Assembly (NCBI GenBank): GCA_944393465.1
Contig: CALYAG010000005.1
Location: 1 to 64,000, forward strand
From: an uncultured Clostridia bacterium
GTDB taxonomy: Bacteria; Bacillota; Clostridia; TANB77; CAG-508
Direction of reading: 5' to 3'
DNA: 64,000 nt
The translations under genes and the position numbers were made by a program. A model generated the notes under the pieces. It searched no databases. It saw only the letters and a program-made list of their open reading frames with translations, and was not told where the DNA came from. Below, piece after piece: positions 1 through 64,000 of the stretch; within the stretch, counting starts at the first letter, position 1; each line of letters begins with the position of its first letter.

Positions 1-1562
<1,562 letters not shown>

Positions 1563-1704
1563 AATTTAATATTTTTTGAGTTTTAGCTCATTATAATTCT
1601 GTTCTTTTTAGTAGTACTTAAACTACCGCAATTTTTATTGGTTTCTCAAAAGATTCATTGTTTACTTTTCAATGTACTTTGTGTTCCTGACCGGAACATG
1701 TTTT

Positions 1705-1733
1705 ATTATACTATTCTGGAGAATAAAAGTCAA
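1705..1733 (-). promoter_or_regulatory. sigma-A-type promoter of the rRNA operon
   Basis: On the minus strand, TTGACT (1733-1728) and TATAAT (1710-1705) are separated by exactly 17 bases, about 140 bases upstream of the 16S 5' end. A short palindrome, GTTCCTGACCGGAAC at 1684-1698, lies just past the -10 and would fall at the start of the leader transcript. The promoter hexamers and spacing are seen directly; the assignment to rRNA is from position. Confidence 0.8.
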
Positions 1734-2023
1734 CACTTTTTTCAAAAATTTTTAAAGTTTTTTTTCATGTTTTTTTCATAGAGCTAAATTTAGCGCATTT
1801 TTGCGTCTATATATTAGCATATTTTCGTACTTTGAGCTTTTTTGCTTTTCATTTAATCACTTATTTTTCTCACTTTTTTATTTTATTTTTATCTATATTT
1901 TTATTTAGATGCATTTTTATTTGTTTTATGTTTACTCTTTATTTTGTCATCACAGTTAGTATACTTTTTAATATTAGTAAATATATTTCTTATAAATGTC
2001 TACTGTTAAAAATTAAACTATAT
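1734..2023. other. AT-rich intergenic stretch
   Basis: This stretch between the rRNA promoter and the terminator of the next gene is strongly AT-rich and has long T runs. An apparent plus-strand ORF of 74 codons at 1832-2056 is almost all Phe, Ile, Leu and Tyr, has no ribosome binding site and overlaps a terminator, so it is not called. It may hold additional upstream rRNA promoter elements, but no second clear -35/-10 pair was seen. Confidence 0.5.
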
Positions 2024-2062
2024 AAAAAGACACTAATACTTTTTATTTTTCATTAGTGTCTT
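2024..2062 (-). terminator. intrinsic terminator after the 470-aa gene
   Basis: On the minus strand AGACACTAAT and ATTAGTGTCT form a hairpin that is followed by a run of T. It lies about 15 bases after the stop codon at 2076, which fits termination of the operon that ends with that gene. Confidence 0.75.
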
Positions 2063-2075
2063 CTGCATTATCATA

Positions 2076-3488
2076 TTATTCAAACAACGGGTCCAAATTT
2101 ATTCCTATTGAAGCGCCTTGTGATATATACACAGAATTTATTTGATTTTTAACTGCATTTAAAAATTCATTTAAATAGTCTTGGTCATAATCATTAATAA
2201 CAGCTACTTTACCATCCTGCATATTTTTAAATTCACCAACATCACTTGTAAAGTTAATTGTATCATTGTATTCAAAACTTACTGATTTTATTCCATCTAC
2301 CAAATTTATTGTCATATGATTTTGAACATTATTTTCCGCAACAGTTCCTGTCATATTATAAATTAGCTCTATACTATCAATAATTCCATCATCGTCTTTT
2401 TGTAATTTTATTGTGTAAGTATCATTATTGTTTTCAATCTTAAAATCAATAGTAGGTTCCGCTTCTTCCTCAATCTTAATTGTTACAAATTTATCTTCAT
2501 CATTATTTATATTTGAAATTGTTATAGTTTTGGTTCCTATTTGAATTTTTGTTTGAATATTATTTTGTCTATATTCATAAACAGTAATAGAAAAATCTCC
2601 TGCTAAGTCTGGATTGTTTTGCAAATTTTCTATTCTTTGTCTCATCATGCTATTTAATGTGTTTACATCTGTATAATCATTGTTTAAATTAAGTAATCTA
2701 CATTTTGATGTAATAAAATTCATCATTATACTGTCTTGAACTAATTTATTTAAAATTGAAATTTGCAAATTGCTATTTTGCTCAGAGTTCAAGCTTAATG
2801 TATATGAAGTTGCATCATACTTTTGTCCTTCTATTTCTATTCTCTCTTTTGTATTTTTGCTATATGATGTATCTGGAGCTTGATTTCTAATCATTTTTAT
2901 ATATTCTTCCAAATGCTTTTTTTCTATATTAGATACTTTCAAAATTTCTTCTTTATTAAATAGAGTTATTTGATCTGGCAAATTTTCTGCAATTTGCATA
3001 TTCATTTTTGTAGCCAACTCTGGCAAATTATTGTTTCTAAATACTATATACCCATCTGCTATTTGTTCTGAATAAAACCCATACAAATCTTTGTCTCTTG
3101 CAACAGTCATATTAAAAAGTCCATTATTATCACTTCGAATAGATATGTCATAATTTGATTGTTCTTTTTTGTTGTCTGTTTTGCCAAATACAGTCATATT
3201 TACTCTGTTTAAAATACTTTGATCTGCAATATTCTCAGAACTTGTAATTCTCATTTCACCAGTTGTTGTGTAAGTATTGGTTTGCTTTGTTTTTTGAAAT
3301 GTTTGATAATTGCTACTTGTATCTAGCACATCAACAATTTCCGGTATTTGCATTGCATACCTAAAGAATGCTCCTCTTTTTGTTCTAAATATATCTGTTG
3401 TCATATATAGAACAAAAATGCACGCTGCAAGTAGCACAATTACAGAAAAAATTATAATTAAATTTCTTTTTATTTTATTTGGCTTCAT
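2076..3488 (-). CDS. membrane-anchored protein of unknown function
   Basis: I do not recognise this 470-residue protein. Residues 1-8 are basic (KPNKIKR), followed by one hydrophobic segment at about residues 10-30. The rest is polar, Asn/Asp/Thr-rich and lacks further membrane segments. This is the shape of a protein anchored by an uncleaved signal with a large domain outside the membrane. There is no lipobox Cys. It is the last gene before a terminator and follows rlmB with a gap of about 65 bases. The repeated beta-strand-like alternation (for example TYTIKLQKDDDGII) suggests a beta-rich fold, which is inference only. Confidence 0.75.
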   Translation of the reverse strand: MKPNKIKRNLIIIFSVIVLLAACIFVLYMTTDIFRTKRGAFFRYAMQIPEIVDVLDTSSNYQTFQKTKQTNTYTTTGEMRITSSENIADQSILNRVNMTVFGKTDNKKEQSNYDISIRSDNNGLFNMTVARDKDLYGFYSEQIADGYIVFRNNNLPELATKMNMQIAENLPDQITLFNKEEILKVSNIEKKHLEEYIKMIRNQAPDTSYSKNTKERIEIEGQKYDATSYTLSLNSEQNSNLQISILNKLVQDSIMMNFITSKCRLLNLNNDYTDVNTLNSMMRQRIENLQNNPDLAGDFSITVYEYRQNNIQTKIQIGTKTITISNINNDEDKFVTIKIEEEAEPTIDFKIENNNDTYTIKLQKDDDGIIDSIELIYNMTGTVAENNVQNHMTINLVDGIKSVSFEYNDTINFTSDVGEFKNMQDGKVAVINDYDQDYLNEFLNAVKNQINSVYISQGASIGINLDPLFE

Positions 3489-3555
3489 TTAGTTTTAGCA
3501 TAACAGCAAATTAATTTTTCTGGTTGCCCTTAATTTAGCAAACCTTTAATTGATA

Positions 3556-4332
3556 TTATGCGTTCCTCCTTTGTTTCATAATTTCATACATTACTATTCC
3601 TGCTGAAACTGATGCATTAAGCGAATTTATGTGGCCTTTCATTGGAATTTTTATTAAGAAATCACAATTTTCTTTTACTAATCTGCTCATTCCAAAGCCT
3701 TCGCTTCCTATAACGACCCCAACTCCTCCTGAATAGTTTTGCTCATCATAATAGCTTTTTGCCTCCATGTCTGTACCATATATCCAAATATTTCTTTCTT
3801 TCAAATAATTTATTGTTTCATTTAAATTATTTACTCTTGCAATTTTCATATATTGCACAGCGCCTGCAGAAGTCTTGTTTACTGTACTATTAACTAGAGC
3901 GGACCTTCTCTTTGGAATGATTATTCCGTGTACTCCACTACATTCGGCGGTTCTTATTATTGAGCCTAAATTATGTGGATCTTCTATTCCATCTAATATA
4001 AATATTACTGGATCTTCGCCTTTACTTTTTGCATCTTCCAAAATATCATCTACATCACAGTATTCATAAGGCGGTACAACTGCAATAACTCCTTGATGAT
4101 TATGTGTTTCACTCATTTTGTCGAGCTTATTTTTGTCTACCTCTTGAATTATAACTTTGTTATTTTTGGCAAGCTTGATAATTTCAGTTATTGAACCATG
4201 TCTCTCGCCTTTTTGAATATATAGCTTATTAATATCTTTTCCAGATTTTAATAATTCTATTACACTATTTCTTCCTTCTATTAAATCTTGATTTTCTTCC
4301 ACAAATGCCTCCTTTAATTTTTCTTTTTTCAA
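3556..4332 (-). CDS. rlmB: 23S rRNA (guanosine-2'-O)-methyltransferase, TrmH/SPOUT family
   Basis: The 258-residue product has the RlmB layout. An N-terminal substrate-binding segment starts LIEGRNSVIELLKSG (about residues 17-31). The SPOUT knot motifs follow: GIEDPHNLGSIIRTAE (about 115-130), IGSEGFGMSRLV (about 208-219) and SLNASVSAGIVMYE near the C-terminus. Family members methylate the ribose of a guanosine in 23S rRNA using S-adenosylmethionine; related TrmH proteins act on tRNA, so the exact target is inferred. The gene lies downstream of lepA, separated by a GGACGGTCC inverted repeat that may cut or attenuate read-through. Confidence 0.88.
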   Translation of the reverse strand: MKKEKLKEAFVEENQDLIEGRNSVIELLKSGKDINKLYIQKGERHGSITEIIKLAKNNKVIIQEVDKNKLDKMSETHNHQGVIAVVPPYEYCDVDDILEDAKSKGEDPVIFILDGIEDPHNLGSIIRTAECSGVHGIIIPKRRSALVNSTVNKTSAGAVQYMKIARVNNLNETINYLKERNIWIYGTDMEAKSYYDEQNYSGGVGVVIGSEGFGMSRLVKENCDFLIKIPMKGHINSLNASVSAGIVMYEIMKQRRNA

Positions 4333-4338
4333 TTGTTT

Positions 4339-4456
4339 TTTTCAGTTGGGGACGGTCCTAAATCGAAAATTTTATTCTTAATTATCATATTTTTTCATTT
4401 TAGGACCGTCCCCAAACGAAAATTTTCGATTTAGGACCGTCCCCAACTGAAAAAAT
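4339..4456. repeat. GGACGGTCC-family inverted repeat, copy 1
   Basis: The left arm (TTCAGTTGGGGACGGTCCTA then AATCGAAAA) begins near 4341. Two tandem right arms follow: one with AGGACCGTCCCCAA at about 4401-4414 and one with the full complementary arm at about 4424-4452. It fills the gap between lepA and rlmB and abuts the lepA stop codon. The arms can form a stem of nearly 30 bp. The doubled right arm suggests a tandem or nested insertion. Confidence 0.9.
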
Positions 4457-6273
4457 TATTTTCCTTCTTCGTTTCCACCTTTTAGCACATTTAAAAATGC
4501 CTCTTGTGGAATTTCAACATTTCCGAATTCTCTCATACGCTTTTTGCCACGTTTTTGTTTTTCTAATAATTTTTTCTTTCTTGTAATATCTCCACCATAG
4601 CATTTTGCTAAAACATCTTTTCTAAGTGCAGATATTGTTTCTCTTGCTATTATTTGTCCACCTATTGCTGCTTGAATTGGTATTGCAAATAATTGCCTTG
4701 GAATTTCCTGTTTTAATCTTTCTACTAACGTTCTGCCTTTGTTATATGCATTTGATTTATGAACTATAAATGATAGTGCATCTATTTTTTCATTATTTAC
4801 ATATATGTCTAGCTTTACTAGTTCTGACTCTTTATAATCTTTTAGATAATAATCTAGTGATGCATATCCTTTGGTTCTTGATTTTAGTGAGTCAAAAAAG
4901 TCATATATTATTTCATTAAGAGGTAATTCGTATTTTAATGTTACTCTATTTTCGTCTAAATATTGCATGTCAACATATATGCCCCTTCTATCTTGGCAAA
5001 GTGTCATTACATTTCCAACAAAGTCTTTTGGCACCATTATACTTGCATCTACATATGGTTCTTCTATTTTATTTATTTGTGTTTGAGGTGGCAGATCGCT
5101 TGGATTGTATATTTCTTCAATCTCTCCATCTGTTTTATATACTTTATATATTACTGATGGTGCTGTTGTAATTAAGCTTAAATCAAATTCTCTATCCAGC
5201 CTTTCTTCTATTATTTCTAAATGTAATAAACCTAAAAAGCCACATCTAAATCCTGAACCTAAAGCGGTTGATGTTTCTGGTTCATATTCTAATGCTGCAT
5301 CATTTAATTGTAGCTTTTCTAATGCTACTTTTAAATTTTCGTAATCGCTTCCGTCCATTGGATAAAGTCCGCAATATACCATTGGATTTACTTTTTTATA
5401 TCCTGGTAATGGTTCATTTGCAGGGTTTTCATTATTTGTTATTGTATCACCAACTCTAATGTCAGACAAACTTTTTATGCTTGCTGCTATATATCCAACT
5501 TCTCCAGCTGAAAGTTCATTAGCTGGCTCATATTTGCCTGGTTCAAAATATCCAACCTCTGTAACAGTAAAATGTTTATTTGTTGACATTAGTCTAATTT
5601 CGTCGCCTACTTTTACTGTTCCATCTTTTATTCTTACATATGCTAGTGCACCTTTATAGTCATTATATATTGAGTCAAATATAAGAGCCTTAAGAGGTGC
5701 TTCTCCGTCACCGCTTGGTGCTGGAATATCTGTGACTATTCTTTCTAAAACTTCTTCAACATTTAGTCCAGTTTTTGCAGAAATACATGGTGCATCCTCA
5801 GCTGGAATTCCAATTATGTTTTCTATTTCATTTTTTACTTCGTCCGGTCTTGCACTTGGCAAGTCTATTTTATTTATTACTGGTACTATTTCCAAATTAT
5901 TATCTAGTGCTAGATATACGTTTGCTAATGTTTGAGCTTCAACGCCTTGGGTGCTATCTACTACCAAAATAGCACCTTCACAAGCTGCTAAACTTCTTGA
6001 CACTTCATAATTAAAGTCTACATGGCCTGGTGTATCTATTAAATTAAGCTCATAAGTATGACCATCTTTTGCATTATATTTCATTCTAATTGCTTGAGAT
6101 TTTATTGTTATTCCTCTTTCTTTTTCTATGTCCATGTTATCTAAAACTTGTTCTGACATCTCTCTTTTTGAAAGAACTCCTGTCATCTCAATTAATCTAT
6201 CTGCTAAAGTTGATTTTCCATGGTCTATATGTGCAATTATGCTAAAATTTCTAATGTATTTTTGATCTTTCAT
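4456..6273 (-). CDS. lepA: elongation factor 4 (LepA), translational GTPase
   Basis: The full-length 605-residue product starts [20 protein letters not shown], as LepA proteins do. The GTPase motifs are AHIDHGKST (14-22), DTPGHVDF (about 80-87) and NKIDLP (about 133-138). The LepA-specific C-terminal domain ends [20 protein letters not shown]. LepA is a ribosome-associated GTPase linked to back-translocation or to subunit biogenesis; that role is family knowledge. The gene follows the HAD phosphatase gene with a gap of about 20 bases. It is not followed by hemW/hrcA as in many Bacillota. Confidence 0.97.
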
Positions 6274-6293
6274 TGTAATCCTTTCCTTATTAC

Positions 6294-6794
6294 TTATATT
6301 ATAGCTGATGAAATATGAAAAACTTTTACTTTGTTTCCTAATAATTTTTGCGTTTCTTTTAAAACTTTATGGTCATCATCAAGCAAAATTTCGAAATCAT
6401 ATATAGGCAATTCTTCCTGCATTTTAAGAGCTTTAATAAAATCTCTGTTTTCTTTATTATATTCACCTAATTCTTTAGTAATAATAATCCAATTTTTTTC
6501 TTGTATAAAATTAACATATTTTTTTAGCCATTTAATTTTTTCTTCGCTTATTTGAATAGTTTTAGATAATGTAAGAATGTACAAATCAATATTTTCTATT
6601 TTACTTAATTCTTTTAAAATATTAATGATGTAATTTACTGGCTCTATTTTACTATACTCTTCTTCCATAGCTTTGGCAACATTTTCTTCTTGATAAACTG
6701 GATATTCAGCAATTGTTCCGTCCATATCAACAAATATTGCTATTTTCTCATTTTCTTTTTTTATTTCTTTTACTTTATCTATAAATTTACTCAT
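6294..6794 (-). CDS. HAD-superfamily hydrolase (5'-nucleotidase-like)
   Basis: The 166-residue product has HAD motif I VDMDGT (22-27), with the nucleophile Asp and the acid-base Asp two residues on. A Thr/Ser motif II occurs in YILTLSKT (about 74-81). Motif IV is the acidic LLDDDHK (about 137-143). The small size and order resemble 5'(3')-deoxyribonucleotidase-type phosphatases, but the substrate cannot be read from sequence. It lies between a P-loop kinase-like gene and lepA, all in one direction with short gaps. The pairing of a kinase-like and a phosphatase-like gene hints at nucleotide handling; this is inference. Confidence 0.72.
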
Positions 6795-6821
6795 ATTTCT
6801 TCACCTACCTAATTTTTTAAT

Positions 6822-6848
6822 AGGCACAAAGTAAATTTCCTTTGTGCC
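6822..6848 (-). terminator. hairpin between the P-loop gene and the HAD gene
   Basis: GGCACAAAG and CTTTGTGCC form a 9-bp stem with an 8-base loop. The following bases on the minus strand are AT-rich but hold only a weak T run, so this may be an attenuator or a weak terminator. Confidence 0.5.
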
Positions 6849-6855
6849 CCTCCTT

Positions 6856-7440
6856 TCAATTTAAATATTTTAATATAGTGCTATAAATGCTCTTGTTCAT
6901 CTCATAAACATCCATATCATCGGTTCTTATAAGTTCTTTTTTGGCTTTAACGCTATTAAAATACTCAAGAAACATTTTGTTGTAATTCTCGATATATTGT
7001 TGATTAACCAGTCTCCCCTCTCCTCCGCGCCGTTTAATCGAAACGCTTGGAGAAACAATCAATGCAATAAAAAGGTCAGAAACAAGTTCATCCCAAAACA
7101 TTTTTTTGAATTTTTCGTATTCTTCTTCACTACATTTGCCTTCTTTTTCAAATTTCCAACCATAGAAAAAGCTATCAATAAGTCCTCTGTCAGCTAAAAT
7201 TATATCGTTTGGCGTATAAACTGCTTTAAGCAACTCGGATTGAGTTCTTAAATGCATCCATAAATTCGCATCAAAAGAACCCTTTGGAATTTCTAATGGT
7301 AAAGATTCTGCTGATTCTTGAAGTGTGACTACTTTATATCCATTGCTCCGCAACATATTCGCTACTGTTCCTATAGCTGTTGTTTTGCCTGCCTCAGGAG
7401 TTCCAGAGAACTCAACAATGAAAGGAATAGAGTTAAACAT
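6856..7440 (-). CDS. P-loop NTPase, thymidylate/deoxynucleoside-kinase-like
   Basis: The 194-residue product has a Walker A motif GTPEAGKTT at about residues 13-21. A following DRG-type motif, ILADRGLIDSFFYG (about 80-93), and an Arg-rich lid-like segment (SIKRRGGEGRLVN, about 133-145) recall thymidylate kinases and AAA_28-type P-loop kinases. It probably phosphorylates a small substrate, which is not identifiable. The start is supported by the upstream AAGGGGGAAA sequence. The next upstream gene, tsaE, is about 200 bases away, so this gene may have its own promoter. Confidence 0.7.
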   Translation of the reverse strand: MFNSIPFIVEFSGTPEAGKTTAIGTVANMLRSNGYKVVTLQESAESLPLEIPKGSFDANLWMHLRTQSELLKAVYTPNDIILADRGLIDSFFYGWKFEKEGKCSEEEYEKFKKMFWDELVSDLFIALIVSPSVSIKRRGGEGRLVNQQYIENYNKMFLEYFNSVKAKKELIRTDDMDVYEMNKSIYSTILKYLN

Positions 7441-7637
7441 AATAATATTTCCCCCTTTTAAATTTCAGCTAATTTATATGATGATTATAATACTTTTTCA
7501 CAAGTATTTCAACATTAATATAATAAATTGTTTAATTTGTCCTCAGAATGAAGTCTCCCCCCCGAGTTTAAGTGTTAATCGATCAGTATTACGTGTTCAT
7601 TGCAATGGACTATGCTTTTGGCATTAATTGTTCAATA

Positions 7638-8105
7638 TTAAAAATTTGCAAAACTATTAAAATCAATATTATTGTACTTTTCTCCAAAAGTTTCTATATT
7701 TAGTATTCTTTCTTCTGGATTATTATCATTTTTTTCAAAAGATATTTTTATATAGTCATTTGGCAAAATATCTTCAATTAACTCTCCCCACTCGAATATG
7801 CATATTCCTTTTGAAAAATATTCTTCTCCACCTATGTTTTCAAATTCATATATATCTCCAAGTCTATATAAATCAAAATGATAAATACTTATTTGTTCAT
7901 TTTTGTATTCATTTACTATGGTAAAAGTAGGGCTAGATATTTCATCTTGCATACCAAAATGAGCCAAAATTCCTTCTACAAATTTTGTTTTTCCAGCTCC
8001 TAGTTCTCCTGAAAGAACAAGTACATCACCTGTTTTTAAAATTCCCGCTAAGTTTTTAGCATACTCTTTTGTTTTAAATTCACTTTGGCACACTATTTGA
8101 TACAT
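7638..8105 (-). CDS. tsaE: tRNA threonylcarbamoyladenosine biosynthesis ATPase TsaE
   Basis: The 155-residue product has Walker A GELGAGKT (about 33-40), then SSPTFTIVNEY and YHFDLYRL, both diagnostic of TsaE. TsaE is the ATPase of the TsaBDE complex that makes the t6A37 modification on ANN-decoding tRNAs. Its usual partners tsaB, rimI and tsaD are not in this window, so it is separated from the common tsaE-tsaB-rimI-tsaD group. The gap to the next gene downstream is about 200 bases. Confidence 0.93.
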   Translation of the reverse strand: MYQIVCQSEFKTKEYAKNLAGILKTGDVLVLSGELGAGKTKFVEGILAHFGMQDEISSPTFTIVNEYKNEQISIYHFDLYRLGDIYEFENIGGEEYFSKGICIFEWGELIEDILPNDYIKISFEKNDNNPEERILNIETFGEKYNNIDFNSFANF

Positions 8106-8289
8106 AAATCTACGTCCTTTCTTTTTATTTACAACAGTCTTAAAATTATGGTATAATTAATCTTTATTTAATTTACAACTATCATATTTACAGTTGTTAT
8201 ATTCCATATTGGCTTTGCTACAACTTTTTAGTAATTTTTTCAATAATATTTTATATTAAGTTTAGCTTTTTTGCAATATTTTTTGGGCA

Positions 8290-8333
8290 TAAAAAAAGAA
8301 TAAAGACAAAATTTTATATCTTTATTCTTTCTA
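8290..8333 (-). terminator. intrinsic terminator downstream of pheT
   Basis: AGAATAAAGA and TCTTTATTCT form a hairpin, and the minus strand continues TTTTTTT. It is about 140 bases after the pheT stop, behind a cluster of GGACGG-type repeats. Confidence 0.7.
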
Positions 8334-8337
8334 ACGA

Positions 8338-8468
8338 TGTTGTCAAATAGAACCGTCCCAAATGACAATTTTTCATTATATGCGGTTAAAAGTGTTGTCA
8401 TTTAGAACCGTCCCAACTGATAACCGACAACTCCGTCCCATTTGACACTTGGCTGTTCTCAATTGGCA
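8338..8468. repeat. GGACGG-family repeats, degenerate tandem cluster (copy 2)
   Basis: Several related arms occur in a row: TGTCAAATAGAACCGTCCCA near 8341, TGTCATTTAGAACCGTCCCA near 8396, then CCGTCCCATTTGACAC and a final CTCAATTGGCAC. These are the class with a TGACA tail instead of ATCGAAAA. The arrangement is mostly direct rather than inverted. The cluster occupies the gap after pheT up to its stop codon. Confidence 0.8.
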
Positions 8469-10898
8469 CTATTTTCTTAACTCTGCGCCATGCTTGCTTT
8501 GTAATCCTGCAATTACTTTTTCCATAACTTTGTTTACTTCTTCATCAGTCAATGTTTTATTTGCATCACCTAAAGTTACTGAAAATGCAATACTTTTCTT
8601 TCCTTCTGGTATTCCTTTGCCTTCGTACAAGTCAAATACTTTTGATTCTTGTAATAGTTTTCCGCCATTGTTTTTTATTGTTTTTAATAATTCTTGAGCT
8701 GGAACATCTTTATTTACAAGAACTGCTATGTCCTTCTTTACAACTGGGAATTTTGAAAGTTCTTTATATTTCATTTTTCCAACTTTTTTAGAAAGTAGCT
8801 TATCTAGGCTAATTTCCATTACATAAACTTCTTCTTTGCAAAGTTCTGGTGTAACTCTACCAATTAGTCCAACTGTTTCTCCATTTACTGAAATTATAGC
8901 TGATTTTCCTGGATGCATTTCTTCTGGAAGCTTTTCTTTATCTGCTACGAAACTATATCTTCCGCCATAGCCTAAATAGTCTAGTAATTCTTCGCATACA
9001 CCTTTTATGATGTAGAAATCAACTGGTTTTGTGTTTAAGCCTAAATAGTATTCTCCTGTCATTAGGCAAGCTAGTCTGTTTTCTTCTTTGTATTCATCTT
9101 TTTCAATATAAAATGCTTTTGCTATTTCAAATAAGCAAATGTCTTTATTGTCTCTTGAAACATTGTATTCATAAGTTTTAAGCAAAGAAGTAATTAAACT
9201 TTGTCTTAAAGCATTTCTTTCTTCTGTAAGTGGTGCTAGTATTTTGATAACCCCTTTATCTTTCATTGTAAACATATTTGCTTCTTTTTCATTTACTAAG
9301 CTATATGTTAATGTTTCATTCATGCCAAGGTTTATCATTTTGTTTCTTATTTCTCTAGCAGTTCTATCATATGAACCTTTTTTTATAGGCATTTCTTTTA
9401 GTCTACCTTGAATCATATCAACACCATATATACGTCCAACTTCTTCAATTAAATCTTCTTTTATTGAAATGTCTAGTCTTCTTGTTGGAACATAAACTGT
9501 TAATGTATCTGTTGAAGTCTTTTCATTTGAACTTGCCTCTTTGTCTTTTGCTTTTATGCTATCATTTTTCTTTTCTACTTTAAATCCTAATCTCTCAAAT
9601 ATGTCTATGATTTCTTTTTCAGGTATATTTGATCCTAATAAAGAATTTATATCTTTTGCTGTAATATCTATTTTTTTATCTTCCTTGTTAGTTTTATCAT
9701 AAACTTCCATGCCACCAACAACTGTTGCATCAGCATATTTTTCAAGCAAGTTGCATGACCTTTCTATTGCCATATATGTTCTATTAGGGTCTAGACCTTT
9801 TTCAAATCTATTGCTAGCTTCGCTTCTTAATATTTTGTTTGAAGTTCTTCTTATTTTTACACTATCAAATATTGCAGATTCTATTATTATATTTTTAGTG
9901 TTTTCTGTTATTTCTGTGTCATATCCACCCATAACACCAGCTAAACCTATAGCTCTTTTTCCATCTGAAATAACTATATCATCTACTCCTAAAGTTCTTT
10001 CTTGTTTATCTAATGTTGTTAGTTTTTCTCCAGCTTCTGCCATTCTAACTTCTAACATTCCTTTTAGCTTATCTGCATCATAGAAGTGTAGTGGTTGACC
10101 TGTTTCTAGCATTACATAGTTACTTATATCTACAACATTATTTATTGGTCTTATGCCTGATGCCATAAGTTTTTCTTTCATTTCTGGAGTACTTTCATGT
10201 ATTTTTACATTTTCTACTTTTTTAGCTAAAAATAGTGTGCAATTATCTGTTGCAATATTTAATTTAAAATCTAATTTTCCACTTTCTTTGTGTGTTAAAT
10301 CTATTGGTTTTACTTTCTTATCATAAATAGCTCCAACTTCATAAGCCATACCTAAGATACTAAGCAAATCTCCTCTATTTGCAGTTAATTCAAAATCTAT
10401 TACTCCATCTTTCATATGCATATATTCTATTGGGTCTCCTCCTACTGGAGCATCTTTATCTAGCTCGTGAATTCCTGCTTTATCTTCTTCTTTTAAGAAT
10501 TTGCTTTCTAGTCCTAGTTCTGCAATTGAGCAAAGCATTCCATTAGATTCTTGACCTCTAATTACAGATTTTTTTATTTCTCCACCTGGAAGTTTTGCTC
10601 CTGGAAGTGCAACAATAACTTTAAGTCCCTTTCTTACATTTGGAGCTCCACAAACTATTTGCGTATTTTCTTTTCCTGTGTTTACTTTGCATACATGTAA
10701 ATGGTCTGAGTCTGGATGCATTTCACATTCTAAAACTTCTCCAATGACTAAGTTGGTTGCTTCTATTAGCATTCCTTCTGAATCATATTCATTGCCTACT
10801 TTTGTCATATCTTCGGCAAGTCTATGCACATCTTCTTTTGAATTTATATCTATATCTAAATAATCTTTTAGAAAATTTGTACTTAATTTCATTACCAT
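8469..10898 (-). CDS. pheT: phenylalanyl-tRNA synthetase beta subunit
   Basis: The 809-residue product matches full-length bacterial PheT. An N-terminal tRNA-binding (EMAP/Arc1-like) domain at about 40-155 includes GEVLECEMHPDSDHLHVCKV. A B3/B4 editing region and the B5 domain follow. A C-terminal FDX-anticodon-binding domain begins near FPVVKKDIAVLVNKD (about 714). It forms the alpha2-beta2 synthetase with PheS and charges tRNA-Phe. The gene reads MVMKLSTNFL, so the start is the first or third codon. It follows pheS by about 50 bases and is under the same T-box. Confidence 0.97.
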   Translation of the reverse strand: MVMKLSTNFLKDYLDIDINSKEDVHRLAEDMTKVGNEYDSEGMLIEATNLVIGEVLECEMHPDSDHLHVCKVNTGKENTQIVCGAPNVRKGLKVIVALPGAKLPGGEIKKSVIRGQESNGMLCSIAELGLESKFLKEEDKAGIHELDKDAPVGGDPIEYMHMKDGVIDFELTANRGDLLSILGMAYEVGAIYDKKVKPIDLTHKESGKLDFKLNIATDNCTLFLAKKVENVKIHESTPEMKEKLMASGIRPINNVVDISNYVMLETGQPLHFYDADKLKGMLEVRMAEAGEKLTTLDKQERTLGVDDIVISDGKRAIGLAGVMGGYDTEITENTKNIIIESAIFDSVKIRRTSNKILRSEASNRFEKGLDPNRTYMAIERSCNLLEKYADATVVGGMEVYDKTNKEDKKIDITAKDINSLLGSNIPEKEIIDIFERLGFKVEKKNDSIKAKDKEASSNEKTSTDTLTVYVPTRRLDISIKEDLIEEVGRIYGVDMIQGRLKEMPIKKGSYDRTAREIRNKMINLGMNETLTYSLVNEKEANMFTMKDKGVIKILAPLTEERNALRQSLITSLLKTYEYNVSRDNKDICLFEIAKAFYIEKDEYKEENRLACLMTGEYYLGLNTKPVDFYIIKGVCEELLDYLGYGGRYSFVADKEKLPEEMHPGKSAIISVNGETVGLIGRVTPELCKEEVYVMEISLDKLLSKKVGKMKYKELSKFPVVKKDIAVLVNKDVPAQELLKTIKNNGGKLLQESKVFDLYEGKGIPEGKKSIAFSVTLGDANKTLTDEEVNKVMEKVIAGLQSKHGAELRK

Positions 10899-10925
10899 AT
10901 TCCTTTCTTTCTTAATATTTATTTT

Positions 10926-10950
10926 TAGCTACAATATATATTCTGGAGCT
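10926..10950. repeat. ACAATATATGTTCT-type short repeat
   Basis: TAGCTACAATATATATTCTGG followed by AGCTTT lies in the pheS-pheT gap. The same core recurs at 15943, 19388, 16733 (partial) and as terminal arms at 41186-41269. AGCT ends on both sides allow a small hairpin. Confidence 0.6.
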
Positions 10951-10951
10951 T

Positions 10952-11989
10952 TTATTTATCCATCCTATCAAATTGGCTTAAAAATCTTACATCATTTGCA
11001 TAAAGTAGTCTCATATCTGTAATTCCGTATTTAAACATTGCAAGCCTATCTAAACCTGTTCCAAATGCAAATCCTGTATATTTTTCTGGATCATAACCGT
11101 TCATTTTTAAAACATTTGGATGAACCATACCAGAACCTAAAAGTTCAATCCAACCTGTATGTTTGCATAAGTTGCAACCTTTTCCTCCACATTTGAAACA
11201 ACTTACATCAACCTCATAAGATGGCTCTGTAAATGGGAAGTAACTTGGTCTAAATCTTAGTTTTGTGTCTTCTCCTAGCATATGCTTCATAAATACTTCA
11301 AGTGTTCCTTTTAAATCTGCAAATGTTATATCTTTATCTATAACTAGGCCTTCTACTTGATTGAATTGATGTGAATGTGTTGCGTCATCTTCTCTTCTAT
11401 ATGTTTTTCCTGGTACTATAACTCTTATTGGAGATTTTTCTTTATTTGCCATCATTGCTCTTGCTTGAACAGCAGATGTTTGAGTTCTAAGCAAGTATTC
11501 AGTTGTTATATAAAAACTATCTTGCATATCTCTTGCTGGGTGTCCTTTTGGCAAATTTAATCTTTCAAAACAATATTCATCTGTTTCAAGTTCTGGTCCA
11601 GATATTACATCATAACCCATTGAAACGAATAAGTCTTCAACTTCTTCAATTACTCTATTTAATGGGTGCTTGCTTCCCCTTCTTGCTTTTGTAGATGGTA
11701 ATGTTACATCTATTTTTTCTGATTCAAGTTTTTTTGCAATTTCTAACTTCTTTAATTCAGACTCTTTTGATGAAATTATTTCTTCTAATTCATCTCTTAC
11801 CTTATTTACTAAGCTTCCTATAACAGGTCTTTCCTCTTTTGAAAGACTACCCATTTGTTTTAAAAGTGCTGTTAATTCACCTTTTTTTCCTAAGTATTTT
11901 ACTCTAGTTTCTTCTAGAGATTTTAATTCTGCACAATTTTTCAATTCTTCTAGTGCATTTTTTTCAATTTGTTTTACTTGTTCCTCCAT
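10952..11989 (-). CDS. pheS: phenylalanyl-tRNA synthetase alpha subunit
   Basis: The 345-residue product has the N-terminal coiled-coil arm (about 1-90, rich in Lys/Glu/Leu) that grips tRNA-Phe. The class II catalytic core follows, with [17 protein letters not shown] (about 105-121), [19 protein letters not shown] (motif 2, about 198-216) and [15 protein letters not shown] (motif 3, about 312-326). A Cys cluster, [17 protein letters not shown], lies at about 266-282; some bacterial PheS proteins carry such an insert. It is first in the T-box-controlled pheST operon. Confidence 0.97.
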
Positions 11990-12034
11990 TTTTACCTACC
12001 TTTCTTTCTGATGGTATAAATCTAATTCATAAAT

Positions 12035-12300
12035 AACAAAAACGAACCATCCGCCCATAGGACGAATAGTTCGTTGTACCACCTAATTTTATTAATTTAT
12101 ATTAAATTTTATAAAATAGACCATATACTTTTACTAAGCATATGCTAATTTATTAGAATTATAAACTAACCTCTAAAGTTATAACGGTGCAACCGCTTTT
12201 CCTACTACTGTTTCAGAAAAGAATCTCCAAAGTGAAATTTCAGTAAATACCATATGGCGTTTCTCAGCTTTCCGCCTCTCTGTAATATGTTTATTATTTA
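12035..12300 (-). promoter_or_regulatory. T-box leader (tRNA-Phe sensing) of pheST
   Basis: On the minus strand the leader shows the stem I signatures AGAGAGGCGG and GCTGAGAAACGCC. A Phe specifier candidate (UUC) follows in GGAGATTCTTTTCTGAA. The T-box sequence itself reads TAGGTGGTACAACGAAC (complement of about 12069-12085), which normally pairs with the uncharged tRNA acceptor end. A terminator stem then follows, CGAACTATTCGTCC with GGCGGATGGTTCG and a T run at 12036-12076. Uncharged tRNA-Phe would stabilise the antiterminator and allow pheST expression. Two UUC triplets occur in the specifier area, so which one is read is not certain. Confidence 0.9.
12036..12076 (-). terminator. T-box regulated terminator
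   Basis: A long stem, ACGAAC.ATTCGTCC against GGCGGAT.GTTCGT, is followed by TTTTTGTT on the minus strand. It overlaps the T-box sequence, so the antiterminator and terminator are mutually exclusive. Confidence 0.85.
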
Positions 12301-12346
12301 CTTACTTTGCTTTTTCTTAGATTATATTTTTATAAAAACTAAAATT

Positions 12347-12375
12347 ATTATAACATATTTGCTATGTAAATGCAA
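12347..12375 (-). promoter_or_regulatory. promoter of the pheST leader
   Basis: TTGCAT (12375-12370) and TATAAT (12352-12347) are 17 bases apart on the minus strand. Transcription would start near 12340, at the 5' end of the T-box leader. Confidence 0.7.
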
Positions 12376-12422
12376 TGGCTATTTAAGAAAATGATGTTTA
12401 ACATAATTTAGCATTTTTTATA

Positions 12423-13148
12423 TTAATTCGTTGTAATATGTATATTTTCTATATCTGTTTTAAGTTCTCTTTGAATTATATTTTGCACTTGTGCGACTTG
12501 CTCTGTAGTAAGCTCTTTGGCTTTTATTACTACATTTACGCTTGGGCTATTCACAAAAACAACTGCATTTTCAAAGCCTTTTGTTTCAAATAAATTTTCT
12601 ACTACCATTATGGCATTTTTTGTGTCGTTTATATTTTTTATTTCATTTTCTGCAATGTCTTTTTGCTCTGATGAAATTTTATCGTTCTCCAAAATATTGG
12701 TGTATGTTTCTATCATTTGTGAATACATTGTTTCTCTTTCTAGTTTTGAGCGAGTAAAATAGTCAGAGCCATCCGCTTGAGTTGGTGCGTTTGAGTCTGC
12801 TACTTCCGAATTTGATTCAACTGTTTCATTTGCCATTGGTGCATTTGGATCTACTTCATTTGTGTTTGCTTCAGTTGTTTCATTTAGTGCATTTTGTTCG
12901 TTTGTGCTTTCTTGAGCATTGTTAAGCTCATTTTCATTTGTGCTATTTCCATCAACAGCATTAGCACTAACAAGTTGTGCATCCCCTAAACTCGCTAACA
13001 ACATATTTTCATTTTCATGATTATTTGTATAATTCATGTATCCAGCAGTCATTAGCATTAGAGCCAGCGCTAAAATCACCACTTGATTTTTCTTCATAAT
13101 CTTTTTAATTCCAATGTTTTTAGTTTTATCTCCTAAATATTTAATCAT
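12423..13148 (-). CDS. spoIIIAH: stage III sporulation protein AH
   Basis: The 241-residue product starts with a basic segment, then the motif KKNQVVILALALMLMTAGY (about 19-37), which is the single membrane segment typical of SpoIIIAH. A variable, low-complexity Asn/Glu/Thr-rich linker (about 60-125) follows, then a conserved C-terminal ring-building domain (about 135-241, including QVQNIIQRELKTDI). In Bacillus it is the mother-cell side of the SpoIIIAH-SpoIIQ channel. AGGAGGAAGATT precedes the ATG. It is the last gene of the spoIIIA operon, separated from AG by a MITE-like palindrome. Confidence 0.92.
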   Translation of the reverse strand: MIKYLGDKTKNIGIKKIMKKNQVVILALALMLMTAGYMNYTNNHENENMLLASLGDAQLVSANAVDGNSTNENELNNAQESTNEQNALNETTEANTNEVDPNAPMANETVESNSEVADSNAPTQADGSDYFTRSKLERETMYSQMIETYTNILENDKISSEQKDIAENEIKNINDTKNAIMVVENLFETKGFENAVVFVNSPSVNVVIKAKELTTEQVAQVQNIIQRELKTDIENIHITTN

Positions 13149-13171
13149 AATCTTCCTCCTAGTTTATAGCC

Positions 13172-13293
13172 GTTGGAAAAGAATTAAATTTTGGCTAGGC
13201 GTTCGAAAAAGAAATACCGGAGGCGTATGTTGCTATACGCTGAGGATTTTCTTTTGATGAACAACGAAGTCAAAATTGTAATTATTTTTCAAC
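13172..13293. repeat. MITE-like palindromic element, copy 1
   Basis: A 122-base imperfect palindrome starts GTTGGAAAAGAATTAAATTT and ends AAATTGTAATTATTTTTCAAC. Its centre contains CCGGAGGCGTAT, a short loop, then ATACGCTGAGGATTTTC. It fills the gap between the spoIIIAG stop codon and the spoIIIAH ribosome binding site. A second copy with the same termini and the same central pattern is at 49309-49432. No transposase is encoded, as expected for a non-autonomous element. Confidence 0.75.
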
Positions 13294-13899
13294 TTAATTG
13301 CTCATTTTAAATACTTGAATCTTATGCGTAGCTAGTCCCGTTGCCGCTTCTACTGCTTGAACTATTGCAGTTTTTACCTCTGCATTATCTGCTCCTTCTG
13401 CTGTAATTATTGCACCTTCTATTTTTGGACTTATTATACTTTGTGTTACAGGCTCCCTATTTCCACTACTGTCTTCTTTATATATAACTTCTTTTTGACT
13501 GTCATTTTCTTCAACTGTTCTGCTTCCACCTGCAGAGTCTGTTTCTGTTGTATTACTTGATTTTACATTTTCATTGTAAATTGGCACATATGTGCTTGTT
13601 TGTGAATATGTAAGTAATACTTTTACTTTTCCTACACCTGATATGTTTGATAAAATATTAGCTAATTTTTCTTCATTTTCATCATAATTTACATCTGATG
13701 AAACTTGTACTACAGTATTATCATTTTCTGCATCTGGTACTGAATTGCTACTTTGAGACCATTTATCTCCATTCCATATATAATTAATTGCTACAATGGT
13801 TATGGCTAGAATTACTATAAATACCAAAATATTTTCAATTTTCTTTTTGTTATTGCCATCATTTTTTGAAAACATTTTCTTTAGTTTTTCTGAAAGCAT
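13294..13899 (-). CDS. spoIIIAG: stage III sporulation protein AG
   Basis: The 201-residue product has an N-terminal cytoplasmic Lys-rich segment, one membrane span (about 24-43, ILVFIVILAITIVAINYIW) and a periplasm-facing domain with VGKVKVLLTYSQTSTYVPIYN and SPKIEGAIITAEGADNAEVK, both characteristic of SpoIIIAG. It forms the large ring of the feeding-tube channel between mother cell and forespore. It begins about 50 bases after spoIIIAF with AGGAGGTAAAAA before the ATG. Confidence 0.94.
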   Translation of the reverse strand: MLSEKLKKMFSKNDGNNKKKIENILVFIVILAITIVAINYIWNGDKWSQSSNSVPDAENDNTVVQVSSDVNYDENEEKLANILSNISGVGKVKVLLTYSQTSTYVPIYNENVKSSNTTETDSAGGSRTVEENDSQKEVIYKEDSSGNREPVTQSIISPKIEGAIITAEGADNAEVKTAIVQAVEAATGLATHKIQVFKMSN

Positions 13900-13950
13900 T
13901 TTTTACCTCCTAGTTTATTTATTATTTATATATTGTAACCTTATTAATTT

Positions 13951-14610
13951 TCATGAGATAGTAATATTCTTTTCTTTTACATTATACGTTTCGCTCAAAT
14001 ATTCTTTTAATTCTTTTTCTTTGCTAGTTGGAATTCCTTTTACAACTTGATCTTTTATGTTATTTGTTTTTTCTCCTATTTGAACTTCATTAATAATTAC
14101 AGTATTTACACTACTATTAAAATTAGAATTGACTCCCTCATTATTTTTTGTTTCTTCACTCTCATTTGCCTTGCCATCACTATTACTAGCCTTCTTACTG
14201 TTTTCTGACTCATCATCTTCTTTTAGCTCATATATTCCTGTTATACTAATTTTTAGTACCTCATAATTTTCGTTGGTTTGTAATTCTACATTTTCACATC
14301 CATAACCTTTGTTGTTTAATTTTGAAATTACATCCTGCTTTAAATTTCCTATATACAAATTTGTGATCTCATCTTCATTAGTTTTATCTAGGCTTGTTGT
14401 AGTGTTTTCTAAAGATATGTTAAATTCATCTAAATTTAAATCAATATTTTTTCCTACAACTGGGCTAATTACAGCAAATAGCACATACACTCCAATTATT
14501 ATTTTTATATATTTTTTGTTTTTGCCTTCTGGTAAAAGCATTTGTAAAATTGTTCCTATAATTACGGCAAATATTATTTGCTGAGCCCATGAGCTAATAA
14601 ATGATACCAT
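13951..14610 (-). CDS. spoIIIAF: stage III sporulation protein AF
   Basis: The 219-residue product starts with two membrane spans (about 7-24 and 34-52) around the motif LLPEGKNKKYIKIIIGVYVL, which is diagnostic of SpoIIIAF. A hydrophilic C-terminal domain with a Ser/Asn/Glu-rich linker (about 125-170) follows. It belongs to the spoIIIA channel assembly. Its position between AE and AG is as in Bacillus. Confidence 0.93.
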   Translation of the reverse strand: MVSFISSWAQQIIFAVIIGTILQMLLPEGKNKKYIKIIIGVYVLFAVISPVVGKNIDLNLDEFNISLENTTTSLDKTNEDEITNLYIGNLKQDVISKLNNKGYGCENVELQTNENYEVLKISITGIYELKEDDESENSKKASNSDGKANESEETKNNEGVNSNFNSSVNTVIINEVQIGEKTNNIKDQVVKGIPTSKEKELKEYLSETYNVKEKNITIS

Positions 14611-14687
14611 TGTTTTACCTCATTTTTTATAAAATTATATTTATTGTAAAAGCTATACAGTCTGTCTAAAATTAATTGATATGCTTA

Positions 14688-15914
14688 TTACCCATACATC
14701 AGTCCACTATTTGAAATTTTCATAACTATAGCTATTCCTATTATTAGCATTGCTGTTAGTGCAAACATTACCGCTAAAAATATTTTAAAAGTGCCTCCCA
14801 TTTGCTCTAATATTCCCACTACTTTTTCATCTGCAATTGGTTCACAAAGTGCAGCACCTAAATAATATGTAACTGATAGCACAGCGAGCTGAATAATTGG
14901 TCTTATGCAAATTGCAAGTATTACAACTATTCCTACAACTCCTACTGCATTTTTTATAATATTACTGCATCCCATTATTGTATTAACTGCATCTCCAAGT
15001 ATGCTCCCTATAACTGGAACTACTGATGAAATTGCTGTTTTTGCTGCTTTTGCAGTTACTCCGTCAATGCTTGATGTGAGTCCTCCTTCAAGTGAAGTAA
15101 CACTTACAAACAATGTTAAGACTGTTCCTAATACCCACACCATACTTGAATTTAAAAATTTTGATAGTTTTCCTACTTGCGCTTGATCTGATATTTTTGA
15201 AATTATGCCCAGTGCTGTTGATACAAGTGCTATTGGTATTAAAATATTTGTTAAAAAATTGCTAATAAATGTTATAAGTAATAGTAAAATTGGCTGAAGC
15301 ATTCCCGAAGATACCACATTTCCAGTTGTTATCATAAGTGTAATCATTAGTGGTATAAGCGTATTTGCAAATCCTGTTAAGTTTTGAACTGCCTGTTTCA
15401 TTTCTGTTATAATACTTGAAAAGTTCGCCATAACCATTGTTATTATAAGTATGTATTCTATGTAATAAGCAATTTTTGAAACATTTTCATTTCCTAAATT
15501 TTCGCTAATTGCTTTTAAAATGCTATGAATTATAACTACCACCATAACACTTGCAATTGTTGTAAGTGCAGTTTTTACATTGTCTCCTAGAAGTGAAAAT
15601 ACAATGTTCATAATTGTATTATTGTCTATGTTCCCACTTATGCTTTGTTTAAAAAGCTCTGACATATCTATATTTCCAAATGTGTCTTTTGTATATTTTT
15701 TTGAGTCTGATAGAAATGTTGAAATTCCAAGTGCATCTGTTTGTGAGGAAATTATTTCTTCTTGTGAGGTTGTACTTGATGCTAACTTTATTGGTTCATT
15801 TTGCTTTACAAAATCTGTTTTAGATGTTAACGTGTCTATATTGGAGGCTTTGGCTGTAGTTGGTACTAAATATGTAATTATTGCAATTAAAATTACTATG
15901 TAGAATTTTTTCAT
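14688..15914 (-). CDS. spoIIIAE: stage III sporulation protein AE
   Basis: The 408-residue product has a signal-peptide-like start, MKKFYIVILIAIITYLVPTT then AKA, and many membrane spans in the second half. SpoIIIAE-typical motifs include LTGFANTLIPLMITLMITTG (about 177-196) and AVNTIMGCSNIIKNAVGVVG (about 306-325). It is the largest membrane protein of the SpoIIIA complex and resembles an export-gate component. It follows spoIIIAD with about 110 bases between, a gap that holds an ACAATATATGTTCT-type repeat. Confidence 0.94.
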   Translation of the reverse strand: MKKFYIVILIAIITYLVPTTAKASNIDTLTSKTDFVKQNEPIKLASSTTSQEEIISSQTDALGISTFLSDSKKYTKDTFGNIDMSELFKQSISGNIDNNTIMNIVFSLLGDNVKTALTTIASVMVVVIIHSILKAISENLGNENVSKIAYYIEYILIITMVMANFSSIITEMKQAVQNLTGFANTLIPLMITLMITTGNVVSSGMLQPILLLLITFISNFLTNILIPIALVSTALGIISKISDQAQVGKLSKFLNSSMVWVLGTVLTLFVSVTSLEGGLTSSIDGVTAKAAKTAISSVVPVIGSILGDAVNTIMGCSNIIKNAVGVVGIVVILAICIRPIIQLAVLSVTYYLGAALCEPIADEKVVGILEQMGGTFKIFLAVMFALTAMLIIGIAIVMKISNSGLMYG

Positions 15915-15942
15915 TTTTCACCTTCTTTTAAATTCTTTGCTA

Positions 15943-16000
15943 AAGCTACAATATATGTTCTGTAGCTTTTAGCGAGGCGGAGCGAACAACGCGCTCATTA
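15943..16000. repeat. ACAATATATGTTCT-type repeat with GC-rich tail
   Basis: AAAGCTACA and TGTAGCTTT form a 9-bp stem around ATATATGTTC. The next bases, GCGAGGCGGAGCGAACAACG, are clearly more GC-rich than the surroundings. It sits in the spoIIIAD-spoIIIAE gap, inside an operon, so it need not terminate transcription. Confidence 0.6.
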
Positions 16001-16026
16001 CGCTTATATCCTTTTCTTATTATTAA

Positions 16027-16413
16027 TTACGGAAGAATTTTTACCACTGTATCTATAAGTGCATTTATAATTGGAATTGACATTGAAATTATTATTATTT
16101 TTCCACCAATGTCCACTTTGCTTGCAATTGCGCTTTCTCCTGAGTCTTTACATATGCTTACTGCAAATTCTGTAAGTATTGCTATTCCTGTTATTTTTAT
16201 TAATATTACTAAAAATTCGCTATTTATGTTTGTCTTGCTAGATATACTTTTTATCATATCTATTATTCCTGAAAGTGTGCCAGATGCTAAAGTAAGTATA
16301 AGCACTCCAGCAATTATTGAAGCATATATTGCAAATTCTGGTCTATATTGCTTTAGTATTACAATTATAATTACAGCTATAAAGGCTATTCCAATTATTT
16401 TTATAATATCCAT
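16027..16413 (-). CDS. spoIIIAD: stage III sporulation protein AD
   Basis: The 128-residue product is a hydrophobic protein with three to four membrane spans. It contains SSKTNINSEFLVILIKITGI (about 57-76) and EFAVSICKDSGESAIASKVD (about 82-101), the SpoIIIAD signature. It stands directly after spoIIIAC in the expected order. The product is an inner-membrane part of the SpoIIIA complex. Confidence 0.94.
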   Translation of the reverse strand: MDIIKIIGIAFIAVIIIVILKQYRPEFAIYASIIAGVLILTLASGTLSGIIDMIKSISSKTNINSEFLVILIKITGIAILTEFAVSICKDSGESAIASKVDIGGKIIIISMSIPIINALIDTVVKILP

Positions 16414-16506
16414 TTTTCCATCCCCACTTTCACTTTTATCTTTTTTGAAAATTTAGGAGGTTTTATATTTTTTACTTGTAAATAGGCATGAAAGTTTTTA
16501 TTATTA

Positions 16507-16701
16507 TTACAAGTCAAACATGGTCCTTACTGTTGTAAATAATGAGCTTACTTCTTTTATGACCATTGAAAGTACAATTATAAGACCTGCAAGAGTTGTC
16601 ATCATTGCTTGGTCTTCTCTGCCTGCCCTAACTAGTACTTGGTATAAAACCGCAACTAATATGCCTATAGCTGCTATTTTAAATAATAAATCTATGCTCA
16701 T
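16507..16701 (-). CDS. spoIIIAC: stage III sporulation protein AC
   Basis: The 64-residue product has two membrane spans with the SpoIIIAC signature VLYQVLVRAGREDQAMMTTL (about 19-38). The length is normal for this very short protein. AC and AD resemble each other and the small membrane components of secretion systems. An ATATATGTTCTCG motif lies in the gap toward spoIIIAB (about 16733). Confidence 0.95.
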   Translation of the reverse strand: MSIDLLFKIAAIGILVAVLYQVLVRAGREDQAMMTTLAGLIIVLSMVIKEVSSLFTTVRTMFDL

Positions 16702-16781
16702 TTATTTACCTCCATTTAATAATTTTTTGGCAATATATGTTCTCGAAAATATTTTCTAAAACAATTATTATAAAGTTTTAC

Positions 16782-17292
16782 TTAAATCAAAATAATCACC
16801 AAAGCTAGTCCAATAGTAGCACCTAATGTTTTATATAATTTTTCGTTTTTTAACTTTTCATTTTCAGCATCTTTTATTTGGACATCTAAAAATTTGCAAG
16901 TCAACTTAATTTCACTAACTTGTCCATCTATGTCTGTTTTGCCAAGCATTTTTGCTAGTCCTTTTATTATGTCTTTATCTTCTTTTGTAAAATTATTGTT
17001 TGAATTTTCTACTGCATTTTCCCAGGATTCTCCTGCTGACTCATTTTCCATTGCTTTTGAAGAATTATGAAAAATCTCTCCTATATTTTCTTTCACTTTA
17101 TGTGATATTTCTTCAAAAACATCTGGAATTGGCTCATATGTAAACTTTATTTTTTCTTCAAAAAAGTTTAGCGCTTTTCTCATTTCTTTCAAATCTCTAA
17201 GCCTATTTGAGAATTTTTTTGACATTAGCAAGCCTACATAACTTGTCCCGAAGCAAAATTGCTCCTAAAAATATGTATTTAATAATAATCAT
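16782..17292 (-). pseudogene. spoIIIAB: stage III sporulation protein AB, with apparent one-base frameshift
   Basis: Two overlapping frames together make a normal SpoIIIAB. From the ATG at 17292 one frame reads MIIIKYIFLGAILL, the expected N-terminal membrane segment. After TTG CTT the expected continuation GTSYVGLLMSKKFSNRL is in the +1 frame, which then stays open for about 149 residues to 16782. The junction is CTTCGGGACA at about 17253-17244: one extra base breaks the frame. The original frame would end at a TAG about 17 codons later. A real mutation, an assembly error or +1 programmed slippage at CTT CGG are possible. The body includes FEEKIKFTYEPIPDVFEEIS and the C-terminal hydrophobic segment LGATIGLALVIILI. 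Confidence 0.85.
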
Positions 17293-17362
17293 TTGTATTT
17301 TCCTCTTTTCTTTTGTTAATAATCAATTTCATTTATACTATATATATTCAATATGTTTATTT

Positions 17363-18280
17363 TTAGACCAACTTTCCATCTACAGTTTTATACATATTTC
17401 TATCTAAATAATAAACTTTTGCTATTTTTCCCCTGTTTTCAAGAAAAATTATCCTTTTAAATAATTTTTCTTCGTATAATTTGTTAAGTGTTTCATTTTG
17501 TCTTAGCTCTGAAATATCTGAACCATGTGCTGTAAATATCCCCTTTACTCCTGAACATATTCCATAATTTATAGCTTCCAAATCTCCCTCTGTCCCTATT
17601 TCATCTGCCACAATAACTTGTGGTGCCATTGTTCTTACAGCAATTTTCATTCCAATACTTTTTGTAACATTGTCCATTACATCTGTTCTTAGACCAACAT
17701 CATTTTGTGGAATGCCCTTATACATTGATGCAATTTCTCCTCTTTCATCAATTAAAGATACGGTAAAGCCCATATTGCTTATATTTCTTACTAAATCGCG
17801 AAGTACAGTTGTTTTACCACAGCCAGGTTTTGAAACGATTAAAGTATTATTAATCTCTAAATTACATATATTATTATTACCTCTTTTTGTTACAACTTCT
17901 TTTAAAATTTCATCACTTGCTCCAATTATTTCTCTTGCAATTCTAAAGTTCAAAGAAGATACATAATTTACATTTGTAATCTTTCCATCCTTCATTGCCA
18001 CATTACCAGTAATACCAACCCTATGTCCACCTTGCAACGTTATGTAGCCATCGCAAATTTGGCTTTGATAAGAATAAATAGAATTATTGCAAAGAGATTG
18101 TAAAATATTTAAAATTTCAGTTTGAGAAACAACATGGTCTAAAATATCTTCTTTTCCTTCTGGATATTTTAAAATAACCGGTCTATTTACTCTTATTCTA
18201 ATCTCTTCTATTGTATTTTCATTTATGCTGTAACAAATATCTCTTGATAGAACTCTAGTAATTGCACGCAAATCTGACAT
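17363..18280 (-). CDS. spoIIIAA: stage III sporulation protein AA, ATPase
   Basis: The 305-residue product is a secretion-ATPase-like (VirB11/GspE-related) protein. It has GGHRVGITGNVAMKDGKITN (about 84-103), Walker A SKPGCGKTTVLRDL (about 153-166) and Walker B VIVADEIGTEGDLEAI (about 217-232). It is the first gene of the operon and should drive the SpoIIIA channel at engulfment. The operon start, expected to be SigE-dependent, is preceded by a GGACGGTCC inverted repeat at 18299-18403. The N-terminus is slightly short compared with Bacillus but intact. Confidence 0.94.
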   Translation of the reverse strand: MSDLRAITRVLSRDICYSINENTIEEIRIRVNRPVILKYPEGKEDILDHVVSQTEILNILQSLCNNSIYSYQSQICDGYITLQGGHRVGITGNVAMKDGKITNVNYVSSLNFRIAREIIGASDEILKEVVTKRGNNNICNLEINNTLIVSKPGCGKTTVLRDLVRNISNMGFTVSLIDERGEIASMYKGIPQNDVGLRTDVMDNVTKSIGMKIAVRTMAPQVIVADEIGTEGDLEAINYGICSGVKGIFTAHGSDISELRQNETLNKLYEEKLFKRIIFLENRGKIAKVYYLDRNMYKTVDGKLV

Positions 18281-18298
18281 ATTTTCTCCTCCAATAAA

Positions 18299-18403
18299 AT
18301 TTTCAGTTGGGGACGGTCCTTTTTTGAAAAAATATTTTATTTTTATTTATTATGTATACGCAATCACCTTTTTTTCAAAAAAGGACCGTCCCCAACTGAA
18401 AAC
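18299..18403. repeat. GGACGGTCC-family inverted repeat, copy 3
   Basis: The left arm reads TTTCAGTTGGGGACGGTCCT followed by TTTTTTGAAAAAA; the right arm mirrors it, with TTTTTTCAAAAAAGGACCG then TCCCCAACTGAAAA. This copy has TTTTTTGAAAA instead of AAATCGAAAA next to the core, on both arms. That is a compensated change keeping the stem paired. It separates spoIIIAA from yebC. Confidence 0.9.
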
Positions 18404-18429
18404 CTTCCCGACTGACAACCACCTGACAC

Positions 18430-18472
18430 AAAAAATAAGTAGCCTATATTAAATATATGCTACTTATTTTTA
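18430..18472 (-). terminator. terminator downstream of yebC
   Basis: AAAAATAAGTAGC and GCTACTTATTTTT form a 13-bp stem followed on the minus strand by a T-rich run. It lies about 60 bases after the yebC stop. Confidence 0.75.
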
Positions 18473-18529
18473 TTTATTACTATTCATTTAACTAATATGG
18501 TCTTTTCATTGAACTTTTTTTAAATTAAT

Positions 18530-19255
18530 TTATTCTGCCCAATTAGTGTAAACATTCATTACATCATCTAAGTCTTCTAGGTTGTCTATTAATCTTTGCA
18601 TTTTTTCTGCAGCTTCGTCATCTAATTCAACTGTTGTTGTTGGTACCATTCTTACTTCTGCTTGAACAAATTCTAAACCATTATTTTCCAATGCTTCTCT
18701 TACTTTTGAAAAGTCTTTTGGGTCTGTGGTGATTTCATAGCATTCATCATCTGCTGTAAAATCTTCAGCTCCACTATCTAGTGCAAGCATCATCATATCG
18801 TCTTCTGACATGTCTGTTGTAGTTCTATCTATAACGATTACACCTTTTTTATTAAACATATATGATACGCATCCTGTTGTACCTAAGTTTCCGCCAGCTT
18901 TATCAAAGATGTGTCTTACATCTGCTGCTGTTCTATTTTTGTTATCTGTACTAGCTTCTACTATTACAGCAACACCATTTATACCATATCCTTCATATGT
19001 AATCTCTTCGTAGTTTTTGTTGCTTCCTTCTCCAGATGCTTTTTTGATTGCATTGTTTATTGTATCATTTGGCATATTATTTGATTTACATTTTGCTATT
19101 ACATCTTTTAGTTTAGAGTTACTAGTCGGATCAGGTCCTCCTGCTTTAACTGCTAATAGTATTTCTCTTCCTAATTTTGTAAATATTTTTCCTCTTGCTG
19201 CATCTGCTTTTCCTTTTTTGGCTTGTATGTTGTGCCATTTACTGTGTCCTGACAT
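18530..19255 (-). CDS. yebC: YebC/PmpR-family protein (TACO1-like)
   Basis: The 241-residue product begins [20 protein letters not shown], the fixed N-terminus of this family. Conserved segments are [21 protein letters not shown] (part of about 65-85) and [21 protein letters not shown]. Family members are known both as DNA-binding regulators and, more recently, as ribosome-associated factors that relieve stalling at proline-rich motifs. Which role holds here is not readable from sequence. It is a single-gene unit with its own terminator. Confidence 0.95.
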
Positions 19256-19387
19256 GACTAATTCCTCCTTTTAAATTTTTTCCATTATTTATTGTAACAT
19301 ATTTTTTTGAATTTGTGTAGTCTTTTGCCCAAATTTTGCAATGTTCTTAAACGGTATGTTACTATTCACAGCTTTAAATTATTTTTT

Positions 19388-19415
19388 AAGGCTACAATAT
19401 ATGTTCTGGATCTTT
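19388..19415. repeat. ACAATATATGTTCT-type short repeat
   Basis: GGCTACAATATATGTTCTGG followed by ATCTTT sits in the gap after folA. It matches the copies at 10926 and 15943 over about 20 bases. Confidence 0.55.
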
Positions 19416-19445
19416 CTAAGTAAGTAAAAGAACTTGCGGACAAAG

Positions 19446-19925
19446 CTATTTTCTCTCATACACCACAAAATCATAATCAAAATCATCTGCATTCATTTTT
19501 TCTCTGCTAGTTTCTTTCCAACTTTCTAAGTCAACATTTGGAAAGAATGTATCCCCATCAAAGTCTTTGTGAATTTCAGTTATATACATCTTATTTACAT
19601 ATGGCATTAGTAAATTGTAAATCTTTTCTCCACCAATAACAAAATTTTCGTTTTTGTCTTCGACGTATTCTTGTATATCACTTAGTGAATGAACTATTTT
19701 TACATTTACATCGTCTACCTTAAAATTAGGGTTTTGTGTAAATACTACATGCTTTCTATTTGGCAATACTCTGCCCAAAGATTCAAAGGTTTTTCTTCCC
19801 ATTATTATGGTATGACCTGTCGTTAAATTTTTAAATCTTTTTAAATCTTCTGGCAAATGCCATAATAACTTATTATCTTTTCCTATTACATTATTTTCAG
19901 CTTTTGCTACAATTAAACTTAACAT
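19446..19925 (-). CDS. folA: dihydrofolate reductase
   Basis: From the ATG at 19925 the product is about 159 residues, the usual length. It starts MLSLIVAKAENNVIGKDNKL. The substrate and cofactor motifs LLWHLPEDLKRFK, TIIMGRKTFESLG and FVIGGEKIYNLL are in order. A longer frame starts at 19985, but the extra 20 residues overlap nothing known. AGAAGGG lies about 12 bases before the chosen ATG. The enzyme reduces dihydrofolate to tetrahydrofolate with NADPH. It directly follows thyA, which produces dihydrofolate, so the two form a functional pair. Confidence 0.93.
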   Translation of the reverse strand: MLSLIVAKAENNVIGKDNKLLWHLPEDLKRFKNLTTGHTIIMGRKTFESLGRVLPNRKHVVFTQNPNFKVDDVNVKIVHSLSDIQEYVEDKNENFVIGGEKIYNLLMPYVNKMYITEIHKDFDGDTFFPNVDLESWKETSREKMNADDFDYDFVVYERK

Positions 19926-19974
19926 TTTGAAACTCATCCCTTCTCTTTTTTTAAGCCTTTTAATATAATGACTA

Positions 19975-20832
19975 TTAAATAGCAACTGGTATTTTGCCTA
20001 TTTTTACATCTTTATTATAATCATAATTTTGAATTTCAAAGTCTTCCAACTTAAACTCATAAAAATTCTTAGTTGGATTTTTTATTACTAATTTTGGAAC
20101 TACGTCCATTGGTTTTGCCTCTAAAAGTTGTTTTACTAAAGGAATATGCCTATCATAAATATGGCAATCACCAATGTTGTGTGTTAATGTTCCTACTTCT
20201 AAGCCTGACACTTGTGCAAACATACATAGTAAAGCTGAATATTGCATTACATTCCATCCATTTGCAGTAAGCATATCTTGTGAACGTTGATTTAAAATAA
20301 GGTGTAATTTTCCCTCTTTAACTAGCCATTGAGTTCCATATGCACATGGCTCTAAATTCATATCTTTTAAATCTTCAAAATTAAATATATTTGTCATAAT
20401 TCTTCTACTAGCAGGGTCATGTTTTAAAAGATATAAGCAATAGTCAACTTGGTCCATTACTTTTAACCCATCTTTTGTTTTAAACTCATACTTTTTTCCA
20501 AGTTGATAACCATATGCTTTTCCTATTGTTCCATCTTCACCTTTCCATTGGTCCCAAATATGTGAATGCAAGTCTTCTATTTTATTTGATTTTTTTTGCC
20601 AAATCCATAATATTTCATCTATGGCATTTTTGATTGTTTTTGAATTATTACGTAAAGTAATCATTGGAAATTCTTTTCCTACATCATATTTGTTTTGAAC
20701 TCCAACGATTGAATAATAATTTGCTTCTGTTCCATCATCCCATCTAGTTCTTACTCCTGTACCTTCTGATGAGTATCCATGTTCAATAATTTCTTTACAT
20801 GTATCAATAAAATTTTTGTCTGCTTGTGTCAT
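19975..20832 (-). CDS. thyA: thymidylate synthase (ThyA)
   Basis: The 285-residue product converts dUMP to dTMP using methylene-tetrahydrofolate. The catalytic Cys163 is in EPCAYGTQW, where the usual His after Pro-Cys is Ala. The dUMP-binding NQRSQDM (181-187), HNIGDCHIYDRH (218-229) and DPASRR (139-144) are present. The PCA and GTQW variant, with a long insertion-free N-terminus, differs from the Escherichia type and resembles a branch common in Clostridia and phages; that comparison is from memory. AGGAGGAATAAAAA precedes the ATG. Confidence 0.93.
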   Translation of the reverse strand: MTQADKNFIDTCKEIIEHGYSSEGTGVRTRWDDGTEANYYSIVGVQNKYDVGKEFPMITLRNNSKTIKNAIDEILWIWQKKSNKIEDLHSHIWDQWKGEDGTIGKAYGYQLGKKYEFKTKDGLKVMDQVDYCLYLLKHDPASRRIMTNIFNFEDLKDMNLEPCAYGTQWLVKEGKLHLILNQRSQDMLTANGWNVMQYSALLCMFAQVSGLEVGTLTHNIGDCHIYDRHIPLVKQLLEAKPMDVVPKLVIKNPTKNFYEFKLEDFEIQNYDYNKDVKIGKIPVAI

Positions 20833-20870
20833 TTTTTATTCCTCCTCGTATTAATGATTTCCTCGAACGT

Positions 20871-20899
20871 ATTTTATAATAATTTTAATTTATCTTCAA
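20871..20899 (-). promoter_or_regulatory. promoter of thyA-folA
   Basis: TTGAAG (20899-20894) and TAAAAT (20876-20871) are separated by 17 bases on the minus strand, about 40 bases upstream of the thyA start. Confidence 0.65.
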
Positions 20900-20911
20900 G
20901 TATTTTCAAAA

Positions 20912-20942
20912 ATAAGATGCACTTATACTAAAGTGCATCTTA
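20912..20942 (-). terminator. terminator downstream of the DUF362 remnant
   Basis: AAGATGCACTT and AAGTGCATCTT form an 11-bp stem; the minus strand then reads ATTTTTG. It directly follows the stop codon at 20950. Confidence 0.8.
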
Positions 20943-20949
20943 CAAAATA

Positions 20950-21694
20950 TTAATCTATATTAATAAGTTCATATTCTTTTGTTCCAAATCCTAGTTCTGC
21001 CGCAGCATCTATTGTATGTGTTCCATGTCTTGAATTAACTCTTTCTAAGAAATGCTCTTTTCCTGGATCATTTGAATTTTTTACTAAATCTATGCAAGCT
21101 GCATCTATTGCAATTGGGTCTGTTGATGCTAGTATTCCCATATCTTTCATACATGGGTCTTCTGCAACTGCGCAGCAATCACAGTCTACAGACATATTTT
21201 TCATAACATTTATATATACGATATTTCCTTTAAAATGGTTATGAACAGCTGATGCTGCATCTGCCATTGACTCCAAAAATGCATCTTGCTCTGGCAAATT
21301 GTCCCATATTGCATATTGGTCTTTGCTTTGCCCTGCTGAATGTATCCATGATTTTCCTTCAGATGAAGCGCATCCTATTGATAATTGCTTTAATGCTCCA
21401 CCATATCCGCCCATTGGATGTCCTTTAAAAATTGTGTTCTTCTAATAATTTTTTATGTTTTTCTGTCGTATTTCTTGCGCCATCATATGCAGTAATGCAT
21501 TCTACAACAGTTCCATTTACATATTCAACCATCTCTTTAACAAATTCTGGCCTTAAATAGTTTTGATTTCCTTCCTCTCCAGAATGTAACTTTACAGCTA
21601 CTTTTCCTGGTAGTTTAACTCCCAATTTTTCATAAACTTTAATCATAGCTTCAGGAGTTATTTCTTTGCAAAAATAAACTTTTGATTTTTCCAT
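20950..21694 (-). pseudogene. DUF362 family protein, broken by an internal deletion
   Basis: Two frames carry the two ends of one DUF362 protein. The N-terminal part, from ATG 21694 (AAAGGAATGAG upstream), reads MEKSKVYFCKEITPEAMIKV and ends in LLEEHNF and a TAA near 21427. The C-terminal part resumes in another frame as FKGHPMGGYGGALKQLSIGC and continues to 20950, with CDCCAVAEDPCMKDMGILAS and ASTDPIAIDAACIDLV. In intact relatives roughly 45 to 55 residues lie between LEEHGF and SHFKGH; here they are missing at CACAATTTTTAAAGGACATCC-like sequence. DUF362 proteins are often fused or adjacent to ferredoxin domains. The gene is probably inactive, unless the deletion is an assembly artefact. Confidence 0.8.
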
Positions 21695-21792
21695 ATAAAA
21701 CTCATTCCTTTCTTGCCTCCTTTGAAGGCACACACAGTAATGAAAGAATTTCTTTCAAACTAAAGCTCATTTTCTTACAAGGCACACATAAT

Positions 21793-21822
21793 ATTGACTT
21801 ATATTCATAATTGAATATAAGT
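21793..21822. terminator. hairpin downstream of rubredoxin
   Basis: TGACTTATATTC and GAATATAAGTCA form a 12-bp perfect stem around a 6-base loop. The flanks are AT-rich without a strong T run. It is the likely end of the rubredoxin transcript. Confidence 0.55.
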
Positions 21823-21845
21823 CACATTATATAAGTCTAAATTTT

Positions 21846-21986
21846 TTATTCTTCTACTTTTTCGAACATATCTTTTCCAACTCCACATAGTGGGCATGTC
21901 CAATCATCTGGTAAATCTTCGAATTTAACTCCTTCTTTTTCTTCATCATAAATATAACCACATACTGTGCATTTATACTTTGCCAT
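21846..21986 (-). CDS. rubredoxin
   Basis: A 46-residue ORF reads [20 protein letters not shown] and continues with [18 protein letters not shown]. The two CxxCG pairs that bind one iron, CTVCG and CPLCG, are present, and the length is normal for rubredoxin. TAGGAGGTAAAAATT precedes the ATG. It is an electron carrier and is encoded right next to FprA, whose flavodiiron enzyme uses rubredoxin as donor in Clostridia. It has its own promoter at 22077-22105. Confidence 0.96.
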
Positions 21987-22076
21987 AATTTTTACCTCCT
22001 AAATTATTATTGTAAAAAACTCTTAATTTTTCTTTGAAAAGTAATTTTTTTAATTAAGATTTAATTTTACATGCTC

Positions 22077-22105
22077 ATTGTATCATGTTTGGAACCTTTT
22101 GTAAA
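22077..22105 (-). promoter_or_regulatory. promoter of rubredoxin
   Basis: TTTACA (22105-22100) and TACAAT (22082-22077) lie 17 bases apart on the minus strand. The 5' leader to the rubredoxin ATG is about 85 bases and AT-rich. Confidence 0.65.
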
Positions 22106-22189
22106 CGTATTTTTCACAATTTTTCTGCTTTGAATGACACCTTCCTTAAGCAAGTTATTTTGGGGAGGCGCTCTAAAAATCATCAAAAA

Positions 22190-23428
22190 TTATTTACTAA
22201 TAGCTCCTTCTAATTCTTTCATTTTTACTTCTGACTCTTTATTTAACTTTGTTCTTATAGTAACAACTGGCTCTATTATTTCTAAATTTTTTTGATTAGC
22301 AAGCATGCCTTTTATTACATTTGCTGCATTTGGCGCCCATGAACCATTTTCAATAATTCCTATTTTTCTATTTTGATAATTTTTTTCAACTAACAAATGT
22401 AAGAAATTATACATTGCTGGAAAAATGCTCATATTATATGTTGCACAAGCTATGCACATTTTTGAATATTTAAAAGCATCTGCGACCACATCTGGTGCAG
22501 GAGTTCTTGCAATATCTACTAATTTGACAGTATTGCCTTTTGCTTCTAAATCTTTTGCAAATTTTTGAGCCACCTCAAATGTATTTCCATGTAAAGAGCC
22601 ACAAACTACTAAAATGCCATCTTCTTCTGGTTCATATTTGCTCCATGTATCATATAAATTTATATAATAGCCTAAATTTTCTTTTAAAATTGGTCCATGT
22701 AATGCACAAATTGTTTTTATTTCTAGGTTTGCAGCCTTTTTTAATACACTTTGCACTTGGATACCATATTTGCCTACAATATTTATAAAATATCTTCTTG
22801 CTTCATCTATCCAAGGCTCGTCTGTATCTAATGTTCCAAATTTTCCAAAAGCATCTGCTGAAAATAATATTTTTTCTGTTTGCTCATATGTCATCATTAC
22901 TTCTGGCCAATGTACCATTGGTGCCATTATAAATTGAAGGGTGTGCCTTCCTATGTTTATGGTATCTCCTTCTTTTACTACAACTTTTTTATCTTCTAGC
23001 CATTTTTGAATCTTTTCTTCTTGCAGATTATTATCCTCAACCATTTCACTATTTATGTCCAAATCTGCATAAACTTCATCAAAATCAATAAATTGAGGCA
23101 AAAAAGCAAAAACTTTTTCATTTGATATTATTTTCATTTCAGGATATTTTTTAAGCACAGCTCCTATACTGCCTGAATGGTCTGGCTCTAGGTGAGATAT
23201 AACTAAATAGTCAGGCTTTTTACCATTTAATGCATTTTCCAAATTGTTAAGCCATTCGTCAGTTTTTCTTTTATCTACTGTGTCCATAATTACAATTTTG
23301 TCATCAAAAATTAAATATGAGTTGTATGACATTCCATTTTTTAAAATGTATTGATTTTCAAACAAATCAATTGTTTTATCATCTACTCCAATATATTTTA
23401 TATTTTCTGCTATTTTTATATCTTTCAT
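22190..23428 (-). CDS. fprA: FprA-type flavodiiron protein (O2/NO reductase)
   Basis: The 412-residue product has an N-terminal metallo-beta-lactamase-like diiron domain with HLEPDHSGS (H-x-E-x-D-H, about 80-88), MVHWPEVMM (about 171-179) and LHGPIL (about 243-248). A C-terminal flavodoxin domain contains VVCGSLHGNTFEVA (about 275-288, FMN phosphate loop). Family enzymes reduce O2 to water or NO to N2O in the cytoplasm of anaerobes. AAGGAG lies 17 bases before the ATG, with a possible GTAG-AAAA-CTAC mini-hairpin in between that would shorten the distance. It is next to rubredoxin, its probable donor. Confidence 0.94.
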   Translation of the reverse strand: MKDIKIAENIKYIGVDDKTIDLFENQYILKNGMSYNSYLIFDDKIVIMDTVDKRKTDEWLNNLENALNGKKPDYLVISHLEPDHSGSIGAVLKKYPEMKIISNEKVFAFLPQFIDFDEVYADLDINSEMVEDNNLQEEKIQKWLEDKKVVVKEGDTINIGRHTLQFIMAPMVHWPEVMMTYEQTEKILFSADAFGKFGTLDTDEPWIDEARRYFINIVGKYGIQVQSVLKKAANLEIKTICALHGPILKENLGYYINLYDTWSKYEPEEDGILVVCGSLHGNTFEVAQKFAKDLEAKGNTVKLVDIARTPAPDVVADAFKYSKMCIACATYNMSIFPAMYNFLHLLVEKNYQNRKIGIIENGSWAPNAANVIKGMLANQKNLEIIEPVVTIRTKLNKESEVKMKELEGAISK

Positions 23429-23531
23429 AATTTTGTAGTTTTCTACTCCTTAATAAAATATTTAAAGTTACCAAAACTTTATATCATTATAATTTTTATT
23501 GAGCTTCATTTTCCAGTTTTGCAAATATTTT

Positions 23532-23753
23532 TTAATCTTTTTTAGGTGTGCTACTATTTTTATAAGTTTCTTCACTTTGTCTTTTTACAAATAAATTACA
23601 TTTGCAAACTTGCTTTTGAACAAATTCATCACATGGGCAAAGTGTTGTGTCATCCACATTTAATCTACATGGACAATGTCCATCTTTTCTGTATATACCT
23701 TCAATTATTTTTTGTACATATTCTTTATCTGGGTTTAATTCATAACCTTTCAT
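23532..23753 (-). CDS. ferredoxin-thioredoxin reductase catalytic-subunit-like protein
   Basis: The 73-residue product has CPC (27-29), CPC (39-41) and CKC (50-52), matching the CPC...CPC...CHC cluster and disulfide pattern of FTR catalytic chains, although the first interval is shorter than in chloroplast FTR. No variable subunit is seen nearby. In this family a 4Fe-4S cluster passes single electrons to an active-site disulfide that reduces thioredoxin. The gene for a thioredoxin is immediately upstream (about 60 bases), so the pair is likely a functional relay. Confidence 0.88.
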   Translation of the reverse strand: MKGYELNPDKEYVQKIIEGIYRKDGHCPCRLNVDDTTLCPCDEFVQKQVCKCNLFVKRQSEETYKNSSTPKKD

Positions 23754-23815
23754 AATTTTTGCCTTTCTTTTTTATTAGCTTTGCTTTTATTTGCATTTTT
23801 TTGCTATATTATTCT

Positions 23816-24130
23816 TTATATATATCTTTTTAATACTTCTTCTAATTCTGCTTTTGGATAAAAACCACCAATTCTATCTATAGCAGTTCCGTTTATGAAT
23901 ATTATCATTGTAGGTACTGCCTCTATTTCATATTTATATGCTAAATCTCTAGACTCATCAACATCTATTTCTATTATGTCTATGTCTTCTCTTTCTTCTG
24001 CTATTTCTTTAAGAACAGGCATAAGCATTTGGCATGGTCCACACCAAGTTGCGAAAAAATCTACAATAACAGGTTTTGTATTTTTTAAAACTACTGTTTC
24101 AAATTCATCTTCTTTTATCTTTTTTAACAT
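23816..24130 (-). CDS. trxA: thioredoxin
   Basis: The 104-residue product has the WCGPC active site (29-33), the conserved cis-Pro in EAVPTMIIF (about 72-80) and the usual length. AGGAGGTAAATT precedes the ATG. Together with the FTR-like gene it forms a small minus-strand operon with its own promoter at 24190-24218. No NADPH-dependent thioredoxin reductase is in the window. Confidence 0.96.
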   Translation of the reverse strand: MLKKIKEDEFETVVLKNTKPVIVDFFATWCGPCQMLMPVLKEIAEEREDIDIIEIDVDESRDLAYKYEIEAVPTMIIFINGTAIDRIGGFYPKAELEEVLKRYI

Positions 24131-24189
24131 AATTTACCTCCTGTTTCTTTTTGAAATTTTTTAATTTTATTTTTTTTAATTTCTAGTTA

Positions 24190-24218
24190 TTTATACCATA
24201 TTATGCATAAGTTTTCAA
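24190..24218 (-). promoter_or_regulatory. promoter of the thioredoxin/FTR-like pair
   Basis: TTGAAA (24218-24213) and TATAAA (24195-24190) are separated by 17 bases on the minus strand. Confidence 0.6.
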
Positions 24219-24382
24219 GATTTTCATGTAATGTTTCATTTTTTTCATCAGTATTCACAGTTCATATTGTATTATTAAACATATAATGTTAAAATTTTAA
24301 AAATAGAAAGGTATGATTATTAACAAATTACTTTCATTACTATGAGTACCTTTTAGCAAATCGAGATAGGAGAAATTTAATT

Positions 24383-25591
24383 ATGAAGAAAAAGATTATT
24401 GTAACTGCTTTAATAGTAATAGTTTTAGCTATAGTAAGTGGATATTTTTACACTACATTTTCACCACATAGCAATGATCAAGGAAGCTTCGTTAATACTT
24501 CTGTTAATGAAGAAAATAGTGTTTCTAATGTTACTACAGATAGTACCAATAATAATTTTGCTGAAAGCGAAGACCTTTTTTCGTCATACTATGATGAAGC
24601 AGAAGAAATGCTTTCAAAAATGACTTTAGAAGAAAAAGTTGGTCAAATGTTTTTGGCTAGATACCCTTCATCAGGCGTAATAAATGAAATCAAAAACTAT
24701 CAACCTGCTGGTTATATTTTATTTGGAAAAGATTTTCAAAATGAAACGCCTAATTCTATAAAAAAAGAAGTACAAGATTGTCAAAATGCCAGTAAAATAC
24801 CACTCGCTTTAGGGGTTGATGAAGAAGGTGGCACTGTTGTAAGAGTCAGTCAATATAAAGCTTTTAGGGCATCTCCTTTTAAATCGCCAAGAGAAATTTA
24901 TGCAAATGGCGGTATGGATGCGGTAATTTCAGACTCTCATGAAAAAAGCAATTTGTTAAAAAGTTTAGGGATAAATATGAATTTAGCACCTGTTGTAGAT
25001 GTACCTGAAAGTTCAAATGATTTTATTTACAAAAGAGCATTTAGCACAAATGTAAATGAAGTTAAAGATTTTACTAATCAAATAATAAATGCAATGAAAT
25101 CTGATAATATAACTTCTGTTATGAAACATTTTCCTGGCTATGGAAACAATGTTGATACCCATACAGGTATTGCTATAGATAAAAGAGATTATTTAAATTT
25201 TGAAAATAGAGATTTTATACCTTTTGAGGAAGGCATAAAAAATGGTGCTCCTGCTATTTTAGTCAGTCATAATATTGTAGAATGCATGGATAAATCTAAA
25301 CCTGCTTCTTTATCAGAAAATGTTCACAATATTTTAAGAAATGAACTAGGCTTTTCTGGAATTATTATGACAGATGATTTAGCAATGGATGCTGTTAAAC
25401 AATATGTAGAAAATGGCGATGCTGCAACTCAAGCAGTGCTTGCTGGAAATGATTTAATTATATCTTCAGACTTTGCAAATCAAAGGAACGAAGTTTTGCA
25501 AGCGGTAAAAGATGGCACAATTGAAGAAAATACAATTAATGATGCTGTAAAAAGAGTACTAGCGTGGAAAGTGATGTATGGAATAATATAA
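24383..25591 (+). CDS. nagZ: glycoside hydrolase family 3, NagZ-like beta-N-acetylhexosaminidase
   Basis: The 402-residue product starts with an uncleaved signal-anchor (residues 4-27), followed by a Ser/Asn-rich linker (about 30-65) and one GH3 N-terminal barrel. GH3/NagZ motifs are MTLEEKVGQMFLAR (about 80-93), GVDEEGGTVVR (about 140-150), KHFPGYGNNVDTHTG (about 244-258) and IIMTDDLAMDAV (about 324-335), which holds the catalytic Asp. The anchor puts it outside the membrane, so a peptidoglycan-derived GlcNAc substrate is likely. It is the only sizeable plus-strand gene in the window. The KHFPGHG His is Tyr here, while the following DTH is kept. Confidence 0.9.
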   Translation: MKKKIIVTALIVIVLAIVSGYFYTTFSPHSNDQGSFVNTSVNEENSVSNVTTDSTNNNFAESEDLFSSYYDEAEEMLSKMTLEEKVGQMFLARYPSSGVINEIKNYQPAGYILFGKDFQNETPNSIKKEVQDCQNASKIPLALGVDEEGGTVVRVSQYKAFRASPFKSPREIYANGGMDAVISDSHEKSNLLKSLGINMNLAPVVDVPESSNDFIYKRAFSTNVNEVKDFTNQIINAMKSDNITSVMKHFPGYGNNVDTHTGIAIDKRDYLNFENRDFIPFEEGIKNGAPAILVSHNIVECMDKSKPASLSENVHNILRNELGFSGIIMTDDLAMDAVKQYVENGDAATQAVLAGNDLIISSDFANQRNEVLQAVKDGTIEENTINDAVKRVLAWKVMYGII

Positions 25592-25617
25592 TTATGTAGC
25601 TTTTTTGTGTAAATCTA

Positions 25618-25646
25618 TAGACTTCCATGGTAATTTATGGTAGAAT
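25618..25646 (+). promoter_or_regulatory. promoter of the small hydrophobic peptide
   Basis: TAGACT (25618-25623) and TAGAAT (25641-25646) have a 17-base spacer on the plus strand. Transcription would start near 25653 and give an mRNA of about 135 bases ending at the terminator at 25788. Confidence 0.6.
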
Positions 25647-25673
25647 AAAGGTGCCTTTCATGGTAGAAAGGAG

Positions 25674-25699
25674 GTATACTAAAGATGAAGCATTTGAAA
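25674..25699. repeat. direct repeat A at the peptide's translation start
   Basis: GTATACT, AAA, then GATGAAGCATTTGAAA covers the end of the ribosome binding site and the first codons of the peptide. Repeat B at 25791-25813 is the same 7-mer followed directly by a 15/16 match of the second part. Antisense RNA from the convergent promoter contains the complement of repeat B, so it could pair here in trans. Confidence 0.8.
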
Positions 25700-25753
25700 G
25701 AAGTGCTAATCTTAATCATTATATACATAATTATGTCTAATGAAAAAGATTAA
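25685..25753 (+). CDS. 22-residue hydrophobic peptide, candidate type I toxin (Fst/par-like)
   Basis: The ORF encodes MKHLKEVLILIIIYIIMSNE followed by KD: a basic N-terminus, one hydrophobic helix (about residues 7-17) and a charged C-terminus. This is the shape of membrane-acting toxins of the Fst/Ldr type, though shorter than the roughly 33-residue Fst. AAAGGAGG ends 10 bases before the ATG. The mRNA has its own promoter and ends at a bidirectional terminator shared with a convergent antisense RNA. The function is inferred from architecture, not from sequence identity. It lies in an intergenic stretch of 339 bases between nagZ and an aldehyde dehydrogenase gene. Confidence 0.65.
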   Translation: MKHLKEVLILIIIYIIMSNEKD

Positions 25754-25757
25754 GTGA

Positions 25758-25788
25758 AAAAAGCTAGGATCTAGACTCCTAGCTTTTT
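25758..25788. terminator. bidirectional terminator shared by the convergent RNAs
   Basis: AAAAAGCTAGGA (25758-25769) and TCCTAGCTTTTT (25777-25788) form a perfect 12-bp stem with loop TCTAGAC. Both strands end in a T run, so it can stop transcription from either side. Confidence 0.85.
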
Positions 25789-25790
25789 AA

Positions 25791-25813
25791 GTATACTGAT
25801 GAAGCAATTGAAA
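25791..25813. repeat. direct repeat B
   Basis: GTATACTGATGAAGCAATTG followed by AAA repeats the translation-start region at 25674-25699 with a 3-base deletion and one mismatch. It lies inside the antisense RNA gene. Confidence 0.8.
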
Positions 25814-25829
25814 TTTAATTGCTATACTT

Positions 25830-25858
25830 ATTATACTTTTTTTACCTTTTATTGTCAA
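25830..25858 (-). promoter_or_regulatory. strong promoter of the antisense RNA
   Basis: TTGACA (25858-25853) and TATAAT (25835-25830) match the sigma-A consensus at all twelve positions with a 17-base spacer. A perfect promoter is expected for an abundant, short-lived antitoxin RNA. Confidence 0.85.
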
Positions 25859-25898
25859 TACTTTTTTCATTTTTCTATTTCAATTCTCACAAAAACTA

Positions 25899-25930
25899 TT
25901 TTCGATTTAGGACCGTCCCCAACTGAAAAT
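25899..25930. repeat. GGACGGTCC-family single arm, copy 4
   Basis: TTTTCGATTTAGGACCGTCC then CCAACTGAAAA is a right arm without a partner. It ends on the base before the aldehyde dehydrogenase stop codon. No left arm is seen within the preceding 150 bases. Confidence 0.85.
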
Positions 25931-27364
25931 TTATAATACATTTTTCAAAACTATTGTTTTCAATCTGCTCATTTCTTGAAGTGTTGTAAGAACACCTTCA
26001 TTTCCAATACCGCTATGTTTCCAGCCACCAAATGGCATTTCAAATGAACGGTAGAAGCTTGTTCCATTTACTACTGCGCCACCACATTCAAGTTTGTTTG
26101 CTATTTTTATTCCTCTTGAATAGTCTTTTGTTATAACACATCCGCAAAGTCCATAAGAAGACCCATTAGCAATTTCAATTGCTTCTTCTTCAGTATCAAA
26201 TCCTATAACTGGTATTACAGGTCCAAATACTTCCATGTCTTTGGCTATGTCCATGTCTTTTGTAACATTATCTAATATTGTTGGATAATAATATGCTCCA
26301 TCTCTTTTTCCACCACATACTAAAGTAGCCCCTTGCTCAATTGTTTTGTTTACAAATTGTTCTACTCTTTCTGCTGCTGGAACATTTATAAGTGGTCCCA
26401 TATCAGTATCCATTTGTGATGGATCACCAACTTTTAAGTTAGATATTACTTCTTTCATTCTATCTATAAATTCTTGTTTTCTAGAATTATGTATTAAGAA
26501 TCTCTTTGATGCACAACATACTTGTCCACCATTATATAATCTTCCTAAAATGGTTTCTTTAACAGCTAAGTCCATATCTCCATCTTCTAAGAATATGAAT
26601 GCATCATTTCCACCAAGTTCTAGCATTACATGTGTTAAGTTTTTAGAACATGTTCCCATTGTTTGAATTCCGGCAGCCGTACTTCCTGTTAGTGAAACTA
26701 AGTGTACGCCTGGATTTGCGGCTAATTCTTGACCTACTGTTGGACCATCACCTGTAAGAAGTTGTATTGTTCCTGCTGGAACACCTGCTTCTATCATTAA
26801 TTTAACATATTCTGTAAGTGTTAATGGGTTGTAGTTTGATGGTTTTACAATAATGCTATTTCCCATAAGTAATGCAGGTGGAACTTTTTGACAGAATAAG
26901 TCACTTGGGAAGTTGAATGGTAATATTGCTGCAACTACACCAATTGGTTGTCTTACTGTTATTTGCATTGTTTTTTCTTGACCTGCTTCTTGTCCTGCTG
27001 GTATTGATTCATTGTATAAATGTTTTGCTCTTTCTACAAATGCAGTAGCTCCAATTTTTACATTTGCTATTTCTGCAATTGCTTCTTTTATTGGCTTTCC
27101 AGTTTCTGCACTCAATAATTTTGCTAATTTATCTTTATCTCTTTCAACTAAATCAATAAATTTGTATATTTTATCTGCTCTTTCATGAAGTGGAACCTCT
27201 GCCCATTTCTTTTGTTCTATTTCAGCTACTCTTACAGCCTCATTTACATCTTCTGGAGAGCAATTTGGAACTGTGTCTATAAGTTCACCTGTTGCTGGGT
27301 TTGTTACTTCAATAATTTTTCCGTCTGATGCATCTCTCCATTCATAACCTATTAAATTTTTCAT
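25931..27364 (-). CDS. NAD(P)-dependent aldehyde dehydrogenase
   Basis: The 477-residue product has the ALDH fold: FNFPSDLFCQKVPPALLMGN (about 149-168), a cofactor-binding SLTGSTAAG (about 224-232), ELGGNDAFIF with the general base Glu (about 249-258), and the catalytic Cys in GGQVCCASKRF (about 279-289). Relatives include succinate-semialdehyde, lactaldehyde and non-phosphorylating glyceraldehyde-3-phosphate dehydrogenases; the substrate is not decided by sequence here. It stands alone between the FIST gene and the small toxin-like locus. The leader holds a tandem repeat at 27428-27482. Confidence 0.9.
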   Translation of the reverse strand: MKNLIGYEWRDASDGKIIEVTNPATGELIDTVPNCSPEDVNEAVRVAEIEQKKWAEVPLHERADKIYKFIDLVERDKDKLAKLLSAETGKPIKEAIAEIANVKIGATAFVERAKHLYNESIPAGQEAGQEKTMQITVRQPIGVVAAILPFNFPSDLFCQKVPPALLMGNSIIVKPSNYNPLTLTEYVKLMIEAGVPAGTIQLLTGDGPTVGQELAANPGVHLVSLTGSTAAGIQTMGTCSKNLTHVMLELGGNDAFIFLEDGDMDLAVKETILGRLYNGGQVCCASKRFLIHNSRKQEFIDRMKEVISNLKVGDPSQMDTDMGPLINVPAAERVEQFVNKTIEQGATLVCGGKRDGAYYYPTILDNVTKDMDIAKDMEVFGPVIPVIGFDTEEEAIEIANGSSYGLCGCVITKDYSRGIKIANKLECGGAVVNGTSFYRSFEMPFGGWKHSGIGNEGVLTTLQEMSRLKTIVLKNVL

Positions 27365-27427
27365 ACCTAACCTTTTTCCTTTCTTTAAATTTTTTAGGCT
27401 TTCTCTATATAAATTTGTATTTTCAAT

Positions 27428-27482
27428 TGATTCTTCGCCATATATATTTTCTATTGATTTTTCGCCATATAATAAATTTTGA
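27428..27482. repeat. tandem direct repeat upstream of the aldehyde dehydrogenase gene
   Basis: ATTGATTCTTCGCCATATA and ATTGATTTTTCGCCATATA occur side by side, about 28 bases apart, each followed by an AT-rich stretch. The position in the leader of the aldehyde dehydrogenase gene could make it an operator pair. No regulator gene is adjacent. Confidence 0.6.
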
Positions 27483-27559
27483 TTTTTGGCACTAATTTTG
27501 ATTGTGTTATTTTCCTTATTATAGTAAATTGTAGTCCTACTTGGGTCTTCCCCATCTCT

Positions 27560-28726
27560 TCATTTACCAAGCGCTGTGAATGAAAGCATTAAACCTCCAC
27601 AAGTATTTGCTCCATGATCTTTTGAACCATATTCACCAAATGTAAATATTGTAATAAATGGAACTCCTTTTGCTTCTTTCTTTATTTGTTTTGCAACTTC
27701 ATCTATTCTATCCCCAATAGCTAACTTTCTTCCTCCGCAGTGAACTAAAAGATAAGCTCCTACATCTTGTCCCATCTCTTTATTAAGTTCTTTCATTGTA
27801 TCTCCTGTTGATTTTACAAGTTCATCAACACTAGCTTGCATTTGAACAACAGCAGTATTTAAAGCTAAATGATTTCCTACATTAATAGAGTAATCTTTAT
27901 TTGCAGACATAGGATGACGAATTGCTACTAAGTCTCCAATTGGATCTTTTACACCAAGTGGTTCTGTTACAGATTGAAGTAATAATTTACTTCCTTCCAT
28001 ATCTTTTAATTTTTTACCTGTCCAAGATGCATACTTTTTAAGTGCTGGAACTCCGTCTATTTCAACTAAAGTTCTCTTTCCTTTTAATTTTGTAACAATA
28101 CCTGCGTTACCTGTTTCATGATAAGCACCTGTATAAACATTTGCCATTTTTTTGTTTGTATAGAAAAATGCAACTGCTACACCATCTGAAAATACAGAAT
28201 CTCCAGTAAATATGCTCCATTTGCCTTCAACTGTGTTATCTGCGCTACTGCCACCAAAAAATGGTACTCTACCTATAACATCTTCAATTCCTTTTAAGTA
28301 ATCTTCTTCTTCTCCTGGTGATGCAACCATATAAAAGTATTCTGGTGCAAAGTCTAAACCAGCATTTTTCATAGCTTCCTCTGCTACTAATCTACCTGTT
28401 TCTCTAGCTGTTTTTTGCTTTTTGTAACCTGCAACGCCTACTGTTGTGTCTGGATCTCCTATAGATAAAATTCCTACGAAACCATCTTTTGATGAAATAA
28501 AACCATCTGGTACTATAATTCCTGAACTAGATGTACAACCTATGATTGGAGCCGTTCCAAGTTCTGATTTTGCTCCTTCTAAAACTTTTTCCACATCATT
28601 GTCTACTGATGTATATAAAAATGCAACTTTAGTTTGCATTAAATCTTTAACTGCCTTTTTTGCAGTTTCTTGTCCTGCTTTGTAACTGTCTTTATTTGTG
28701 CTATATGCAACATTTGATTTTAGCAT
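27560..28726 (-). CDS. FIST-domain protein (sensory FIST_N plus FIST_C)
   Basis: The 388-residue product contains the FIST N domain (about 30-220), with PIIGCTSSSGIIVPDGFISS and GRVPFFGGSSADNTVEGKWS. The FIST C domain (about 225-385) has LLVHCGGRKLAIGDRIDEVA and ends FGEYGSKDHGANTCGGLMLS. FIST domains are predicted to bind small molecules such as amino acids and usually occur with signalling domains; this copy stands alone. RBS AGGAGGAAAT precedes the ATG. A promoter lies at 28760-28788. Confidence 0.9.
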   Translation of the reverse strand: MLKSNVAYSTNKDSYKAGQETAKKAVKDLMQTKVAFLYTSVDNDVEKVLEGAKSELGTAPIIGCTSSSGIIVPDGFISSKDGFVGILSIGDPDTTVGVAGYKKQKTARETGRLVAEEAMKNAGLDFAPEYFYMVASPGEEEDYLKGIEDVIGRVPFFGGSSADNTVEGKWSIFTGDSVFSDGVAVAFFYTNKKMANVYTGAYHETGNAGIVTKLKGKRTLVEIDGVPALKKYASWTGKKLKDMEGSKLLLQSVTEPLGVKDPIGDLVAIRHPMSANKDYSINVGNHLALNTAVVQMQASVDELVKSTGDTMKELNKEMGQDVGAYLLVHCGGRKLAIGDRIDEVAKQIKKEAKGVPFITIFTFGEYGSKDHGANTCGGLMLSFTALGK

Positions 28727-28759
28727 AAATATTTCCTCCTTCGTATTTAGTTTGATTTA

Positions 28760-28788
28760 ATTATATTTTAAAAATCGACATTTTTCAA
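28760..28788 (-). promoter_or_regulatory. promoter of the FIST gene
   Basis: TTGAAA (28788-28783) and TATAAT (28765-28760) are separated by 17 bases on the minus strand. Confidence 0.75.
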
Positions 28789-28815
28789 CAAATTTAATAT
28801 TACAATTTTGTAATA

Positions 28816-28903
28816 TTTTTTCAGTTGGGGACGGTCCTAAATCGAAAAAAATATTATATTTGTTTGACAATATTTTCGATTTAGGACCGTCCCCAACTGA
28901 AAA
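28816..28903. repeat. GGACGGTCC-family inverted repeat, copy 5
   Basis: The two arms, TTTTTTCAGTTGGGGACGGT... and ...ACCGTCCCCAACTGAAAA, flank a 30-base AT-rich loop. The copy ends one base before the galE stop codon. It would form a stem of about 30 bp and may act as the galE terminator. Confidence 0.92.
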
Positions 28904-28904
28904 T

Positions 28905-29906
28905 TTATTTATTTTTTTGTGTAAAGTTCCATGCATCTTTGCACATTTGTTCCAAATCTTTTTCTGCTTTCCAACCTAAGTACTTTTCTGCTTTAGATGG
29001 GTCCGCATAACATTCGGCAATATCTCCTGGTCTTCTTGGTGCTATTTCATATTTTATTTTTTGCCCCGTTGCCTTTTCAAAATTCTTTACTATGTCTAGT
29101 ACAGAATATCCTTTTCCTGTACCTAAGTTATATGCCTCAACACCAGTAACTTTTTCTGCTCTTTTTAATGCTTTTAAATGACCTTTAGCTAAATCTACAA
29201 CATGTATGTAATCTCTTACACCTGTACCATCTGGTGTTGGATAATCATTTCCAAATACATTTAGGTGGTCAAGCTTTCCAAGAGCTACTTGATTTATGTA
29301 TGGCATTAAATTATTTGGTATTCCATTTGGATTTTCGCCGATTAATCCACTTTCGTGTGCGCCTATAGGGTTAAAATATCTAAGTAAAATAACGCTCCAT
29401 TCATTATCTGATACATATACATCATTTAAAATTTGCTCTATCATTAACTTAGTTTGTCCATATGGGTTTGTTGCAGATAATGGGAAGTCCTCTTTTATTG
29501 GAACTTCTTTTGGATCTCCGTAAACAGTTGCAGATGAGCTAAATATTATTTTCTTTACATTGTGAGCCCTCATAACTTCAAGCAAAACTAAAGTGCCATA
29601 TATGTTGTTGTCATAATATTCTATTGGCTTTGCTACTGATTCTCCAACTGCTTTAAGGCCTGCAAAATGAATTACTGCTGTTATATCTTTGTTTTCATCA
29701 AATACTTTATTTAAGCCTTCTTTATCTCTTAAATCTAACTCATAAAATTTAAAGTCCTTTTTTGTAATAGTTTTTATAGCCTCTAAAGCAGAAGGCTTGC
29801 TATTTACAAAATTGTCTACTACTACAACCTTTTCTCCTTCATTTAATAATTCAACTACTGTGTGTGAGCCAATGTATCCAGCTCCTCCTGTAACTAAAAT
29901 TGACAT
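28905..29906 (-). CDS. galE: UDP-glucose 4-epimerase
   Basis: The 333-residue extended SDR product starts [20 protein letters not shown], with the GxxGxxG NAD-binding motif. The catalytic triad is in SSSATVYG (about 123-130) and YGQTK (Tyr about 149, Lys about 153). GGAGGTAAATT precedes the ATG. It interconverts UDP-Glc/UDP-Gal, or the GlcNAc forms in some members, so it can supply precursors for the surface glycan cluster 10 kb away. It starts four bases from the transglycosylase stop codon. Confidence 0.94.
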
Positions 29907-29909
29907 AAT

Positions 29910-30458
29910 TTACCTCCTATACAATCTCTTATATATATCATAATCTTTTAAAATTTTTCTAACATACATATTTGTTTCATTATATGGTATATTTTCTATA
30001 TCACTGCCATCAGCCTTTATAATTCCTTCATCTATCCAGCCTTGAACTGTTCCCATACCTGCATTATATGCAGCAAGTGCAACCGCTTCTTCTTGAAATA
30101 TTTCCAGTAAATCTGCAAAATATTTAACTCCAAGTTTTATGTTTGTATCTGGGTCACATAAACTATCATCTGTTACTTCTTCATCAAACTCATTTACTGC
30201 TACTTCTTTGGCTGTATTTTCCATTAGTTGCATAAGCCCTGTTGCTCCTTTACCTGATACTGCTTCATTATCGAAATTGCTTTCTGCTTTTATTATAGCA
30301 TAAATTAGCAAAGGATCAACATTATTTTCTTTTGCATATTTTTCTACATATTCTGCGTAGTCTTGTCTATATATTAATTTTTGTATGTTTTTAAAGTTTA
30401 ATAATATTATCAATAAAATTATTACTATCGAAGTAAGTACTAATATTATTCTTCGCAC
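29910..30458 (-). CDS. lytic transglycosylase, SLT (GH23) domain
   Basis: I choose the GTG at 30458, because AAAGGAG lies nine bases before it, giving MRRIILVLTSIVIILL at the start; an ATG frame opens at 30512 but has no ribosome binding site and abuts a repeat. The 182-residue product has one N-terminal membrane segment, then the SLT domain with catalytic Glu in YAIIKAESNFDNEAVSGKGA and the motif GLMQLMENTAKEV, ending in AYNAGMGTVQGWIDEG. It cleaves peptidoglycan glycan strands outside the membrane. It may be co-transcribed with galE. Confidence 0.88.
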   Translation of the reverse strand: MRRIILVLTSIVIILLIILLNFKNIQKLIYRQDYAEYVEKYAKENNVDPLLIYAIIKAESNFDNEAVSGKGATGLMQLMENTAKEVAVNEFDEEVTDDSLCDPDTNIKLGVKYFADLLEIFQEEAVALAAYNAGMGTVQGWIDEGIIKADGSDIENIPYNETNMYVRKILKDYDIYKRLYRR

Positions 30459-30514
30459 TTTCTGATTCTCCTTTAATATCATGAACTTTGATTTTCGTTT
30501 TGGAACAATCATGT

Positions 30515-30619
30515 TTTTCCAGTTGGGGACGGTCCTAAATCGAAAAAATATAATTTTTATTTAAAGTTCGTTACTACATGAAAATTTTTTCGTTTTAGGA
30601 CCGTCCCCAACTGAAAAAA
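30515..30619. repeat. GGACGGTCC-family inverted repeat, copy 6
   Basis: The left arm TTTTTCCAGTTGGGGACGGT and the right arm ACCGTCCCCAACTGAAAAA flank about 50 bases of AT-rich sequence. The right arm has CGTTTTAGG instead of CGATTTAGG. The copy separates polA from the lytic transglycosylase gene. Confidence 0.9.
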
Positions 30620-30635
30620 ACATTACAGAAAATCT

Positions 30636-33320
30636 TTATTTTAACTCAAACCAAGTTTTGCCTTCTGAAAGTTCTACTTTAAGTGGGACGTCTAGTTTTA
30701 CTGCGTTTTCCATACTGCTTTGCAAGATTTGCTTTGCCTGTTCTTTTTGTTCTTCTTTTACTTCTAGTATAAGCTCATCATGTACTTGAAGTACTACTTT
30801 TGCATCTAGATCTTTTATTCCGTCGAAAACTTTGTTCATTGCTATTTTCATTATGTCCGCTGCTGTTCCTTGAATTGGTGTGTTCATTGCAACTCTAGTT
30901 CCAAATTGCCTTACAACATAGTTATTTGATTTTAATTCTGGCACATATCTTCTTCTGCCAAAAAGTGTTTCGACAAAGCCTTCTTCTTCTGCCTTTTTTA
31001 CTATACCCTCCATGAATTCTTTTATGCCACCATATTTTTTCAAATAATTATCTATATAGTTTTGTGCTTCTTTTCTTCCTATTTTTAATTGTTGCGATAA
31101 GCCAAATGCAGTGATTCCATATATTATGCCAAAGTTTACTGCTTTTGCATCAGATCTTTGCTCTTTTGTTACTTTTGTAATTGGGACTCCAAATACTTTT
31201 GATGCAACCTCTCTATGTATGTCTTCATCATTATTAAATGCTTTTATCATTGTTTCATCTTTTGAAATATGTGCCAATACTCTTAATTCAATTTGTGAAT
31301 AATCTGCATCAACATACACATATCCATCTTTTGCTTTGAAAGATTTTTTAATATTTTTGCCTTCTCCTTCATGGCTAGGCAAGTTTTGAAGGTTTGGATC
31401 TGTACAACTTATTCTACCTGTAGCTGTAATTGTTTGATTAAATACAGCATGTATTCTACTATCTTTTGGATTTATAAATGCAATTAAACCATCTACATAT
31501 GTTGAGCTTAGCTTAATTAAGCTTCTATATTCTAATACCTTTTCTACTATTGGATGCTCATGTTTTATGCCCTCTAATGTTTCCACATCAGTAGCATATC
31601 CCTTTTTATTTTTCTTTGGTTCTGTTAATTTTAATTTTTCAAACAAGATTTTTCCAAGTTGCTGTGTTGAATTTATATTAAATTCTTCTCCTGCATAATC
31701 ATAAATTTCTTTTTTTACTTTTTCTAATCTTTCTTTTAGCTCTTTTCCGAATTTTTCAATTTCTTGCTTTTCTACAAACATTCCATTAAATTGCATGTCA
31801 CCAAGAACTCGAACTAATGGCATTTCTATTTCTTCAAAAAGTTTTATAGAGCCATCTTCCTGCATTTTTTTCATAGTTATTGAATATAAACTATTTAAAG
31901 CATAAACATATGCTCCAACTTCTTCTTTGTTTGAAATATCTTTTACTTGGTCAAACATATTAAGTTGCATATCTTCTTTTTTTGGTATTAAGTCGTCTAA
32001 GTCTATATCTAAATATTGCGAAGCTATGTCTTTTATGTTATGTTTAGTGTTTGTTGGGTTTAAAATATATGACGCAACATCTGCATCGTATTTTATGCCT
32101 TGCATATTAATTCCATATTCTTTAAGCAATACATAATCTTCTTTTATGTTGTAACTTATTTTGCCAATTATATCATTTTCCATTATGCTTTTAAGTTTTA
32201 ATACATCATCTTTGCCGTTTAATTTAGTATATATTATATTTCCATTTTTTTCGTATATACCTATACCTAATATGTCCTTTTTTATAATTCTTGATTCATC
32301 ATTTGAAGAAGTTGTTTCCAAATAGAAAATTAAGTGAGAAATCTTTGCCTCATTCAATTCTTGAACTAGCTCATCAACACTCTTTTCTATTACATTTATT
32401 TTTATAGCTTCTTTTTTTGCCTTTATTTCTTTATCTAGTCCAAATCTTTCTATAAATCTGTTAAAGTTAAGCTTTTTAAATATTTCTGCAACTTTTTCTC
32501 TATCCCATTCTACTATTTTTACATCTTCTAAATCTTCTTTTATTGGAGCATTTGTTTTTATTGTTCCAAGTTCTTTAGAAAGCTCTGCCAAGTCTTGATT
32601 TTTTATTAATGTATCCTTAAGCTTTGATGTTAAATCTACTGTTCCATCTTGCAAAGCCTTATATAAATTTGCAATTGTTTTAAATTGTTTTATTAAGCTT
32701 GTACCAGTTTTAGGTCCAACATTTGGCACACCTGGAATTTCATCTGATGAATCTCCCATAAGTGCTTTTACTTCAATTAGGTCAATTGGCTCTAGGCCGT
32801 ATTCTTCTTCAACTTTTGCTTTGGTATAAATTTCTGTTTCTGTTTTCCCCATTTTTGTTCTAGGAATTCTAACAGTAATATGGTCCTCTATTAATTGAAA
32901 TAAGTCTCTATCTCCTGAAAGAATATACACATCTTTGCCTTCGTGAGCAAACTTTTTAGCTAAAGTTCCAAGTATGTCGTCTCCTTCATAGTCTGCCATT
33001 TCAATTATTTTTATGTTCATATCTTGCAATACTTCTTTTATAACTGGCATTTGTTCTGCAAGCTCATTTGGCATGGCATGTCTATGTTTTTTGTACCCTT
33101 CATACATCTTTTTTCTAGTATCTGCCGCTGTTTTTGAGTCAAATGCAATTGCCATATATGTAGGCTCTACTTCTTCCATATTTTTAAACATTATAGACAA
33201 AAAGCCATAAATAGCATTTGTGTAATGTCCGTCTTTTGTTGCTAGCATTTTATTTCCCATAATACCATAAAACGCTCTATTCATTATGCTGTTACCATCA
33301 ATTAATAAAACCTTTTCCAT
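30636..33320 (-). CDS. polA: DNA polymerase I
   Basis: The start is the ATG at 33320 (AAAGGAATTTAAT upstream); the eight codons before it in the same frame are not conserved. The product of about 894 residues has a 5'-3' exonuclease domain (MEKVLLIDGNSIMNRAFYG; GDRDLFQLIEDH), a 3'-5' exonuclease-like domain (about 300-480) and the polymerase domain with motif A DADYSQIELRVLAH, motif B RSDAKAVNFGIIYG and motif C QVHDELILEV. The exonuclease I position reads FYLETTSSND instead of a DxE motif, so proofreading is probably lost, as in Bacillus and Thermus. It fills gaps in repair and Okazaki-fragment processing. Confidence 0.96.
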   Translation of the reverse strand: MEKVLLIDGNSIMNRAFYGIMGNKMLATKDGHYTNAIYGFLSIMFKNMEEVEPTYMAIAFDSKTAADTRKKMYEGYKKHRHAMPNELAEQMPVIKEVLQDMNIKIIEMADYEGDDILGTLAKKFAHEGKDVYILSGDRDLFQLIEDHITVRIPRTKMGKTETEIYTKAKVEEEYGLEPIDLIEVKALMGDSSDEIPGVPNVGPKTGTSLIKQFKTIANLYKALQDGTVDLTSKLKDTLIKNQDLAELSKELGTIKTNAPIKEDLEDVKIVEWDREKVAEIFKKLNFNRFIERFGLDKEIKAKKEAIKINVIEKSVDELVQELNEAKISHLIFYLETTSSNDESRIIKKDILGIGIYEKNGNIIYTKLNGKDDVLKLKSIMENDIIGKISYNIKEDYVLLKEYGINMQGIKYDADVASYILNPTNTKHNIKDIASQYLDIDLDDLIPKKEDMQLNMFDQVKDISNKEEVGAYVYALNSLYSITMKKMQEDGSIKLFEEIEMPLVRVLGDMQFNGMFVEKQEIEKFGKELKERLEKVKKEIYDYAGEEFNINSTQQLGKILFEKLKLTEPKKNKKGYATDVETLEGIKHEHPIVEKVLEYRSLIKLSSTYVDGLIAFINPKDSRIHAVFNQTITATGRISCTDPNLQNLPSHEGEGKNIKKSFKAKDGYVYVDADYSQIELRVLAHISKDETMIKAFNNDEDIHREVASKVFGVPITKVTKEQRSDAKAVNFGIIYGITAFGLSQQLKIGRKEAQNYIDNYLKKYGGIKEFMEGIVKKAEEEGFVETLFGRRRYVPELKSNNYVVRQFGTRVAMNTPIQGTAADIMKIAMNKVFDGIKDLDAKVVLQVHDELILEVKEEQKEQAKQILQSSMENAVKLDVPLKVELSEGKTWFELK

Positions 33321-33371
33321 ATTAAATTCCTTTCCAAAGCACACATAGTTATAAAAGTAATTCTTTTCAAA

Positions 33372-34727
33372 CTACTCTCCTTGAACTTTTTCTTTCAACA
33401 AATTATCTTGCAATCCCATAAATAACGTAAAAGCAATTTGTATATTTAAAATTGTTATAATCAAAATTCTATAAACAAAGAAACTATGAACATACGAATG
33501 ATTTTTTAATACAGCATACCATATAAATGGCAAGATTGCTATTATTACAAATATTAAAACTTTCAAAATTTGTATTTTTTCGGTTTGCTGTTTTTTATGT
33601 TTTTTCAAATATATTTCCTTTAATACACCTATAATAGCATATATTGCTAACAATATAAACAAATATTCAATTATACTATTTCCTAATTTGTTTAAGTTAA
33701 GTTTAAATATGTCAAATATGCCTGCACCAACAACATCACCTGCTCTATATAATGCTTGATTTATTGCATCAGACAAAATATGTTTTCCTAAAGTTATATC
33801 TGTAATTAACCATTTAAGTGCCCAGAACAAGCCATATCCTACAACCCAAGCCACACATATTTTTATACAGTCTAAATACAGTTTTTTATTTTCTTCTTTT
33901 ATATTTAATAAAACATATATTGGCAATGTTAACCCCAATGTTACTAATGGTGTTGTAAGTAAGTCAAAAAAGCTTGTGCACATACCTATAACTAAAAATA
34001 CTGATGCAGAATTCTTAAATTTTCCGTTTTTTAATAGTAAAAAAATCATTGCAATTTGAGCTATTATAAACGTTGTTATTTCATTCATTGAATTGCATAT
34101 AACATATAAATTTATTGCTAAAAAAGATAACAAATAAATAATTGCGGTTATAAAGTTAAGCTTTTTTATAATCAAAAATAATGCAATTAAACTTAAAATT
34201 ATTGTTAAAACAAATAATAAATTTCTAATCCCCTCTATACTCATTATGGATAAAAGTGGTCTTAAAAATATTAAATATCCATGCCAATATCTTGTATACT
34301 CATAAGAATCTACTATGTTTTCACCATGCATAAGACCATATAATTCTGATACTTGATAAGTGTTCCCATATTCATCTGTATAGTTTGGACTTGTTCCAAT
34401 GTGTTTTTGAATTTCTTCATGAAAATTCTGCGTTTGACCAGGTATGTAGTTTTTTCTATCAAGCATCATTGATTCATATGGATGATTACTATCTATTGAA
34501 TAAGCTGTATTTAGCATTAATGCATCAGTAAAATAAAATAATCTTTCTGTTCTAAAAGGAAATTCTATTTCTTGTTCTTCTCCATATTGTGCTAAAAATT
34601 CAGAAGATTTTCTAACATTATTCTCCAAATTTTTTGATGGTATTAATGAACTTAAAAATAGCAATCCTATTAATATTATCATTGTAATTATAAAAGTTAA
34701 TACATACTTTAAAAATGTTTTTAACAT
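33372..34727 (-). CDS. multi-spanning membrane protein, unknown function
   Basis: This 451-residue product has an N-terminal membrane span (about 5-28), a hydrophilic stretch with EFPFRTERLFYFTDALMLNT (about 54-73) and DEYGNTYQVSELYGLMHGEN (about 117-136), and then about eight to nine spans from 140 onward. The layout, with a large soluble loop after the first span, resembles GT-C-type glycosyltransferases or polymer-handling membrane proteins. I cannot name the family. It lies between polA and a similar membrane protein gene, just ahead of the glycan region. Confidence 0.75.
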   Translation of the reverse strand: MLKTFLKYVLTFIITMIILIGLLFLSSLIPSKNLENNVRKSSEFLAQYGEEQEIEFPFRTERLFYFTDALMLNTAYSIDSNHPYESMMLDRKNYIPGQTQNFHEEIQKHIGTSPNYTDEYGNTYQVSELYGLMHGENIVDSYEYTRYWHGYLIFLRPLLSIMSIEGIRNLLFVLTIILSLIALFLIIKKLNFITAIIYLLSFLAINLYVICNSMNEITTFIIAQIAMIFLLLKNGKFKNSASVFLVIGMCTSFFDLLTTPLVTLGLTLPIYVLLNIKEENKKLYLDCIKICVAWVVGYGLFWALKWLITDITLGKHILSDAINQALYRAGDVVGAGIFDIFKLNLNKLGNSIIEYLFILLAIYAIIGVLKEIYLKKHKKQQTEKIQILKVLIFVIIAILPFIWYAVLKNHSYVHSFFVYRILIITILNIQIAFTLFMGLQDNLLKEKVQGE

Positions 34728-34814
34728 AGTTAATTGTATACCTTTCTCGTATAACTAATGCAGCGTTTTCATAACAAGTTTCTATAATTTATAAAAACGC
34801 CACATTTTTTATTT

Positions 34815-36707
34815 TTACCAACTTTTATCTGGATTTGCATTTTTTGCTACAATTCCTAATTCTGTTTCATAAACAATATCATAATCTTTAAATGTCTCTG
34901 TATTTGTTAAATAATATTCATAATCATGTTTTAACAAAATAGCATAATCTGCTTTAAGTAACATTTGTTTTAGTGTAACATATGTATAATCTATTCTTGT
35001 TTGACCCCACGCAGTTTCTGTTAACCTGTTTGTCAAAAGTTCACCTGTTAAAGGATAACTCCAAGCAATTGCCTTAGGATTGAATGCACAAATATATTCA
35101 GAATCATTTGGTACATTTTTTAATGCCTCTTTTAAAAACTCTATTTCTGAATTTGTAAATTCTGGCACCACATCAAAAATCACATAATTATTTACACCAT
35201 ATATATCCATAACAGTAAGCAAATTTTCATGTGAGTTTAATTCTTCGTTTTTTAATACTGTTGGAACAAAAATTATATAAGCAATTAATATAACTATATA
35301 CAAACCAGTTAATGCAAATGGCAATATTTTATGTTTTTTGTAAAGATACATAAATGCTCTAAAGTTAAGTATGAACATTATTATCCATAGTGTAAAATAG
35401 TTTTTTGATAAATAGTAATATGATACTCTATCAAAAGCCCTGCCTATGAGTAATACTATAATAAATAACACATTAAATATAAACATCATAGACATAAATT
35501 TGTTTTCTTTGAACTTTTTTACTACAACATATAAAGATAATGGAAGTAGTAAAATAAAGTTTGAATACAAATCTGTGTAAATATAACCACCTACATTAAA
35601 TCCACTGTCTATTATTCCTTTGGATGTAGCTAGCACATCTCCGTCTAAAGCATTATCTTTTATTAAAACTTGATAAATACTTGGTGCCAAATGATAAATG
35701 TAACCCAAAAAGAAAGGTACTAGCAATGTTATAGTTAAAGTAAATATATTGCTTTTTGTAAGTATTTTTTTGTCTTTTTGGTAAGATACTATGCATAAAT
35801 ATATCCATTCTGCAGGATATACAAATGGTACAAACATAAAGTAAGAGCAAAATAGTCCAAAGTTTAGTAAAAATAATATTATTCTATACCAAGTTCTATT
35901 TATTGCACCTTTGCCAATTAAATATATGATTTCTATTATTGCTAAAATAACTGTAAAAGATAAACTCATATATTCAAAGCCAAAAATTAAGCTATTTAAT
36001 GGGTATCCCATTATACATAATATGGTAACTATTAAAGCTAAATACTTTGTTTTATCATCTTTTGTAAAATGATTTAGTACAAAATATAGTAAATATCCTG
36101 TTAAAAATAATATGAATATACCAAATGCCATAAATATTTTGTAATTATCTATATAATCAATTTTACCTTCAAAGCACTTCATTAAAAGTCCAGAATTTAC
36201 ATATGATGCAAACTTTCTGCATTTAAAGTTTCCATATAAATCATCTTTTGAATTTGATAAAAGTTTTTCTTCATTCATAAACTTAAGTGATGTTAAAAAA
36301 TGACAAGATGGATCCGATGATTCATATTTGATGTTAAGTGTTGTTCCATAATTCAAAAATGCTACAAATGTTGTAACTATACCAATTATAATTATTGCAA
36401 AAACATCCATTTTGTTTGATTTGTATTTTTGCAAAACATCACTAGGCCTTTTCTTTCTGTCTTTTGATATGCTTAAACCTAGCCCAATTGCTAATACTAT
36501 ATTTATTAGTGTTAAAGTTGTTAATGATGACTTTAAATTGAAAAAAGTCAAACAATAACTAAAAAATGCGTTTAAACACATTATTAATACAATACTTACT
36601 CCAATTGCTCCAAATAAGTTTAGCTTTTTTTCTGTCTTCTTTTTACATAAAAATATTATTTGTAATAAAATAATACTTGCTACATACAATATCCCTTTTA
36701 AATTCAT
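34815..36707 (-). CDS. large multi-spanning membrane protein, GT-C-like
   Basis: The start is the ATG at 36707, which has GGAG six bases upstream (residue 5 of the longer frame). The product of about 630 residues has some twelve membrane spans up to about residue 490, then a soluble C-terminal domain of about 140 residues (MDIYGVNNYVIFDVVPEFTN...). The loop after span 4 holds YESSDPSCHFLTSLKFM and NFKCRKFASYVNSG, placed like the catalytic first loop of GT-C enzymes. The function is not known; a lipid-linked sugar transferase is a plausible guess. It directly precedes the 451-residue membrane gene. Confidence 0.72.
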   Translation of the reverse strand: MNLKGILYVASIILLQIIFLCKKKTEKKLNLFGAIGVSIVLIMCLNAFFSYCLTFFNLKSSLTTLTLINIVLAIGLGLSISKDRKKRPSDVLQKYKSNKMDVFAIIIIGIVTTFVAFLNYGTTLNIKYESSDPSCHFLTSLKFMNEEKLLSNSKDDLYGNFKCRKFASYVNSGLLMKCFEGKIDYIDNYKIFMAFGIFILFLTGYLLYFVLNHFTKDDKTKYLALIVTILCIMGYPLNSLIFGFEYMSLSFTVILAIIEIIYLIGKGAINRTWYRIILFLLNFGLFCSYFMFVPFVYPAEWIYLCIVSYQKDKKILTKSNIFTLTITLLVPFFLGYIYHLAPSIYQVLIKDNALDGDVLATSKGIIDSGFNVGGYIYTDLYSNFILLLPLSLYVVVKKFKENKFMSMMFIFNVLFIIVLLIGRAFDRVSYYYLSKNYFTLWIIMFILNFRAFMYLYKKHKILPFALTGLYIVILIAYIIFVPTVLKNEELNSHENLLTVMDIYGVNNYVIFDVVPEFTNSEIEFLKEALKNVPNDSEYICAFNPKAIAWSYPLTGELLTNRLTETAWGQTRIDYTYVTLKQMLLKADYAILLKHDYEYYLTNTETFKDYDIVYETELGIVAKNANPDKSW

Positions 36708-36860
36708 TTGTTTCTCCATTCTAGCTTCATTAGTTTTTATTTTAAATAAGCTTTTTCATATTTTACGATATAATTATACTTAAAGATTTTATGTTTTTCA
36801 ATATATTTATTTTTACTAAAATTTAAAAATTACTTATTTCAAAATTTTAGATTATACTCT

Positions 36861-37871
36861 TTAACTTTCCACATTATATTCTATTCCTAAATGCTTATAT
36901 GCTTCTGGAAGAGCTATTCTTCCCCTTGGCGTTCTAGATATGTAACCTATTTGTATTAAATATGGTTCATATACATCTTCTATAGTGGTTACTTCTTCAC
37001 CTAAGGTTGTTGCCAAAGTTTCAATTCCAACAGGTTTTCCTTTATACTTTTCTATCATAGTAGTTAAAAGTCTTCTATCTATTGTATCTAGGCCCATATC
37101 ATCTATGTCTAGTTTATTTAATGCTATTTTTGCAATATCTAATGTGATTGTGCCATTTCCAAGAACAGCTGCATAGTCTCTAACTCTTTTTAAAAGTCTA
37201 TTTGCAATTCTAGGTGTTCCTCTTGAACGTTTAGCTATTTCCACAGCTGCATCATTTTCTATTGCAATTTCTAAAATATTTGCAGACCTTTTTACAATTG
37301 TGGTAAGTTCTTCTGCGTTATACAAATCTAGTCTTTCTACTATGCCAAATCTATCTCTAAGTGGTGTAGTTAATGCACCTGCTCTAGTAGTTGCACCTAT
37401 TAGAGTAAACTTAGGTAAATCAAGTCTTATTGACCTTGCACTTGGACCCTTTCCTATAATTATGTCAAGTGTAAAATCTTCGAGTGCAGGATAAAGTATT
37501 TCTTCTACACTTTTGTTTAATCTATGTATTTCATCAATAAAAAGCACATCAAATTCAGAAAGATTTGTAAGAAGTGCTGCTAGGTCGCCAGGCTTTTCTA
37601 TGGCAGGACCTGATGTTATTTTTAAATTTGAGTTCATTTCATGTGAAATTATGTTTGCAAGTGTGGTTTTACCAAGTCCAGGTGGTCCATACAATAGTAC
37701 GTGATCAAGAGGCTCTCCCCTTTTTTTAGCCGCTTCTATATAAACTTTCATATTTTCTTTTACTTTTGTCTGTCCAATATACTCATTTAATGTTTTGGGT
37801 CTAAGTACATTTTCTTGCTGAGATTCCATTTCATCTGCAACATTTGGACTTATTAAGTTCTCTTCATCCAT
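36861..37871 (-). CDS. ruvB: Holliday junction branch migration helicase RuvB
   Basis: The 336-residue product has AAA+ motifs: Walker [14 protein letters not shown] (about 60-72), Walker [13 protein letters not shown] (about 109-120), sensor 1 [10 protein letters not shown] (about 154-163) and the arginine-finger region [12 protein letters not shown]. The winged-helix C-terminal domain ends [15 protein letters not shown]. It drives branch migration with RuvA, which is not in the window; ruvA/ruvC are usually upstream, so the operon is split here. The gene instead sits between the initiator transferase gene and the GT-C-like genes. GAGGTTTAAAAA precedes the ATG. Confidence 0.97.
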
Positions 37872-37883
37872 TTTTTAAACCTC

Positions 37884-39089
37884 TTATTTTTGTCTATTTT
37901 GCTTTTTAGTATTTGATTTATTTTTCTTTGCTTTATTATTTATATTTTCTTTATTGCTTTCATTATTTTCTTCTTTGTTTTTATTTATTGCATTCTTTTT
38001 TTCTTTGTAATTTTGCTTTATACTTTTTATTTCATCATTTTTGAAATTTACCAGCTCTTTGTATCCAATTGCAATAATTGCAATTACAATTAATGCAAAA
38101 GATAGTGCTTTCCAAATTCCATCATCTATTAAAATTACTGCAAACATTCCAAGTGATGCACTAGCCCCATAAAGTATTGCCACTGCTTGTTTTTGTGAAA
38201 AGCCCCTTTTCATCAATCTATGATGTAAGTGACCTTTATCTGCTTGAAAAACTGCTTTTAGTGATTTGCCTTTTACAATTCTTCTTATTATTGCAAAAAG
38301 TGTGTCAAAAATAGGAAGTGCTAAAACAAGTATTGGAGCAATTAATACAACAAGTGTAACTGTTTTGGCAACTCCAAGAATTGAGATTGTTGCTAAACTA
38401 AATCCCAAAAATTGCGCTCCCACATCCCCTATAAACGTTTTAGCTGGGTTTAGGTTAAATGGCAAAAAGCCACCAATTGCTCCTGCTAAAGCTGTTATTA
38501 AAATAATTGATATTAATGGAGAATCATTTGTTGAAAATATTATAAGTAAACTTATGCAAGATATAAGTGATACTCCAGAAGATAAGCCATCTAATCCATC
38601 AATTAAGTTAATAGCATTTGTTATTCCCACAATCCAACCTATTGTTAGTATAAAATTTAAAACTGGATGAATAACTATTTCATTTATTGTATCTATTCTT
38701 ATTCCAAAAAAGTAAACAATTAATGCAGCTAAAACTTGTCCAATTAGCTTTTGCCATGGTTTTAAAGTCTTTACATCATCTGCATATGCAAATATGCCCA
38801 AAACTATTATTCCAAGCAAAAAACCAAGTAGTTTCATTTTGTAATTTTCTTGACCGTTTAAGTCTAAATTACCCTCAATTGTCATTGTTATTATTAAATA
38901 AATAGCCGAAACCAAAAATCCTGCAATTACCGCTAAGCCACCAATTCTAGGTACTGGTCTTTTATTTACTCTTCTGTCTGAAGGATAATCTATAGCTCCA
39001 ACTTTTTTTGCAAGCTTTATTGTATATGGTACCATAACAAACGATGTTATAAACGCTAGTAAAAATGCAATTGCAATGTCTCCCCACAT
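37884..39089 (-). CDS. MraY/WecA-family undecaprenyl-phosphate sugar-1-phosphate transferase
   Basis: The 401-residue polytopic membrane product has family motifs: DYPSDRRVNKRPVPRIGGLA (about 33-52), AYADDVKTLKPWQK (about 101-114), NLIDGLDGLSSG (about 161-172), FIGDVGAQFLGFSLA (about 213-227) and HLHHRLMKRG (about 280-289). The C-terminal 50 residues are a Lys/Asn-rich low-complexity tail. It probably transfers GlcNAc-1-P to undecaprenyl phosphate and starts a wall-linked polymer such as teichoic acid or an O-antigen-like glycan (TagO/WecA role). It is upstream of two polyprenyl-phosphate GT2 genes on the same strand. Confidence 0.88.
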   Translation of the reverse strand: MWGDIAIAFLLAFITSFVMVPYTIKLAKKVGAIDYPSDRRVNKRPVPRIGGLAVIAGFLVSAIYLIITMTIEGNLDLNGQENYKMKLLGFLLGIIVLGIFAYADDVKTLKPWQKLIGQVLAALIVYFFGIRIDTINEIVIHPVLNFILTIGWIVGITNAINLIDGLDGLSSGVSLISCISLLIIFSTNDSPLISIILITALAGAIGGFLPFNLNPAKTFIGDVGAQFLGFSLATISILGVAKTVTLVVLIAPILVLALPIFDTLFAIIRRIVKGKSLKAVFQADKGHLHHRLMKRGFSQKQAVAILYGASASLGMFAVILIDDGIWKALSFALIVIAIIAIGYKELVNFKNDEIKSIKQNYKEKKNAINKNKEENNESNKENINNKAKKNKSNTKKQNRQK

Positions 39090-39163
39090 AAGGCTTACCT
39101 CCTACGTTTAATTTGCCCTTTATTTTCTTCTCATTAGTATAAATTTAAAATTTTTAATATTTT

Positions 39164-40108
39164 TTATTCGTTTTCTTCTCTTTTTCCATTATACTCATTT
39201 ACTAAGTAAAGTGGTCTATTTTTTGATGCATTAAATATTCTTCCTAAATATTCACCAATTATGCCAAATAGCAATATTTGAACACCTGAGAAAAACAATA
39301 CTAGCAAGATTATTGCTTGATAAGCTTGTACTGCTACATCTAGTCTTATGCACTTAACTATTACATATATAAAGTATATGAATAGTGCTAAAAATGTAGG
39401 TATTGCTATGTATGTAGATATTCTAAGTGGTGATGTAGTAAAAGATGTTATGCCATCTATTGCTAAGTTTACTAACTTTTTGTAGTTCCACTTTGTTTTT
39501 CCTGCAACTCTTGCATCTCTGTCATACATTACTGCTTTTTTCTTGTAGCCTATCCAACTAAACATTGATTTAGAATTACGGTCTGTTTCTCTAAGTTTTT
39601 TTAATGCATTTACACATCTTCTATCTAATAATCTAAAGTCACCCGTATCCTTTTGAATTGGTACTGATGTAAGCATTTGCAAAACTCTATAATACATTTT
39701 AGATGTAAACTTTTTTAAAAAGCTCTCGCCTGCTCTTGACTTTCTTTGTGCATATACATCATCATATCCTTCTTCCCAATATTTAATCATTTCTGGAATT
39801 AGCTCTGGTGGATCTTGAAGATCTGCATCCATAAATATAACTGCATCACCTGTTGCATAATCTAAGCCTGCAATCATTGCTGTTTCTTTTCCAAAGTTTC
39901 TAGAAAAGTCTACATATGAAATTCTTGGGTCTTTTTCTCTGTACTCTTTAATTAAATTTAAAGTATTATCTTTTGAACCATCATTTACAAATAATATTTC
40001 AAATTCATAATTATCAATACTGTTCATTAATTTTTCAAGTCTATCATACAAAAATGGTAAAGATTCTTCTTCGTTGTATGCTGGTACAATTATTGTTATT
40101 TTTTTCAT
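39164..40108 (-). CDS. GT2 polyprenyl-phosphate glycosyltransferase (GtrB/DPM1-like)
   Basis: The 314-residue product has a GT2 catalytic domain with ITIIVPAYNEEESLPFLYDR, VNDGSKDNTL and the DxD-type FMDADLQDPPEL (about 91-102). Two C-terminal membrane spans (about 229-255 and 264-290) match GtrB-type enzymes that load glucose onto undecaprenyl phosphate. Such a lipid donor is used by membrane GT-C enzymes, for example the GtrII-like protein at 45480-47000. Similar architecture is shared by the next gene; the two are not close copies. Confidence 0.88.
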   Translation of the reverse strand: MKKITIIVPAYNEEESLPFLYDRLEKLMNSIDNYEFEILFVNDGSKDNTLNLIKEYREKDPRISYVDFSRNFGKETAMIAGLDYATGDAVIFMDADLQDPPELIPEMIKYWEEGYDDVYAQRKSRAGESFLKKFTSKMYYRVLQMLTSVPIQKDTGDFRLLDRRCVNALKKLRETDRNSKSMFSWIGYKKKAVMYDRDARVAGKTKWNYKKLVNLAIDGITSFTTSPLRISTYIAIPTFLALFIYFIYVIVKCIRLDVAVQAYQAIILLVLFFSGVQILLFGIIGEYLGRIFNASKNRPLYLVNEYNGKREENE

Positions 40109-40169
40109 TGTTTAATTTTAGCTCCTTTTCTATTTTTAAATTTTTTATCATAAGCTTTTATTAAAATAA

Positions 40170-41141
40170 TTATTTTTTATTATCTTTTGAATTATTTTTT
40201 TCTGCTTCTAGTTTACTATTTTTTCTATCTTCAAATTCATTTAATTTTATTTCAAACTCTTGCTTTGATTTGTTTATGGTTGTTTGCAATATAAGTCCTC
40301 CAAAGAACGACTGAACCATGCAAATATAAAAGAATATGCTTGCCATAAAAGAAGGCATTTTTGGTACTAAACCACTATTTACATAGTCTATTAAAACTGG
40401 TATTAAAAAAGCTGTACCTATTATACCACAAATTAGAGCAATCCATAGAAAAAATGATAAAGGTCTATAATTTTTATATAAAGTAATAATTGTTTTTATT
40501 ACTCTTGCACCATCTGCATATGTGTTTAACTTTGAAAAACTGCCCTCTGGCCTATCTCTATATTCTATAATTACATTTTCCCAATTTAAGTTTTTGTCTA
40601 GTGTATGAATTGTCATTTCTGTTTCTATTTCAAAACCTTTAGAAAGCACTGGAAATGTTTTTACAAACCTGTAGCTAAATGCTCTGTAGCCTGTCATAAC
40701 ATCCCTTATTTTGCTCTTGTAAATCATATTTATAAGAGCTCTTACTGCTACATTTCCAATATTGTGAAAAGGTCTTTTGTTTTCTTCAAAATATGTTGAA
40801 GATAGCCTGTCCCCTATTACCATATCCACATTTTTGTTTAAAACTAAGTCACACATTTTTCTTGCATCTTCTGCTGGGTATGTGTCATCTCCATCTGTCA
40901 TAATGTAGCACTCAGCATCAATTTCTCTAAACATTGATCTTATGACATTGCCTTTGCCTTGTTTTCTTTCATACCTAACAACAGCTCCAGCTTTTCTTGC
41001 AATTTCATCTGTGCCATCTTTTGAATTATTGTCATAAACATAAATTGTAGCTTCTGGCAATTCTCTTTTAAAATCTTTAATAACCTTTTCTACTGTTTTT
41101 GCTTCATTGTAGCAAGGTATTAATACTGCTATTTTATCCAT
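40170..41141 (-). CDS. GT2 polyprenol-phosphate glycosyltransferase with C-terminal membrane spans
   Basis: The ATG at 41141 has AGAAAGGAAATTAGA upstream; the longer frame starting at 41192 has none. The product of about 323 residues reads MDKIAVLIPCYNEAKTVEKV and contains TDGDDTYPAED (catalytic Asp pair), MTGYRAFSYRFVKTFPVLSK and FEIETEMTIHTLD. Two C-terminal membrane spans follow, then a Lys/Glu/Asn-rich tail of about 40 residues. It likely makes a sugar-phospho-polyprenol. It is upstream of the GtrB-like gene. Confidence 0.87.
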   Translation of the reverse strand: MDKIAVLIPCYNEAKTVEKVIKDFKRELPEATIYVYDNNSKDGTDEIARKAGAVVRYERKQGKGNVIRSMFREIDAECYIMTDGDDTYPAEDARKMCDLVLNKNVDMVIGDRLSSTYFEENKRPFHNIGNVAVRALINMIYKSKIRDVMTGYRAFSYRFVKTFPVLSKGFEIETEMTIHTLDKNLNWENVIIEYRDRPEGSFSKLNTYADGARVIKTIITLYKNYRPLSFFLWIALICGIIGTAFLIPVLIDYVNSGLVPKMPSFMASIFFYICMVQSFFGGLILQTTINKSKQEFEIKLNEFEDRKNSKLEAEKNNSKDNKK

Positions 41142-41185
41142 TCTAATTTCCTTTCTAAAAAATTGTAATATTATTATTCTACTTT

Positions 41186-41269
41186 GTTGCAATATACATT
41201 CTCTCCTATTTCACGGCGCGGGTCGCTGCTTGCTCCAGCTTGTGAAATATCGAGAACATATATTGCAAC
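41186..41269. repeat. 84-base palindromic element with ACAATATATGTTCT-like ends
   Basis: The outer arms are GTTGCAATATACATTCTC and GAGAACATATATTGCAAC, followed inward by TATTTCAC and GTGAAATA. The centre, CGGCGCGGGTCGCTGCTTGC, is far more GC-rich than its surroundings. The arms match the single copies at 10926, 15943 and 19388. It lies between a GT2 gene and a DUF2142 gene. Confidence 0.75.
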
Positions 41270-41295
41270 ATTTGTATAATGCTTTTACAATTTTT

Positions 41296-43350
41296 TTAAA
41301 TATACGTAATTACTGCTGTTAAAATTGCAACAGTGTTAAGTAAAACTCCAGCATATGAAATAACTTTTACCAAGTTTATTTTTCCACTTTCTTTTACTAA
41401 CTTATTCTGTCCTAATACTAACATAAATGGTAGTAATAATTCAATAAAATATCTGCCTTGAACACCATTTATATAATAATTTTTTAATGTTGACCATTGC
41501 ATATAAATGCTTGTATAAATTAAACCACATATAATAAACAAAATAACTGAAATTGTTATTTTCATTTTTTTATCCAATTTGTCTTTTATGTCTTTATCAA
41601 ATAACACAATCATCACAAAAATTATAATATATGCAATAACATTTATCCAGCCAACTCTTACCATTTCTATATGTTCCATATATCCGCCAAATAATTGCAT
41701 TAAATACAAGTCAAAATCATGATATAAAGTATAGAAACATATTCTTAAATATTCTATTGGATTAGATAAAATATTTAATTTTTGTGCATCAGATTTATTG
41801 TTGTCTATTAAGCTTAAATGTGTTGATGCAACTCCTAACCAAGCTAGGTTTGCTATAATAGGTAAGGCTACTGCTAGCACGCACATAAGTACTCTATCAC
41901 GCTTTTTGCTATATTTTTCTTTTGGTATAAGCAAAGTTAAAAGTGCAAATGGCACATATACTATTTTGCATAGTCCCAAAACTACTCCAATAACTGAGAG
42001 AACTACAATATTTTTTATAGTAATTTTTTCTTTGCCAAATATAAGTTTAAGTAAATATGTAATAAACAATATGCTTGAAGTTATAGTTAGTGCATCTGGC
42101 GATACTGACGCTATTTGCGACAAAGTAGTTGGAATTATTGCTATAAAGAATATTATATTTTTTCCAAATGGTATTATTTTTATTGCCAAGTATAGTAAAA
42201 ATACTGAAACAAGTAAATTTACTATTCTTGTTATATAAAACATAATTAACAAATTATTTGTAAATAATGACACTATTCTTATAGTTAGTGCTTGAGGCAA
42301 ATATGGAAGTGGTGAATAAACTGCCATATATTCTCCACCAACAGTTATGGCGTTTTCTTCATCTACTTCTACATCTGCTGACCTTATTATATCATCATAA
42401 TAAGTAGCATTTAAGTATCTTTCTTCAATATTATAATCTTCATGCAAAACATCACTAAAGGCTGCTGGAATAGTTGTTATAGAATGTTCATCTATGATTG
42501 GCGTATTAAAAATTCCAGTTGAAATTTCATACGCCCTAAAGAAATGTGCATGTTCATCATGACCTCTATACATAGGAACTACAAACACATATGCTAGTCC
42601 CAAAACTAAAGTTGTGCAAATAAATAATTTTTCAAATTTAAACTCTTTAAACATTAGTAAGTAAAGTGCCACTATTGCTACAATTGTTACTCCAATTAAA
42701 GCTACTGTAAAAATAATATTTGCATATCTACTATAATAATAAATTTCAAAACTTAAACTTCCGCTTTGTTCTACTCCATTTATTGTAAAAGTACCATTTT
42801 CATAAGTTTTTGTAGTATTATATAAAACAGGGTTTGTACTGCTTCCATTTTCATATGTTACAACTATTTCATATTCTTTATCTTTTGAATTTGGTTGTTT
42901 ATCAAAAGCAAATTTATATTTAGTATCAGATTGAACGGGCTCGTCATAAATGCTATTATACTCAGCAATTGTTGTGTTATTTTCTTTGTCGATTATTTTT
43001 ATATTTATTGGGTCTTTGCTATAAGTTCTAAAAGATTTGTCAAACCCTATTGCAATGGCTTCTAAATTATTTCTTGTAGAGACAAAACTTTGCACTACTT
43101 CTACTTTGCCATCTAAGTTAGTGCTTGAAGGTTCTTCATTTTGCTCGTTACTTGCTGATTCAGCGCTTTCATCATTTTTTAGGCTTCTGTCATAAGATAA
43201 GTAATTTTCTGTATAATAGCTTCTTTCATTATATATAAAATTACTATACATAACTACATCAATGACTAATATAATTAATATAAATACTATAAATAGTATT
43301 TTTTTGTTTGAATTAATTGTATTTTTTATTAATTTCATGTTTTTTAACAT
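41296..43350 (-). CDS. DUF2142 family membrane protein (copy 1)
   Basis: The 684-residue product has one N-terminal span, a soluble extracytoplasmic domain (about 35-215) and eight to ten spans thereafter. It contains FVVPMYRGHDEHAHFFRAYE (about 256-275) and PYLPQALTIRIVSLF, the DUF2142 hallmarks (P..DE..H). DUF2142 proteins often lie in polysaccharide loci and are thought to be GT-C-like. The paralog at 43384-45444 has the same design, with KNHDELYHWYRSYE. GGGGAGCTAG precedes the first ATG. Confidence 0.86.
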   Translation of the reverse strand: MLKNMKLIKNTINSNKKILFIVFILIILVIDVVMYSNFIYNERSYYTENYLSYDRSLKNDESAESASNEQNEEPSSTNLDGKVEVVQSFVSTRNNLEAIAIGFDKSFRTYSKDPINIKIIDKENNTTIAEYNSIYDEPVQSDTKYKFAFDKQPNSKDKEYEIVVTYENGSSTNPVLYNTTKTYENGTFTINGVEQSGSLSFEIYYYSRYANIIFTVALIGVTIVAIVALYLLMFKEFKFEKLFICTTLVLGLAYVFVVPMYRGHDEHAHFFRAYEISTGIFNTPIIDEHSITTIPAAFSDVLHEDYNIEERYLNATYYDDIIRSADVEVDEENAITVGGEYMAVYSPLPYLPQALTIRIVSLFTNNLLIMFYITRIVNLLVSVFLLYLAIKIIPFGKNIIFFIAIIPTTLSQIASVSPDALTITSSILFITYLLKLIFGKEKITIKNIVVLSVIGVVLGLCKIVYVPFALLTLLIPKEKYSKKRDRVLMCVLAVALPIIANLAWLGVASTHLSLIDNNKSDAQKLNILSNPIEYLRICFYTLYHDFDLYLMQLFGGYMEHIEMVRVGWINVIAYIIIFVMIVLFDKDIKDKLDKKMKITISVILFIICGLIYTSIYMQWSTLKNYYINGVQGRYFIELLLPFMLVLGQNKLVKESGKINLVKVISYAGVLLNTVAILTAVITYI

Positions 43351-43383
43351 CTAGCTCCCCTCATTAAATTTACGTTTATAAAA

Positions 43384-45444
43384 CTATAAATGACAAATTA
43401 CAATTGCAAGAACTGCCCATATTTGCAATACTACTCCTATGCTAGCAATAGTTTTGCAAGGGTTTTCTTCACTATATTCTGTTTTAATTTTTAACTGACT
43501 TCCAATTAGTAATGCAATTAAAGGCAAAATTGGAATAAAGTATCTTCCTTGTATTCCTGCAATAGAATCACTTCCTACTGTTGTCCATTGAACATATAAA
43601 CTTGTAAATATAAGTCCTATAATTGCTAAAACTGTTAAACCTATCCATACTTTTTGATACAACTTAAATTTATTTTTTATTGTTTGGTCTGTAATTGTAA
43701 TCCATACAAATATTAAAGCTAAGCAATATGGCACAATAGAATATAATTGTACAAGTTCTCCCCAACCAAGCTCGCCACCAAACATTGAATAAATATATTT
43801 TTGCCCATTTAAGTTTAATGTATATAAGCAATCTTGCAAGTATTTAACTGGGTGCATTAATATGCTAATAACTTGTATAGTAGAATCACCTTCTCTAAAG
43901 TGCGATAAATAAATTCCTGCAACCATTAGCCATAACAAATTAAGAATTATTGCAAAAGCGCATACTATAATTATATCTTTTATCTTTTTCTCACTCTTAA
44001 ACTTTTCTTTTGGTATTATGAATAATAATAGTATTAAAGGCAAATATACTATTTTGCACATTGCCATTATTACAGATAATACTGTAAGAATAACTATTTT
44101 CTTTCCATCTATAATGTGGTCTTTTTTAGCAAATGCCAAACTAAGTATATATGCTATGTAGAAAAATGCCATAGATATGGTCATAGCATCTGGTGAAAGT
44201 GATGAAAAACCTTCTATTGCAATTGGTATAAAAGATAAAGCTAGGAGTATTTTTTTACCAAACGGTATTTTCTTAATTGCAAAGTATATTAAAGCAATTG
44301 AAAAAACAGCGTTCATTATTCTTCCTCCGTAAGCAATTAAAAGCACTTTGTCTGTAAATAATCTTGTTATAAATATGCCTATTGCTTGAGGAATATATTG
44401 TACAAAAGAATATACGGCAGACGTTTCAGAATATAATTGTGATGTATTTTCTTTATCTAAAGTCATACCTAAATCTTCTTTTACTTTACCATATGTTATA
44501 CTTGTCCAATCATCTGTTGCAATATTTGCTACACTTTGTGGCATAACTGTACCCAAATTATCTCCATCAATGCCTTCCATAAACCTGCCTATAGATACCT
44601 CATATGACCTATACCAATGATATAGTTCATCATGGTTTTTGATAGTTGGCATTGCAATTATGTAAAATAAGCAAATTACAGGAATAGTAACTAAAAATAT
44701 TTTTTCTACTTTTATATTCTTTTTATATCTTAAATAAATGCTTATAATTATTGCATATACTGCCAAAATAACAGCTGCAAAAATAAAGAACATTAATTTA
44801 TTGTTATTAAAATAATATTGCTGAATTGCAAGTGTACCATTTACTTCTTGTCCATCTATTGTAAAATTTGTGATGTTTTCAGCATTATCTGCCTCTAACT
44901 CTGCATTATCTATATCATTAGCATTTAAGTCATTACTTTCTAAATCAGTCTCTTCTGCGGCCTTGTATTTTACCGCAAAAAACTTATCAGTTTCTTCACC
45001 ATTTTGTGGTTCGTATTTAATATACAAAGTATATTCTTTTCCTTGTGAATTTTTTTGCTTTTTAAAATTAAATTCATAAGTTGAATTTTCTCTAACATAA
45101 TTTCTTGAAATGCTCTCTTCTTTTATTACATTTCCATTCTCGTCCTTTATGCCAATTATAACATTACAAAAATTTCCATATTCATCTTTAAAAGGCTCAA
45201 AATCTATATCCACCCTCGTAAAATTATTTTGATTACAAAATACTTTTTGTTCTACAATAGTGCCCACTTTTATATTTTCTACATATTTATCTGCCTTTAT
45301 TTTTTCACTTGTATTGTAAAGTTTATTAGATACTCCCAAAGCATAAAATGCCATAGCAATTATAGCTACTATGCTCATTAAGAGTATTATAAAAAACTTC
45401 CAATCTTTCTTTATTTTACTTGTACAATTTTGTATAAAATTCAT
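43384..45444 (-). CDS. DUF2142 family membrane protein (copy 2)
   Basis: The 686-residue product is a tandem paralog of the previous gene. It has an N-terminal span, an extracytoplasmic region (about 40-215), the DUF2142 signature IAMPTIKNHDELYHWYRSYE (about 264-283), VQYIPQAIGIFITRLFTDKV, and many membrane spans. The two copies differ throughout, suggesting an old duplication with separate acceptor or sugar specificity. The gap between them is about 30 bases, so they are almost certainly co-transcribed. Confidence 0.86.
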   Translation of the reverse strand: MNFIQNCTSKIKKDWKFFIILLMSIVAIIAMAFYALGVSNKLYNTSEKIKADKYVENIKVGTIVEQKVFCNQNNFTRVDIDFEPFKDEYGNFCNVIIGIKDENGNVIKEESISRNYVRENSTYEFNFKKQKNSQGKEYTLYIKYEPQNGEETDKFFAVKYKAAEETDLESNDLNANDIDNAELEADNAENITNFTIDGQEVNGTLAIQQYYFNNNKLMFFIFAAVILAVYAIIISIYLRYKKNIKVEKIFLVTIPVICLFYIIAMPTIKNHDELYHWYRSYEVSIGRFMEGIDGDNLGTVMPQSVANIATDDWTSITYGKVKEDLGMTLDKENTSQLYSETSAVYSFVQYIPQAIGIFITRLFTDKVLLIAYGGRIMNAVFSIALIYFAIKKIPFGKKILLALSFIPIAIEGFSSLSPDAMTISMAFFYIAYILSLAFAKKDHIIDGKKIVILTVLSVIMAMCKIVYLPLILLLFIIPKEKFKSEKKIKDIIIVCAFAIILNLLWLMVAGIYLSHFREGDSTIQVISILMHPVKYLQDCLYTLNLNGQKYIYSMFGGELGWGELVQLYSIVPYCLALIFVWITITDQTIKNKFKLYQKVWIGLTVLAIIGLIFTSLYVQWTTVGSDSIAGIQGRYFIPILPLIALLIGSQLKIKTEYSEENPCKTIASIGVVLQIWAVLAIVICHL

Positions 45445-45479
45445 TAAATTCTCCTTATTAACATTAATAGAAAATCATG

Positions 45480-47000
45480 TTAAAATCTGCAATAGTGGAT
45501 AGTGTCTCCCACAAATTTAATCTGGTCAGTGCTAAAATTATCCCAGTTTTGTTCCTTAAAACTTGCTTCTATTTTTGGATCCTTTTTACCTTCAACTAAA
45601 TCAAGATTATTATAATAATTTAGCATATCTACAATAGCCCAATCTGGACCAAATCCTGATATATTCATATCTTTATGCGCCCATATATTTGGATAGGTAT
45701 TGTTTAAATATTCATCACTATAAATACATATTTTTGTGACTTTATTACCAGTTTCTTGTTCATATTTTTTAATTTCTTCGCCAACAGTTAAGCTATTCAT
45801 TTTATCAATATAATTTAAGTTATAATGGCTTATTTCTATTTTATTAAATTCAAATAACTGCATAATTAACATTATGGTGCAAATCACACCTATTATAATA
45901 ATAGGAATTTGAATTGTTTGAAGTTTGTTTAAGCTTTTTATATTTTTGTTTATACTATTGCTTTTATTATTTAAAATATTAACTAAAATATAAATGCAAA
46001 TTATACCTACAATAGCTCCAAAAGGATATGTACTTCTTGGTACAAACCATATAGAAGCAGTATTTTCCATTATATGAGGTACTATTGTTATAGCAAAAGT
46101 AGCAAAAAGTACATATACTAGGCCTAGAAACTTAAGCAATTTTGTACTTATTTTTATTTTATTGTTTTTACATAATAAAACAATTGCTAAAACTAATAAT
46201 GTGGCTATAACTATTACAAATGTGTATTTTGGTAAAATTGTATATGTTGCCAACATTTCTACTGAGCCATCTATTATTTTATGTAAAGATTCTACTAAAT
46301 TTATTTCTCCATTAACCCTTGCACTTGAGAAAAATAGCCTAATTGTTAATAAATTTATTATGGCAGGTATTCCATATCCTAGTAACAAAACTACATTATT
46401 TTTTATAAATTCTTTAGCATTTTTTGAGTAAAAAACTACATAAATTGTTGATAAAGCTATAAATAAACCTATTATACCTTGATAACAAAATGTTGCTATA
46501 AGCATAAATATAAATACATATTTAAGTGCTTTTTTGTCGCCATCAAGATATTTTACAAATTTGTCAAAACTAAGTACAGTAAGCAATACTGTTAAACCAA
46601 ATATTCCTTTTTCTATAAATAAAAATAGTTCTATAGTAAATGGGTTTATTATGGTAACTGTACTAACCAAAAAGCAAATTGCCCCATTATTTATTTTTTT
46701 ATTTATTACTAAAAATAAATTGTAAATAGAAAGTGTAATGCATAAAATGGCAAGTATATATGATGATATATAAATAAAGCCAAAACTAAAGCCAAGTTTA
46801 AAGAAACCTCCTTGCCATATAGCTATTACAAATCTACCTATTGACATAAAGTGACTAACCATTTCACTTGGAGTGCTTTCTAAAGTACAATATGTGTCCG
46901 CAGCAAACTCTATTTTAGCAAATATTCCAAAAAATACTAATGTAATTAATAGGCTAATGTATAAGTTTTTATCTTTTAATTTTCCGATTATTTTCTGCAT
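45480..47000 (-). CDS. GtrII-like glucosyltransferase-domain membrane protein
   Basis: The chosen ATG at 47000 has GAGGAAATTAGAA upstream (residue 6 of the longest frame, which opens with GTG). The product of about 506 residues has some ten membrane spans. Early loop segments such as FAADTYCTLESTPSEMVSHF and MSIGRFVIAIWQGGFFKLGF are typical of the GtrII family, where an acidic residue in the first loop acts in glucosyl transfer from a lipid donor. The soluble end reads KDMNISGFGPDWAIVDMLNY. The two GtrB-like genes in this cluster could provide its donor. Confidence 0.8.
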   Translation of the reverse strand: MQKIIGKLKDKNLYISLLITLVFFGIFAKIEFAADTYCTLESTPSEMVSHFMSIGRFVIAIWQGGFFKLGFSFGFIYISSYILAILCITLSIYNLFLVINKKINNGAICFLVSTVTIINPFTIELFLFIEKGIFGLTVLLTVLSFDKFVKYLDGDKKALKYVFIFMLIATFCYQGIIGLFIALSTIYVVFYSKNAKEFIKNNVVLLLGYGIPAIINLLTIRLFFSSARVNGEINLVESLHKIIDGSVEMLATYTILPKYTFVIVIATLLVLAIVLLCKNNKIKISTKLLKFLGLVYVLFATFAITIVPHIMENTASIWFVPRSTYPFGAIVGIICIYILVNILNNKSNSINKNIKSLNKLQTIQIPIIIIGVICTIMLIMQLFEFNKIEISHYNLNYIDKMNSLTVGEEIKKYEQETGNKVTKICIYSDEYLNNTYPNIWAHKDMNISGFGPDWAIVDMLNYYNNLDLVEGKKDPKIEASFKEQNWDNFSTDQIKFVGDTIHYCRF

Positions 47001-47023
47001 TTCTAATTTCCTCACTAAATTTT

Positions 47024-49288
47024 TTACATATTTGTTAATTTCTTAAGTACTTTCATAATTCCTGTTTTTTGTAAAAATCTAATAAATCCTCTGTACCCTT
47101 TGTGTTGCCACATTTTATCTTTGAATATTTCAAACTTATAGTTATCTACATTATCTGCCGAAAAGCCATAATAGCTATTATATTCTCTAGCTTCCCAAGT
47201 ATATTTTTCTTCTATGTTTATTAATCTATTTGTTATTAGCTCTTTGCAAATATCTAAATTATTGCTGCTGATTTTCTTTTCTTTGTTAGGCTCTTTAGCA
47301 GTAGATTCAATAATATTTGACATTTTATTTACCATTTGATCAATTGTAAATCCATTCAATATTTTATTTCTACATTTTTTCTTGTAATCCTCTAAATTAT
47401 CAATTATTTTGTTTATGCTATCCACATAATTTTGAACTTCTTCTTTGCTATAATTAAAATCAAAAATGTCTTCTTCATCTTGCAAGCAAGGAACTATAAC
47501 ACCAGTATTTTTGTCAATTAGCTCTTTTTGTCCCCCTACATCACTTGAAACTACAGGAACGCCCATTGCTAAAGATTCATACGCTGTAAGTGCCAAGCCT
47601 TCTTTTATAGAACAATTTATTGTTAAATCACTTATGGCATATATTTCATCAGTTTTATTTGTTCTTCCCATAAAAATCATATTATTAGATAAGCCATATC
47701 TTTTAGCAGTAGATTTCATTTTATTAAATAAGTTGCCATCGCCAACAACCAATATACAAAAATCATTTCTTACTTCTTTTAATTTTTTTGCAACTTCTAA
47801 TAGTAAAAATGGCCTTTTTTGCTCAGTAATTCTACATATAAAGCTAATTATGTATTTATCTTTTGGAAGATTATATTGTTCTTTTAATTTTTCTTTATTA
47901 TATTTACTTGGGTCAAAATGCTTTTCATCAACACCAATATAAACTGTTTCTACTTCATCTTTGTTTCTGCCAAAATGGTCAATTAATATTTTTCTACTAT
48001 TTTCATTGCAGACCAAAGTTTTGTCCAAAATAGAACCGAGGTTGCTTGAATCTCTAGAATATCCGCCATTACGGTTGTACCACTCTTCCATATGAACATA
48101 ATCAATAATAGGAATATTATTGTATTTGGCTTTTATGTAAGGAAGTACTCCATATCCAAATTCGCTATTTGTATTTAAAATTATATTAATATTGTTTTTT
48201 TCTATTATATAATTTATAAATGCAGGCCAATATTTTTGGTCTAAAAATGTAGTCAAATCATACACTGTGGCATATTCTTCAAAAGCTTGTCTATAAGTAT
48301 TTATAGCTGGCTCAGTTGAGACTATAGTTATGTCAAATTTTGATTTGTCAATTCTTGAAATTAAATCAAAATTGAACTTATCCGCTCCTCCCATAACCAT
48401 CCATGGAATTATCATAAGCAAATTTATTTTATTATTTTGCTTTCTTTGCAATTTTGGAATAGATTTTACTTCATCTTTTATAATATCCCAATCAAAATTA
48501 TATAAAGGATATTGTTTAGCTCTTACTTGCTTTTTTATAGTTTTGGCAGTTGTATTTACTATTTCCATTGCTCTTGAATTATTTTGTCTTGCACGATTTA
48601 GCTCGCTTTTTTCTTTTCTTCTGTACCAAGAGCTATAAAAATTCATACGTACAGGAAAACGACCTTTTGCAATTAGTTTTAGCCAAAGGTTCCAGTCTTC
48701 ATATACATTTTTTTCATTTATATCAAATCCATTCACTTCATCAAAAGCTTGTTTTTTTATCATTGATGTTATAACTAAATTATTTTCTTTTTTCATTTTT
48801 TTAGAATTGAACCACTTATTCCAAGTATATTTCAATCCTTCAAAGCCTACAGAATCTGAATATGCCCAAGAAGCCTTTTGATTTGTTTCTAATGTCCAAA
48901 ATGCAGTTTCCAAATATGTTTTATCAAGTAAATCATCGCTATCACATAAAACTATGTATTTTGAAGTTTTAGAAGCCTTGCTTGCACCATAATCTCTTGA
49001 TAGCGCTGCTCCTGAATTTTCTTTGTGAAATACTTTTATTCTGTTATCTAGCTTTTGAATTTCTTCTAGCTTATCTAGACTTTCTTTATCTTTGGAGCCA
49101 TCATCTATTATTAGTAATTCATATGCTGGAAAAGTTTGATTAAGTATGCTATTTACTGTTTGCTCTATATGTTCTTTATCATTGTAAAAAGGCATAACAA
49201 TTGATATAAGTGGCTCCATGCTACTTATGTTTTCAAATTCTATTTTTTCTAGTTTTTTGCCCGGCTCTTTTGAGAAATCAAATTTCAT
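47024..49288 (-). CDS. two-domain glycosyltransferase (GT2 plus GT4)
   Basis: The true start is the ATG at 49288, with GAAAGGAATTTAAA before it; the longer frame runs into a MITE-like repeat. The product of about 754 residues has a GT2 domain (about 25-260; ISIVMPFYNDKEHIEQTVNS, LCDSDDLLDKTYLE) fused to a GT4 domain (about 290-700; ISFICRITEQKRPFLLLEVA, EGLALTAYESLAMGVPVVSS). The C-terminal 60 residues, from KYTWEAREYNSYYGFSADNV, match neither domain. One protein would add two different sugars to a growing glycan on the cytoplasmic side. The partner ABC exporter genes lie upstream. Confidence 0.88.
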   Translation of the reverse strand: MKFDFSKEPGKKLEKIEFENISSMEPLISIVMPFYNDKEHIEQTVNSILNQTFPAYELLIIDDGSKDKESLDKLEEIQKLDNRIKVFHKENSGAALSRDYGASKASKTSKYIVLCDSDDLLDKTYLETAFWTLETNQKASWAYSDSVGFEGLKYTWNKWFNSKKMKKENNLVITSMIKKQAFDEVNGFDINEKNVYEDWNLWLKLIAKGRFPVRMNFYSSWYRRKEKSELNRARQNNSRAMEIVNTTAKTIKKQVRAKQYPLYNFDWDIIKDEVKSIPKLQRKQNNKINLLMIIPWMVMGGADKFNFDLISRIDKSKFDITIVSTEPAINTYRQAFEEYATVYDLTTFLDQKYWPAFINYIIEKNNINIILNTNSEFGYGVLPYIKAKYNNIPIIDYVHMEEWYNRNGGYSRDSSNLGSILDKTLVCNENSRKILIDHFGRNKDEVETVYIGVDEKHFDPSKYNKEKLKEQYNLPKDKYIISFICRITEQKRPFLLLEVAKKLKEVRNDFCILVVGDGNLFNKMKSTAKRYGLSNNMIFMGRTNKTDEIYAISDLTINCSIKEGLALTAYESLAMGVPVVSSDVGGQKELIDKNTGVIVPCLQDEEDIFDFNYSKEEVQNYVDSINKIIDNLEDYKKKCRNKILNGFTIDQMVNKMSNIIESTAKEPNKEKKISSNNLDICKELITNRLINIEEKYTWEAREYNSYYGFSADNVDNYKFEIFKDKMWQHKGYRGFIRFLQKTGIMKVLKKLTNM

Positions 49289-49308
49289 TTTAAATTCCTT
49301 TCTTTTTA

Positions 49309-49432
49309 GTTGAAAGATAATTGCGTTTTGGCGTCGTTTAACTGCGCTGCGAAGGTCCTTGGGTGTGCACTTAAGCACACCTCCGGCCTTCTTGCTTGCA
49401 TTACCTCTCCAAAAGCACAATTCTTTTTCAAC
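49309..49432. repeat. MITE-like palindromic element, copy 2
   Basis: A 124-base imperfect palindrome begins GTTGAAAGATAATTGCGTTT and ends AAGCACAATTCTTTTTCAAC. Its central part (GAAGGTCCTTGGGTGTGC, ACTTAA, GCACACCTCCGGCCTTC) has the same CCGGAGG / AGGA pattern as the copy at 13172-13293, read on the opposite strand. It lies between the ABC permease gene and the GT2-GT4 gene. Confidence 0.75.
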
Positions 49433-49451
49433 GTCTTTTATTATTACATAT

Positions 49452-50225
49452 CTACAATTCCTCTGCGAACTTCCTTTGAAGCTTATTAAATATTAGGTAT
49501 CCTACTATGCAAAGTACAATTCCAATTGCTAAAACTATAAGTAAAGTAGGTATATCTGGCATTGTTTGTCCCCAAAAAATATCTCTATAACCTTCTATTA
49601 TGTATGTCATTGGGTTAAACTTTAATATCCACTGAAAATTTGCTGGTATAACATCTACTGCATAAACAATTGGTGTTGCATAAAAGAATAACTGCAAAAG
49701 TACACCAATAAAGTGTTGCAAATCTCTAAAATATACTGTAACACTTGAAACTATTAGTGAAATTCCAAGTAAAAGCACATATTGTACCAATAATACTAAT
49801 GGATAAAATAGTATGTTTATTGTTAGTCCTAGTCCATATCCTAATGTAAATAGTAGTATTAATATTGAAGATATTAAAAATGTAACTGTCTCACTAGTTA
49901 CAACTGAAATAGGTAGTATTTCTCTTGGAAAATATACTTTTTTAATAATGTTGCCGTTTTCTATCATGGTAAATGATGACCTATTTATTACAGTTGAAAA
50001 ATAGTTCCAAGGTATTAAACCGCAAACCATAAATACCACATAATTTGGTATGTCACTTTTCATAATAAGTGGAAATATTATTGCATATACTATAATTTGA
50101 AGTAGTGGGTTTACAAATGACCAAAGCACTCCTAAAAATGAGTTTTTGTATTTGCCACCTATGTCTTTTTTTATGCTAGTTTTTAGCATTTCTCTATAAT
50201 CATATAATTTTTTAAATACGTTCAT
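49452..50225 (-). CDS. polysaccharide ABC transporter permease (TagG/Wzm-like)
   Basis: The 257-residue product has six membrane spans and the ABC-2 signature GGKYKNSFLGVLWSFVNPLL (about 23-42). Late segments FMVCGLIPWNYFSTVINRSS and PMTYIIEGYRDIFWG are typical of wall-polymer or O-antigen exporters. It pairs with the ATPase encoded directly upstream and would carry a completed lipid-linked glycan across the membrane. AAAAGGAGCTTCTA precedes the ATG. Confidence 0.93.
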   Translation of the reverse strand: MNVFKKLYDYREMLKTSIKKDIGGKYKNSFLGVLWSFVNPLLQIIVYAIIFPLIMKSDIPNYVVFMVCGLIPWNYFSTVINRSSFTMIENGNIIKKVYFPREILPISVVTSETVTFLISSILILLFTLGYGLGLTINILFYPLVLLVQYVLLLGISLIVSSVTVYFRDLQHFIGVLLQLFFYATPIVYAVDVIPANFQWILKFNPMTYIIEGYRDIFWGQTMPDIPTLLIVLAIGIVLCIVGYLIFNKLQRKFAEEL

Positions 50226-50282
50226 TAGAAGCTCCTTTTGAGTTTTATTATTTTAATTTATATTTATGAAATTTTGCGCCTT

Positions 50283-51023
50283 TTAAGTTGTTTCTTTTAT
50301 ATATTCATCAATTACTTCATCAGTTTTTCCGTCCATTTGTATAACACCTTTGTTTAGCCAAACTGCTCTATCACAAAGTTCTCTTGCAGAGCCCAAGCTG
50401 TGTGTTACAAATACCATTGTTTTGCCCTCTGCTTTTAGTTCTTTCATTTTTGCTAAACATTTTTCTTGGAAATGTTGGTCACCAACAGATAAAATTTCAT
50501 CAACCAAAAGAATATCTGCATCAACATTTATTGCAACAGAAAATGCTAGTCTCATATACATACCTGATGAATAAGTTCTTACAGGGTTATCTATGTAGCT
50601 TCCAAGCTCAGAAAATTCTATAATTTGGTCAAGTCTATTATCTATTTCTTTTTTAGTTAAACCAAATATAGAAGCATTAAAATATATATTTTCCCTACCT
50701 GAAAAGTCTGGATGAAAGCCTGCACCAAGCTCTAAAAGTGATGTTAATTTGCCATTTGTAATTATTTTTCCTTTGTTAGGATAAATAATTTTTGTCATAA
50801 GCTTAAGTAAAGTAGACTTTCCGCTTCCATTAACACCAATTAGTGCAACTGCCTCGCCATTTTTTATAGTTAAATTTATATCCTTTAATACTTCTCTTGT
50901 TTCTTTTCTATTTCTTTTCCAAAATAATAGTTTTTCTTTTAAGCTATTTGCTTTGTCCAAATACACGTCAAATGTTTTGTATACATGTTCTACTATTATT
51001 CTGTTTTCATTATCTTTTTGCAT
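50283..51023 (-). CDS. polysaccharide ABC transporter ATP-binding protein (TagH/Wzt-like)
   Basis: The 246-residue product has Walker A GVNGSGKST (63-71), signature YSSGMYMRLA (about 156-165), Walker B ADILLVDEILSVGD (about 175-188) and the switch region VFVTHSLGSARELC (about 207-220). The protein ends soon after, so it lacks the C-terminal glycan-binding domain of some Wzt proteins; it may instead recognise the lipid-linked carrier. It is co-transcribed with the permease (about 60 bases apart). Confidence 0.94.
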   Translation of the reverse strand: MQKDNENRIIVEHVYKTFDVYLDKANSLKEKLLFWKRNRKETREVLKDINLTIKNGEAVALIGVNGSGKSTLLKLMTKIIYPNKGKIITNGKLTSLLELGAGFHPDFSGRENIYFNASIFGLTKKEIDNRLDQIIEFSELGSYIDNPVRTYSSGMYMRLAFSVAINVDADILLVDEILSVGDQHFQEKCLAKMKELKAEGKTMVFVTHSLGSARELCDRAVWLNKGVIQMDGKTDEVIDEYIKETT

Positions 51024-51137
51024 TTTTTATTTCTTCCTTGTCTTATATTTAGGATTTTTAGAGTTCCTATTACTCTTTTAACATAATTACCAATATTTTA
51101 AATAACAAATTTTTCTGCATATATAATAATATAAAAA

Positions 51138-52106
51138 CTAGTTCTTGTCAAAATTTGACTTGTTTTTCTTTTTTTCTTTTTTAGCTTTATTTTTTTTGTT
51201 GTTCTCTTTTGTATTATCTGTTTCTTTAAATGTTAATTTAGTCTTTATTAACCCCGGTATCCACATTATTGCCACAATTATTTTGTTTAATACTCCTGTT
51301 ACATTTTTTATAGCATGGTCTCTTTCCGCCAAAATAGAGAACAAAATATAATGCTTATATATGTAAAACTTTTTCTTTAAAGTAACTCCGCTTAAGTCCA
51401 TTTCTAGTATTTCTCTAAAATATTCATAATATCCAAGTGGATTTTCTTTAAACACTTTTTGTATATTTTTTGAATATCCATCCTTTTGGTACTCACATAC
51501 CATAATTGGCTCATTTATGCATATTACATCATATTCTAAGTCCATTTGATGATACATTCTAGATTCTGTAACAAATTTTTCGTCTGCTTCTAGTTTATAT
51601 GAAAACTTTTTTCGAATATTACTATTAAAAGCCAATGCTTTTTCACCTGTTATATTTTCCCTAAAATACAAACTAAACATATCACTTCTGTGCAAATTTT
51701 CTGGAAAATTATTTCCCATGTTATTGCCATTTTGATCATATTTAAGAAAAACTAATGCATATATTTCATCTGTAAGTACGCTTTCATATTTTTCAATTGT
51801 ATCAAATGCCCCCACTGTAAAATAATCATCAGAGTCACATTCTATAATTACATCTCCTGTTGCATATTTCACTAAATTATTTAATGCTGCCATTTTTCCA
51901 GAATTCTCTTGGTAATAATATTTTATGTCAATTATATTTTGCTTAATGAAATTTGTAATTATGTATTTTGTTTTATCTGTTGAGCCGTCGTCCATTACCA
52001 ACCATTCTATATCTACATTTGAATTATTATTTACTAATATACTTGTATACAATTTATTTAATTTATCTCCTCTATTGTATGCTGGTGTAAGTATTGATAT
52101 TTTCAT
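51138..52106 (-). CDS. GT2 glycosyltransferase
   Basis: The 322-residue product opens MKISILTPAYNRGDKLNKLY and has VMDDGSTDKTKYI and the metal-binding ECDSDDYFTVGAF (about 94-106). The pattern is a standard GT2 with inverting mechanism and no membrane span. The C-terminus is a Lys/Asn-rich tail (NKKNKAKKEKKKNKSNFDKN). The sugar cannot be told. TAGGAGAAAAAA precedes the ATG. Confidence 0.9.
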   Translation of the reverse strand: MKISILTPAYNRGDKLNKLYTSILVNNNSNVDIEWLVMDDGSTDKTKYIITNFIKQNIIDIKYYYQENSGKMAALNNLVKYATGDVIIECDSDDYFTVGAFDTIEKYESVLTDEIYALVFLKYDQNGNNMGNNFPENLHRSDMFSLYFRENITGEKALAFNSNIRKKFSYKLEADEKFVTESRMYHQMDLEYDVICINEPIMVCEYQKDGYSKNIQKVFKENPLGYYEYFREILEMDLSGVTLKKKFYIYKHYILFSILAERDHAIKNVTGVLNKIIVAIMWIPGLIKTKLTFKETDNTKENNKKNKAKKEKKKNKSNFDKN

Positions 52107-52200
52107 TTTTTTCTCCTAAATTTCTACTTATATACTTTAAATTTAATGATTTTTAGTATATTTTAAGTTATGTTTGGCAAATTTCTGCAGAATATATATT

Positions 52201-53433
52201 TTAAAGTATATTTTTTATTTTTCTTATGATTTTTTCTTGTATTTCTTCATTTACTCTTTGAATTGAACTATTTGTGTCATTTTGACTAACACCTGTATTA
52301 TAGCTGTTTTCTAGATATTTTACATTGTCACTCTTTAGCTCTTTTTCTAAGCCCTTAACTATACTTTCAAAATTATTATCTAAAACTATAGCTTTATCAT
52401 AACCTTTTGCACATTCTTTTGCAGCTGTGTTTGTCAAAATAATTGGCTTGTTTAAAATTTTAGCTTCTTCAAGTACCATTCCATAGCCTTCATAATATGA
52501 AAGTAAGCAAAAATAATCGCAATATTTTATGTATGGATATGGGTTTTCTTTTTGTCCTAGCAATATAAATCTATCTGTTAAACCATCGGAATCTATTTGT
52601 TTTTGTAAATTATATCTTTGCTCACCATCGCCAACTATATATATTTTTGTGTGTATGCCATTATTTTCAAGAGCTTTTTGTACTTTTATAAATCTGTCCA
52701 GTGCCTTTTGTTCAACCAATCTGCATACTGTAAGCAAATTTATTTCTTTGCTATCATATGGCAAATCTACATGTTCATCTGCCTTTTTTAAAACTTTTTT
52801 ATAATCTATATAATTACGTATTAATGTTTCATTTTGCTCTTTTGCCCATTTGTATTCTTTGTTAAAATCTTTTTGATTTTCCTCACTTACAAATACAAGT
52901 TTGTCATATTTTTTATAAGCTATGCCATCAACGAAATTTTTTATTTTTGCCTTCAACCCATTTCCATATACTTTTGAAATGTCATTATGTATCCAAGCAA
53001 TTTTGGTATTTGTCTTTTTTATGTCACTTAATCTTAAAGTTTCATTGTTCTCTGGCTCTTGCTTATTTTTTGCTCTTTCACTTGAAGTTTTTCTATTTAT
53101 ATTTGTAGCAAAAAGCCTTGTAACAGGGCCCTCTAAAAAGGCTATTTCAGCATCAAAACCTCTTTTCATTATTGCCTCATATATTTTTTTCTTATATAGT
53201 ATAAGTTTTAGTGATGCTTTTAATTTTTCAATTTTTGTTAACTCTTTATATGGCTTTCTATATAACGCTATTATTTTTATGTTTTTGTTTAGTTCTTTTT
53301 TTAATTCTCCACCATCATATATTGTAAATATGGTTACACTGTATTCTTCTGATAGCCTATTTGCCAAATCTACAAGCACTCTTTCTGCTCCACCTATTGT
53401 AAGACTTGTTATTCCAAATATTATCTTTTTCAA
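52201..53433 (-). CDS. GT4 glycosyltransferase
   Basis: I place the start at the TTG at 53433, six bases after GAGGTGATAAT, which gives MKKIIFGITSLTIGGAERVL; the longer frame begins inside the previous gene's end. The product of about 410 residues has a GT-B fold: the N-terminal GGAERVLVDLANRL, then LLTVCRLVEQKALDRFIKV and the C-terminal EGYGMVLEEAKILNKPIILT. It adds a sugar with retention of configuration to the surface glycan on the cytoplasmic face. It is preceded by the polymerase-like gene, which ends at 53465. Confidence 0.88.
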   Translation of the reverse strand: MKKIIFGITSLTIGGAERVLVDLANRLSEEYSVTIFTIYDGGELKKELNKNIKIIALYRKPYKELTKIEKLKASLKLILYKKKIYEAIMKRGFDAEIAFLEGPVTRLFATNINRKTSSERAKNKQEPENNETLRLSDIKKTNTKIAWIHNDISKVYGNGLKAKIKNFVDGIAYKKYDKLVFVSEENQKDFNKEYKWAKEQNETLIRNYIDYKKVLKKADEHVDLPYDSKEINLLTVCRLVEQKALDRFIKVQKALENNGIHTKIYIVGDGEQRYNLQKQIDSDGLTDRFILLGQKENPYPYIKYCDYFCLLSYYEGYGMVLEEAKILNKPIILTNTAAKECAKGYDKAIVLDNNFESIVKGLEKELKSDNVKYLENSYNTGVSQNDTNSSIQRVNEEIQEKIIRKIKNIL

Positions 53434-53464
53434 ATTATCACCTCGTATTCTATTTTGTTTATGC

Positions 53465-54874
53465 TTAATCAACTTTTGTTTTTTCTAAAAATTCAAAGTT
53501 CTTAATTATAATCATGCTGACTACTGATATCACAGCAATTAGTGATGAATTAAAAAATATGTAGCCAGATAAATATGATAATGTAAATATTAGTCCTAAT
53601 CCTGCAATTGACATTAAATATGATGTGTTTAGTTTTTGCTTTGATTTTAGCTTTTTTATAACATTAAATAAAGAGTAAATTAAAATTGCTAAAAATGGAC
53701 CTGCATATAAAGCAAAACCTATAATACCAAAGTTGAATAACAAGCTTGCTAGCTCATTTTCCATTATCATTTCTCTAAAATTTGTTTCAAAACCATTTCC
53801 AAAAATTATGCCAAGTATGCTTTTTTGCTCTAGCACTAAGTAAAAATTGTAAACTAGCTGTTGTGTTCTTGTATCATTACCTGCTAAATTGTGTTTTACA
53901 GCAAAATTATATAGGTCAAGCACCGCTTCTTGTTGTGCCTCAGACATAAAGCCTGTTTGTAATGTTCCATTTAATATGTCATTTTTTATTTTTAGCATAT
54001 CTCCAGTCATGTTGCCTACTTCACCTGTTGCCTCATCAATAATCTGGTATTGCGACTCATCCATTTGAGCCCTTCTTTTTAAGGTATTTGAACCTACTAA
54101 CCCCACTGTAATTACTCCAATTGCAAGTATTATAAGACCTACTATTGCGACTTTGTTTTTGCTAAAAATAACTTCTATTGCAACAAATACTGCTACTGCC
54201 AAAAAGAAACCTATTAGCCCTACTCTTGTACCAATTAGAGCTACCAAATATACTCCTATCAAAATTAAAATTATAATTGTTGGTATTCTGTATTTTTTGT
54301 TTTTTATTAATGGTAATATTAAAAATGTAGAAATGCAAAGTATTGCACTTAGGCTATTGCCCGACTCTATCCAACCTTTGTAACCTATTTGCTCTTCTGC
54401 ATATGTATAAGATGACGTACCAGTTAGTATGGCTAAATAAATACTTACAATGTAAATAGCACACATAACTAAAATGGCAATTTGTAAGTTTAAAACATTA
54501 GAATTTTTAAATAAATAGTAAAAAACCACAAGATTAAACACCAAAAAAGTGTAGTTTATTACATATTGTAGCTCTTGCTTACTATCGCCATATGAACACC
54601 CCGTAATAAAAGTATTTGTTACAAGTAAATGTACCACTCCATAAATTAAATATACGGCAGCAATTCCTATTAAAATTAGTTTATTCTTTTTATTTGCCTT
54701 TATAAATATGTATATTGCAAGTACAATAGGAATAATTGGTCTTAAAAATGTTGACACTGAAATTTGCGTATCAAATGCATTTCTAAATAAGTAACTTGCT
54801 ATATCTAATATAGGGCAAAGTATTATGTACAAATATACTATGTATTCAATTTTGAAATTCTTTATTTTAGTCAT
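53465..54874 (-). CDS. O-antigen polymerase/ligase-like membrane protein (Wzy/WaaL fold)
   Basis: The 469-residue product has about eleven membrane spans. IALIGTRVGLIGFFLAVAVF (about 211-230) matches the G[TS]R.G signature of Wzy/WaaL-type proteins. A soluble loop of about 120 residues (RRAQMDESQYQIIDEATGEV to IIFGNGFETNFREM) follows, as in the family. It would polymerise lipid-linked repeat units outside the membrane or ligate them. The gene has AAAAGGAAACGTAACA before its ATG, and its upstream side is a GGACGG-type repeat. Confidence 0.86.
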   Translation of the reverse strand: MTKIKNFKIEYIVYLYIILCPILDIASYLFRNAFDTQISVSTFLRPIIPIVLAIYIFIKANKKNKLILIGIAAVYLIYGVVHLLVTNTFITGCSYGDSKQELQYVINYTFLVFNLVVFYYLFKNSNVLNLQIAILVMCAIYIVSIYLAILTGTSSYTYAEEQIGYKGWIESGNSLSAILCISTFLILPLIKNKKYRIPTIIILILIGVYLVALIGTRVGLIGFFLAVAVFVAIEVIFSKNKVAIVGLIILAIGVITVGLVGSNTLKRRAQMDESQYQIIDEATGEVGNMTGDMLKIKNDILNGTLQTGFMSEAQQEAVLDLYNFAVKHNLAGNDTRTQQLVYNFYLVLEQKSILGIIFGNGFETNFREMIMENELASLLFNFGIIGFALYAGPFLAILIYSLFNVIKKLKSKQKLNTSYLMSIAGLGLIFTLSYLSGYIFFNSSLIAVISVVSMIIIKNFEFLEKTKVD

Positions 54875-54923
54875 TGTTACGTTTCCTTTTATATCTAATT
54901 TGGGTTGTTGGTTGTTTTCGGTT

Positions 54924-54995
54924 GGGGTTGTCAGTTGGGACGGTTCTGTTTGACACTATTCTGTGTCAATTAGAACCGTCCCAACTGACAACCCC
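54924..54995. repeat. GGACGGTTCT-family inverted repeat, copy 7 (class with GACAC tail)
   Basis: GGGGTTGTCAGTTGGGACGG and CCGTCCCAACTGACAACCCC are perfect 20-base complements, with TTCTGTTTGACAC and GTGTCAATTAGAA filling the inner arms. It lies between the polymerase-like gene and a GT2 gene, ending three bases before the GT2 stop codon. Confidence 0.92.
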
Positions 54996-54997
54996 AG

Positions 54998-55957
54998 TTA
55001 TCTCCAAAAAAGCCTTAGCACTTTTGTGTAAATTTTAAATGTGGTATTATTCATTGTTTTCATAAATATTCCATTTACTGTGTTATTTTTCTTAAGTAAT
55101 GCATTTTGTTTCCAATTAGGAAATTTGGCGTTTAAGTTTTGCCAAGTTTCCTGCAAAAGCAATTGCCTTGTAAGCTTGTCTGGAATTTGTATCATCCTTT
55201 TTAGTGAACTGCATAGTAAAAGTCTAGCGCAAGTGTACTCTATTTGAGTTTCATATTCATTATATAACCCTATTCTTTTATAATAATCTATAACATTATC
55301 GAGTACAGTAAAAATTTGCTTTGTTTTAGCTCCCTGCTTGTTTACTATTGAGCCCTCTCTTTGCACATAGTATATAAGTGGTTCTTCCACAAATTCAAAA
55401 CTATTTATATATGGAATTAATTTGTAAAAAAATTCTATATCCTCATAGTATAAGCCAACTGGAAATTCAAGTTTGTTATTTATTATAATATCTCTTTTAA
55501 TTAATTTATTCCAAGCAACTACTCTGGCCTTTTCAAACATTTCTTTTTTATCTTTGTATCTAAAACCTGTATCTATTTTTTGATGGTCAGGATATTGCCA
55601 AATAAAGTCACATTCAACATAATCACTATTTGTAGCTTTAGCCTTTTCATACATTTTTTGATAAGTGGTTCTATCTACATAGTCATCCGAGTCCAAAAAG
55701 GCAACATATTCGCCAGTTGCATAAATAAGGCCAAAATTTCTTGCACTAGAAAGGCCTCCATTTTCCTTTGTAACATATATAATGTTACTATGTTCTTTTT
55801 TAAATTGTCTTATAATTTGCTCCGAATTATCCTGTGAACCGTCATTTACCAATATTATTTCTAGGTCGTCCAATGTTTGATTTATTAACGAAGTTAAACA
55901 TCTAGTTATATATTTTTCCACATTGTAAACTGGAACTATAACGCTAACTTTTGGCAT
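54998..55957 (-). CDS. GT2 glycosyltransferase
   Basis: The 319-residue product starts MPKVSVIVPVYNVEKYITRC and has VNDGSQDNSEQII and the DxD-type AFLDSDDYVDRTTYQ (about 89-103). A following conserved YYEDIEFFYKLIP (about 170-182) is the late motif in this GT2 group. No membrane span is seen. It belongs to the cytoplasmic assembly of the glycan. AAAGGAGACAAATACAAA precedes the ATG. Confidence 0.92.
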   Translation of the reverse strand: MPKVSVIVPVYNVEKYITRCLTSLINQTLDDLEIILVNDGSQDNSEQIIRQFKKEHSNIIYVTKENGGLSSARNFGLIYATGEYVAFLDSDDYVDRTTYQKMYEKAKATNSDYVECDFIWQYPDHQKIDTGFRYKDKKEMFEKARVVAWNKLIKRDIIINNKLEFPVGLYYEDIEFFYKLIPYINSFEFVEEPLIYYVQREGSIVNKQGAKTKQIFTVLDNVIDYYKRIGLYNEYETQIEYTCARLLLCSSLKRMIQIPDKLTRQLLLQETWQNLNAKFPNWKQNALLKKNNTVNGIFMKTMNNTTFKIYTKVLRLFWR

Positions 55958-55992
55958 TTTGTATTTGTCTCCTTTAATTTAAGATAAATTGC

Positions 55993-57045
55993 TTAAACAA
56001 AAGCAAAAATTTTGTACAATTTTATATTAGTAAATAAAATTATTTTTTTTATTAATTGTTTTAAATTTCTTGCTTTTATGTTTTTGTATATTTTTCTTTT
56101 TTTAAGTTCTTTAATATACCAATTTTCAGCCTTTTTATACTGTTCTTTTAAGCTTTCATTTTCGATTTTATCTTCTATACTGTTTGCAGTATCTTCCACA
56201 TCATCTTTATTCATTTTGCTTTTCTCGTTAAAATTTGTACTTATTAAATCAAATTCTTTTATTTTTAGCAAAATTGCATTTGTAAGGTATATACCTACAT
56301 TTTCTTTGGTTACTTCACTCAAATTGTAAGTTTCTATTGTACTTAAAATATTGTCATAATGGTAAAGCGCATCTTGAGCTTTTTTTATAGTTTTAGATAA
56401 ATCTTGCTCTCTCATTATGCTATTTTCTGATTGAACATAATAATAAACATAGTCAGGTAGCGAAACAACTTTATTTGCTTTTAATATAAGTAATGGAAGC
56501 AAGCCAAAATCTTCGTGATATCTGCCTTTTTCAAACTTAAAATTAAGCTCTGTAAACAAACTCTTTTTTATAATGTAAGACCATAATGTGTCTAAATATT
56601 TGTCTGTAAAGCACAATTTATTAAATGCATCTTCACCTGTAGTAATTTCAAAAGTTGCCCCTTCTATTTTAGTTTGTGGCAATGTATTGCTTAAAATAAT
56701 TCCTTTTCTTTTTATTATATCTATACCTTCTTGCATATAACTATCAATATTTTCAAAGTAATTGCTAGAAACATAGTCATCGCTATCTACAAAAGCAATA
56801 TAGTCTCCATTTGCTTTTTCTATGCCAAAATTTCTTGAATCTGCAACACCTGTGTTAGGCTTAGAAAAATACCTTATCTTGTCTGATGCAAAAAGCTGAA
56901 CAATGCCATCTGTATTATCTGTAGATCCATCATTAACAAGTATAATTTCATAATCATTATACTTAGTGTCTAATATTGAATTTAAACATTTTTCAATTGT
57001 TTTTTCAGCATTATATGCAGTTATAATGATACTTATTTGTGGCAT
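55993..57045 (-). CDS. GT2 glycosyltransferase
   Basis: The 350-residue product opens MPQISIIITAYNAEKTIEKC, with VNDGSTDNTDGIV and AFVDSDDYVSSNY (about 89-101). The late motif YHEDFGLLPLLILKANKVVS (about 178-197) is as in the neighbour GT2. A long Lys/Ile-rich C-terminal part (about 270-350) has coiled-coil character. It lies about 35 bases from the GT2 gene at 54998, and the two are similar in plan but not in detail. Confidence 0.91.
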   Translation of the reverse strand: MPQISIIITAYNAEKTIEKCLNSILDTKYNDYEIILVNDGSTDNTDGIVQLFASDKIRYFSKPNTGVADSRNFGIEKANGDYIAFVDSDDYVSSNYFENIDSYMQEGIDIIKRKGIILSNTLPQTKIEGATFEITTGEDAFNKLCFTDKYLDTLWSYIIKKSLFTELNFKFEKGRYHEDFGLLPLLILKANKVVSLPDYVYYYVQSENSIMREQDLSKTIKKAQDALYHYDNILSTIETYNLSEVTKENVGIYLTNAILLKIKEFDLISTNFNEKSKMNKDDVEDTANSIEDKIENESLKEQYKKAENWYIKELKKRKIYKNIKARNLKQLIKKIILFTNIKLYKIFAFV

Positions 57046-57124
57046 TGCATATTCCTTTCTTTTTATTTAATTGCAGTTTTTGGCTTTTAACAGCACATTT
57101 CATTTCAGTTTTTTTATACATATT

Positions 57125-58309
57125 TTAAGACTCAATAATTTTTTTAACTTTTTTAGTTATTTCTTGATTAAACTTTTCTGGGTCAAATTTTTCTGTTTTT
57201 AGACCCTTTTCTAAGAAATTTTTCATTCCTCTGTATACGCCTTTTTCAGAGTTTTCAACAACTTGTCCATACTTTCCATCAATATCTTTTTTGCTGTCTG
57301 AAACATCTGTTGTAATTATAGGTAAACCAAGTATTTCTGACTCCACAAAAACAACAGGATATCCTTCAAATTGTGATGAAAGTAAAAAGCAATCACTTAA
57401 TTTAAAATATGGATAAGGATTCTTTTTTGCCCCCAGCATTATTATATTATTTAAATTTTTCTCTTTTATAATCTTTTCATAATCTTTTGTGTTTGTGCCT
57501 TTTCCAACTAATACTACTTTAAATTCAAATCCATTTTTATTTAATTTTTCTGTAGCTTCAATTATTCTTGACAATCTTTTTTGTTTTTCATCATGTCTGC
57601 CTACGTTTAAAAAAATTGGTTCATTTTTTTTCACATCAATTTTTTGTTTGCTCTGTGCTTTAGCATTTTTTATAGATTTATTTAAATCAAGTTTAGCCTT
57701 ATTTTCTAAGTAATTTTCACCAAAAATCTTTTTTAAATCTTCATCAGGAATTTTTTCATTGGCTAGCTTTTGAATTCTTTTATAATCAATTAAATTATTG
57801 CACACCAAAGCTCGTTTTGTTAACTCTGGAAATTGTGCTATAAACACTTTTTTGTCTATATCAGACACAAAAACTATTTTTTTAAAATCTTGTACTTTTA
57901 GGCTTTTGAAAAAATTTCTATATTGTTTTATGTTATTATCATAAAAATTCATATAATTGTTGTGTATCCATATTGCACTATTTTTGCTAGCAACTCTTGC
58001 CACAAAAGATGAAGGCAAACTGTATGTAGCAAAATCTGCAGAAAAATCAAATTTATTTTTGTATTTTAGCTTAAAATTTAGTTGCTTAAACAAATTAATT
58101 GCTTTTCTAAGTGGACTAAATTTTATACTACTTGGTGTGTATGTAATAACTTTAATTTCTTTTGGTAAATCATTCAAAAACACCCCTTGCTTGCTTTCTA
58201 GCACTAATGTAATATCATAGTCTTTTACTAAATATTTAAGCAATGTAATTAGCGCTGTTTCAATTCCTCCTACATCTAGGGAAAAAGCTGAAAAGAGTAT
58301 TTTTTTCAT
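57125..58309 (-). CDS. GT4 glycosyltransferase
   Basis: The ATG at 58309 has GGAGGCAAGA immediately upstream; the longer frame to 58357 would run into the rpiA terminator, so it is not used. The product of about 394 residues starts MKKILFSAFSLDVGGIETAL and contains FLNVGRHDEKQKRLSRIIEA and FEGYPVVFVESEILGLPIIT. It is a typical retaining GT-B transferase. It is the first gene of the glycan cluster, and a weak promoter lies just upstream (58339-58367). Confidence 0.9.
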   Translation of the reverse strand: MKKILFSAFSLDVGGIETALITLLKYLVKDYDITLVLESKQGVFLNDLPKEIKVITYTPSSIKFSPLRKAINLFKQLNFKLKYKNKFDFSADFATYSLPSSFVARVASKNSAIWIHNNYMNFYDNNIKQYRNFFKSLKVQDFKKIVFVSDIDKKVFIAQFPELTKRALVCNNLIDYKRIQKLANEKIPDEDLKKIFGENYLENKAKLDLNKSIKNAKAQSKQKIDVKKNEPIFLNVGRHDEKQKRLSRIIEATEKLNKNGFEFKVVLVGKGTNTKDYEKIIKEKNLNNIIMLGAKKNPYPYFKLSDCFLLSSQFEGYPVVFVESEILGLPIITTDVSDSKKDIDGKYGQVVENSEKGVYRGMKNFLEKGLKTEKFDPEKFNQEITKKVKKIIES

Positions 58310-58338
58310 TCTTGCCTCCATAATATTTGTTTTTTCAT

Positions 58339-58367
58339 ATATTATCAAAAAATGCAAAAAAATACAA
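58339..58367 (-). promoter_or_regulatory. possible promoter of the glycan cluster
   Basis: TTGTAT (58367-58362) and TAATAT (58344-58339) are 17 bases apart on the minus strand. The -35 lies inside the rpiA terminator hairpin. Match to consensus is moderate. Confidence 0.42.
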
Positions 58368-58402
58368 GTATTTGCATTTAAAATGATATACTTGTATTTT
58401 AT
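58357..58402 (-). terminator. terminator downstream of rpiA
   Basis: AAATACAAGTAT and ATACTTGTATTT form a 12-bp stem; the minus strand continues with seven T. It follows the rpiA stop at 58409 and isolates rpiA from the glycan cluster. Confidence 0.78.
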
Positions 58403-58408
58403 ATTTTT

Positions 58409-59122
58409 TTATTTAAAGTCATCAGTTTCTGATATAATTTCTATATTTTTGTACTCCAAAAATAGTCCTGACTCAATCACTCCAGTGATTGATTTTACTT
58501 GCTTTTCTAATCTTTTTTCTATTTTATCAAACTTGACGTCTAGAATGCCATTATTATTTTCTGTAAAACCTCTATATGTTATTTCTGTTGCGCCAAGCTT
58601 TTCTAGCTCCTTTGATACATATTTTAATGCTTGTGGAAATACCTCTATTGGAACTTTGCATTTTTGCCCCAAATAGTCCACCATCTTTGTATTATCCACC
58701 AAAATGTATGTTATTGGAGAGGCTATAATATTTAGCTTTTCTTTAAACATAGCTTTACCCTTGCCCTTTATAAGCCATTTATTTGTAAACTCTGCCTCAT
58801 CTGCGCCATCAAAAGCCCAGTCAAGTTCGTTTTCAATTAAATTACCAATTTTAATGCCATAATGCTCACATACTTTTTGTATTTCATTTGAAGTTGGTAC
58901 TGCAGTAATGTTCAAATGCTCTTTTTGCACCTTTTCACCTATTTTTACAGCCGTAATATACGAAGTTGTACCAGAGCCAAAGCCTATGGTTTGGCCATCT
59001 TTTACCTTATTTAGTACCTTTTGTGCTAGAGCTTCCTTTGCTTCTTTATTCTCTATCTTGTCCAAATCTATTGTAAATGAACTATTTTGGCTACTGCTTA
59101 AACTGCTGTTATTATTAGACAT
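58409..59122 (-). CDS. rpiA: ribose-5-phosphate isomerase A
   Basis: The 237-residue product has the RpiA signatures GFGSGTTSYI (about 47-56), DGADEAEFTNKWLIKGKG (about 109-126), the phosphate-binding SKELEKLGA region and GVIESGLFLEY at the end. It interconverts ribose-5-phosphate and ribulose-5-phosphate in the pentose phosphate pathway. The first 17 residues are a Ser/Asn-rich extension absent from most RpiA proteins; AGGAGGAAGCAAGA supports this start. It is a monocistronic gene at the edge of the glycan cluster. Confidence 0.93.
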   Translation of the reverse strand: MSNNNSSLSSSQNSSFTIDLDKIENKEAKEALAQKVLNKVKDGQTIGFGSGTTSYITAVKIGEKVQKEHLNITAVPTSNEIQKVCEHYGIKIGNLIENELDWAFDGADEAEFTNKWLIKGKGKAMFKEKLNIIASPITYILVDNTKMVDYLGQKCKVPIEVFPQALKYVSKELEKLGATEITYRGFTENNNGILDVKFDKIEKRLEKQVKSITGVIESGLFLEYKNIEIISETDDFK

Positions 59123-59247
59123 TCTTGCTTCCTCCTAAGCTTATTAATTTTTTATTATATTATCATAAAATGTGGGTTTTAACAATAGATTAGGAAAAAA
59201 AATTGGCGATGGAACACGCGTTATTTAAGCTTGTTTTTGTAGGGCGA

Positions 59248-59314
59248 GTGTCAAACGGGACGGTTCTAATTGACACAAAATAGTGTCATTTAGAACCGTC
59301 CCGTTTGACAACAC
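59248..59314. repeat. GGACGGTTCT-family inverted repeat, copy 8
   Basis: GTGTCAAACGGGACGGTTCT with AATTGACAC pairs with GTGTCATTTAGAACCGTCCC and GTTTGACAACAC. The copy fills the gap upstream of rpiA and ends five bases from the restored end of the Rpn gene (59319). Confidence 0.9.
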
Positions 59315-59318
59315 TTAA

Positions 59319-60223
59319 TTATTCTTTTATTAGCTTCTTTAGTTCTTCCTTTGTTATGTTTAAAATTTGACATATTTGCTCATTTGACATTTTTAATTCT
59401 TTCATTCTTTTAGCATTTTCTTTTTTCTCGGCTTTTCTGCCGTCATCTATCCCGCTGTTTTTTTCCGCTCTTTTATTCCTTGTTCTTTTGCATATGCTAC
59501 TCCCGTGTCATAGTTAAACTTTGCCATTGCTCTTGCTTCGATTATTTCTCTTTCTTTTGGGTCTGACATTATTTCATCTACCAACTTCATCGCTTTTTTT
59601 ACTTCTGGATTATCTAACTTTGACATCTCTACTTTATCCTCCCTTCCTAATATAAGCCATAGCCACTCATCTAGCTTGGTCTTTATTTCAGGATTCTTCT
59701 TTAAAAACTTTGGTAATTCTATGAAATGCATCTCTAATACATCTGTTGCTATTTCATCTTCTTGTTTATATCCCAAATCAACGTATTCTTCTTTTCTTGT
59801 CTTTTCAAATTTCATATGTGCTATTGAATGATAGCTATTTCTCTTATAACAGTTAAAATTCAAAATATTTATTACTATTGATGGCTTTAAGCCTTTGTAG
59901 TCTTCACTTGTTTTTATTTGAGTAGCAATATTTTTGCTCATATACACTGTACTACGCTTTGAGATATTTCCTTGATCCTTTACTTGCATCTCTATGTCCA
60001 CAATTCTTTTATTATCAAGTTCAGCTCTTATATCAAGCACGCTACCCTTTTCATTTAATATATCTTTTGGAATTTCTGCATTTAGCACTTGCACATTTTT
60101 TAATTTGATTTTTAATATTGCTTCTAAAAAATCTCTTAATATTCCGTTTGGATCATCTCGTGTAAATGTACGTTTAAATACGTAATCATCTAAAAGTGGG
60201 GCATCTTCATTATTATTTGACAT
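59319..60223 (-). pseudogene. Rpn/PD-(D/E)XK nuclease family gene with a frameshift near the 3' end
   Basis: The open frame 59447-60223 gives 258 residues starting MSNNNEDAPLLDDYVFKRTF, with the PD-(D/E)XK core SVLDIRAELDNKRIVDIEMQ (about 56-75). It ends in KERKKTAG at a TAG. One base longer in the T7 tract at 59458-59464 (A7 in the coding strand), the frame would continue with NSGIDDGRKAEKKENAKRMK and end MSNEQICQILNITKEELKKL IKE at 59319, the usual helical tail of these proteins. So a one-base loss or slippage in a homopolymer is likely. Family members are putative recombination-promoting nucleases, often called transposases, with several copies per genome. A promoter lies at 60443-60471. 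Confidence 0.82.
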
Positions 60224-60442
60224 TTATTATTCCTTTCTATTGTATCAAATTGTTGATGTTTTTTCAATACTTTTTTATATTATTGCAACATATTTTAATA
60301 CAATTTTTTTTAATTTTAAATAAATTAGTAAATTAATCATTTTTTCTTTAGTTACTAATTTACCTCCTTTCCTTTTGATGTTGCCCCTATTCCCCATTAA
60401 TTCCTTAAATAGATTAATAGGCTAATTTTTTATATGATTTTT

Positions 60443-60471
60443 ATTTTACATTATTTTCCATATTGTGTCAA
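60443..60471 (-). promoter_or_regulatory. promoter of the Rpn-type gene
   Basis: TTGACA (60471-60466) and TAAAAT (60448-60443) are 17 bases apart on the minus strand. The leader to the ATG at 60223 is about 210 bases and holds nothing else I can name. Confidence 0.72.
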
Positions 60472-60529
60472 TATTTTTTCTAGAATTTGACAAAAACTTT
60501 TCGACAAAATTCGACAAATGGTCGAAAAT

Positions 60530-60563
60530 CAAAAATACCAAGACTACTTAAAGTCTTGGTATT
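60530..60563 (-). terminator. terminator after the variable-protein gene
   Basis: AAATACCAAGACT and AGTCTTGGTATTT form a 13-bp stem, followed on the minus strand by TTTTGATTTT. It is about 180 bases beyond the stop codon at 60740. Confidence 0.82.
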
Positions 60564-60643
60564 TCTTATTTTGACATATGTATGTTGGGTTATAAGTGTG
60601 TTGCTTGATTGTGTTTGCTGGTTCGGTTGCTTATTTTACACTT

Positions 60644-60680
60644 GTGGAGTTGTCATTTAGAACCGTCTCATTTGACAAAC
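60644..60680. repeat. GGACGG-family single arm, copy 9
   Basis: AGTTGTCATTTAGAACCGTC followed by TCATTTGACAA is a single arm with a C-to-T change in the core (CCGTCTC). It lies between the hairpin behind the variable-protein gene and the terminator. Confidence 0.75.
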
Positions 60681-60689
60681 AATATACGG

Positions 60690-60719
60690 ACGGCTGTAAG
60701 ACCTAAGGCCTTACAAGCC
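60690..60719. other. hairpin/cruciform just behind the variable region gene
   Basis: CGGCTGTAAGACC, TAA, GGCCTTACAAGCCG form a GC-rich stem with one bulge and one G-T pair, 20 bases after the stop codon. No T run follows on the minus strand, so it is not a usual terminator. DGR target genes of the Bordetella phage type carry such a hairpin a few bases to tens of bases past the variable repeat, where it helps homing. Confidence 0.7.
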
Positions 60720-60739
60720 GCTTTTAACTCAATTTCCGG

Positions 60740-61930
60740 CTAATCTGCAAATTGATATGGAGTATCAAAACTTCCATCTCCGGAACCCAATTTGATATTA
60801 GATTTTAGAGAAACTACTGCGCGCAAACGACGGCCGTATCCGCGCGTGTCACTGTCCGAGTAGAACAAGCCGCAACCGTCGAAGAAGCTGCCGTCAACAA
60901 AGCGAAGCCCGAAGTGCGCATAAGTTGAGCCAGCATTAACATAGCGCGACGCAAGCCAATATGTGTTTCCAGAATGTACCAAATTGTAAAATGTGCTGTT
61001 TTTGTAATAGCTACTGTTCATTGACCTATAGTAATATGTTTGTGTTACTGTTAGAGATGAATTTGCATGACTAAATGTCTCTGTAGTTGGACTATCATAA
61101 TAATTATCACTTTGTTTTATTCCATCTGTTTTTATTGTATCTGTATCTATTCCTGAGCCGTTTTCTTGTGCATATAAGTTTGGATAATATCTATAACTTG
61201 CACTTGTATAAGTTGCTGTTTCGCCTACAGTTTTATATCCATTGTTGTAGCTGTGTACATAATCTAATCCACTTTCATTCATTCCTTTTTCTATATCTTC
61301 TATTGTTAAGCTTCTTGCAGTTACTCCTAAACTCTTATTACTATATAAACTTGCTGCTACATCGTTTAGCAAGTATACACCATTATTGTAACCAGTTGAT
61401 CCTTGCAAGTATATACTTTGACTAGTTGGTGTATCACTTATTAAATCAACTGTTCCGTCATCATTTATGCTTAAAACTCTCCAATTTAAATCTTCTTGAG
61501 CAATTGAGTCGTCTGATGTGTTTGAACTTCCAGTATTTGCCTGTGTTAGTTTTGTATAAGTTCCTGCACTATCTGGCGTATATGCTACATAGTCACCTAT
61601 TTCAAGCATTCCTAATGTTAAATATGTTCCTGTTATTTTTTCTCCTTTAACATATGCTGTTTTTCCCCATGATATATCCTCTGCAGTAGCTGTTGCATCT
61701 GATGTGTCTAAACTTTCTAATGTTCCTGTAACTCCTCCTAATGTTATCCCTTTTTTAATGTATTCTGGTAATAAATTTCCATTGTTCGAACTTCCATTAG
61801 ATGAATTAAAATTACCATTTGCTATATTGGTTCTCATTATATTTGCACCAATTATTATTCCAATAATAACTATTATTGTTATTATTGATATTAAAATTAT
61901 TAGCTTTTGTTTTTTATTTAATTTTTTCAT
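60740..61930 (-). CDS. membrane-anchored protein with C-type-lectin-like variable C-terminus (candidate DGR target)
   Basis: The 396-residue product begins with a Lys-rich segment and one membrane span (about 10-30), then a Ser/Asn-rich linker. [21 protein letters not shown] / [12 protein letters not shown] segment like those of phage tail proteins follows at about 66-105. A domain beginning [20 protein letters not shown] (about 147-166) leads to the C-terminal [20 protein letters not shown] and [16 protein letters not shown]. The W..SR...GLR...R.VVSL pattern is that of formylglycine-enzyme/C-type-lectin-like folds used by DGR-diversified proteins. The last 50 codons before VVSL differ sharply in base composition from the rest of the gene. 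Confidence 0.85.
60806..60960 (-). other. candidate DGR variable region (VR)
   Basis: In the coding strand about 140 bases from GCGTCGCGCT to GCGCAGTAGT are 58% G+C (81 of 140 counted) with only 19 A, in a gene and window of roughly 30% G+C with about 40% A in coding strands. Of 42 codons from TAT (Tyr) to GCA (Ala), 33 end in C or T. Adenine loss and NNY codons are the marks of A-directed mutagenic copying from AAC/AAT codons in a template repeat. No template repeat or reverse transcriptase is found inside the window. Confidence 0.65.
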
Positions 61931-62381
61931 TATTTAAATCTCCCCCCATTTTGTCAATATGGACACCCATTTTTGACACTTTCTTGTATTTGAATATTTC
62001 ATCATCTTTTGGCACAAAGCCAAAATAAGCTATGCATTTTAAGCGAATTTTTACGTTCGCTTAAAACACATAGCTTTACTATGTTTACATAAGTTTATTC
62101 TATTAAACCCTACGATATATATATATATATATATATACAGCCCCAAGGGTTTCAGCGATTTTTGTTATCATTTTTTACTCCTTGCTTTTTCTTAATTATA
62201 TATTTTTGAAGCTATTTTTTCAACTAATTTCTTTATCAAACTGGTTGTCAATTTTAATATTTTAGTGCATAAAACATTTTTCTACAAAATATGACAAACC
62301 GAATTAAATAACTATGTTTTTGACACGTAAGTGTCAAAAAAGCACGTCCCCATTGACACTAGTCATCGTCCCCACTTGACA
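61931..62381. other. intergenic stretch with hairpins and an (AT)n tract
   Basis: No gene is seen here. From left to right it holds TGTCAATATGGACACCCA and TTTTTGACACT near 61953, like the multiple ends of IS21-type elements. A large hairpin, TTTTAAGCGAA / TTCGCTTAAAA inside AAGCTATG / CATAGCTT, spans 62031-62078. An (AT)n tract of about 23 bases lies at 62115-62137, flanked by AAACCCT and AGGGTTT. A palindrome TTTTTGACAC GTAA GTGTCAAAAA is at 62317-62340. It looks like remains of mobile DNA. Confidence 0.55.
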
Positions 62382-62384
62382 CTA
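62317..62384. repeat. degenerate GTCCCC/GACAC repeats (copy 10)
   Basis: TTTTTGACACGTAAGTGTCA, then CACGTCCCCATTGACAC and CGTCCCCACTTGACAC, resemble the GACAC-tailed repeat class but lack the full GGACGG core. They reach the stop codon of the AAA-ATPase-like gene. Confidence 0.6.
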
Positions 62385-64000
62385 TATTTTTTCTACATAC
62401 ACTTTATCATTAACTGCAACAACTGTATATTTGTTCAACTTTTCTATATCTTTTATTTCATTATAATTACTATATTTAAGTATTTGCTCTTTTGCTTCTT
62501 TTTGTTTTTCTTTTAGTTTGCTTCCCTCATCCTTTTTCAAATACTTAAATTCTATCATTACTGCATTATAGCCTTTAGTTCTATCTCTTGGCACTAAAAG
62601 TATGTCTGGATATTCTCTTTGAACTTCTAGCTCTGACTTTACTGTGTATATTTTTAGATTCATTGATATACAGTAAAATATTAATTTGATATATTTTTCA
62701 TCAAATCTTTGATAATCTCTATTTGATAGATTTTTTAAATATTTTTGTAATATCTCTATTATTTTGTCTATTTTTCCTTCTAATGCTAGTTCTTCTAAAA
62801 CTTGATTATATTCGTCATTATCTATTTGCATTTTTGCTTTTTCATCAATTAATTTCATGAAATATTCCGAATATATTTCTCTCATAACTTTATTTGGTAT
62901 TTTCAATTCAGACTTTCCTAATTTTTCATTTGATATTGTTAAATACCCCAAATAATATAACATCGATACTAGGTCAGTGTCTGTGAATTCCATTGATGGA
63001 TTAAACTTTTGAGTTATTTCAGCCAATATGCCTTCACCTGAAACTGTTTTTTCTATTATTTCAGCTCGTTTTTCTCCCTTGCACAAATCTAGCATTTTGC
63101 CTATTTTACTGTAATCACTTGCTATATTTACATCTACTAAATTTCTTGGTAAATCCTTATTTTCTAGATACTCGTTCAAAAAGTATAAACACATATTAGA
63201 ATTATATATTTTTTCTTTACCATTTAATGAAAATTTATATCCATCATAATATTCTTTCATTATAGGCAATAGCTTAGATTGTTCCTCTGTAGAAATTTCT
63301 TGATTATTCATTAATTCTATAAGTTCTTCTTCTGTAAATCCTAACATTTCATTTAATTTTGCATCTTGTGTTTTATCTGTTCCAATATTAAACCCAGAAG
63401 TTAAACTGTCCAAAGTAATTGGTGCTACACCAGTAATAAATATTCTATCTATTACAGTTTCTGTACCTTCTTTTAGCACCTCATACCATTTTCTTACTTT
63501 ACCGTTTTTTGATACCAAGCTTTTAAACTTATCTGTATTAAATCCTAATAGCTCATTTGCAAAATGGTCGTATTCATCTATTATTGCATATATTTTTTCA
63601 TTTGACTTTTGGATGCTAAAAGCTTTTATCAAATTATCTAATATATTTTCTGCATCCTCATTTTCATTTATATAAAAATCTAAATTATATTTTTGTATAA
63701 AATATCTTATTGAAGAAATTGTTTTACTTTTGAAACCTCTCATTGTTGTTTCTTCATCACTTGTATCTATTTCTGAAAAGTTAAATCTTAATATATGATA
63801 ACTATTTTTTAACTCTGTTGGATGTTTACCTATATATGTGTCTTTATATAATTCTTCAAACTTATCTTTCTTTTTTATGTCATAATAATTCTCTATTGTA
63901 CTAGTAAATAAAGTTTTTCCAAACTTTCTTGGGCGTAAAAACATTATGTATGGTTGTGGCAAATTTTCTAGTATTTCTATGTATTTTGTTTTATCTACAT
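62382..64000 (-). CDS. AAA-ATPase-like protein with C-terminal PD-(D/E)XK nuclease domain, partial
   Basis: The frame is open to the window edge: before the first Met seen at 63962 it reads DKTKYIEILENLPQPYIM, so the N-terminus lies outside. About 539 residues are visible. The ATPase part has RPRKFGKTLF, the degenerate Walker A of this family, and AIIDEYDHFANELL (Walker B). The C-terminal domain has YPDILLVPRD and MIEFKYLKKDEG, the D...ExK nuclease core. These genes are numerous in gut Clostridia and Bacteroidetes and suspected to be mobile or defence-related; the function is not known. Confidence 0.88.
   Translation of the reverse strand, partial: VDKTKYIEILENLPQPYIMFLRPRKFGKTLFTSTIENYYDIKKKDKFEELYKDTYIGKHPTELKNSYHILRFNFSEIDTSDEETTMRGFKSKTISSIRYFIQKYNLDFYINENEDAENILDNLIKAFSIQKSNEKIYAIIDEYDHFANELLGFNTDKFKSLVSKNGKVRKWYEVLKEGTETVIDRIFITGVAPITLDSLTSGFNIGTDKTQDAKLNEMLGFTEEELIELMNNQEISTEEQSKLLPIMKEYYDGYKFSLNGKEKIYNSNMCLYFLNEYLENKDLPRNLVDVNIASDYSKIGKMLDLCKGEKRAEIIEKTVSGEGILAEITQKFNPSMEFTDTDLVSMLYYLGYLTISNEKLGKSELKIPNKVMREIYSEYFMKLIDEKAKMQIDNDEYNQVLEELALEGKIDKIIEILQKYLKNLSNRDYQRFDEKYIKLIFYCISMNLKIYTVKSELEVQREYPDILLVPRDRTKGYNAVMIEFKYLKKDEGSKLKEKQKEAKEQILKYSNYNEIKDIEKLNKYTVVAVNDKVYVEKI

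Follow-up and report, generated by a model that had tools for sequence, protein, structure and literature searches.

In the Ibs/Sib system of Escherichia coli, a toxin of 18–19 residues is repressed by an antisense RNA; the Sib RNA spans the whole ibs gene, and there is neither a shared terminator nor a separate start-site repeat. The par loci (RNA I/RNA II of pAD1 and chromosomal homologues) are characterized by convergent promoters, a shared bidirectional terminator, the direct repeats DRa and DRb, and a 5' stem-loop that sequesters the Shine-Dalgarno (SD) sequence, as set out in a review of the Fst/Ldr family (PMC7472228). Within the Clostridia, the type I modules of Clostridioides difficile (CD0956.2/RCd10 and its relatives) pair a small hydrophobic toxin with a convergently transcribed antisense RNA, and some of them are located on prophages (PMC6563280).

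An earlier note on the window studied here (the whole stretch of DNA analysed, 64,000 nucleotides) had proposed a candidate type I toxin-antitoxin locus of par/Fst layout, and this layout was supported in that all four of the par features listed above could be recognized in the sequence. The likeness to par/Fst extends to the direct repeats, which span the toxin start and are mirrored in the antisense gene, to the short length of the predicted antisense RNA, and to a peptide predicted to be a hydrophobic helix with a charged tail. The locus differs from par/Fst in that its repeat is one near-continuous block and in that the toxins of its family are mostly 20–24 residues long, compared with 29–33 in Fst. 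The C. difficile modules resemble it in being convergent and of type I, in the small size and hydrophobicity of the toxin and in their occurrence in Clostridia, but their toxins have 34–59 residues and no sequence relation to the peptide described here. To our knowledge, the combination of a par-style shared terminator and a start-site repeat has not been described for those modules. With Ibs/Sib, the likeness lies in a very small toxin under antisense control and the difference in Sib running across the whole ibs gene.

Anatomy of the Locus

The locus lies in an intergenic gap of 339 bases (25592–25930), flanked by a GH3 (glycoside hydrolase family 3) gene (24383–25591, + strand) and an aldehyde dehydrogenase gene (25931–27364, − strand). 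Its features are:

25618–25646, + strand: promoter of the toxin mRNA, TAGACT-17-TAGAAT, 9/12, with TG before the −10 (extended −10, TATGGTAGAAT)
25653–25789, + strand: predicted toxin mRNA of ~137 nt (RNA I analogue), deduced from promoter and terminator, starting ~7 nt past the −10
25654–25671, + strand: 5' stem-loop, CCTTTC (25654–25659) with GAAAGG (25666–25671), predicted to pair with the SD and hide it
25667–25674, + strand: Shine-Dalgarno sequence AAAGGAGG, kept in intact copies
25674–25699, + strand: direct repeat copy 1, GTATACTAAAGATGAAGCATTTGAAA, from the end of the SD to codon 5, predicted antisense target
25685–25753, + strand: ORF MKHLKEVLILIIIYIIMSNEKD, 22 codons, predicted membrane-helix toxin, supported by selection and conservation in 36 homologues
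25758–25788, unstranded: bidirectional intrinsic terminator, AAAAAGCTAGGA-TCTAGAC-TCCTAGCTTTTT, common to both predicted transcripts
25758–25823, − strand: predicted antisense RNA of ~66 nt (RNA II analogue), deduced from promoter and terminator, with its start site near 25823
25791–25813, − strand: direct repeat copy 2 within the antisense RNA gene, the transcript of which would be complementary to the start region
25830–25858, − strand: promoter of the antisense RNA, TTGACA-17-TATAAT (25858–25830), 12/12

The ORF, both promoters, the terminator and the repeats were each found where the earlier note had placed them, and the SD-covering 5' hairpin is additional to the elements it had named. 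Its promoter sequences were recovered with the matches given above, as was its perfect bidirectional terminator, which has a 12-bp stem and a 7-nt loop. A scan of the locus for consensus terminators did not list this structure, apparently because the U-run sits inside the stem. The repeat copies agreed as had been described, over GTATACT (7/7) and GATGAAGCATTTGAAA/GATGAAGCAATTGAAA (15/16), and the match was better than in 2000 of 2000 shuffles. Folding of the predicted transcripts gave z-scores of −5.7 for the toxin mRNA and −4.5 for the antisense RNA.

These elements were retained in relatives. In 35 of 36 homologues, the SD was more likely to be paired than in controls with a shuffled leader (0.75 versus 0.48), the spacing from SD to start was invariant among copies, and the antisense promoter matched at 10–12 of 12 positions in 32 of 34 homologous loci, in which the antisense RNA would be 58–75 nt long. 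Homologues in the genus also kept the toxin promoter motif TATGGTARAAT/TATGGTATAAT together with an upstream TATAGACTT. The CTAGGA/TCCTAG stem of the terminator was invariant in an alignment of 15 loci, and distant loci had other perfect stems in its place. Based on the repeat shuffles, the fold z-scores and the conservation in dozens of loci, the arrangement is well above chance.

The terminator loop of the mRNA contains a YUNR U-turn, a feature of par_pAD1 that some par homologues lack. It was found in 12 of the 36 relatives, with 6.9 expected, and so initiation of pairing at the loop does not appear to be a rule of the family.

The −10 region of the toxin promoter (25634–25652, TTTATGGTAGAATAAAGGT) is 79% alike to the SD hairpin region (25657–25675, TTCATGGTAGAAAGGAGGT), and several homologues show the same likeness, which possibly reflects an internal duplication.

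The Encoded Peptide

The peptide is predicted from its hydropathy to form a single hydrophobic helix with a charged tail, and the family has the signature L-(hydrophobic)3-Y-x-I. In an alignment of 36 homologues, one Leu was invariant while being encoded by five different codons, Tyr and Ile were each retained in 34 of 36, and pN/pS was 0.42 from codon 8 to the end. These codon patterns indicate purifying selection and mark the ORF as a real gene. They also bear on the possibility that the ORF is incidental and the locus a non-coding antisense pair or repeat family, a reading suggested by the very small size of the ORF and by a few copies that have none. Given selection at the codon level, the retention of Leu through five codons and the invariant SD and start spacing, we regard that explanation as highly improbable.

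Searches of Pfam, NCBIfam, PADLOC and PDB gave no match for the peptides. The Fst profile PF13955 had no match at these loci in 31 genomes, and in a control genome from Companilactobacillus the same profile identified three Fst loci in tandem; two cleanly anchored Fst loci from the controls (L238 and L242) yielded the same repeat pattern by the same script. The [PDST]xxx[GC] (PxxxG) motif of the Fst membrane helix was present in 0 of 36 peptides, and the Trp at the junction of helix and tail of Fst was not found, the three peptides of 36 that contain W having it near the N-terminus. The peptides scored at most 4.6 bits against the Fst profile. By these comparisons (PF13955, motif, Trp and profile score) the short peptide falls outside the Fst family, in agreement with the earlier note's view of it as new; it is not detectably a member and, on this evidence, would not be filed as Fst.

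A true Fst/Ldr member, strongly shortened and diverged within an inherited par locus, would also account for an architecture identical to par down to the SD hairpin and repeats (PMC7472228), and for the shared build of the two peptides, each consisting of a single hydrophobic helix and a charged tail. We consider this doubtful, as PF13955 was silent at loci in 31 genomes yet finds real Fst loci in Companilactobacillus, and as neither the helix motif nor the profile score connects any of the 36 peptides with Fst.

Distribution of the Family

A DNA search found many homologues in the genus and a second copy in the same genome, 58 kb away and 84% identical; the ORF at 25685–25753 has an 80% identical copy at G000:C5:83873. 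Several dozen copies were found across the taxonomic family, in metagenome-assembled genomes (MAGs) of uncultured Clostridia and on one phage contig, all with the same anatomy of convergent promoters, SD hairpin, short ORF, a single shared bidirectional terminator, and an antisense gene in which the start region recurs.

A covariance model built from 15 loci identified the locus in 14 of 31 genomes of the genus (E<=0.001), with up to six matches per genome, counts in which a few copies are decayed or partial and which are approximate with regard to presence and absence because many MAGs are incomplete. At least ~15 further full members, in MAGs of uncultured Clostridia/Eubacteriales, came from GTDB contigs that were scanned with a sequence pattern and whose matches were then rescored with the model, the counts of named MAGs being lower bounds. 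When the order was searched with a peptide profile, 25 of 146 genomes and 10 of 33 genera had members, almost all of them belonging to this taxonomic family and the rest to one other family of the order. The profile also gave a match in a third family that proved false, and one order-level match (L265) was rejected as part of a 403-residue protein. Distant members have different terminator stems and start regions and keep the layout. A strict DNA pattern applied to 391 genomes of the class returned the genome's own copies and one chance match only, having missed the distant members because their terminator stems differ.

In a scan of viral sequences, an IMG/VR contig carried the locus, flanked on one side by a weak match to a tail chaperone and on the other by a superinfection-exclusion-like gene. 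The matches in phage and plasmid records were confined to short stretches or to the consensus antisense promoter. No Rfam family reached its gathering threshold over the locus, and the sub-threshold matches there were attributed to chance. In the open-access papers searched, we found no description of this toxin/antisense family.

Cognate Pairing

In nearly every copy, the sequence past the terminator repeats that copy's own start region, though the start regions differ among copies. For 34 loci, duplex energies were calculated between the start regions and the 5' portion of each antisense RNA. The mean energy was −27.6 kcal/mol for cognate pairs, a value reached in 0 of 20,000 permutations, and −10.8 kcal/mol for non-cognate pairs. 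The covariation of repeats in relatives that carry the ORF, which the earlier note had proposed as a check on its reading, was thus borne out: the best partner was the cognate antisense RNA in 31 of 34 loci, and one exception (L135) reflects a wrong assignment made by the script behind an extra hairpin.

The duplex of the locus at 25685–25753 (own1) had an energy of −32.0 kcal/mol and that of the second copy in this genome (own2) −26.7 kcal/mol, versus −16.2 and −11.6 kcal/mol for the crossed pairs, and the two copies are predicted to cross-react poorly. In G012, which has recent tandem duplicates, cross-pairing is still predicted. Three tandem copies in G262 have near-identical promoters and leaders, and their start regions are all different, each being mirrored by its own antisense gene. 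This tracking of each copy by its cognate antisense RNA points to an unreported family of putative RNA-controlled toxin-antitoxin pairs.

Decay of Copies

Several copies had lost parts of the locus. G003 and G008 each retained the antisense half and terminator at a site that had lost the toxin half; the site decayed in G003 is intact in G008, and that decayed in G008 is intact in G028. Among order-level copies, the antisense half was recognizable beside toxins with an early stop (L251 and L269), a frameshift (L258), or loss of the start and SD (L267). In G030, a deletion running exactly from one repeat to the other had removed toxin and terminator, as judged against the otherwise near-identical locus of G004. 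Two copies (L076 and L246) had an ORF without an SD, and there the repeats or antisense half had decayed too. A survey of the copies, made partly by eye, identified no case of intact SD, start and ORF without an antisense half.

Decay thus appears to be one-sided, broken toxin halves retaining the antisense half, as would be expected of a toxin-antitoxin pair. The earlier note had named interruption of the ORF where repeats and promoters are not co-conserved as a finding that would speak against the locus; such copies were seen only as coherent decay, which does not argue against coupling of the two halves.

A different possibility is that the antisense RNA controls a non-toxic small membrane protein with a physiological role, such as regulator of a membrane enzyme. 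The loci do adjoin ordinary housekeeping genes, and chromosomal par homologues often have no deletion phenotype (PMC7472228). However, the loss of the toxin first in one-sided decay fits a toxin better, and the patchy presence, paralogues and tandem arrays are also better suited to a toxin than to a housekeeping peptide, and we judge this explanation to be unlikely.

Some altered copies were of other kinds. An orphan antisense gene (L037/L071, G003:C15:4109-4232) had an unchanged promoter and terminator and a pairing segment diverged from that of the orthologous intact locus, and may have a different target. In L072 (G004:C126:3782) and L091, the antisense half past the terminator was replaced by IS200/REP-associated transposase-like sequence, leaving the terminator only in L072 and a truncated ORF and terminator in L091. 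The antisense gene of L217 (G025:C27) was seemingly lengthened by an insertion with another hairpin (GAAAGGAGG), possibly the fused remnant of a second locus.

Proposed Mechanism

We interpret the locus as a chromosomal type I toxin-antitoxin locus, in which an antisense RNA would block translation of a membrane peptide, and assign this reading a probability of roughly 0.8. The best reading of the copies together is a new type I toxin-antitoxin family with a par-like working and a toxin of its own. The anatomy, its conservation, the selection on the ORF, the cognate pairing and the one-sided decay can be read from the sequences, and transcription, kinetics, repression, membrane insertion and toxicity are predictions.

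The weak promoter would give an mRNA of ~137 nt encoding the 22-residue membrane peptide, the ribosome-binding site of which would initially be hidden by the 5' hairpin. The strong convergent promoter would produce the ~66-nt antisense RNA, presumably in excess. With regard to kinetics, first contact of the two RNAs would probably occur at the common terminator hairpin, after which the antisense RNA would base-pair through the direct repeat, cover the SD and start codon and so block translation. If the antisense RNA were lost or became limiting, the peptide would be made and inserted into the membrane, and the cell would be harmed.

We further speculate, at slightly below an even chance, that the par design was reached independently with an unrelated toxin, and that, in paralogues and tandem arrays, a near-constant scaffold whose pairing segment is driven to diverge has produced a library of orthogonal RNA switch pairs within single genomes. 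If these interpretations are correct, abundant uncultured gut-type Clostridia carry a sizeable and apparently unannotated type I toxin-antitoxin family, and the par mechanism operates there with a toxin that has no relation to Fst, which would mean that the regulatory design is separable from the toxin. The tracked repeats, tandem arrays, orphan antisense genes and repeat-mediated deletion would then be material for studying the diversification of antisense specificity and the death of addiction modules, and the cognate pairs would offer orthogonal riboregulators as tools.

Neighbouring Repeats and Genes

A dispersed palindromic element with the core GGGACGGTCC/GGACCGTCCC (TTTTCGATTTAGGACCGTCCCCAACTGAAAA), often in inverted pairs, has many copies here and in relatives of the genus and is a REP/MITE-like repeat. 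It occurs in the window at 4349, 4403, 4434, 18310, 18383, 25910, 28828, 28884, 30526 and 30598, and a half-copy lies just past the antisense-promoter side of the locus. In addition, a protein of ~105 residues (ELLAKLP.../YRLLLETAQRYPEVTFVFPKKNL), with no match in Pfam, is encoded beside several copies (L040, L036 and L065), next to a gene for an SNF2-family helicase; at one site it lies between two toxin loci arranged in tandem.
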